Virus record (IMG/VR): IMGVR_UViG_3300025840_000324 | Span: 1 to 20,987 of that record | DNA: 20,987 bases | Reading direction: 5' to 3' (one strand) | DNA from: a virus | In this document: positions 1 to 20,987 of the stretch, one piece after another | Position numbering within the stretch: the stretch's first letter is position 1 | How the letters are laid out: each line of letters starts with the position of its first letter | Position numbers and translations under genes: made by a program | The notes under the pieces: model-generated | Databases searched by the model: none | Told to the model about the DNA's origin: nothing | Seen by the model: the letters and a program-made list of their open reading frames with translations, nothing else

Positions 1-6
1 TTGTAG

Positions 7-165
7 ACACAGGGATGGGTACATATCTTTGTACCCAATCCAAATTCTATTATTTCTGGTCGTGATACTTCTGGTCATGGTGGTGGTCACGCAACGAGTG
101 ATGGGTGGAAAGATGTTCTTAGACGAATCCGAGACAATAATCCACGAAGTACTATTGACGTTTAA
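7..165 (+). CDS. C-terminal part of a small protein, start not found (frame ambiguous)
   Basis: This frame opens after a TAG at 4-6 and runs to TAA at 163-165. Its last 30 or so residues look like a natural protein end, with DGWKDVLRR followed by NNPRSTIDV and ordinary codon use. It contains no ATG, GTG or TTG. An ATG at 15 in another frame gives a 16-residue peptide ending at 62-64, so the real gene could be a frameshifted or mis-sequenced version that begins there. A competing frame (TTG at 29, stop TGA at 209-211) gives a hydrophobic 60-residue peptide, but it would run through the promoter-like box at 169-176 and the Shine-Dalgarno of the next gene, so I favour the frame ending at 165. 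I do not recognise a family, and I infer only that something is encoded here. Confidence 0.3.
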   Translation, partial: TQGWVHIFVPNPNSIISGRDTSGHGGGHATSDGWKDVLRRIRDNNPRSTIDV

Positions 166-168
166 TAT

Positions 169-176
169 CATAAATA
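169..176 (+). promoter_or_regulatory. T4-like late promoter box before phoH
   Basis: The octamer CATAAATA matches the T4 late consensus TATAAATA at seven of eight positions. It lies just after the stop of the preceding reading frame. The expected transcript start is near base 182, leaving a leader of about 26 bases that contains AAAGGAG at 194-200 before the TTG start of phoH. Confidence 0.55.
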
Positions 177-207
177 GTCAGGTAACCATTAACAAAGGAG
201 TCTTGGC

Positions 208-924
208 TTGAGTAGGCACAAAAAAATGTACATCAATCACAATAATCTTTTAACAATAGAACCTGTAGGTCCTTCACAGAATACAGCGTTTGAGGAATAC
301 AATAAAGGACAAAATCTTTTTCTATCAGGTGCTGCGGGTACAGGTAAAACGTTCATACTTCTACATTTAGCACTAAAAGAAGTTTTGTCTAAAGATACAC
401 CTTATGAGAAGGTTGTACTGATTAGAAGTTTATTACCTTCCAGAGACATTGGATTTCTTCCCGGAACCTTGGATGAGAAAGCCAATCTGTATCAAGATCC
501 TTATCGAATTCTTGTTCGATATCTATTTCAGATGCCAAACGAACAAGAATTTTCTATGCTCTACGATAAACTTATCGGTCAAGGTAGTTTAGAATTTTAT
601 TCTACCTCTTTTCTTAGAGGTCAGACTTTTGATCGGTCTATTATTATTGTCGATGAAGCGCAAAATATGCTTTTTCACGAATTAGACACAATCATTACAC
701 GAACAGGACAGGATTCTAAAGTCATGTTTTGCGGCGATGATGCTCAGACGGACCTTAAAAAGAACAATGGTGACAGAGATGGATATCGCCAGTTTGCCAA
801 TATTCTTGAGGACATGAAAGAGTTCAGTGTAGTTGAGTTTGGTATTGGAGATATTATTCGTTCTGGTTTGGTTCGTTCTTATCTTATTGCAAAAACTAAT
901 ATGGGCGTTCGGGAAATGGGTTGA
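208..924 (+). CDS. phoH: PhoH-family ATPase
   Basis: This is a PhoH-like P-loop ATPase of 238 residues. The Walker A motif GAAGTGKT is at residues 41-48. The Walker B/DEAQ segment IIIVDEAQN is at about 145-153, followed by the sensor-like CGDDAQTDL, in the order usual for the family. PhoH proteins bind and hydrolyse ATP and have been linked to RNA metabolism and phosphate stress; phoH is one of the commonest auxiliary genes in marine phages, but its role in phage infection is unsettled. The TTG at 208 is chosen as start because AAAGGAG lies seven bases upstream; an ATG at 226 is the alternative. A T4-late-like box at 169-176 suggests late expression. A separate host-like promoter begins within the stop-codon region at 921. 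Confidence 0.95.
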   Translation: MSRHKKMYINHNNLLTIEPVGPSQNTAFEEYNKGQNLFLSGAAGTGKTFILLHLALKEVLSKDTPYEKVVLIRSLLPSRDIGFLPGTLDEKANLYQDPYRILVRYLFQMPNEQEFSMLYDKLIGQGSLEFYSTSFLRGQTFDRSIIIVDEAQNMLFHELDTIITRTGQDSKVMFCGDDAQTDLKKNNGDRDGYRQFANILEDMKEFSVVEFGIGDIIRSGLVRSYLIAKTNMGVREMG

Positions 925-949
925 CTTATTCTGTAACTTCGGTTATAAT
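921..949 (+). promoter_or_regulatory. Host-like sigma70 promoter for the exonuclease gene
   Basis: The sequence shows TTGACT at 921-926, exactly 17 bases, then a perfect TATAAT at 944-949. The expected start is near base 956, only two bases before the ATG at 958, and no Shine-Dalgarno lies between. It is placed directly across the phoH stop codon, so the exonuclease can be expressed independently of phoH. Confidence 0.75.
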
Positions 950-957
950 TATAAGTT

Positions 958-1668
958 ATGAAAACACAAAACGCAGTGCCTTACGAGTGGCCAGAACTCA
1001 AAAGTGAAACTATTAACGGTTGTAGGTTCTATACTACACCAAATGGTGAGAAATATCCTTCGATTACTACGGTTATCGGACAACAGCCAGGTAAGACACA
1101 TTCCCTTCAGGAATGGAAAGATCGAGTTGGTGAAGCACAAGCTAACTTAATCAGTCGTCGTGCTGCATCAAGAGGCACTGCCTTTCATCATATTTGTGAA
1201 GATTATCTAGATGGTATTGAAAATTTTGATACTAAACTAGAAGAACATCATAAGAAGAAAAATTTTCTTGCTTATTGTATGTTTAAAGAAATGCAACCCT
1301 ATCTAGATAGTAAAGTCAATAAAGTTCTCTTACAAGAACAACCAATGTATTCTGAGAGATTTGGTGTTGCAGGCCGCTGTGATTTAATTGGTGTATATGA
1401 TTCAGAACTGGCTGTTGTTGATTTTAAAACAACAACAAGGATGAAAAAAGAAGAATGGATTGAGGATTATTTTGTTCAATGTTCTGCTTATGCTTCTATG
1501 TATGAAGAACATATGAAAGTTGGTATTGATAAAGTCGTTGTAATGATGGTTGCAGAAGACGGTGAAGTTAATATTTTTGAAAAGAAAACAGCTGATTATT
1601 TGGACAAACTACAAACAATAATGAACGAATGGTACGATAATTTTGTCTACAAGGTAGGAATTGCATAG
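958..1668 (+). CDS. PD-(D/E)XK exonuclease, RecB/Cas4-like
   Basis: This is a 236-residue nuclease of the PD-(D/E)XK superfamily, the type annotated as exonuclease in many marine T4-like phages. The visible catalytic core is GRCDLIG (D142), then VVDFKTTT (D155, K157), with a helix carrying Q174 (VQCSAYASMY), which corresponds to the QxxxY motif of RecB/Cas4-type nucleases. H77-H78 near the N-terminus (FHHICEDYL) may be the accessory metal-binding histidine seen in this group. The likely role is DNA end processing during replication and recombination, or host DNA degradation; the substrate is not deducible. The ATG at 958 is preceded by a strong TATAAT but no ribosome-binding site. The stop codon directly abuts the ATG of the next gene. 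Confidence 0.85.
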   Translation: MKTQNAVPYEWPELKSETINGCRFYTTPNGEKYPSITTVIGQQPGKTHSLQEWKDRVGEAQANLISRRAASRGTAFHHICEDYLDGIENFDTKLEEHHKKKNFLAYCMFKEMQPYLDSKVNKVLLQEQPMYSERFGVAGRCDLIGVYDSELAVVDFKTTTRMKKEEWIEDYFVQCSAYASMYEEHMKVGIDKVVVMMVAEDGEVNIFEKKTADYLDKLQTIMNEWYDNFVYKVGIA

Positions 1669-2277
1669 ATGAATGATGATGATGCTTGGTTAAAATATAA
1701 ACATCATCACAAATGGTTTAATAAATTATGGTTATCTGAAAAACTGGGATATGTTTGCGGACCATCTGGTGTTAAAGTTCCTAAAGAAGGTTGGTATATT
1801 CACAGACCAATTTATAATTTGTCTGGAATGGGAATAGGAACAAAAAGAAAATGGTTAATGCCTCATGATGTTGATGTCCGTCCTGGTTATTTTTGGTGTG
1901 AAAAATTTGAAGGAGAACATTTATCTATAGACTTAGAGTGGTCTTATGCAGGACCTCCTTTTTGGAATGTTGTAAGCTGTTATGAGGGAATAAAAAGAGA
2001 CTGCCAAAGATTCGATATGTGGATTAAACGAGAGATTGAATTTCAATTACCTCATTTCTTTTGCGAACTTTCTGATGTTGGAATAATTAATGTTGAAACA
2101 ATTGGTGGAAATATTATAGAAGTTCATTTAAGAACCAGTCCAGATCCAAAATACGATGAAATAATTCCTGTATTTCTTGGAGAAGAAAAAAATATTTCTG
2201 GATATAAATGGATAGAATCTTATGAAGATGCAGATAAACTTTTAGATCCTCCTCGGCTTGGATTTTTAGTTAGATAA
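1669..2277 (+). CDS. Unrecognised 202-residue phage protein
   Basis: The ORF of 202 residues begins directly after the exonuclease stop codon, with AGGA at 1656-1659 as a possible ribosome-binding site, so the two genes are probably translated together. The protein is rich in Trp, Tyr and His at the N-terminus (KYKHHHKWFNKLWL) and has a conserved-looking block with GPSGV, HRPIYNLSGMG and PGYFWCEKFEGEHLS. The GMG and GYFWCE segments recall parts of ATP-grasp-like proteins, but I see no complete nucleotide-binding motif and do not assign an enzyme function. It has no signal peptide and no membrane segment. Its stop codon lies inside the late promoter box used by the downstream gene. Confidence 0.75.
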   Translation: MNDDDAWLKYKHHHKWFNKLWLSEKLGYVCGPSGVKVPKEGWYIHRPIYNLSGMGIGTKRKWLMPHDVDVRPGYFWCEKFEGEHLSIDLEWSYAGPPFWNVVSCYEGIKRDCQRFDMWIKREIEFQLPHFFCELSDVGIINVETIGGNIIEVHLRTSPDPKYDEIIPVFLGEEKNISGYKWIESYEDADKLLDPPRLGFLVR

Positions 2278-2280
2278 ATA
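2273..2280 (+). promoter_or_regulatory. T4-like late promoter box before the beta-rich secreted protein
   Basis: GATAAATA matches seven of eight positions of TATAAATA and overlaps the TAA stop of the preceding gene (2275-2277). The predicted transcript start is near 2286. The leader to the ATG at 2334 holds three ACAAC copies around one GTTGT and an AGGAG ribosome-binding site at 2324-2328. Confidence 0.6.
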
Positions 2281-2333
2281 ACTATGACAACTTTACAACA
2301 GATGTTGTCTTTTTACAACAAATAGGAGATGTT

Positions 2334-2966
2334 ATGAAAAAAGCATTACTAGCACTTTTATGTGCTTTTCCACTTGCCTCACAAGCATTTTTGACTGCAA
2401 GTACTGAAACAGACATTAACTATTATCATGATTTTTCTTTGAGTGTTGACCAGTTCAAATTGAGTCATAATCAATATGGTGACTGGGGTTTAAATGAAAC
2501 TCGTATCGGTTGGGGCGGCCTTTCAGCAATCACAAGCGATACTTTAGATTTTGGTATTTCTTATGAAACCACCTTTTCCGCTGGTCTAGATGGCAATGAG
2601 TTTGAAATTAAATCTGGTATGCATATGCACAACGACGTTATCTTTTCGTTAGATACTTCATTTTTCGTTGGTGGATTGAAAGTTCTACCTTCAGCAGACT
2701 GGAATCTTTCTAGTTCTGCAATGGATGCAGAAGTTGGATTTGAATATAAATTGTCAAGTGTTGACGCAGTAACAACTCTTTTCTATGATGTAAGTTCTAT
2801 TGCTTATAATGGATCAGAGTTTTCTTTAGGATATAACTTTCATATAAATGACGCTATTTCCGTCAAACCTAATATGGTAATTCCTTTCGATAGTGAATGG
2901 GATCAGGGTGATATCCGAGCTGGACTTTCTATTAATGTAGCATTTGCAACAAATCCAGGACAATAA
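2334..2966 (+). CDS. Secreted beta-rich protein, outer-membrane-barrel-like
   Basis: The 210-residue protein starts with a clear Sec signal peptide, MKKALLALLCAFPLASQA, with likely cleavage after residue 18. The mature part has no hydrophobic helix. It is made of alternating short strands with aromatic girdle-like residues (FGISYETTF, LSLGYNF-type segments) and ends with a strand (AGLSINVAFA). This pattern is what small outer-membrane beta-barrels or porin-like proteins show, so I infer export to the periplasm and perhaps insertion in the host outer membrane. A role in superinfection exclusion or envelope change is speculation. Translation starts at ATG 2334 with AGGAG five bases upstream, and a late promoter box lies at 2273-2280. 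The stop codon overlaps the box that precedes the tmRNA. Confidence 0.75.
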   Translation: MKKALLALLCAFPLASQAFLTASTETDINYYHDFSLSVDQFKLSHNQYGDWGLNETRIGWGGLSAITSDTLDFGISYETTFSAGLDGNEFEIKSGMHMHNDVIFSLDTSFFVGGLKVLPSADWNLSSSAMDAEVGFEYKLSSVDAVTTLFYDVSSIAYNGSEFSLGYNFHINDAISVKPNMVIPFDSEWDQGDIRAGLSINVAFATNPGQ

Positions 2967-2969
2967 ATA
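2962..2969 (+). promoter_or_regulatory. T4-like late promoter box before the tmRNA gene
   Basis: AATAAATA matches seven of eight positions of the late consensus. With the usual spacing the transcript would start near 2975, just before the acceptor piece of the permuted tmRNA, so the box could drive the tmRNA precursor. It overlaps the TAA of the upstream gene (2964-2966). Confidence 0.5.
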
Positions 2970-2973
2970 AATC

Positions 2974-3168
2974 GTGGATAAAACTGTAGACGGTAAAGGA
3001 GTAGACGTTGCGGACGGCGGGGCAGTACCGCCCACCTCCACCAAATCATTTTTAGGCTATGATGTTCATGGTAATCGCCAGTTTCCACATGACTGGTATT
3101 ATACTGAACAAGAATGGAATAGAGGAGTAGGTTGGGGCAAAGTACCACCAGAACGAATTAAAAAGTAA
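2974..3168 (+). CDS. Possible 64-residue ORF overlapping the tmRNA acceptor piece
   Basis: A GTG at 2974 opens a frame that runs through the whole acceptor piece and the intervening segment and stops at 3166-3168, one base before the coding piece begins. The part encoded by the intervening segment reads like protein: GYDVHGNRQ, PHDWYYTEQEW, then GWGKVPPER. There is no other start codon in this frame and no Shine-Dalgarno, but a late promoter box ends four bases before the GTG, so a leaderless message is conceivable. It may simply be an open frame in a non-coding RNA precursor. I do not recognise the product. Confidence 0.3.
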   Translation: MDKTVDGKGVDVADGGAVPPTSTKSFLGYDVHGNRQFPHDWYYTEQEWNRGVGWGKVPPERIKK

Positions 3169-3420
3169 TGGGGGTGACCTAGTTTCGACGGAGCGAATGA
3201 AAGTTTACAAGAGGTTTTTGATACATAACTATAAACGCCAATGATGACGTTTACTTTCAAGAATATGCCTTAGCGGCTTAATTTTTGACGGGGCATGGGC
3301 ACCGCCTTGATATCCAAAGGGCCCATCTTAAAATATATGAACAGTAATCAAAGTGGTCTATGCCGAGAACGCCACACATGACGAACCGCTGAACCATAGA
3401 TAAGCGTGTTCCCTTTACGT
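2975..3420 (+). ncRNA. ssrA: Circularly permuted two-piece tmRNA (alphaproteobacterial type)
   Basis: tmRNA rescues stalled ribosomes and adds a degradation tag. The gene is permuted: the acceptor piece comes first and ends in CACCTCC-A-CCA at 3033-3043; the coding piece starts with GGGGGTG at 3170-3176. The two strands form a complete 7-bp acceptor stem with one G-U pair, followed in the coding piece by the TTCGACGG block typical of tmRNA (3184-3191). The T arm is GGCGG/CCGCC at 3016-3020 and 3028-3032 with loop GGCAGTA. A seven-base match, GTAAAGG at 2993-2999 with CCTTTAC at 3412-3418, can join the two pieces near their outer ends. The tag reading frame is at 3237-3281. Bases 3044-3169 are the intervening segment that would be removed. 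The exact ends are inferred. SmpB-binding determinants were not checked. Confidence 0.9.
3237..3281 (+). other. tmRNA tag-peptide reading frame
   Basis: The frame GCC to GCT (3237-3278) followed by TAA (3279-3281) encodes ANDDVYFQEYALAA. It begins with the usual Ala resume codon followed by AND and ends in ALAA, the C-terminal degron read by ClpXP/ClpAP in bacteria. The middle (VYFQE) differs from the textbook E. coli tag. Confidence 0.88.
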
Positions 3421-3424
3421 TATT

Positions 3425-3643
3425 ATGAACCAAAAAATTACACCAAAAAAGTTTTCTATTATTATAGAGGAGTTAGTAAGAACTAAAAGACTAACTTATC
3501 TTGAAGCTGTAATGTATTATTGTGAACAAAATGGTTTAGAGGCACATACCATTACACGATGGATTGACAAATCTATGCGTGATAAGATACAATATGATGC
3601 AGAACAATTAAATTATCTACCGAAAACGAGTTCATTATTTTGA
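3425..3643 (+). CDS. 33: Late-transcription coactivator, gp33-like
   Basis: This 72-residue helical protein has the pattern of T4-family gp33 from marine phages: a helix IIIEELVRTKRLTYLEAVMYYCEQNGLEA, then the ITRWIDKSMRDKIQYDAEQLNYL segment and a hydrophobic C-terminal tail ending SSLF (segment names abbreviated here). gp33 bridges the host RNA polymerase beta flap and the sliding clamp gp45 and works with sigma factor gp55 at late promoters. Its place directly before gp59 matches the T4 order 59-33 region and supports the assignment. The ATG lies about five bases after the probable end of the tmRNA and has no Shine-Dalgarno. It is shorter than T4 gp33 (112 residues). Confidence 0.7.
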   Translation: MNQKITPKKFSIIIEELVRTKRLTYLEAVMYYCEQNGLEAHTITRWIDKSMRDKIQYDAEQLNYLPKTSSLF

Positions 3644-3648
3644 GTTTA

Positions 3649-4236
3649 ATGACACCCCTAGAGACATATCAATCATACTTGGCTTTAAAACTTCATTTTG
3701 GTGGTAAGTATGATTATTTTAAGTATGGCGGAAAAACGTCAGCTTCAGTAGAATCTTTTGACAAACGAAAAGATAAATTTAAGTTTGTTAAATTATCAAA
3801 TAAATTATCTGACCCACAAATTATAGATTATTATCTTGCCAACTTTATTCGTGGTAAAGAATGGATCGGAGATTTTGACCAAAAGAATTGGATGGAACAT
3901 AAAAAAGTTAATCAAAGTTTAGAATATTTTTATAAAAATGATATTGAAAAACTATTGACTTTGACTAATAATTTTGATATACTTTTTAGAGTTAAGGATG
4001 GTAATCATCCTAAACTATTGAAAGCGTATCTTGGTAAAAAGATCAATCTGGAAACACTTGTGATCCTAGAAAAGATTTTAAAATACAGAGAAAGGTTTGA
4101 CGCAAAGATTAGTGAAACTTTTATCTGGCCCAAGATTAGTCTTTTAATAAAGAAGTACGAGCCGTTTTTGAAAATAGATGAGAAATCATTTAAATCAAAA
4201 ACATTGGATTCAATTAAAAACTTTGAGGAGTCGTGA
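3649..4236 (+). CDS. 59: Helicase loader, gp59-like
   Basis: The protein resembles T4 gp59, which loads the gp41 helicase onto gp32-coated single strands at forks and D-loops. Recognisable features are the N-terminal TPLETYQSYLALKLHF helix, the GGKYDYFKYGGK strand, the KRKDKFKFVKLSNK segment and EWIGDF about 80 residues in, all parallel to the T4 protein (GKYDVIKYNW, KRRDKYFFQKLSEK, AWIGDI). I choose the ATG at 3649, which starts MTPLETYQ as marine gp59 proteins do; a TTG at 3640 overlapping the gp33 stop would add three residues. Length (195 residues) is close to T4 gp59 (217). A promoter-like pair lies inside at 3955-3983. Confidence 0.85.
   Translation: MTPLETYQSYLALKLHFGGKYDYFKYGGKTSASVESFDKRKDKFKFVKLSNKLSDPQIIDYYLANFIRGKEWIGDFDQKNWMEHKKVNQSLEYFYKNDIEKLLTLTNNFDILFRVKDGNHPKLLKAYLGKKINLETLVILEKILKYRERFDAKISETFIWPKISLLIKKYEPFLKIDEKSFKSKTLDSIKNFEES
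3955..3983 (+). promoter_or_regulatory. Possible internal sigma70-like promoter in gp59
   Basis: TTGACT at 3955-3960, a 17-base spacer and TATACT at 3978-3983 match the host-like promoters seen elsewhere in this window. A start near 3990 would give a transcript covering the rest of gp59 and then the coiled-coil gene, the deaminase and tRNA-Asn. It lies within an AT-rich coding sequence, so a chance match is possible. Confidence 0.35.
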
Positions 4237-4505
4237 TGACAGAATCAAATAAAGAGTCATATGTTGACGAGGCGAAACGTAGGATCGCTCATCTTTCCTA
4301 CAAACTCGAACAGGCCGAGAGTCGTGTTCGTAAGCTTGAGCATGACAATGCCGAGCTTCAACGGTGGGCAAATGATGTTTGCCTTAAAAAACTTCAGGAA
4401 CTCAGCGATGAGTTGGCCTCACGATATAACCAAAAGAAGTATCGTGGTAAAAATTGGAGAGGCGATCTAAGCCGTGCAAGAGAAGAAGGATCAGAAGTTC
4501 ATTGA
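4236..4505 (+). CDS. Small coiled-coil protein of unknown function
   Basis: About 89 residues. The middle is a heptad-rich coiled coil (RIAHLSYKLEQAESRVRKLE followed by HDNAELQRWANDV), and the C-terminus is basic (NQKKYRGKNWRG). GAGGAG at 4225-4230 precedes an ATG at 4236 that overlaps the gp59 stop codon (TGATG), so translation is probably coupled; a GTG at 4233 is an alternative. The end overlaps the start of the deaminase gene by 32 bases. No family is recognised. Confidence 0.65.
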   Translation: MTESNKESYVDEAKRRIAHLSYKLEQAESRVRKLEHDNAELQRWANDVCLKKLQELSDELASRYNQKKYRGKNWRGDLSRAREEGSEVH

Positions 4506-4890
4506 TCTAGTTTCTAAAGTTGCTCAAGATGTTATGCCTGTCAGTAATGCCAGAATAGCATCTGCGGTAGTAATTGGCAATAGTGTAGTTGGATTGGGTC
4601 GAAACTCTTATAAGACCCATCCACTACAGGCCAAATATGGCACGACAGAACATAATATTCATATTCATGCTGAGATTGATGCAATTAAAAACAGCCTCAA
4701 AAGAGTTTCAGTAGATGAATTATCTAAAGCCACACTATATATTAGTAGAATGAAAAAGAGGGATAGAAAACGTGGATTTATATCAGGACTTTCTGCACCA
4801 TGTGCTGGGTGCATGGGTGCTATTACAGACTTTGGCATTAAGCGTGTGGTTTATTCTTTGGATGATAGAGGATTTCAAACGATAGAATAA
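4474..4890 (+). CDS. Cytidine/deoxycytidylate deaminase-fold protein
   Basis: The 138-residue protein has the zinc-deaminase signature: HAE at residues 65-67 (zinc ligand His and catalytic Glu) and PCAGC at 109-113 (Cys110 and Cys113 as zinc ligands). In marine T4-like phages such proteins are usually called dCMP deaminase or cytidine deaminase-like and feed dUMP to thymidylate synthesis, which would fit the ThyX gene at 6646. The spacing between the motifs is about 42 residues, and the substrate cannot be told from sequence alone. The start is a GTG at 4474 with GGAGAGG upstream, overlapping the coiled-coil gene. The TAA is the base immediately before tRNA-Asn. Confidence 0.8.
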   Translation: MQEKKDQKFIDLVSKVAQDVMPVSNARIASAVVIGNSVVGLGRNSYKTHPLQAKYGTTEHNIHIHAEIDAIKNSLKRVSVDELSKATLYISRMKKRDRKRGFISGLSAPCAGCMGAITDFGIKRVVYSLDDRGFQTIE

Positions 4891-4965
4891 TCCTCAGTAG
4901 CTCAGTGGTAGAGCAGACGGCTGTTAACCGTCCGGTCGGTGGTTCGAATCCATCCTGAGGAGCCA
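4891..4965 (+). tRNA. trnN: tRNA-Asn (anticodon GTT)
   Basis: A complete 75-base cloverleaf with encoded CCA: acceptor stem TCCTCAG/CTGAGGA, D arm GCTC-loop-GAGC, anticodon stem GACGG/CCGTC with loop CTGTTAA (anticodon GTT), variable CGGTC, T arm GGTGG-TTCGAAT-CCATC, discriminator G and CCA at 4963-4965. It starts on the base after the deaminase stop codon, so it must be cut out of a shared transcript unless it has its own promoter; none is evident. Confidence 0.97.
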
Positions 4966-4984
4966 AAAACAAATTTTTTGAAAA

Positions 4985-5803
4985 GTGAATAAAACTTATT
5001 ATTTTATGTCTGGTTTGCCTAGAAGCGGTAGTTCTCTATTATCGGCTTTATTTAATCAGAATCCAAGATTTTATTGTGGCCCAAGTTCGCCTATATGTTC
5101 TGTGATTCTAGGTATAGAAGATCATTTAAAAACTGATGAGTTATATACTGCCTGGCCAAAAGAAAATTTTAAAGACGGAATTATATCTTCAGTACTTCCA
5201 AGTTACTATAGTGATATTGATAAACCAATTGTTATAGATAAAAATAGAAGTTGGACCCGCAGAATAGGATATCTTTCTAAATACTTTAATATCGAAAATC
5301 CTAAAATAATTTGTACTGTCCGAAACCTCACGGAGATTTTGACATCATTCATTGACATGATTCACAGAAGTAATAGTGTAAGTTTTGTTGATAAATCATT
5401 AAGTAAATTGAAAGTTCCTATTAATGATTTTGCAAGGTGTCAGTGGATTGCTTCTGATGGACCTTTAGGAAGATCCTATACTAGTTTAAAAATTGCATTT
5501 CAAGAGGGATATAGAGATAATTTATATTTTGTGGAGTATAGTGATTTAGTATCTAATCCAAAGAAAACAATGCAAGAAATATATAACTTTATAGAAGAAG
5601 AATATTACGAGCACAACTTTGACCATATAGAGAAGATTGTTCATGAAGACGATGGCTCGGTTTACGGCCTTCCGGATATGCATGATGTTAGGCCAAGTGT
5701 AAAGTCTATATCTAAAAATCCCAACGATGTACTTCCTGAGAAAGTAATTCAAGATGTTTCCAATTTAGAATTCTGGAGAAGTAGCGAATTAAATTTATCA
5801 TGA
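4985..5803 (+). CDS. Sulfotransferase-family protein
   Basis: The N-terminus YYFMSGLPRSGSSLLSALF carries the 5'-phosphosulfate-binding loop PRSGSS (residues 12-17) of PAPS-dependent sulfotransferases. The second conserved element, RNLTEILTSF, supplies Arg113 and Ser121, which fit the 3'-phosphate-binding pair. Such enzymes move a sulfuryl group from PAPS to a hydroxyl or amine; the acceptor here is unknown. Length (272 residues) is normal for small bacterial sulfotransferases. The GTG start at 4985 follows tRNA-Asn by 19 bases and has a weak ribosome-binding site. The stop codon overlaps the ATG of the lipoprotein gene (ATGA). The gene could modify host or virion surface components, but that is inference. 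Confidence 0.8.
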   Translation: MNKTYYFMSGLPRSGSSLLSALFNQNPRFYCGPSSPICSVILGIEDHLKTDELYTAWPKENFKDGIISSVLPSYYSDIDKPIVIDKNRSWTRRIGYLSKYFNIENPKIICTVRNLTEILTSFIDMIHRSNSVSFVDKSLSKLKVPINDFARCQWIASDGPLGRSYTSLKIAFQEGYRDNLYFVEYSDLVSNPKKTMQEIYNFIEEEYYEHNFDHIEKIVHEDDGSVYGLPDMHDVRPSVKSISKNPNDVLPEKVIQDVSNLEFWRSSELNLS

Positions 5804-6450
5804 AAAAAATTATAACGCCATTATTCGTAATTTCTCTTATTAGTTGTAGTGGATCAACTTCAACAGGTGATCCAGAGATTGGAGGAATCTATGACGAAGA
5901 AGATTACAAACTTGTTTACCAATATAATGCATTTAAACTAGATGGCCCAATTATACGTTGGCCCACAAGATGGATTTCTTTATATAATATTCCTTTGGAT
6001 CATAAGGCACTAGATATATGGAAAGAACTTGGGTTTGTTTTTATACAGGGAGGTTCTGAAATTGTTTATGATGGAGAATCTCAAGAAGATGCTCCCTATT
6101 GTGGTCGAGCAAATTGGAGATGGAAAAGTGATACTAAAGGAAACTATTGGTTTAAATCCTGTAACATTGTACTCAATGCAAGAAAGCATACTGGATATCA
6201 ATGTGGTAGTGTAGAAAATACTTTGAGACATGAAATTGGTCACTGCTTAGGAATATTAGGCCATACGAGTGATGGTACTTTAATGGATCCAACATCAAAT
6301 AATTCTGATGAACTTCCGAATTACATTAAAAGAATGTTGGAAGTACTCTACAACACAAGAACAGATGTAAGAATAGAGGAAGATGGCAGTAAATCGTATA
6401 AGATAAACAAGAATGAAGAATATTCAGGAAATAACTATATAAATGATTGA
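5800..6450 (+). CDS. Lipoprotein zinc metalloprotease, metzincin-like
   Basis: The 216-residue protein starts with a lipoprotein signal, MKKIITPLFVISLISC, with the lipobox LISC and Cys16 as the lipidation site. Residues 144-155 are HEIGHCLGILGH, a perfect HExxHxxGxxH zinc site of the metzincin/matrixin type (His144, Glu145, His148, His154 or His155 region), and 161-164 (LMDP) fits the Met-turn. Four Cys residues before the site (C101, C121, C135, C149) might form disulfides. The protein should therefore be an envelope-anchored protease facing the periplasm or outside. The target is unknown. The ATG overlaps the sulfotransferase stop and the end overlaps the next gene by eight bases, so it sits in a tight operon. 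Confidence 0.85.
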   Translation: MKKIITPLFVISLISCSGSTSTGDPEIGGIYDEEDYKLVYQYNAFKLDGPIIRWPTRWISLYNIPLDHKALDIWKELGFVFIQGGSEIVYDGESQEDAPYCGRANWRWKSDTKGNYWFKSCNIVLNARKHTGYQCGSVENTLRHEIGHCLGILGHTSDGTLMDPTSNNSDELPNYIKRMLEVLYNTRTDVRIEEDGSKSYKINKNEEYSGNNYIND

Positions 6451-6646
6451 GAAGTTAGGAAAGAGTGGATATATTTCGCTCAGAGAAAAACAAATTATTC
6501 TAAAAGAAACTAGAACAAATAAAAAAGTTGCTGTAAAATTAATTCAATTTGATGAGCAGTACGGATGGTTTGCTCTTAATGCTGAAGGTAAGAAGCGGTG
6601 GTATAATCAAAGATATTGGGAATTTGTTAAGGAGGTTGGAGTATAA
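6443..6646 (+). CDS. Small unrecognised protein between protease and thyX
   Basis: A 67-residue ORF, basic overall, with short strand-like stretches (YISLREKQIILKE, KVAVKLIQF, YGWFALNAEG) and a C-terminal RWYNQRYWEFVKEVG. It overlaps the stop region of the protease gene and ends with TAATG shared with thyX, so it is coupled on both sides. I recognise no family and see no signal peptide or membrane segment. The chance that it is real is raised by the tight overlaps and the SD for thyX lying inside it. Confidence 0.65.
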   Translation: MIEKLGKSGYISLREKQIILKETRTNKKVAVKLIQFDEQYGWFALNAEGKKRWYNQRYWEFVKEVGV

Positions 6647-7317
6647 TGTTTTGTGAATTTGTTGATAGTATGGGTACAGATAAAACAGTAGTAGATGCTG
6701 CTCGTGTATCTTTTTCTAAGAGAACGCAGTGGCATAGAAATTTACCTGGACCAGGTATTTTTGAACTTTCTGATAAAGATAAAAGACTGATAAATTATTT
6801 GGCGAAGCATGAACATTGGTCACCGTTCGGCCATTGTTCACTTTCTTTTCATATTGGCGCACCAGTATTTGTTGCTCGTCAATTAGTCAAACACACAGTT
6901 GGACTTTGTTGGAATGAGGTCAGTCGTCGATATGTGGACGAGAAACCATCTTTCTATTATCCAGATGTGTGGCGTGGTCGTCCTGTGGATAAAAAACAAG
7001 GCAGTAGTGATGTAGAAGTTGAGTGGTTGGATCGTGAAACAAGAACAGGAAGGCCAGTTCAAGACTTGTGCTCTGATGCAATAGAGCTTTATGAGAGAAT
7101 GATTGAGTCTGGAGTTGCTCCAGAACAGGCTAGAATGATTTTGCCACAGAATATGATGACCGAGTGGTACTGGTCCGGAAGTTTATATGCGTTTGCTCGT
7201 GTTTGTAATCTTCGATGTAAAGATGATGCACAAGAGGAAACACAAGAAATTGCTTGGATGATTGACGAAATTGCCAGAGAGAAATTTCCAGCTAGTTGGG
7301 CAGCATTAAGAACGTAA
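6646..7317 (+). CDS. thyX: Flavin-dependent thymidylate synthase ThyX
   Basis: ThyX makes dTMP from dUMP using FAD, NADPH and methylene-tetrahydrofolate. The 223-residue protein has the family layout: HEHWSPFGHCSLSFHI (residues 55-70), then the signature block RQLVKHTVGLCWNEVSRRY (79-96 or so), then SFYYPDVW and a C-terminal PQNMMTEWYWSGSLYAFARV block that holds the arginine/glutamine-rich dUMP site. The ThyX motif RHRxxSxNExSxRY is altered to KHT-VGLCW-NEVSRRY, as also happens in some marine phage enzymes. The ATG overlaps the previous TAA, and AAGGAGG (6629-6635) serves as ribosome-binding site. It would complement the deaminase at 4474 in thymidylate supply. Confidence 0.92.
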   Translation: MFCEFVDSMGTDKTVVDAARVSFSKRTQWHRNLPGPGIFELSDKDKRLINYLAKHEHWSPFGHCSLSFHIGAPVFVARQLVKHTVGLCWNEVSRRYVDEKPSFYYPDVWRGRPVDKKQGSSDVEVEWLDRETRTGRPVQDLCSDAIELYERMIESGVAPEQARMILPQNMMTEWYWSGSLYAFARVCNLRCKDDAQEETQEIAWMIDEIAREKFPASWAALRT

Positions 7318-7319
7318 AA

Positions 7320-8213
7320 ATGATAAATAAAGATACTAGTAAAGTTATTTGCTTAGGAAACGGGGAATCTCGGATAGGTTTAGACCTCCCGGATCTTCAG
7401 CAAAAAGTAGTAGTTTATGGTTGTAATGCTCTTTATAGAGATTTTACACCAGACTATTTGGTTTGTTGTGATATTGAAATGTCACATGAAATCTATAGGT
7501 CAGGCTACTGTCAAGATAATGTAGTATATTTTAGAGATTGGAGTAGATTGCCAGAAGAGGCATACGAACAACTAGTAACTCCATCTCATATATCCCAACA
7601 GGACATTGTTGATTTAGAGTCCTTTATTCATGAAAGTCCTCGGGTTGAAGGTTGGAATGAATTTGTAATGAGCGGTCAAGATTTGGATCGCTTGAGACAA
7701 ATCCGAGAAGATTATTTAACCAGAGTCCGTGAAAACGGAGTGGACGTACATCCATCAAACATCGATATTGTTTTAGGAGATAAACGTGCAGGCCTATGGA
7801 TTACATGGGTAGCACCAGAAGATAAAGTAAGAAAGACAGAATCATTACCCGGCAATTCGGACTATAGTTTTTGTTCAGGCGCTTTATGCAATCTCTTTGC
7901 ATCTCTTGAAGAAACCACAAAAGAGTTATATCTTGTAGGTATGGATTTATATTCCGAAACGGAGAACGTAAACAATGTGTATAAGGGAACAGACTGCTAC
8001 ATTAAAGAAGATGGTGGAATGATACCTCCAGAAAACTGGATTAAACAACACCAACTTGTATTTGAAAAGTTTCCACACATACAGTATTACAAAGTTAATC
8101 CAAAATCAATAAAAGACTTTGATAGGATTAATCGAGTAATCGAGGAATGGGAAGGCATTCCAAACCTCAACTACATTACACACGAAGAAATGTACGAGAG
8201 GATCAACACATAA
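7320..8213 (+). CDS. DUF115/MptE-like protein, possible glycan-related transferase
   Basis: About 297 residues from ATG 7320, which lies just after the thyX stop; a TTG at 7296 would overlap thyX. The N-terminal KVICLGNGESRIGLDL followed by VVVYGCNALYRDF and PDYLVCCDIEM is a Rossmann-like start (GNGxS loop, then NA, then D), similar to the DUF115/6-hydroxymethylpterin-pyrophosphokinase MptE-like and sialyltransferase-like families often found in marine phages near surface-sugar genes. Later segments SGALCNLFAS and LYLVGMDLYS fit the second half of that fold. The biochemical role is not known from sequence; modification of surface polysaccharide is a plausible guess. No ribosome-binding site of note is visible. 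Confidence 0.65.
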   Translation: MINKDTSKVICLGNGESRIGLDLPDLQQKVVVYGCNALYRDFTPDYLVCCDIEMSHEIYRSGYCQDNVVYFRDWSRLPEEAYEQLVTPSHISQQDIVDLESFIHESPRVEGWNEFVMSGQDLDRLRQIREDYLTRVRENGVDVHPSNIDIVLGDKRAGLWITWVAPEDKVRKTESLPGNSDYSFCSGALCNLFASLEETTKELYLVGMDLYSETENVNNVYKGTDCYIKEDGGMIPPENWIKQHQLVFEKFPHIQYYKVNPKSIKDFDRINRVIEEWEGIPNLNYITHEEMYERINT

Positions 8214-8228
8214 CCAAAGGAGGTTAAC

Positions 8229-8462
8229 ATGGCTGATGTAATAGCTAATGTAAAGGGCTGGATCAATAAGATTTCTGAAGTTGCAGTAAGTCTTATCGCT
8301 CTAGCAGTAGTACTTCAGGTACTTTTCGGATCAGATATGATCTTTCTACCCGTAGATGTCATCGGGAATATCACTGGCCTAGTGGCATCGCTAGGCAGCC
8401 AGGGACTAGTTGGTTTAGTCGCTCTTGGCGTCATTTATTGGATCTTTACAAAACGAGACTAA
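8229..8462 (+). CDS. Small two-helix membrane protein
   Basis: The 77-residue protein has a short polar N-terminus (MADVIANVKGWINKISE), a hydrophobic segment at about 18-36, a linker with PVDVIGNITG, and a second hydrophobic segment at about 53-73 before a basic tail TKRD. It follows an unusually strong ribosome-binding site, AAAGGAGGT at 8216-8224, five bases before the ATG, which suggests high output. It is followed by a GC-rich hairpin. Proteins like this are common in T4-like marine phages without assigned function; a holin-type role or a minor virion role are both possible. Confidence 0.8.
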   Translation: MADVIANVKGWINKISEVAVSLIALAVVLQVLFGSDMIFLPVDVIGNITGLVASLGSQGLVGLVALGVIYWIFTKRD

Positions 8463-8481
8463 TAAGTATGACTAAGGTATT

Positions 8482-8503
8482 GGGGGGAGTGGCCACTTCC
8501 CCC
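8482..8503 (+). terminator. GC-rich hairpin after the membrane protein gene
   Basis: GGGGGGAGTGG at 8482-8492 can pair with CCACTTCCCCC at 8493-8503, giving a stem of about nine pairs with one G-U and a GGCC loop. It is followed by TTTACC rather than a full T tract. It probably ends or attenuates the transcript of the 8229 gene, or protects its 3' end. Confidence 0.6.
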
Positions 8504-8519
8504 TTTACCATCCTTTATT

Positions 8520-8711
8520 GTGACTGCTAATCAAGAAATATTATTAGAATGTATAGCAGAAGCTAAGAAAAGAATTGAATATTATGAGATGTTGCATTGT
8601 GGATTATGGCAAGTTATCTTTCAACCTGATGCAACAGATGAAATAGAAAAAGAAAAAATTTATATTGAAGAACTTGAACAGATGTTGCACGAATTGAGAT
8701 TGTCAGAATGA
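8520..8711 (+). CDS. Small helical protein of unknown function
   Basis: A 63-residue, mostly helical, acidic protein (EILLECIAEAKKRIEYYEM near the start, EKEKIYIEELEQMLHELRL at the end). The GTG start at 8520 has no clear ribosome-binding site and lies just after the hairpin at 8482-8503. The stop overlaps the next ATG (ATGA), typical of a coupled pair. No family is recognised. Confidence 0.55.
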   Translation: MTANQEILLECIAEAKKRIEYYEMLHCGLWQVIFQPDATDEIEKEKIYIEELEQMLHELRLSE

Positions 8712-8950
8712 AAAATATTATTTCTATCACTGATATCATTGAGAATAAAGTTCGCAAAGAAAAGCAACTTGAAGAATATCATGCACAACTTGACGAACTG
8801 AAACGAAAAAAGTTTTGGTTGGAAAAAGAAATTCAAATGGCAGAGTTTATCATTTCTGCCGTCCGTAACGAAATTACTCCTCAAGCCTTTGTATCTGCTC
8901 TTATTGAAGCAGAGATTGGAAAAACAGATGATGAGGATGAAAACTCTTGA
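8708..8950 (+). CDS. Small coiled-coil protein upstream of gp32
   Basis: The 80-residue protein begins KNIISITDIIENKVRKEKQLE and continues as a coiled coil (LDELKRKKFWLEKEIQMAEF) with an acidic tail (DDEDENS). Similar short proteins with an ITDIIE-type start are, to my memory, common in marine T4-like phages, but no function is known to me. It overlaps the preceding gene by four bases. Its stop codon sits within the -35 element of the gp32 promoter. Confidence 0.7.
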   Translation: MKNIISITDIIENKVRKEKQLEEYHAQLDELKRKKFWLEKEIQMAEFIISAVRNEITPQAFVSALIEAEIGKTDDEDENS

Positions 8951-8981
8951 CAGAAACAAAAATACATGATATACTAAATAG
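8947..8981 (+). promoter_or_regulatory. Strong sigma70-like promoter with overlapping late-like box for gp32
   Basis: A consensus TTGACA at 8947-8952, a 17-base spacer and TATACT at 8970-8975 form a near-ideal host-type promoter. The -10 overlaps CTAAATA at 8974-8980, which resembles a degenerate T4 late box. The expected sigma70 start is near 8982. The layout fits continuous early and late expression of a protein needed in large amounts. Confidence 0.8.
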
Positions 8982-8983
8982 TA

Positions 8984-9010
8984 TTGATAGGCGCCGATAC
9001 AGTCTATCAA
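8984..9010 (+). promoter_or_regulatory. 5'-end leader hairpin of the gp32 message
   Basis: TTGATAG at 8984-8990 and CTATCAA at 9004-9010 form a perfect 7-bp stem with a 13-base loop. It starts within two or three bases of the predicted transcript start and lies 40 bases before the ATG. T4 gene 32 is translationally autoregulated by gp32 binding to a leader structure, so this hairpin could serve that or stabilise the message. I found no clear pseudoknot partner. Confidence 0.55.
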
Positions 9011-9049
9011 CTATACATTTAACATACGATAATACGGAGAATATAAGAT

Positions 9050-9937
9050 ATGTCTTTTGCAGACCTAAAGAGCAAGTCAGGCTCATTTGAAAAACTACAA
9101 ACCGAACTGAATAAGTTACAATCCACCACAGGCAGTTCATCATTTGAAGATACTCGTCTTTGGAAACCAGACCTTGACAAAACCGGTAACGGTTATGCAG
9201 TCATTCGATTTCTACCACAACCAGAAGGAGAGGATCTTCCTTGGGCTCGTGTTTGGAGTCATGCGTTTAATGGTCCCGGTGGTTGGTACATTGAGAACTC
9301 ACTAACCACACTAGGCAAGAACGATCCGGTATCTGAGTACAATACTGAACTCTGGAACAGCGGAACGGAATCCGATAAGGAAATTGCCCGAAAGCAAAAG
9401 CGAGTTCTAAAGTATTACTCCAACATTCTTGTTGTGAGTGATCCAAAGCACCCAGAGAATGATGGCACAGTCCGGTTGTTCCGTTTTGGTAAGAAAATCT
9501 TTGATAAGATTACCGAAGCCATGAATCCAGCATTTGATGACGAACAGCCTTTGAATCCATTTGATCTTTGGCAGGGTGCAAACTTCAAACTCAAAATTCG
9601 TAAGGTGGACGGATATTGGAACTATGATAAGTCTGAGTTTGATTCTCCTTCAGCGGTTTTTGATGGTGACGATGCTCGCCTTGAAAAACTTTATAATGAG
9701 AAGTTACATAGCCTACAAGAGTTTTTGGCACCAAGTAACTTCAAGACGTATGATGAACTGAAGGAAAAACTGAACAAGGTTCTTACAGGAACTTCTGTAT
9801 CAGGAACTGTTGAGTCTTATGCATCTAAGTCACGACCACCAGTTGAGGAAACATTTTCTGTAGAGAATGTTGCTGAAAGTGTGTCAAATGACGATGATGA
9901 TACTTTGGACTATTTTGCTAAACTAGCAGAAGCATAA
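9050..9937 (+). CDS. 32: Single-stranded DNA-binding protein gp32
   Basis: gp32 coats single strands during replication, recombination and repair. The 295-residue protein starts MSFADLKSKSGSFEKLQTEL, the basic N-domain for cooperative binding, then the OB-type core (YAVIRFLPQPEGEDLPWARVW, FNGPGGWYIENSLTTLG), and ends with the acidic DDDDTLDYFAKLAEA tail that in T4 recruits partner proteins such as gp59. There is not one cysteine, so the T4 zinc ribbon (three Cys, one His) is absent, as I believe is usual in marine relatives. It has its own promoter, leader hairpin, CGGAG ribosome-binding site and an intrinsic terminator at 9951-9977, making it a self-contained unit; the loader gp59 is encoded at 3649. 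Confidence 0.95.
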   Translation: MSFADLKSKSGSFEKLQTELNKLQSTTGSSSFEDTRLWKPDLDKTGNGYAVIRFLPQPEGEDLPWARVWSHAFNGPGGWYIENSLTTLGKNDPVSEYNTELWNSGTESDKEIARKQKRVLKYYSNILVVSDPKHPENDGTVRLFRFGKKIFDKITEAMNPAFDDEQPLNPFDLWQGANFKLKIRKVDGYWNYDKSEFDSPSAVFDGDDARLEKLYNEKLHSLQEFLAPSNFKTYDELKEKLNKVLTGTSVSGTVESYASKSRPPVEETFSVENVAESVSNDDDDTLDYFAKLAEA

Positions 9938-9950
9938 TAGTCATTTAGAC

Positions 9951-9977
9951 AAAACCCCGCTTCGGCGGGGTTTTTTT
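9951..9977 (+). terminator. Intrinsic terminator after gp32
   Basis: CCCCGC-TTCG-GCGGGG flanked by AAAA upstream and seven T downstream is a textbook rho-independent terminator with a UUCG tetraloop. It lies between two convergent genes and, read on the minus strand, also ends gp4 with a shorter T tract. Confidence 0.95.
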
Positions 9978-10437
9978 ATTTCATACCTAGAGTTTTTTCC
10001 GTCCAGACACTAAACTCCCATCCTTGTTTTTCACAAAAGTTCTTTGCCGCTTCCCATTTAGCAGTATTTCTTCCATATTCACGAACTTCATATAGATAAC
10101 CTTTAGTTACTTTTTTACCTTTTGTTGGAGGTTTAGTTTGTTTCTCTGGTTTGACTTCAATTAGCCATATTCTATGTTCTGGGCCGTGTTTTACTTTTAC
10201 CCAAAAGTCTGGATAATAACGATGAACTTTTCCGTCTAAAGGAGAGACATAAGGAATTGCTATTTCTTCACTAGCCCATTCCAACACGTTTACGTTATTA
10301 TCAAAGTAACGCATACAGTGCCTTTCCCACATGGAACGATAGATGATATTCCGTGGATTCCCTTTATACTTGTCAGGTTCGTTAGGAACAAACCTTCCTT
10401 TGTATGGCTTTCGTTTAGTATAATTCTTTTTTTCCAT
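9976..10437 (-). CDS. 4: Head completion protein gp4, PD-(D/E)XK nuclease fold
   Basis: This is the only convincing minus-strand gene. T4 gp4 (once called gp50/4) is a head-completion protein with a nuclease-like fold that acts after DNA packaging. The pattern RSMWERHCMRYFD, WASEEIAIPYVSPLDGK, HRYYPDFWV and WLIEVKP matches the family, with Glu38, Asp77, Glu94 and Lys96 fitting the PD-(D/E)XK-type site. I take ATG at 10437 as start (153 residues, MEKKNYTKRK); a TTG at 10482 would add 15 residues that overlap the plus-strand gp48 start and the promoter region. Its stop touches the shared terminator. Confidence 0.88.
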   Translation of the reverse strand: MEKKNYTKRKPYKGRFVPNEPDKYKGNPRNIIYRSMWERHCMRYFDNNVNVLEWASEEIAIPYVSPLDGKVHRYYPDFWVKVKHGPEHRIWLIEVKPEKQTKPPTKGKKVTKGYLYEVREYGRNTAKWEAAKNFCEKQGWEFSVWTEKTLGMK

Positions 10438-10444
10438 ATAAATA
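10437..10444 (+). promoter_or_regulatory. Perfect T4-like late promoter for gp48 and the tail block
   Basis: TATAAATA at 10437-10444 is an exact match to the T4 late consensus. A start near 10450 leaves a short leader with AGAGGA at 10457-10462 and the gp48 ATG at 10469. The box overlaps the first base of the gp4 start codon on the opposite strand. Confidence 0.8.
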
Positions 10445-10450
10445 GTTATA

Positions 10451-10459
10451 CTATTTAGA
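10451..10459 (-). promoter_or_regulatory. Possible minus-strand late box for gp4
   Basis: On the minus strand the bases read TCTAAATA (plus-strand TATTTAGA at 10452-10459), a one- or two-mismatch version of TATAAATA. The predicted start is near 10446, about nine bases before the gp4 ATG, with no ribosome-binding site between. It overlaps the ribosome-binding site of gp48 on the other strand. Confidence 0.35.
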
Positions 10460-10468
10460 GGACCATGT

Positions 10469-11728
10469 ATGGGATTTATCAATAAAAATCTACTTAGCTC
10501 AGTTGCTAATGGTGTTGTTAATAATGCAGTTAACGGAGCAGTAAATGGATATAGCGGAGGTATTGTATCCTATCAAAATGGTAAGTTTTATCCCACACCT
10601 GGTCATCCAGTAGCAACAGTTGCAAATGCTGCCATTGACATTGCAAATGGAGGTGATCCAGCCGCAGCAGTTAAAGCAGCAGCAATTACTTCTACAAGAT
10701 CATATCTTCAAACTCAAGGAATTCCTCCTGATCTTATTGATGCGGGACTAGAATCAGTACAAACGGGCAATTTATCTTCTGTAGAAGCTGCAGCTATGGA
10801 AGATGTCATAGGTCCGGGAGGTTTGTCTTCCATAGGGCTAGATGCATTTGGAGGACCTGGTAGTCAAGTAAGTTCAATTCCATATGATGCAAACGAATTC
10901 ATGGGACTTGGAGGAGGAGTTGTTCAGTATCCAGGAGATTTAGAAACATCTCATCCAACTTGGATGGAAATTTGGTCCTACAAGAGAACGGGTATAGCTG
11001 TGGGAAATAATCATTCAGAAAATTCATTTACTCTTTCTCCTGTACAGGGTATAAGTAATATTTGTTTACCCATTCCTACAGGAGTAGGTACGGCTTATGG
11101 ACATTCTTGGGACGAAGGTGATGTTAGTATGATGAATGAACTTGTGGCAGGAACGGCTGGACAAATAATGCAAGATGCAGCTGATGGCATTTCTACTTCA
11201 GGTGTGGTGGAATCTATTAAACAAAGAGTTTCTGAAGGTTTAGGAGATAGTACTTTACCAGCTACAGCCTTAATTGCTGCAGGTGACGTTTTGGGTTCAG
11301 CAGCTGTCCAAGGAGCTACAGGTAGAGCCGCGTTCAACAATGTCTTGGTAAATTATTCAGGTCCTCAGTTTCGTACCTTTGAATATTCTTTTTCTTTTAA
11401 ACCAACGCATCAGGGAGAACAACGAGCTGTTCAGAATATAATAAAGTTCTTAAAGATAGGTCAGGCTCCAGATTTACGGAATCCTGGTCAATTAGGTAGA
11501 TTGTATGAAATACCGTTATTCTTTAAAATTAAATATATGTCTCCTTCTGGCGAATTAGCACAAATGAATAAAATTGGATTTTGTGCATTAACAGGGTTAA
11601 GTGTCAAATATGGTGGAGATAGATTTCAAACTTTTGCCACAGATAATTCTCCTGTACAGACAGATATTAGTATGTCTTTTAAAGAAGTTCAGTTACTTGA
11701 CAGAAAGGCAATAATGCAGGGATATTAA
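10469..11728 (+). CDS. 48: Baseplate tail-tube cap protein gp48-like
   Basis: gp48 sits on the baseplate hub and starts tail-tube assembly with gp54. The 419-residue protein has an Ala/Gly/Asn-rich N-terminal half (ANGVVNNAVNGAVNGYSGG and similar) and a C-terminal half that carries the conserved block FRTFEYSFSFKPTHQGEQ, EIPLFFKIKYMSPSGELA, NKIGFCALTGLSVKYGGD and DISMSFKEVQLLDR, typical of gp48 in marine T4-like phages. T4 gp48 is 364 residues, so this version is longer at the N-terminus. It opens the plus-strand structural run from the late promoter at 10437. Confidence 0.85.
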   Translation: MGFINKNLLSSVANGVVNNAVNGAVNGYSGGIVSYQNGKFYPTPGHPVATVANAAIDIANGGDPAAAVKAAAITSTRSYLQTQGIPPDLIDAGLESVQTGNLSSVEAAAMEDVIGPGGLSSIGLDAFGGPGSQVSSIPYDANEFMGLGGGVVQYPGDLETSHPTWMEIWSYKRTGIAVGNNHSENSFTLSPVQGISNICLPIPTGVGTAYGHSWDEGDVSMMNELVAGTAGQIMQDAADGISTSGVVESIKQRVSEGLGDSTLPATALIAAGDVLGSAAVQGATGRAAFNNVLVNYSGPQFRTFEYSFSFKPTHQGEQRAVQNIIKFLKIGQAPDLRNPGQLGRLYEIPLFFKIKYMSPSGELAQMNKIGFCALTGLSVKYGGDRFQTFATDNSPVQTDISMSFKEVQLLDRKAIMQGY

Positions 11729-11730
11729 TT

Positions 11731-12261
11731 ATGTCTTATTATTTTAACAGTTTATATCCAACAATAAACTATGATCCAACAGGAAATGGAGTTACTAAGG
11801 AAATACAAGATATACTCATTAGGGTTATTGCAAGATCGGGTGTTATTGAAAGAAAAACAGGTGTTACAAAATACACCGTTAAAGATGGAGATAGTCCAGA
11901 ACTATTGGCCAACAGACTATATGGTTCTCCAAAATATTATTGGGTAATATTACTCGTAAATAAAATTTATGATAGATACTACGAGTGGCCAATGTCAACT
12001 AATGTATTAAACAAATACATTTTAGACAAATATTCGGACCCAAATGCAATACATCACCATGAAATAGCTCAGTCTTCTGGTGATAGTAATGTTATGATAA
12101 CCGTTGAATTAGCTGATGAACCTACAGCAACTCCGATCACAAATTTTGAGTATGAAGAAAAATTGAATGAAAAACGTAAAAGAATCAGCCTATTAAATCC
12201 AGCATATCTTTCTCAATTTGAAACTGAATATCTTTCTCTTATTAAAGAATTTGTTTTATGA
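11731..12261 (+). CDS. 53: Baseplate wedge protein gp53-like
   Basis: gp53 joins neighbouring baseplate wedges through a LysM-like domain. The 176-residue protein begins SYYFNSLYPTINYDPTG and holds the wedge/LysM-like block YTVKDGDSPELLANRLYGSP, followed by KYYWVILLVN; this is the most recognisable part of gp53 proteins. The C-terminus (NEKRKRISLLNPAYLSQFE) is also typical. It begins two bases after the gp48 stop, and its own stop overlaps the ATG of the next gene. Confidence 0.88.
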   Translation: MSYYFNSLYPTINYDPTGNGVTKEIQDILIRVIARSGVIERKTGVTKYTVKDGDSPELLANRLYGSPKYYWVILLVNKIYDRYYEWPMSTNVLNKYILDKYSDPNAIHHHEIAQSSGDSNVMITVELADEPTATPITNFEYEEKLNEKRKRISLLNPAYLSQFETEYLSLIKEFVL

Positions 12262-13796
12262 ATATTTACGATGCGCTAGATGAAATTGGATCTGCAAATC
12301 TTCCTGGAGTTCGTCCAGGAGGATTTAAAATAAAAGTCGCAGAAATTCATCATGGCCCAGGAAATCAATATCCAATTGGTCCTCTAATCACAGAAATACA
12401 AATTTTTGAAGATATAGAGAGAGTAGGTGTGACGGGCCACATCAGTTTACACGATAACGTAAACTTATTTCAGGCAGGACCAATTATAGGTCATGAGTTA
12501 TTATATCTTCAATTGGAAACTAATGGGGCAAGCGAGGTTGGTATTCCTGAATTTGGATTAGATTTTACCACACATCCACTTTTTATATACAAAGTTGAAA
12601 ATATGACTGCGGCTAATGAAGGCGGAGGACCAACTGCTTGGTTGGATTATCGTCTTCATTTTTGTTCTCCAGAAATGTTAAAAAATGGAAGAATTCGAGT
12701 TTCTAAAGCATATCAGGGAACTTTAGATACTATGGTCGAGAGCGTTCTAAAGAAAGAAATACAAACATATAAACCAATTTTGAAACAAGAAACACTGGAC
12801 ATCTATCACCAAATTGCAACAAACATTCGTCCATATGAATTTATTAGCCAATTAGTTCCTATGGCACAATGTAATCCTAAGACAAATTCTAGATCAAAGG
12901 GGCCAAAAGGAAAAAAAGCTGACACTTCTACACTATTTAAAGGTAGACAAACAGATTTTCTTTTCTATGAGACTTCTACAAGAATGGATGGTTCTGGAGG
13001 ATTCAACTTTGTTCCTGCTTTACAAAAAGCAGAAACACCAAACTTATATTTTACTTTATCTAACAGTTCTGATACTCAAGGATTTAATGTTAGTTCAACT
13101 CAAGGAACATCTCATGGCGGATGGGTCAATAGTATGCTAACAGCAAACAACTACACAATTAAATTTTTAGGCGACAAATACAGAACAATATCTAGTGGTT
13201 TGTGGGCAGGAAAATTAATTAAACATAACCCTTACAAAAAGTCATACGATATTTTTAAATCTGATTATCAAAAACAATTAAAGCATAAAAGGTACTCGTT
13301 GGTCTCAGAAACCTATGACTATCATTCAGACAAAACAATTACTGAATTTCCAGATTCTAGAATAAAATACACTAGTTCGACGGGAAGTAAAGGATATTCA
13401 AATATTAGTAGTAACAATAATGAAGTAAACTATCCATGGAATAGTAACCCAGACGACATATCTCTGTTGAGAACTATGCAGCTTGGTCACGTTTTAGGAA
13501 GTCATAGGCTTGAGTTTACTATTCCAGGGTGTTCTCGATTGTCAGTAGGTGAATTAGCCTTTGCTGATCTTCCTGATCTAGGTTACGGTGCAGGACAGTC
13601 TGGATTACAAGGTGCACGTCAGCTTTGGGAAAATAGATTAGATAATATTTGGTTAGTTACAAAAGTAGCACACAAAATAACAGTTCAAGGCCCTGGCGGA
13701 TATAGTACAAGAGTTGAAGTTGCAAATACTATGTCGGCCACATCACAAGTACTTAATAGTTATGGAGAGCTAGGTTCTGGTTATGGAGTTGGTTAG
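12258..13796 (+). CDS. Baseplate hub protein, gp27-like
   Basis: The 512-residue protein matches the layout of T4 gp27, the hub ring that carries the spike. An early beta domain has FEDIERVGVTGHISLHDNVN, then a second domain with FIYKVENMTAANEGG, LDYRLHFCSPEMLKNGR and the helix TLDTMVESVLKKEI. Near the C-terminus, PGCSRLSVGELAFADL and NIWLVTKVAHKITVQG parallel the end of gp27. It is longer than T4 gp27 (391 residues), with an insert rich in Lys/Ser in the middle. The match is by my reading of the pattern, not by a search, so I leave the symbol out. It overlaps gp53 by four bases (ATGA). Confidence 0.6.
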   Translation: MNIYDALDEIGSANLPGVRPGGFKIKVAEIHHGPGNQYPIGPLITEIQIFEDIERVGVTGHISLHDNVNLFQAGPIIGHELLYLQLETNGASEVGIPEFGLDFTTHPLFIYKVENMTAANEGGGPTAWLDYRLHFCSPEMLKNGRIRVSKAYQGTLDTMVESVLKKEIQTYKPILKQETLDIYHQIATNIRPYEFISQLVPMAQCNPKTNSRSKGPKGKKADTSTLFKGRQTDFLFYETSTRMDGSGGFNFVPALQKAETPNLYFTLSNSSDTQGFNVSSTQGTSHGGWVNSMLTANNYTIKFLGDKYRTISSGLWAGKLIKHNPYKKSYDIFKSDYQKQLKHKRYSLVSETYDYHSDKTITEFPDSRIKYTSSTGSKGYSNISSNNNEVNYPWNSNPDDISLLRTMQLGHVLGSHRLEFTIPGCSRLSVGELAFADLPDLGYGAGQSGLQGARQLWENRLDNIWLVTKVAHKITVQGPGGYSTRVEVANTMSATSQVLNSYGELGSGYGVG

Positions 13797-13801
13797 TCGT
13801 A

Positions 13802-13809
13802 GATAAATA
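13802..13809 (+). promoter_or_regulatory. T4-like late box directly before the 188-aa gene
   Basis: GATAAATA matches seven of eight late-consensus positions and lies in the short gap between two genes. With T4 spacing the transcript would start at 13815, the first base of the GTG start codon. Confidence 0.6.
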
Positions 13810-13814
13810 GTTGG

Positions 13815-14381
13815 GTGAGTTTATTTGACGACATAAAGGAATCAGCTGAAGGTAGAGAACTATCTACAAGATGGTATAGATCAAAAATAACATCTTTAGG
13901 TGGAACCACCATGACAGCCGAACAGCACATAGAAGAAGGTTATGCAACTGCTAAACCAAACTATGGGATGATGAATTTGTTTCATTATCAGCCACAGACT
14001 GCTGAGAAACTACCCTTCTATGATTTATTTCCTTTAGTGATACCTGTTGAAAAAAATAGAGATGGATTCACAGGTATAAATTTTCATTTTCTGTCAATAC
14101 CCATGAGAGTTGCATTTCTCAATTTATTGACCGAAGCATTTGCTGATGACAGAATGGAAAAATTAAATTTAACCTGGAGACAAATTTCAGGCCTCGGAAA
14201 ATCAAAAGTAACCGTTCGAAGATATAAGGCTAGAAATGTAAAGTCTATGTTTTTAAGAATACCTGTAGAGGATATGCTGATTGCAGTTTTATTGCCTGTG
14301 CAGAGATTTTATTCTGGCGATTTGGATTCTAAACGTAGAGTTTCTTCAGAAGTTGTTTATAACAAAATAAGGAGTATGTAG
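13815..14381 (+). CDS. Virion or baseplate protein of unknown identity, 188 residues
   Basis: The protein begins MSLFDDIKESAEGRELSTRW and carries a conserved-looking centre, KLPFYDLFPLVIPVEKNRDG, followed by FTGINFHFLSIPMRVAFLNLL; the end VYNKIRSM is basic. By position between gp27-like and gp54-like it could be the distal hub protein gp28 of T4 (177 residues), but I cannot confirm this by sequence and have also seen similar FYDxFP segments in proteins with other labels. A GTG at 13815 follows a late box by five bases and has no ribosome-binding site. The stop is one base before the next gene. Confidence 0.65.
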   Translation: MSLFDDIKESAEGRELSTRWYRSKITSLGGTTMTAEQHIEEGYATAKPNYGMMNLFHYQPQTAEKLPFYDLFPLVIPVEKNRDGFTGINFHFLSIPMRVAFLNLLTEAFADDRMEKLNLTWRQISGLGKSKVTVRRYKARNVKSMFLRIPVEDMLIAVLLPVQRFYSGDLDSKRRVSSEVVYNKIRSM

Positions 14382-14382
14382 T

Positions 14383-15234
14383 ATGGCTATCGGTATGTTT
14401 GGTATGGATGTTCCTCGTAAAAGAACTCAGACCCCTACACCATCACAACCAGTACCGGCGCAAAATGTATCAACGGAAACTGCGTCCCAAGGAAGTTTTG
14501 TTTCAGAGAAAGTTAGTTCTTTTTCAAAATTCCAAGATCAATTTATAAATCGAGACGTACAACGTACAAATCGTTATAGAGTTTTTATAGACTCTCCTTC
14601 AGGAACAAGTGAACGAATAAATTTTTTATGCGAATCTATACAATTTCCAGGACAAAACATGAGAACTTCTACAGATGATCTTAGACATGGTCCCGTCAGA
14701 GAGATTGTTCACGGTACAACGTATGGCCCAATTAATCTAACATTTATTTGTACGACAGGTATGCCTGAAAAACAATGGTTTGAAAATTGGCAGACTTACA
14801 TAATAAATCGAGATTCGGGTAGAAAAACTTGGCAAGTAAAATATTATAGAGATTATGTAAAAAATATAGAACTCTATACACTAGATAAAAATGATGAAGA
14901 TGGATACAAAGTTACCATATACGAGGCTTTTCCTAAAACAATAACACAGCAGGAATTTTCTAATACGTCAGCGGACAGTTATCAGACAATTTCTGTAGAA
15001 TTTGCATATAGATATTGGGATAGTGAGTCATTAGGTCCTCCAACGTCTACAACAGAAAAAACTTTACCAATTACACAGTTACCAGATACTTACGGTTCTA
15101 AACCACAAACTATTGATGAAAAAGTAGCTGGCGGTAGTCCTTGGCTAAATCCCAATACAAACGAGTACTTACCAACACCAGCTCAACCAGTACCAAATGA
15201 TCCATCAGATCAAATTCTTAATAATCGAAATTAA
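14383..15234 (+). CDS. 54: Tail-tube initiator, gp54-like
   Basis: gp54 sits at the baseplate-tube joint with gp48 and has a tail-tube-type fold. The 283-residue protein has FINRDVQRTNRYRVFIDSP, NFLCESIQFPGQ, HGTTYGPINLTFICTTG, KQWFENWQTYI, then YKVTIYEAFPKTITQQEFS and ISVEFAYRYWDSE. The same order of elements (QRNN.F, VKMPE, ITGRELDPLVISF, AMQDWVN, VMFTGCIPISVS, FDVTFAYRVM) is found in T4 gp54. Flexible Pro/Thr/Gln-rich tails lie at both ends. It could alternatively be a tube protein of the gp19 type, but size and position favour gp54. Confidence 0.7.
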   Translation: MAIGMFGMDVPRKRTQTPTPSQPVPAQNVSTETASQGSFVSEKVSSFSKFQDQFINRDVQRTNRYRVFIDSPSGTSERINFLCESIQFPGQNMRTSTDDLRHGPVREIVHGTTYGPINLTFICTTGMPEKQWFENWQTYIINRDSGRKTWQVKYYRDYVKNIELYTLDKNDEDGYKVTIYEAFPKTITQQEFSNTSADSYQTISVEFAYRYWDSESLGPPTSTTEKTLPITQLPDTYGSKPQTIDEKVAGGSPWLNPNTNEYLPTPAQPVPNDPSDQILNNRN

Positions 15235-15257
15235 TTATGTAACAGGAGAATAATATT

Positions 15258-15962
15258 ATGAGTTTACCTATGTTAAATATTCCAACTTATCCGTTGGAGA
15301 TACCTTCTACAAAGGAGATGATTTCATTTAGACCATTTCTAGTAAAAGAAGAAAAGATACTTCTTTTAGCTTTAGAAGAAAATAATGAGGCAATGATTGC
15401 TCGTGCACTAAAACAAATTGTACACAACTGTACGTTTGAAATTTTAGAAATTGATCGTATGCCTTTATTTGATTTGGAGTATATCTTTTTGAACATTAGA
15501 GCAAAGTCTGTTGGCGAGACAGCTGAGTTAAAACTTCTTTGTCCAGATGACGAAAAAACATATGCAAATGTGAAAATTCCTTTGGATGAAGTTCAAGTAG
15601 AGTTTTCAAAAGACCACAAGAAAGAAATTAAACTAACAGATACGATTACTGTGGTCATGCGTTACCCAACATATGAATTGTTGGGTATGGACGATAGTTC
15701 AATGACGATAGAAAGGACTTTCAAACTTATTGGTGATTGTACTGATAAGATTGTTGACGGTGAAACTGTATACGAACGAGCAGATTTCACAGAAAAAGAA
15801 TTGAATGATTTTTATGATGGCTTAAACTCTCAACAGTTTTTGGAGATTCAAAAGTTTTTTGAGACAATGCCTAAACTAAGATATATTGTCGATGTTGTTA
15901 ATCCAAAGACTAAGAAGAAAAATAAAATTACATTGGAGGGATTGCAAAGTTTTTTCGTATAG
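15258..15962 (+). CDS. 26: Baseplate hub / tail assembly protein gp26-like (zero-frame product)
   Basis: The zero-frame product has 234 residues. The start MSLPMLNIPTYPLEIPSTK and FRPFLVKEEKILLLALEENN are hallmarks of gp26-family proteins of T4-like phages. AGGAG (15244-15248) precedes the ATG by nine bases. The last codons read AGT TTT TTC GTA TAG, in which T-TTT-TTC at 15950-15956 is a perfect slippery heptamer. I infer that a fraction of ribosomes moves into the -1 frame and makes a longer protein (see the 15258-16144 entry). gp26 is listed as a hub protein in T4; a short-and-long product pair would also fit a tail-assembly chaperone like lambda gpG/gpGT, which should be kept in mind. Confidence 0.85.
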   Translation: MSLPMLNIPTYPLEIPSTKEMISFRPFLVKEEKILLLALEENNEAMIARALKQIVHNCTFEILEIDRMPLFDLEYIFLNIRAKSVGETAELKLLCPDDEKTYANVKIPLDEVQVEFSKDHKKEIKLTDTITVVMRYPTYELLGMDDSSMTIERTFKLIGDCTDKIVDGETVYERADFTEKELNDFYDGLNSQQFLEIQKFFETMPKLRYIVDVVNPKTKKKNKITLEGLQSFFV

Positions 15963-16144
15963 CTCTTTCTCATAATAGTCTTGAAAATCATATCAGGACA
16001 AACTTTGCTTTGATGCAACATCACAAGTACAGTTATTCTGATTTAGAAAATATGTTGCCATGGGAAAGAGCGATTTATGTTTCCTTACTCGTCAGCTATA
16101 TAAAGGAAGAAAACGAAAGACGAAAGGCTGAAGCAAGAAAATAA
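15258..16144 (+). CDS. Predicted -1 frameshift product of gp26 with a gp51-like tail
   Basis: If the ribosome slips by -1 on TTTTTTC (15950-15956), translation continues from base 15956 for 62 codons to TAA at 16142-16144, giving a 295-residue protein. The added part starts RIALSHNSLENHIRTNF, then has YSYSDLENMLPWERAIYVSL and a charged helix IKEENERRKAEARK. This region has no good start of its own (the first in-frame ATG, 16013, lacks a ribosome-binding site and would give 43 residues), and it ends one base before the next gene, so it fills the gap exactly. GCTCTTTCTCAT at 15962-15973 pairs with ATGGGAAAGAGC at 16060-16071 (12 pairs, one G-U), five bases after the heptamer. Resemblance to T4 gp51 is a guess. 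Confidence 0.7.
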
Positions 16145-16145
16145 C

Positions 16146-16463
16146 ATGGCAGATGAAAAACAAGTACTTATTAGAGAAAAAACATACGAAGTAGATAAAT
16201 CAGACTTTTTAACAATTCAAGGATTCGATCAGAGTAAGACTTGGTATAATCAAACAGCGGGTTTCATGGATACTCTACGTTTGATTCCAAGACTATTGAT
16301 GGTCGCCTATGGTTATGTGTTCTGGTACTCAACTCAATGGTTTATGAACTTACCTGATCCAACAAATGCACAAGCAGCCTACATTTCTACTATTGTGGGT
16401 GCCGGCGCAGCGTGGTTTGGATTATATGTGGGCAGTGGCCACAAACCAGCAAGTAAAAAATAA
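16146..16463 (+). CDS. Small membrane protein, holin-like candidate
   Basis: The 105-residue protein has a soluble N-terminus (EKTYEVDKSDFLTIQGF), then a hydrophobic helix around 44-68 (LIPRLLMVAYGYVFWYSTQWF), a short loop NLPDPTNAQ, and a second helix around 76-96 (YISTIVGAGAAWFGLYVGSG) before a basic end. Two helices with a polar loop and a basic tail fit small holins, but the region between gp26 and the large tail proteins is structural, so a virion or assembly role is equally possible. The ATG follows the frameshift-product stop by one base. Confidence 0.6.
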   Translation: MADEKQVLIREKTYEVDKSDFLTIQGFDQSKTWYNQTAGFMDTLRLIPRLLMVAYGYVFWYSTQWFMNLPDPTNAQAAYISTIVGAGAAWFGLYVGSGHKPASKK

Positions 16464-16466
16464 TAA

Positions 16467-18410
16467 ATGGCTTATACAGGACTAGGATTAACTCAAAAAC
16501 CTACTTTGGAGGGTATTAAAGAGGCAGGTTTAGCTCTAGCTGGAGGTGTTGGTGCCACCATCACCGGTGTTGGTGGACTTGCTCTTGGTGGAGCAGGACT
16601 AGTTGCAGGATCTTTAGCAAACGCATTTGGTGCAACAGCAACACCATATCTCGTTGGCCTTGGTGCTATGGGAGCAGCAGGTAAGAAAGGATTTAATATG
16701 TTTGATAGATCCTCAGATGACAATACAATAAAAAAAGATACTGCTACTCCAGAACTTCAACAGGAGATGTCCAAACAGACTCAATATGGATTATTAAGTC
16801 TGGATAAGTTAGATGACATTCACAAAGACTTAGCAGAAACAAGATCGATTCTGGTAGTTCAAGATCCGGCTTCTCAGGCAAGAGAAGAAGCATTAGACGA
16901 ACAAACAAAGAACAAAGAACTTGTTTCTACTATTATGGGTATAGGTAAAGGTGTAGATTCAGGTGGTAAAGGAAAAGAAAAAAGTCTTTTAGAGAAATTA
17001 TTGCCCTTAATAGGACTAACTGCGTTGACGGCTGCTTTGCCTAAGTTCTTAGAAGATTTTGATAAATGGTCAAATACAATCTCTGAAGCTGTTGATAATA
17101 TCTCAGAGTTTTTAAATGATTTAGATAACTTCTTTGAGGGTATGGGTATTGAGTTTGGTGGTCCAGCGGCCTTGGGTGCAATACGTGGTGCAAAAACTGC
17201 AACACGAAGAACCCAGAGAAAGTTAAGAACACCTCGTGGCGGTCTTAGTCGAGGTACAGGTACTAGACGAGCAAGACCAACTTCTAAAGAAACACGAAAG
17301 AGATATCAAAGAATATACGGCTCCGATGCAGCTAGAAATAGATTTCAAGGTCAGGTAAGAAACCCTCGAGGCGGCCTTGAACGAGGTACAGGCACTAGAT
17401 CGGCAAGACCAACTTCGACTCCAAAAAGAGGAGGACCAAGAAGATTAGCTCTCAAGTCTTTAGCGTTACCGCCACCAAAACCACCTAAATCTAAAAGACC
17501 ATCTAAAATTAATTCTACACAGTTTTTGTTGGATAGTAAACCACAACCAGTATCACCAGAGATTAAACCAACAACGTCTACACCTAAAAGAGGCGGTAGA
17601 GTAAAACAAGGATTTCAAAAGGCCTTTGATATAGCTCGATTTAAAAATTTACCTAGAAGTGCATCATCAAGTTACATGGCTTCAGTTGATCCTGCACAAA
17701 GAGGAAAAGCATGGAGTAAAATTGCAGCTTTAGATAAATGGTTGGCAACAAATAAAGTTGCTCAAGCAGTTCTCAAGCCATTTGCAAAAGCAGCTTGGTT
17801 TATATCTGCTGCCTTTGCTGCATATGATATTAGTGAATTGATAAGTCAATGGCTGAAAAATAAATCTGAAGGTAATGATTGGCCTTTTGCAGGCGATGAA
17901 CCAGAAGATAAAGTTTTTGTTGATGGATTGAAAAAGATGGCAGGAACTTATGGAGGAGCCTATCTCGGAGCAATTGCTGGAGGTATGATAGGTAGTTTGA
18001 TTCCTGTTCCTTTTGTCGGAACTGTAGCAGGTTCAATTGTAGGAGGACTAGCAGGATCAATGCTAGGTGAAAGTCTTGCAGGGGGTATACAAGGTACAGA
18101 TAGGCTCAACAAGATAAAGGCTGAGAAGAAAGGTATCTTGATGGAGTTAAACTCCGAATTTTCACCCGAAGATTCGATGAATGGAAGAGATGAACAATTA
18201 ATTCAACGACTGGAGGCTATTGACGAAGAAATCAAAGTTTTAGAGTCAGGTCCTACGGATGAAGCATCAACAGTGGTAATAGTGAATAATGTGGATAATA
18301 CACAAAATGTTAATTCTGCAACATCAACAACGACAAATACTACAAACACGGAAAATAAAGCTCCAATGCAAATCTACGGCGAAGAAGATATGTCTTATAT
18401 GTCACCTTAG
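16467..18410 (+). CDS. Large tail protein, paralogue A (tape-measure-like candidate)
   Basis: The 647-residue protein starts with a glycine-rich hydrophobic segment (MAYTGLGLTQKPTL then ALAGG and GLALGGAGLVAGSLANAFGAT) that is nearly identical to the start of the next gene. A helical part with EKLLPLIGLTALTAALPKFL follows, then a very basic Arg/Pro/Lys region (residues about 245-390) holding two copies of PRGGLxRGTGTRxARPTS 44 residues apart. Next come hydrophobic helices and a glycine-zipper-like stretch (GGAYLGAIAGGMIGSL, GSIVGGLAGSMLGESL) and an Asn/Thr-rich tail. Size, low-complexity regions and position after gp26 suggest a gp29-like hub or tape-measure role, but no motif proves this. 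Confidence 0.6.
   Translation: MAYTGLGLTQKPTLEGIKEAGLALAGGVGATITGVGGLALGGAGLVAGSLANAFGATATPYLVGLGAMGAAGKKGFNMFDRSSDDNTIKKDTATPELQQEMSKQTQYGLLSLDKLDDIHKDLAETRSILVVQDPASQAREEALDEQTKNKELVSTIMGIGKGVDSGGKGKEKSLLEKLLPLIGLTALTAALPKFLEDFDKWSNTISEAVDNISEFLNDLDNFFEGMGIEFGGPAALGAIRGAKTATRRTQRKLRTPRGGLSRGTGTRRARPTSKETRKRYQRIYGSDAARNRFQGQVRNPRGGLERGTGTRSARPTSTPKRGGPRRLALKSLALPPPKPPKSKRPSKINSTQFLLDSKPQPVSPEIKPTTSTPKRGGRVKQGFQKAFDIARFKNLPRSASSSYMASVDPAQRGKAWSKIAALDKWLATNKVAQAVLKPFAKAAWFISAAFAAYDISELISQWLKNKSEGNDWPFAGDEPEDKVFVDGLKKMAGTYGGAYLGAIAGGMIGSLIPVPFVGTVAGSIVGGLAGSMLGESLAGGIQGTDRLNKIKAEKKGILMELNSEFSPEDSMNGRDEQLIQRLEAIDEEIKVLESGPTDEASTVVIVNNVDNTQNVNSATSTTTNTTNTENKAPMQIYGEEDMSYMSP
17232..17417 (+). repeat. 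Two 54-base direct repeats in paralogue A
   Basis: Bases 17232-17285 and 17364-17417 encode PRGGLSRGTGTRRARPTS and PRGGLERGTGTRSARPTS. The copies differ mainly at third positions, so the protein repeat has been kept by selection or the duplication is not recent. The offset is 132 bases (44 codons). Confidence 0.8.
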
Positions 18411-18420
18411 GAAAATGTAA

Positions 18421-20160
18421 ATGGCTTATACAGGACTAGGATTAACTCAAAAACCTACTTTGAAGGGTATTGGAGAGGCAAGTTTAGCTCTAGCTGGAGG
18501 TATTGGCGGACTTGCTCTTGGTGGAGCAGGACTAGTTGCAGGATCTTTAGCAAACGCATTTGGTGCAACACCATATATTGCCGGATTAGGTATACTTGGA
18601 GCATCAGCCAAAAAAGGATTTAATTTTTCGTTTGAAAAGGAAGATACTGCGAGATCACTTGGATTGGATGAAAATTCTAGTCCATCTGAGGTTGAAGCCG
18701 GAGAGGTTTCCATCTTAAATAAAATTGCAGCAGAAAGTAGTTCGTTATTAGAAACTGTAAAAGATAATCAAATTTCTCCATCTCAAGAAAGAGAATTTCA
18801 GATGGATAGAGACAAAAATCATCAGGAATTAATCTCGGCTTTTTCTAATATAAGTCTTGTGAGTATTTCTGATGATGAAAACAAAGATCCCTGGTGGAAA
18901 AAAATATTTAATCTCTTATCTGGATGGAAATTACTTGTTGCACCATTTGTAAAGGGAATGGCAACTTTCTTAGCCAGAATGTTACTTGTGTTTACAAGTC
19001 CTGCCTTGTTGGGTATTGCTGGTGCACTTCTGATAATGACAAAATGGAAGACAATCAAGAAAACAATAAAAGGAGCAATTTACAAAATAAAAGTTTGGAC
19101 CAATAAAGTTTTGAGTTTAATTCCTGGAGCTCCTCTATTAGAAATTGGAGAAAATCCTAACGCAACACCTATGGATGCAGGAGAGTTCGTCAATACAACT
19201 ACAGGAGGTGATGAAGGATTTAAAGTTGTAGAAAATCCTAACGCAACACCTATGGATGCAGGAGAGTTTGTCACCACAACAGGCGTCGGAGAATTTAAAG
19301 ACGGTGGATCGTTTATTGTAGATGGTGATGATGGTGGAGTTGATAAGCTTATGGTAGTGTTTAATGCAACCAAAGGAGAAAAGGTTACAGTAGAAACACC
19401 AAAACAACAAAAAGAAAACATGAAGTCTCCCACAATGCTAGGAGATAAGTACGTTGATATGGATACTATCGAAGGCCGTAGAGAATTTTATTTCAATGCT
19501 ACAGAAGAAGAATGGACACAGATGTATGTTAATATGGAAAATCAAGGAATGGGACTTGCATCAAGTGCTGCTCAAATGCAAGATACCTCAAAACTTGAAG
19601 TTTTAGATTATATGTTTGGTATAAGCGTGGAGGGACAACAATCAGTACAAACATCAATGGTAAATGATGACATAAAGGAAAGTTTTGGTGATTGGACAAA
19701 AATTGTAAATTCCATTGGTGATGTTACTCAAATGCAATCAGGTGAACTTATGGATACTAGAACAGGAAGTGAAGAATCTGTTACTGGCGAAAATATGAAA
19801 ACAATTTCCTGGGATGATTGGAAAGGAGATGAAGATAAATTAAGGTCGTTGGGAGTATACAATAACGAGGACATCAATAGATACAAACAGATAACAGGTT
19901 CTAGTTTTATGGATACTAGCGGCGGCCGAGGAAGAATGGTTGAAGGTCGATATGACAGAATTAATCATTTAAAACAAATTCAGAGAACTATTGAAACACC
20001 AAAAGTAGAGTCATTTAAACTAAAACCAAAAGTTGAGGAAATAACAAACTATATTGATAACTCGTCCTCGAAAAACCAGAAGTCAACAAAAACTTATGAG
20101 TTTGGTGGCGGTTTCTCTGTAACAGATGGACACACACTATCACCACTTACAAACAGGTAA
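18421..20160 (+). CDS. Large tail protein, paralogue B
   Basis: The 579-residue protein shares its first 70 or so residues with paralogue A, including a 63-base DNA stretch that is identical in both. After that the sequences diverge. It has a segment with WWKKIFNLLSGWKLL, hydrophobic helices (FVKGMATFLARMLLVFTSPALL, split here) around residues 170-200, a two-copy repeat ENPNATPMDAGEFV, and a long polar C-terminal part with FGGGFSVTDG near the end. The first half fits an inserted or tape-measure-type tail protein and the second half is unassigned. It begins ten bases after the first paralogue ends, with AGGA as a distant ribosome-binding site. Confidence 0.6.
   Translation: MAYTGLGLTQKPTLKGIGEASLALAGGIGGLALGGAGLVAGSLANAFGATPYIAGLGILGASAKKGFNFSFEKEDTARSLGLDENSSPSEVEAGEVSILNKIAAESSSLLETVKDNQISPSQEREFQMDRDKNHQELISAFSNISLVSISDDENKDPWWKKIFNLLSGWKLLVAPFVKGMATFLARMLLVFTSPALLGIAGALLIMTKWKTIKKTIKGAIYKIKVWTNKVLSLIPGAPLLEIGENPNATPMDAGEFVNTTTGGDEGFKVVENPNATPMDAGEFVTTTGVGEFKDGGSFIVDGDDGGVDKLMVVFNATKGEKVTVETPKQQKENMKSPTMLGDKYVDMDTIEGRREFYFNATEEEWTQMYVNMENQGMGLASSAAQMQDTSKLEVLDYMFGISVEGQQSVQTSMVNDDIKESFGDWTKIVNSIGDVTQMQSGELMDTRTGSEESVTGENMKTISWDDWKGDEDKLRSLGVYNNEDINRYKQITGSSFMDTSGGRGRMVEGRYDRINHLKQIQRTIETPKVESFKLKPKVEEITNYIDNSSSKNQKSTKTYEFGGGFSVTDGHTLSPLTNR
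19150..19268 (+). repeat. 81-base offset tandem repeat in paralogue B
   Basis: A 38-base block at 19150-19187 recurs without change at 19231-19268, offset 81 bases (27 codons), and both encode ENPNATPMDAGEF. The near-perfect DNA identity suggests a young duplication or ongoing conversion inside a flexible, Gly/Asp/Thr-rich linker. Confidence 0.85.
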
Positions 20161-20162
20161 TT

Positions 20163-20495
20163 ATGATGAAAAAAATATTATTAAGTCTACTACTATTCTC
20201 GACAATAGTTAGCGCACAACAAAAACCACCAAAAGATATGTATGAGTTAGAGATACCTATGACTTTTGTTTGTCTCCCTAGTTTTATGAGAATGGTAAAT
20301 CATCTAAATGATAATTTTGGTGAAGTTCCTGTGGCAATGTCTCAAATGAGTTCTGAGATAACCCTTATATTATTTGTAAATGAAGATAAAACAACTTCAA
20401 GTTTGGTCGTTTTACGAAAAGCACAAAAAGAAGAAGAAGTTTGTATTGTTTGGGCCGGCGAATCTGAAGGTGCATCTTTTCTTCTTGCTCTTTAG
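20163..20495 (+). CDS. Small secreted protein of unknown function
   Basis: 110 residues beginning with a signal peptide (MMKKILLSLLLFSTIVSA, cleavage likely before QQ at 19). The mature part has two Cys (around C37 and C93) that may pair, and a helix PSFMRMVNHLNDNFG. ATG at 20163 or 20166 are both possible starts. The gene begins two bases after paralogue B and its TAG is followed at once by a late box. It is probably periplasmic; I recognise no family. Confidence 0.7.
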   Translation: MMKKILLSLLLFSTIVSAQQKPPKDMYELEIPMTFVCLPSFMRMVNHLNDNFGEVPVAMSQMSSEITLILFVNEDKTTSSLVVLRKAQKEEEVCIVWAGESEGASFLLAL

Positions 20496-20503
20496 TATAA
20501 ATA
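20496..20503 (+). promoter_or_regulatory. Perfect late promoter box before glutaredoxin
   Basis: TATAAATA at 20496-20503 is an exact match to the T4 late consensus and begins on the base after the preceding stop codon. With T4 spacing the transcript starts at 20509, the A of the glutaredoxin ATG, so the message would have no leader. Confidence 0.7.
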
Positions 20504-20508
20504 AAATA

Positions 20509-20805
20509 ATGAGAAAAGAAGAATATGTTGTATATGGAATAGATAACTGTTCTTGGTGTGAAAGAGCCAAAACTATTATCGAGCATTACGGATATCAATG
20601 TAAATATGTAAATCTTAAAGAGAGTCAAGAAATAAGAGAAACTTTCAATAGAAAAACACGAGGTGCTACAGCAGTTCCTCAAATATTTTACTATGATCCT
20701 GTGAGAACTTATGGTAATGAAAAGATGGAAGTTCATGTTGGTGGATATGAAGAACTCTCTGACTGGTTAAGACAAAAGACTCTTTACAAAAAACAAAATA
20801 CCTGA
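20509..20805 (+). CDS. grx: Glutaredoxin
   Basis: The 98-residue protein is a thioredoxin-fold glutaredoxin: VVYGIDNCSWCERAKTII with the redox pair CSWC, the cis-proline segment TAVPQIF, and the glycine pair in HVGGYEEL, as in glutathione-dependent glutaredoxins. In T4-like phages it serves as hydrogen donor for ribonucleotide reductase and other reductases. The ATG at 20509 is preferred over an upstream in-frame ATG at 20380 because the latter adds Lys-rich residues overlapping the previous gene and does not fit the fold. No Shine-Dalgarno is present. The C-terminal coding region contains the -35 element of the next promoter. Confidence 0.92.
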   Translation: MRKEEYVVYGIDNCSWCERAKTIIEHYGYQCKYVNLKESQEIRETFNRKTRGATAVPQIFYYDPVRTYGNEKMEVHVGGYEELSDWLRQKTLYKKQNT

Positions 20806-20811
20806 TATAAT
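20783..20811 (+). promoter_or_regulatory. Sigma70-like promoter for the bL33 gene
   Basis: TTTACA at 20783-20788, a 17-base spacer and TATAAT at 20806-20811. The predicted start, near 20818, is two bases before the ATG at 20820, the same distance seen at the exonuclease gene (TATAAT to ATG nine bases). There is no Shine-Dalgarno. Confidence 0.7.
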
Positions 20812-20819
20812 AATACATT

Positions 20820-20987
20820 ATGGCAAGTAAAAGTTATAAACTAGTAAAACTGGAATCAGAACCAGAAGACGAACCAAAACATTTCTACACAGCTCGACGA
20901 CCAACTAAAGGCGAGAAGGTAGGGATTAAGTTACGGCTTCGTAAATACAATCCATATGCTCGTAAGCATATGTGGTACAAAGAAACA
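20820..20987 (+). CDS. rpmG: Ribosomal protein bL33 homologue (cut by window end)
   Basis: The visible 56 residues read MASKSYKLVKLESE, FYTARRPTKGEK, then LRLRKYNPYARKHMWYKET. The last block matches the bL33 signature (KL-x-L-x-KYDP-x-x-RKH-x-x-YKE) and the N-terminal KLVKL and aromatic FY positions also fit. The zinc-binding Cys pairs of C+ type L33 are absent, as in the Cys-free form. Cellular L33 is about 55 residues and sits near the ribosomal E site; this copy has a few extra acidic residues (SEPEDEP) after the first strand. No stop lies in the window; a few more residues are expected. A host-like promoter at 20783-20811 drives it. Confidence 0.82.
   Translation, partial: MASKSYKLVKLESEPEDEPKHFYTARRPTKGEKVGIKLRLRKYNPYARKHMWYKET

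Follow-up and report, generated by a model that had tools for sequence, protein, structure and literature searches.

The window analysed here, the whole of a virus fragment record of 20,987 bases, contains between position 2974 and about 3330 what its sequence identifies as a circularly permuted, two-piece tmRNA gene, and the 126-nt intervening sequence that separates the two pieces appears to be protein-coding, in a frame that enters from the acceptor piece. The reading that we favor, with a probability of roughly 70%, is that this is the permuted two-piece tmRNA gene of a marine-type T4-like phage and that its precursor doubles as an mRNA. The features of the region are as follows.

2962..2969, + strand: late-promoter-like box AATAAATA (NATAAATA), 4 nt before the GTG
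2974..3043, + strand: tmRNA acceptor piece, 3' half of the tRNA-like domain (ARAGORN, cmscan, covariation; 5' end inferred)
2974..3168, + strand: 64-aa ORF, GTG to TAA, overlapping the acceptor piece, the CCA and the intervening sequence
3016-3032, + strand: T-arm, within the acceptor piece
3033-3039, 3040 and 3041-3043, + strand: CACCTCC, A and CCA, the end of the acceptor piece
3044..3169, + strand: intervening sequence, 126 nt, between the CCA ending at 3043 and G3170
3170..3196, + strand: 5' half of the tRNA-like domain, GGGGGTG.. TTCGACGG (ARAGORN, cmscan)
3197..3226, + strand: coding-piece strands of P2, whose pairing partners lie in 2974-2998 (covariation)
3237..3281, + strand: tag reading frame ANDDVYFQEYALAA, closed by the stop TAA (ARAGORN)
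3289..3326, + strand: 3' pseudoknot-like stems, 3289-3294/3304-3309 and 3295-3300/3321-3326
3425..3643, + strand: gp33-like late transcription coactivator (phrog_254, E 2.2e-20)

An earlier note on this DNA had proposed a phage-encoded permuted two-piece tmRNA and had suggested a covariance-model search as a check. ARAGORN predicts a permuted tmRNA spanning 2951-3372 and reads its tag as ANDDVYFQEYALAA; in cmscan, both models score above their cut-offs: RF04321 (tmRNA_permuted) reaches 106.2 bits against the curators' cut-off of 47 (E = 3.5e-20), and RF01849 (alpha_tmRNA), the clan model kept among the matches listed, reaches 59.6 bits against 50 (E = 2.2e-14), matching model positions 69-184 of 355 only. 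These calls, together with the covarying helices described below, uphold the proposal. The 7-bp acceptor stem described in that note, CACCTCC-A-CCA with GGGGGTG, is likewise present, CACCTCC (3033-3039) pairing with the GGGGGTG (3170-3176) that opens the coding piece ahead of TTCGACGG, and its third pair is G.U (G3.U70). G3.U70 is the alanine-tRNA identity position. The tRNA-like domain also has the TTCGAC D-loop. In a set of 16 related tmRNAs from which the spacers were taken out, the T-stem is paired in all 16, with covariation, acceptor-stem pairs, counted where letters are present, are kept in 14 to 16 of the 16 sequences, and P2, which joins both pieces, shows compensatory changes at several positions. 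Toward the 3' end, the stem 3289-3294/3304-3309 was computed on 18 sequences, and by eye the stem 3295-3300/3321-3326 changes from ATGGGC/GCCCAT to ATGAGC/GCTCAT in the relative L368. The suggestion that the phage has its own tag holds, ANDDVYFQEYALAA being encoded at 3237-3281, and tags across tmRNAs of the window's family end in LAA. A degenerate tag pattern gave 0 matches in a one-genome-per-species collection, and the tag therefore looks phage-specific within the collection searched. At the DNA level, no phage record showed similarity to the tmRNA region. The range first given for the gene, 2975-3420, extends a little too far in the 3' direction: the pseudoknot-like stem ends near 3326, and after it come a separate structured element at 3353-3413 and then gp33 at 3425.

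By protein families the contig is T4-like, with PhoH, an exonuclease, a gp33-like regulator, a gp59-like loader, ThyX and a gp32-like protein, as well as head closure, baseplate and tail tube families; no integrase was found among the 20 window proteins scanned. The tmRNA gene lies between a 210-aa ORF without an assigned family (2334-2966) and gp33 (3425). The placement exonuclease-tmRNA-gp33 is kept among relatives and in the phages Melnitz, Mosig and HTVC008M, and tblastn finds a like gene order in most of 34 tmRNA-bearing loci, the window included, with two lacking a match. In the same contig, ARAGORN finds a tRNA-Asn (GTT) at 4891-4965, directly after a dCMP deaminase-like gene.

The earlier note had treated the intervening sequence as a gap to be processed out, yet it is here that the gene is most unusual. 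Relative to the RF04321 model, most of the 126 nt is an insertion. A protein alignment search begun with two sequences found 16 loci and one built on ten sequences found 43; these 43, L131, L190 and the window make up the 46 loci examined. ARAGORN calls a permuted tmRNA in 40 of the 46, amounting to 30 unique sequences; three more (L390, L395 and L396) have tmRNA parts visible by eye, L369 and L375 are cut short by the contig edge, and L388 stops just past the match. Permuted tmRNAs with unusual spacers can escape ARAGORN, as at L395:4174-4530 and L390:1563-1820, where the parts were seen by eye. The 64-aa frame recurs in the 30 unique phage tmRNAs, with the GTG in the same place in 30/30, 70 nt before the end of the CCA, and the diverged relative L004 retains the frame with 48% identical residues. 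No stand-alone gene copy of the spacer protein was seen among the 46 loci.

Substitution patterns in the spacer are those of a coding sequence. Among 10 representatives, the spacer read in frame has pS 0.65 and pN 0.29 (pN/pS 0.44) and no in-frame stops, whereas the other frames give pN/pS of 1.06 and 1.42, with stops. Differences by codon position number 524, 411 and 754, an excess at the third position over the second, and, with each of the six relatives compared, random placement of the window's differences reached the observed residue identity in 0 to 5 of 2000 trials. One lineage has spacer lengths of 101, 113, 125, 140, 143 and 170, all 2 modulo 3; in another they are 127 and 142, both 1 modulo 3, as is 232. 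This frame-specific amino-acid selection speaks against a mere gap. In the acceptor-piece part of the frame, pN/pS is 1.10, so protein-level selection is not visible there. Given the coding signal in the spacer and the retention of RNA pairing and tags, the RNA appears to be conserved, and so does the spacer protein. The ORF stop, TAA at 3166-3168, lies 1 nt ahead of the expected RNase P site. We considered this position as a special feature and discarded it: a stop triplet is found there in 19 of 41 short-spacer and 68 of 91 long-spacer tmRNAs, and because it is common in the short-spacer genes the stop position alone means little. In 27 of 30 unique relatives the frame continues past the RNase P site, which it does not do in the window type.

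The spacer protein has no match in phages, PHROGs, Pfam, NCBIfam or PDB, except one in PDB at E 1.4, and in genome contigs 57 pattern stretches yielded 0 relatives. With the window protein as query, the AF2 model was poor (pLDDT 50.8), too poor for a fold search. For 21 members led by L377 (a 119-aa model), residues from about 61 to 100 are predicted to be helical with block mean pLDDT of 73-86; these residues are spacer-encoded, the ends encoded by the tRNA-like RNA mostly fall below 50, and the helices lie mostly in residues absent from the window protein.

The window's spacer contains no in-frame ATG, GTG or TTG, and upstream the 64-aa frame is bounded by a stop at 2968-2970; GTG 2974 is thus the remaining candidate start. 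No Shine-Dalgarno sequence is evident before it. The box NATAAATA is found 4-6 nt ahead of the GTG in 27/30 unique related tmRNAs; within the window as a whole the box is not enriched (7 on the + strand against 5.5 expected). This motif is a cyanophage late promoter (PMC2984593), and late promoters of T4 lie about one helical turn upstream of the start site (PMC2988020). Taking the box and the T4 spacing together, the first transcribed base would be that of GUG 2974 or one close beside it. The conservation of GUG may be structural, because it pairs with CAC in P2.

In the mechanism that we propose, transcription from the NATAAATA box, beginning at or beside GUG 2974, would give a precursor with two mutually exclusive fates. 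In one, the tRNA-like domain would fold, host RNase P would cut before G3170, and exonucleases would trim back to CCA 3043, so that the spacer is discarded and the two pieces are held together by the acceptor stem and P2. The product would be alanylated by way of G3.U70, as read from the sequence alone, and with host SmpB would free stalled ribosomes, adding the ANDDVYFQEYALAA tag. In the other, a ribosome would start at the 5' GUG before folding or cutting, either without a leader or by coupling to the preceding ORF, which ends at 2966, and would make the 64-aa protein. Since the two fates exclude each other, protein output would be linked to slow or failed tmRNA maturation. In most relatives, where the frame is open across the RNase P site, cutting a precursor under translation would by deduction create a non-stop message, whose spacer protein would then receive its tag from the tmRNA in the making, a self-limiting switch. 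In its fullest form the proposal is of a dual-coded RNA, in which the pre-tmRNA would open with the leaderless GUG start of a late mRNA, the T-arm, discriminator and CCA of a functional tRNA-like domain would be read as codons, maturation and translation would exclude each other in each molecule, self-tagging would act as the switch, and phages would repeatedly have used the spacer as a slot for small proteins. We hold this form tentatively, at somewhat less than even odds.

As phage two-piece tmRNAs are already in print, the window tmRNA taken alone is a further example. Of 18,146 phage genomes, 402 were reported to carry tmRNA, and 53 of the 133 unique structures were two-piece (PMC9004378); a second survey counted 79 unique phage tmRNAs and, in the part of it considered here, notes a tRNA-Ala within one permuted spacer and describes no protein gene there (PMC11915505). 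That survey also describes tmRNA genes with cargo, namely group I introns bearing homing-endonuclease ORFs (PMC11915505). They resemble the window in that another gene is lodged within a tmRNA gene; however, the window's spacer encodes a small protein with no endonuclease match, in frame across mature RNA. With the permuted tmRNA of Alphaproteobacteria (RF01849, RF04321) the window shares the piece order, the tRNA-like domain and an LAA-ending tag, but differs in its 126-nt spacer with a conserved ORF. A close likeness is to the ssrA of the T4-like marine phage Melnitz (MZ577097), a permuted tmRNA that occupies the same position ahead of gp33 and is reported as a two-piece tmRNA upstream of the late coactivator gene (PMC9004378). 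Like that of the window, the Melnitz spacer holds an ORF; in Melnitz it is unannotated, has 54 aa, follows GGAGAA and reaches into the 5' tRNA-like half (L400:864-1028, MZ577097.1), with a longer relative in L271. Unlike the window, Melnitz has the tag ANDNYVPVDYALAA, an ORF that starts inside the spacer, a protein unrelated by eye, and a glutamine riboswitch reported downstream (PMC9004378). The SAR11 phages Mosig and HTVC008M also have a permuted tmRNA near gp33; in contrast to the window, their spacers are short and by eye contain no ORF. In HTVC008M the permuted tmRNA (L398:617-958 of KC465899.1; tag ANFNEYALAA by ARAGORN) is unannotated and overlaps the ends of two annotated CDS.

Proposed roles for phage tmRNAs are amino-acid recycling and upkeep of the translation machinery (PMC9004378). 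For the window, keeping translation going or redirecting degradation, as the earlier note had it, is a plausible role, and a nearly identical function was proposed for the Melnitz tmRNA (PMC9004378). The same note took the permuted type, as a trait of alphaproteobacteria and a few other lineages, to point to the host. Among the matches listed the clan model kept is the alpha model RF01849, but Melnitz has an alpha-type tmRNA yet infects the gammaproteobacterial OM43 clade (PMC9004378), and the host argument is therefore weak.

Spacer ORFs were surveyed in 167 unique permuted tmRNAs, with enrichment counted on non-redundant cases and compared with shuffles. Among spacers of 130-260 nt, 11 of 25 have an ORF of at least 35 aa against 2.5 expected; at 90-130 nt, 5 of 35 have at least 25 aa (2.2 expected), and at 60-90 nt, 1 of 28 has at least 20 aa (1.2 expected). 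This enrichment is indicative, as homologues of one family are counted several times. An ORF of at least 20 codons is found in 65 of 91 spacers, a raw count without a null that includes frames open by RNA constraint. Four families of nested small ORFs stand out, strongly hydrophobic, with signs of amino-acid selection and by eye unrelated to the window protein: A (nine: L302, L281, L294, L311, L352, L358, L266, L331 and L206), with an in-frame pN/pS of 0.38; B (four: L207, L225, L229 and L143), with 0.33; C (six: L226, L197, L217, L218, L235 and L174), with 0.56; and D (L272 and L342), with 0.27 from two sequences only. Phage tmRNAs are catalogued as non-coding except for the tag, and the spacer has been left blank even in the cultured Melnitz. 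Our search of the open-access literature found no report of a tmRNA spacer that encodes a protein. If spacers do encode proteins, they hold an overlooked set of small phage proteins, one of them physically tied to the ribosome-rescue system, and the question is opened of whether a tRNA-like RNA can double as coding sequence and how the cell chooses between the uses. For the nested form of spacer ORF, Melnitz is available in culture.

Such nested ORFs lend themselves to a different account of the window: a real spacer protein might be translated from a separate, non-canonical start within the spacer, or its transcript might leave out the acceptor piece, tmRNA and protein then being just packed neighbors as in families A to D. 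ORFs in L302, L281, L311 and Melnitz do start after the CCA, often with a Shine-Dalgarno-like sequence; against this, the window's spacer offers no in-frame start codon of the usual kinds and the upstream GTG is constant among relatives, and we regard this account as unlikely. A shade less probable still is an ordinary phage permuted tmRNA with a non-coding spacer, its open frame due to chance or to constraint on the RNA. The lack of visible amino-acid selection in the tRNA-like parts fits that explanation, as do the spacers below 70 nt in 44 of 135 non-redundant phage tmRNAs, but it does not sit well with the frame-specific pN/pS, the third-position excess and the modulo-3 spacer lengths, nor with the independent presence of ORFs in the spacers of other phage families. 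Prophage ssrA fragments are known (PMC9004378), and the locus could in principle be a decayed fragment, of host or prophage origin, that does not function as a tmRNA. We consider this very improbable in view of the acceptor stem, T-arm, P2, LAA tag end and CCA kept across diverged phages, and of the T4-like context without an integrase among the proteins scanned.

Between the tmRNA and gp33, the structured RNA element at 3353-3413 is built of three helices forming pseudoknots (GUGG/CCAC, UCUAUG/CAUAGA and CGCU/AGCG) and has an invariant GAUA. It is also present in L365, L367, L370, L382, L386, L387, L395, L397 and L088; 92.8% of cells are paired, 5 of 14 pairs are changed on both sides, and the covariation score was reached in 0 of 500 shuffles. 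No glutamine riboswitch or other Rfam family was found between the tmRNA and gp33 at E up to 5. The element is possibly a leader switch of gp33, at the place of the Melnitz glutamine riboswitch. Farther along the window, two tape-measure-like ORFs (16467-18410 and 18421-20160) adjoin and have near-identical N termini (MAYTGLGLTQKPTL..), and the pair is likely a tandem duplication.

Follow-up and report, generated by a model that had tools for sequence, protein, structure and literature searches.

Results

A slippery heptamer would join a gp26-like gene to a second reading frame

The window analysed here, the whole of a 20,987-nt stretch of DNA from a marine T4-like phage (IMG/VR record IMGVR_UViG_3300025840_000324, positions 1 to 20,987), contains a gp26-like gene whose 3' end reads AGT TTT TTC GTA TAG and so holds a slippery heptamer, from which a second frame, displaced by -1, runs on almost to the next gene:

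15258..15962, + strand: zero-frame gene for the gp26-like short form (putative TAC-N), 234 aa, stop TAG at 15960-15962
15950..15956, + strand: slippery heptamer T-TTT-TTC, in X-XXY-YYZ phase
15956..16144, + strand: -1 frame extension, the C-terminal part of the predicted long form (TAC-NC), 62 aa and a stop TAA at 16142-16144

The coding residues of the extension occupy 15956-16141, the ATG of the next gene (16146) lies one base beyond the extension stop, and a shift at the heptamer would give a long form of 295 aa (233 + 62). The initial annotation had reported the TTTTTTC heptamer in this phase ahead of GTA TAG, together with a 62-codon -1 frame ending one base short of the next gene; these and all its other sequence details proved correct.

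Frame and heptamer are conserved among relatives

Five viral-contig scans, together with annotated phages, yielded 418 related sequences. Every locus having both parts (404 of 404) consists of a short open reading frame, a TTTTTTN in the correct phase and then the extension, read in the -1 frame. Fusion in frame, which the initial annotation had named as counting against it, was found at none of the 404, nor was fusion in the +1 frame. Reduced to non-redundant loci (<90% identical), the collection comprises 186 sequences, all of which carry TTTTTTN in the X-XXY-YYZ phase of a -1 programmed ribosomal frameshift site: TTTTTTC in 141, TTTTTTT in 31, TTTTTTA in 11 and TTTTTTG in 3. The codon 5' of the heptamer is AGT, GAT, TCT, AAT or GCT (S/D/N/A) and ends in T in each of the 186. 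Under a codon-usage null that ignores shared ancestry, log10P is about -36 for the third-base T of this preceding codon and about -23 for TTT as the first Phe codon, and because the relatives counted do share ancestry, these probabilities are indicative only. We conclude that the heptamer does not owe its presence to chance.

The arrangement also occurs in phages of Stenotrophomonas, Caulobacter, Xanthomonas, Rhizobium, Sinorhizobium, Aeromonas and Vibrio, and in Pelagibacter phage Mosig the zero-frame stop comes 31 bases on instead of 10, with the position of the heptamer unchanged. The protein sequence of the extension remains conserved at tree distances from the window of as much as 3 substitutions per site. 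This conservation bears on the proposal that a formerly fused gene suffered a frameshift mutation, since when the extension has been decaying and no long form is made. T4 gp51 proves that a one-frame fusion exists, but a -1 frame that stays open and conserved at the protein level over 404 loci and such distances led us to reject decay, which we hold to be the least probable of the explanations considered, with next to no chance of being right. As a separate observation, an Ackermannviridae phage (L096 2600-2820) and Vibrio phage K393 (L095 2540-2760) have an extension with an MPWH motif that is open in the -1 frame without a T6N heptamer.

The extension has no start of its own

In the window the -1 frame opens at 15926 and its first ATG, GTG or TTG is codon 19 of the extension, which leaves no start codon able to yield the complete extension. 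No such codon occurs between the upstream -1 stop and extension codon 15 in 99 of the 186 relatives, and in 22 of the 186 a -1-frame stop stands directly 5' of the heptamer, leaving the heptamer itself as the only entry into the extension from upstream. In many records, among them those of Cr30, RHph_I46 and S-PM2, the annotated gp51 begins at the gp26 stop or just beyond it, as would be appropriate if the -1 frame were a small gene in its own right (gp51), whose translation is initiated by coupling at that stop or close to it. The published start, however, is placed variably among phages, or the gene is omitted altogether, whereas conservation of the protein begins right at the heptamer, for whose retention a separate gene gives no reason. 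We rejected a separately started gene on these grounds and consider it very improbable. The extension is unannotated in Synechococcus phage S-MbCM7 (L099 2007-2183) and Aeromonas phage AS-zj (L089 2007-2180), both of which have the heptamer.

The two frames correspond to T4 gp26 and gp51

The zero-frame product falls in the gp26 family, matching PF12322 T4_baseplate with E 2.4e-63 (214 bits, cut-off 24.5) and PHROG 150 with E 5.8e-68. The extension matches PHROG 634, which takes its name from gp51, with E 5.1e-26; it also aligns to positions 236-277 of PHROG 150, beyond the end of the short gp26 proteins; matches to it were found in 596 phage records. Its structure model is helical, and comparison of that model with the PDB gave no meaningful match.

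In T4, gp26 and gp51 are separate genes on opposite strands. T4 gp51 (249 aa) consists of the T4_baseplate domain and then the extension in a single frame, with profile matches to PHROG 150 up to position 280 and to PHROG 634 (E 1.2e-23), while T4 gp26 (208 aa) ends before the extension and lacks it; the product of fusing the two frames is thus known from nature. The initial annotation had proposed aligning the 62-residue extension with T4 gp51, and profile-profile alignment places it at gp51 residues 207-243 with E 2.4e-4, compared with E 0.87 against T4 gp26. Since the extension aligns with gp51 and not with gp26, the frameshift product would correspond to T4 gp51, and the product of the zero frame to T4 gp26. 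Cyanophage and marine vibriophage gp51 has been noted to be without its first ~200 residues, a frameshift explanation not being offered (PMC3037559); we suggest that these residues appear to be missing from the cyanophage protein because it is produced by frameshifting. Vibrio phage TDDLMA was considered as a possible in-frame fusion of the frameshift locus and set aside, its 229-aa one-frame protein (L094 1404-2093) being of T4 gp51 type, without a T6N site.

A covarying long-range stem follows the heptamer

The RNA elements around the heptamer are as follows:

15935..15940, + strand: Shine-Dalgarno-like GGAGGG, 9 nt 5' of the heptamer, candidate dnaX-type stimulator
15962..15973, + strand: 5' arm of the long-range stem, GCTCTTTCTCAT, pairing over 12 pairs with 16060-16071 and covarying in relatives
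15978..15999, + strand: small predicted hairpin within the 86-nt loop (15978-15984 with 15993-15999), in the minimum-energy and centroid folds
16060..16071, + strand: 3' arm of the long-range stem, ATGGGAAAGAGC, covarying at column pair 18-117 of alignment A1

The pairing of GCTCTTTCTCAT with ATGGGAAAGAGC begins 5 nt after the heptamer, within the spacing of 5-9 nt looked for in a downstream structure. As originally described, it comprises 12 pairs with one G-U and closes an 86-nt loop, and folding of the region (-37.1 kcal/mol, z -3.0 against dinucleotide shuffles) retains it in both the minimum-energy and the centroid structures. The RNA of the extension folds more stably than its synonymous-codon shuffles: over 90 sequences the mean z was -2.28 and 70% reached p<=0.05, whereas a control stretch of gp26 gave a mean z of -0.81 and 24%.

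Because an earlier covariation test of 63 sequences had used a subset selected by pairing, and was therefore partly circular, we redid it with a clade defined by the protein tree, namely the 112 sequences on the window's side, in a gap-free alignment. In these 112 sequences, stem cells changed on both sides numbered 83, against 30.7 in shuffles (0 of 500 reaching 83) and no more than 26 in slid controls. The strongest covarying pair (A1 columns 18-117) is UA in 47 sequences, CG in 46, UG in 3 and another combination in 16; it links the third position of a Leu codon to that of a Glu codon, each of them a synonymous site, and has switched at least 8 times on the tree. RNAalifold returned this same stem as the consensus of each of four sub-clades run separately, and predicted no pairs when given all 112 sequences together. 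In a fifth sub-clade (L352-L283), a proximal hairpin, GCCTC...GAGGC, lies soon after the heptamer in place of the long-range stem; the members of this sub-clade are L352, L350, L348, L349, L356, L278, L283 and neighbours. Cyanophages keep the heptamer, but the long-range stem is absent from them, and RNAalifold found no shared structure with compensatory pairs in their sub-clades. A search of Rfam returned nothing relevant, with chance snoRNA-like matches only.

The heptamer is accordingly present at all 404 loci, while the stem covaries within the window's lineage and is absent from the cyanophages, from which we take the stem to be a lineage-specific stimulator. Within that lineage, the pattern of substitutions argues that the 12-bp stem is real.

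These data also bear on the possibility that RNA polymerase slips on the T run, generating mRNAs of mixed length and hence both proteins. Every site does contain a homopolymer of at least 6 T, and 31 of 186 have 7 or more. Efficient bacterial transcript slippage, however, is known from runs of about nine or more, which six T do not reach, the T run is broken by C, A or G in 155 of 186 loci, and polymerase slippage needs neither a strict ribosomal phase nor a covarying downstream stem. Given the T runs, the phase and the stem together, we rejected transcript slippage, to which we would assign a very slight chance.

Upstream of the heptamer, the anti-SD duplex at GGAGGG in the window is calculated at -10.8 kcal/mol, against -5.5 kcal/mol under a codon null, and across the family Glu at this site is encoded by GAG in 77 of 119 cases, compared with 27% elsewhere. 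The signal is strong in the window and modest across the family, reaching p<=0.05 at 24% of loci; GGAGGG may pair with 16S rRNA as a candidate frameshift stimulator.

Fold and gene order suggest a probable tail assembly chaperone

In the structure model of gp26 (pLDDT 90), the N-terminal ~85 residues match the HK97 tail assembly chaperone 2ob9 with Z 7.9; the three best structural matches are 2ob9, 3fgx (7.5) and YqbN 3klu (7.2), with the next at 4.7. As the tail assembly chaperone (TAC)-fold matches all have Z under 8 and Foldseek ranks 2ob9 at E 3.4, the fold is supportive, not decisive. A gp26 profile search of solved-structure sequences found no relative. Two downstream genes give the context:

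16146..16463, + strand: next gene, a 105-aa membrane-like protein (PHROG 10198, E 2e-21)
16467..18410, + strand: tape-measure-like protein, 647 aa, the presumed chaperone client, assigned from PHROG 167 tail length tape measure (E 8.7e-07), related matches and position

The putative chaperone gene is thus followed by one 105-aa gene and then by the tape-measure-like protein, and Cr30 has an annotated tail tape measure protein at the same place. Short genes likewise occupy the interval held here by the PHROG 10198 protein, between the chaperone and tape measure genes, in several relatives. The tape-measure-like proteins at 16467-18410 and 18421-20160 stand in tandem and have nearly identical N-termini (MAYTGLGLTQKPTL.GI.EA.LALAGG), as if duplicated.

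Discussion

Our comparative analysis indicates that one gene very probably makes two tail assembly chaperones via a -1 frameshift. That such a shift joins a gp26-like protein to a gp51-like tail, as the initial annotation had proposed, is supported by the 404 of 404 loci, by the fused T4 gp51 and by the absence of a usable separate start. On this reading, most ribosomes would terminate at 15962 and yield the short, gp26-like form (TAC-N, 234 aa), while a fraction would pause at U-UUU-UUC, held there by the downstream stem and possibly by pairing of GGAGGG with 16S rRNA. Both tRNA-Phe would then slip back by one base, and translation in the -1 frame would produce the 295-aa TAC-NC with its gp51-like tail. 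If they act as lambda gpG/gpGT do, the short and long forms, present in a fixed ratio, may coat the product of the tape measure gene just downstream and bring tail tube subunits to it.

A broader reading, to which we give an even chance, concerns the origin of this arrangement. Phages on the non-cyanophage side, including Pelagibacter phage Mosig and Methylophilales phage Melnitz, would have a TAC gene with a three-part signal (SD-like site, T6N heptamer and covarying stem with an 86-nt loop), of which their relatives retain the heptamer but have lost the stem or, in one clade, exchanged it for the proximal hairpin; a frameshifted gene would then be the ancestral condition, and T4 gp26 and gp51 would have split from it by duplication. 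Relatives that frameshift within one gene or divide the two forms between two genes offer a series for studying change between frameshifting and gene duplication. Recognition of the mechanism would also correct several hundred genomes of cyanophages and marine phages, whose annotation lists gp51 as a separate small gene or misses it.

Frameshifted tail assembly chaperones of the lambda gpG/gpGT type, to which HK97 gp13 belongs, were reportedly described by Xu, Hendrix and Duda in 2004. The analogy with lambda drawn in the initial annotation holds, by way of the HK97 match and the position just upstream of tape-measure-like genes, and the locus is most likely a frameshifted TAC-N/TAC-NC pair of this type. 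In lambda, too, a single gene next to the tape measure gene, on its upstream side, gives a short form and a -1 extended one, and HK97 gp13 is the best structural match of the gp26 N-terminal fold. In contrast to lambda, gp26 of the window is larger (234 aa) and has a second domain, slippage would occur at T6N in place of GGGAAAG, and in the window's lineage this site lies between an SD-like element and a covarying long-range stem. The -1 signal of E. coli dnaX consists of an internal SD about 10 nt upstream, a heptamer and a downstream stem. The window shows a matching succession of three parts, in which the SD-like one has a putative role, although the genes are unrelated and dnaX has a compact hairpin where the window has a stem with an 86-nt loop.

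Closer parallels come from T4-like and other phages. Our literature searches joining gp26, gp51 and frameshifting returned unrelated phages only, and we found no description of a covarying long-range stem and SD-like element at a T4-like TAC frameshift site. As cited in PMC10885494 and PMC12846349, Vladimirov, Gautam and Davidson (2022, Virology 566:9-15) name the T4-like TACs gp26 and gp51, the same protein family as the window gene. Some T4-like phages are described, with reference to that work, as having a short TAC gene and a separate fused long gene instead of frameshifting (PMC10885494), and poly-T slippery sequences as known in the TAC-N genes of T4-like phages (PMC12846349). The Vandenendeviridae/Andersonviridae (phage Adele) have a conserved -1 TAC shift where TAC-N ends, at the poly-T motif GTTTTT, and resemble the window in this respect, but they belong to another phage lineage, and the passages of PMC12846349 consulted do not mention a covarying stem. 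Whereas T4 itself uses two separate, divergent genes without a frameshift, the window would obtain both forms from one gene; and since T4-like TACs and poly-T slip sites have already been reported, according to the papers citing Vladimirov et al. (2022), we regard this locus as a well-supported case of a known mechanism.

Follow-up and report, generated by a model that had tools for sequence, protein, structure and literature searches.

A phage-encoded ribosomal protein bL33, with its own candidate promoter, in a fragment of a T4-like marine myovirus

The bL33 gene and its phage context

We analysed 20,987 nt of viral DNA (IMG/VR record IMGVR_UViG_3300025840_000324, positions 1 to 20,987), referred to here in its entirety as the window. 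The last gene of the window, at 20820..20987 on the + strand, is rpmG-like, with an ATG start; the contig ends inside it, after 56 of the expected 59 codons. The encoded protein matches the Pfam family PF00471 (Ribosomal_L33) with 31.6 bits (E 2e-7, 49 residues aligned; cut-off 25 bits), and a search with the same family at the DNA level gave an identical outcome for 20820-20987. All 56 residues recur with 100% identity in two further IMG/VR contigs, L002 and L003, whose DNA shows two synonymous differences. In L002 the gene is complete: three codons (KLK) and a TGA lie beyond the 56 of the window, such that the protein has 59 aa (MASKSYKLVKLESEPEDEPKHFYTARRPTKGEKVGIKLRLRKYNPYARKHMWYKETKLK-stop) and ends in KETKLK. 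This complete version matches the NCBIfam equivalog TIGR01023 (rpmG_bact) from end to end with 38.6 bits, above the cut-off of 23.95 bits; with the narrower PRK00595 subfamily model it scored 31.1, under the threshold of 50. The phage protein retains the C-terminal motif RKYNPxxRKHxxYKExK, and its 59 residues fall within the size of bL33 (~50-60 aa, without a large extension).

Comparison with solved structures gave a similar result. A phmmer search of the PDB with the phage protein returned bL33 chains, and an AlphaFold model (pLDDT 75) has four strands. The best 33 PDB matches of this model in Foldseek are all chains of bacterial, mitochondrial or chloroplast ribosome entries, with TM scores of 0.56-0.72 by query length, and they include the bL33-named chains 7unr_5, 6spb_3 and 9h91_1 that phmmer had also found. 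The Foldseek E-values are weak (0.02 at best) because the protein is tiny; the predicted fold matches the bL33 chains of solved ribosomes. Thus, at the level of sequence and modelled fold, the ORF is confirmed as a real, nearly complete bL33 gene. The earlier note had named it as such, had proposed a search of the complete protein against bL33 families, and had held that the absence of a bL33 match or a large extension would speak against the assignment; given the family, PDB and fold matches and the full length of 59 aa, neither applies. The divergence of the phage sequence and the moderate confidence of the model might point instead to a small protein that binds RNA but has ceased to enter ribosomes; however, the retained C-terminal motif, the full-length equivalog match and the resemblance of the fold to ribosomal chains argue against such an extraribosomal role, which we regard as extremely unlikely.

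That this is a phage gene, as the earlier note had also held, is borne out by the baseplate, tail tube, DNA end protector, PhoH and ThyX genes of T4-like kind on the same contig. The window also encodes a PD-(D/E)XK nuclease, a baseplate hub and tape-measure proteins, and its T4-type structural and replication genes stand in a conserved order of the Mosig/HTVC008M kind; judged by these genes, the window is a fragment of a T4-like marine myovirus. Pelagibacter phage Mosig EXVC030M (MT647606) has, in the same order, PD-(D/E)XK nuclease, tmRNA, gp33-like, ThyX and gp59-like genes, and the shared order extends to the ssDNA-binding protein, DNA end protector, tail tube, baseplate and tape measure. 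Mosig differs in being without bL33, and its baseplate tail tube cap is only 30% identical to that of the window.

The window contains a permuted tmRNA on the + strand (2951..3372 by ARAGORN, 2980-3281 by Rfam; tag ANDDVYFQEYALAA) and a real tRNA-Asn (GTT) at 4891..4965 on the same strand. The tmRNA also matches the alphaproteobacterial model of Rfam with 59.6 bits (gathering 50), which makes an alphaproteobacterial host plausible. Small-genome MAGs (~0.9-1.0 Mb), the closest genome matches to the bL33, were not accepted as the host, having been selected in part by a short search pattern. The tmRNA of Mosig is likewise of the permuted type, lies at the same position, between the nuclease and the gp33-like gene, and has a predicted tag of GEDNFALAA. 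Since Mosig has this tmRNA without bL33, it would seem that the phage group had the tmRNA first and that bL33 was added later. We therefore rejected a joint tmRNA/bL33 module; the earlier note had read bL33, tmRNA and tRNA-Asn together as a sign of ribosome adjustment, but the tmRNA probably does not belong to such a set with bL33.

Directly upstream of bL33 lies a glutaredoxin gene (20509..20805, + strand; PF00462, 43.6 bits), as in L002; when the window glutaredoxin was used as the query of a scan, no relatives emerged. It is preceded by a gene for a small signal-peptide-like protein, with no function assigned (20163..20495, + strand), which lies in a block shared with L002, L003 and a third contig, L083. 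Farther upstream, two adjacent tape-measure-like genes (16467-18410 and 18421-20160) have nearly identical N-termini (MAYTGLGLTQKPTL...), as though the start region had been duplicated; at this place L002 has a single gene of 732 aa without a tblastn match to either. Elsewhere in the window are a sulfotransferase-like gene (4985-5803; PF13469, 59.6 bits) and, at 5800-6450, a gene for a lipoprotein-like protein with a zinc-metalloprotease-like motif (HEIGHCLGILGH), without a Pfam match.

Candidate promoter and predicted mRNA start of the bL33 gene

A sigma-70-type promoter-like site with an extended -10 element (TGn) is found at 20783..20811 on the + strand (TTTACA-17-TATAAT), overlapping the 3' end of the glutaredoxin gene and ending 8 nt before the bL33 ATG. 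Its counterpart in L002 (TTGACA-17 nt-TAGAAT, also with an extended -10) lies 6 nt before the ATG. Indeed, the earlier note had given the gene a host-like promoter of its own, and a site with a 17-nt spacer directly before bL33, in the same arrangement in both contigs, agrees with that claim, with the restriction that the two upstream regions are homologous (~70% identical) and so count as less than two independent cases. On the sense strand, sites with 11 or more of 12 matches number four in the window, the bL33 site among them, versus ~0.5 in shuffles, and one in L002, the bL33 site, versus ~0.3.

Shine-Dalgarno pairing before bL33 is predicted to be nil (+0.6 kcal/mol in the window, +0.2 in L002); for about a third of the other genes it amounts to -6 to -13 kcal/mol. 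Because the promoter lies 6-8 nt before the ATG, the usual start-site spacing places the predicted 5' end of the bL33 mRNA at or within ~2 nt of the AUG, in a near-leaderless message. Similarly, a near-perfect site (TTGACT-17-TATAAT, 921-949) ends 8 nt short of the ATG that opens the PD-(D/E)XK nuclease gene (958-1668), predicted to be a second near-leaderless start in the window. In Mosig, the annotated genes Mosig_00122 and Mosig_00125 show the layout of bL33 as well, with a TTGACA-type site at a distance of 6 nt from the ATG. The sites in the window and in Mosig are consensus matches rather than mapped starts, and the layout they share provides a concrete prediction for some of the mRNA starts in such phages.

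In L002 the next gene overlaps the end of bL33 by an ATGA, and its product resembles the A-type Fe-S carriers (IscA-like, with GGGCSG ... SCGCG), with a score of 23.2 bits against PF01521, just below the cut-off of 26.3. Because the Shine-Dalgarno pairing of this gene is almost absent (-0.9 kcal/mol), the sequence suggests that its translation is coupled to that of bL33. In another phage locus (L019:6001-6564), bL33 is followed directly by a NifU-like Fe-S assembly gene, such that Fe-S genes adjoin bL33 in two phage groups.

An octamer resembling T4 late promoters, TATAAATA, is present at 20496..20503 (+ strand), just before the glutaredoxin gene. There are two such octamers in the window, a count not above chance, and we rejected them as late promoters. 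With a late-like octamer before the upstream gene, the early expression of bL33 that the earlier note had suggested is only a guess.

Distribution, selection and ancestry of phage bL33

The DNA identity between the window and L002 rises abruptly at the start codon of bL33, from ~70% upstream to 98.8%, and resembles a border as in cassette exchange. The block at 20166-20494 (96.7% identity with L002, L003 and L083) is another island in otherwise diverged DNA. The window and L003 contigs break off alike at bL33, as they might if this stretch were common to several co-occurring genomes. The baseplate gene at 15258-15962 was used to collect 80 relatives, and in their DNA (0.88 Mb, in which many pieces are too short to reach the place) we found no bL33, which is thus sporadic in this phage group. 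If bL33 were a passenger gene, acquired from a cell or another phage and moving as a cassette without present benefit, we would expect the jump in identity at the start codon, the lack of bL33 in the 80 relatives and the contig ends at bL33, with the near-identity reflecting recent exchange rather than function. However, the bL33 frame is intact, the promoter has been kept in place with an exact 17-nt spacer, and bL33 of another phage clade is under strong purifying selection; we therefore consider a mere passenger unlikely.

This other clade emerged from a scan of IMG/VR, which yielded, in addition to L002 and L003, 37 further viral loci with divergent bL33 proteins of 61-67 aa, some of them near-copies of one another. 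Most end in PPHSK, PPHTK or PRHTK, several score just under or above the Pfam cut-off, and their genes adjoin those for terminase, UvsX/helicase/ssDNA-binding proteins or exonuclease. In the tree they form one supported group (99/100). The median dN/dS of these related genes is 0.09 (58 pairs, which are not independent), and this strong purifying selection indicates that phage bL33 genes are maintained for their protein; the value is that of the other phage clade, and the window's own clade has only two synonymous and no nonsynonymous differences. A tblastn search of a phage database with the window bL33 gave no match. Exact or near-exact matches to E. coli bL33 in that database were rejected as phage genes: MG065691, MG065686, OR850987 and similar records, two of them labelled Campylobacter phage, encode exactly the E. 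coli bL33 and are probably bacterial DNA in phage collections.

The ancestry of the window bL33 was examined in a tree panel without SAR11 sequences, in which the alphaproteobacteria form a supported group that excludes it and the window clade stands apart on a long branch. Placing it with the proteobacteria gave a p-AU of 0.155, and joining all phages together gave 0.41; the data neither reject nor support a single phage origin or a proteobacterial kinship. Because the window protein is only ~40-51% identical to cellular bL33 and its branch is long, a changed role is possible. Such a divergent bL33 might alter the ribosome, changing the release of tRNA from the E-site or favouring phage mRNAs. 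The long branch, a changed middle loop, a lineage-specific acidic stretch (ESEPEDEP) and a Trp at position 52 that is shared with the other phage clade would be consistent with this. However, bacterial MAGs with small genomes (L045-L048) have this Trp in their bL33 too, and bL33 is dispensable in E. coli, such that an altered-ribosome factor appears improbable.

Proposed role and comparison with known phage ribosomal proteins

The simplest account, and the most likely one on our analysis, is that the phage supplies host ribosomes with a bL33 of its own. We think it probable that this T4-like marine myovirus carries bL33 as a functional accessory cassette, with its own promoter, a near-leaderless mRNA and a protein that enters host ribosomes; the presence of the same gene after glutaredoxin in related phages, the synteny with Mosig and the family and fold matches argue for this. 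Host RNA polymerase would read the gene from the sigma-70-type promoter, and with a 5' end no more than ~2 nt from the AUG, initiation would be leaderless or near-leaderless. The 59-aa protein would then occupy the position of bL33 in the large subunit, next to the E-site; it could get there by changing places with the host's bL33 or by entering subunits that are freshly made or lack bL33. Host ribosomes would in this way be kept or tuned for phage protein synthesis; it is this expression, incorporation and benefit that we infer. A bolder version, in which a leaderless early bL33 mRNA and phage-modified ribosomes with altered E-site behaviour jointly aid the takeover of the host, is very unlikely; if true, the exchange of a ribosomal protein and leaderless initiation would act in concert in that takeover. 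L002 supplies a short, complete phage bL33 sequence with a clear promoter, suited to laboratory testing.

The earlier note had considered bL33 a less familiar phage cargo, but Mizuno et al. 2019 (PMC6375957) had already reported bL33 from over 10 contigs of aquatic viruses. The same paper describes bL33 as a ribosomal protein that is loosely bound and can be exchanged, and reports that phage bS21 and bL12 enter 70S ribosomes on expression in E. coli. The window resembles these viruses in that bL33 lies on an aquatic viral contig with a single ribosomal protein gene seen. The extended -10 promoter-like site with its predicted near-leaderless layout and the abrupt, cassette-like border are new details for phage bL33, and the accessible text of PMC6375957 does not describe such features. 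The Microcystis jumbo phage PhiMa05 (PMC13157829) also encodes bL33, but it has six ribosomal proteins and a jumbo genome and is linked to Vampirovibrionia, whereas the window derives from a T4-like marine phage, in which a single ribosomal protein has been seen to date. Phage bS21 genes (PMC9723584) likewise bring a loosely bound ribosomal protein onto a phage; they differ in the protein itself and in an expression that the title of that paper links to late-stage replication. Thus, phage bL33 has been published (PMC6375957, PMC13157829), and what is new here is a divergent example in a T4-like marine phage, whose clade represents a second, well-separated type of phage bL33, from a group of phages with kinship to those of SAR11.
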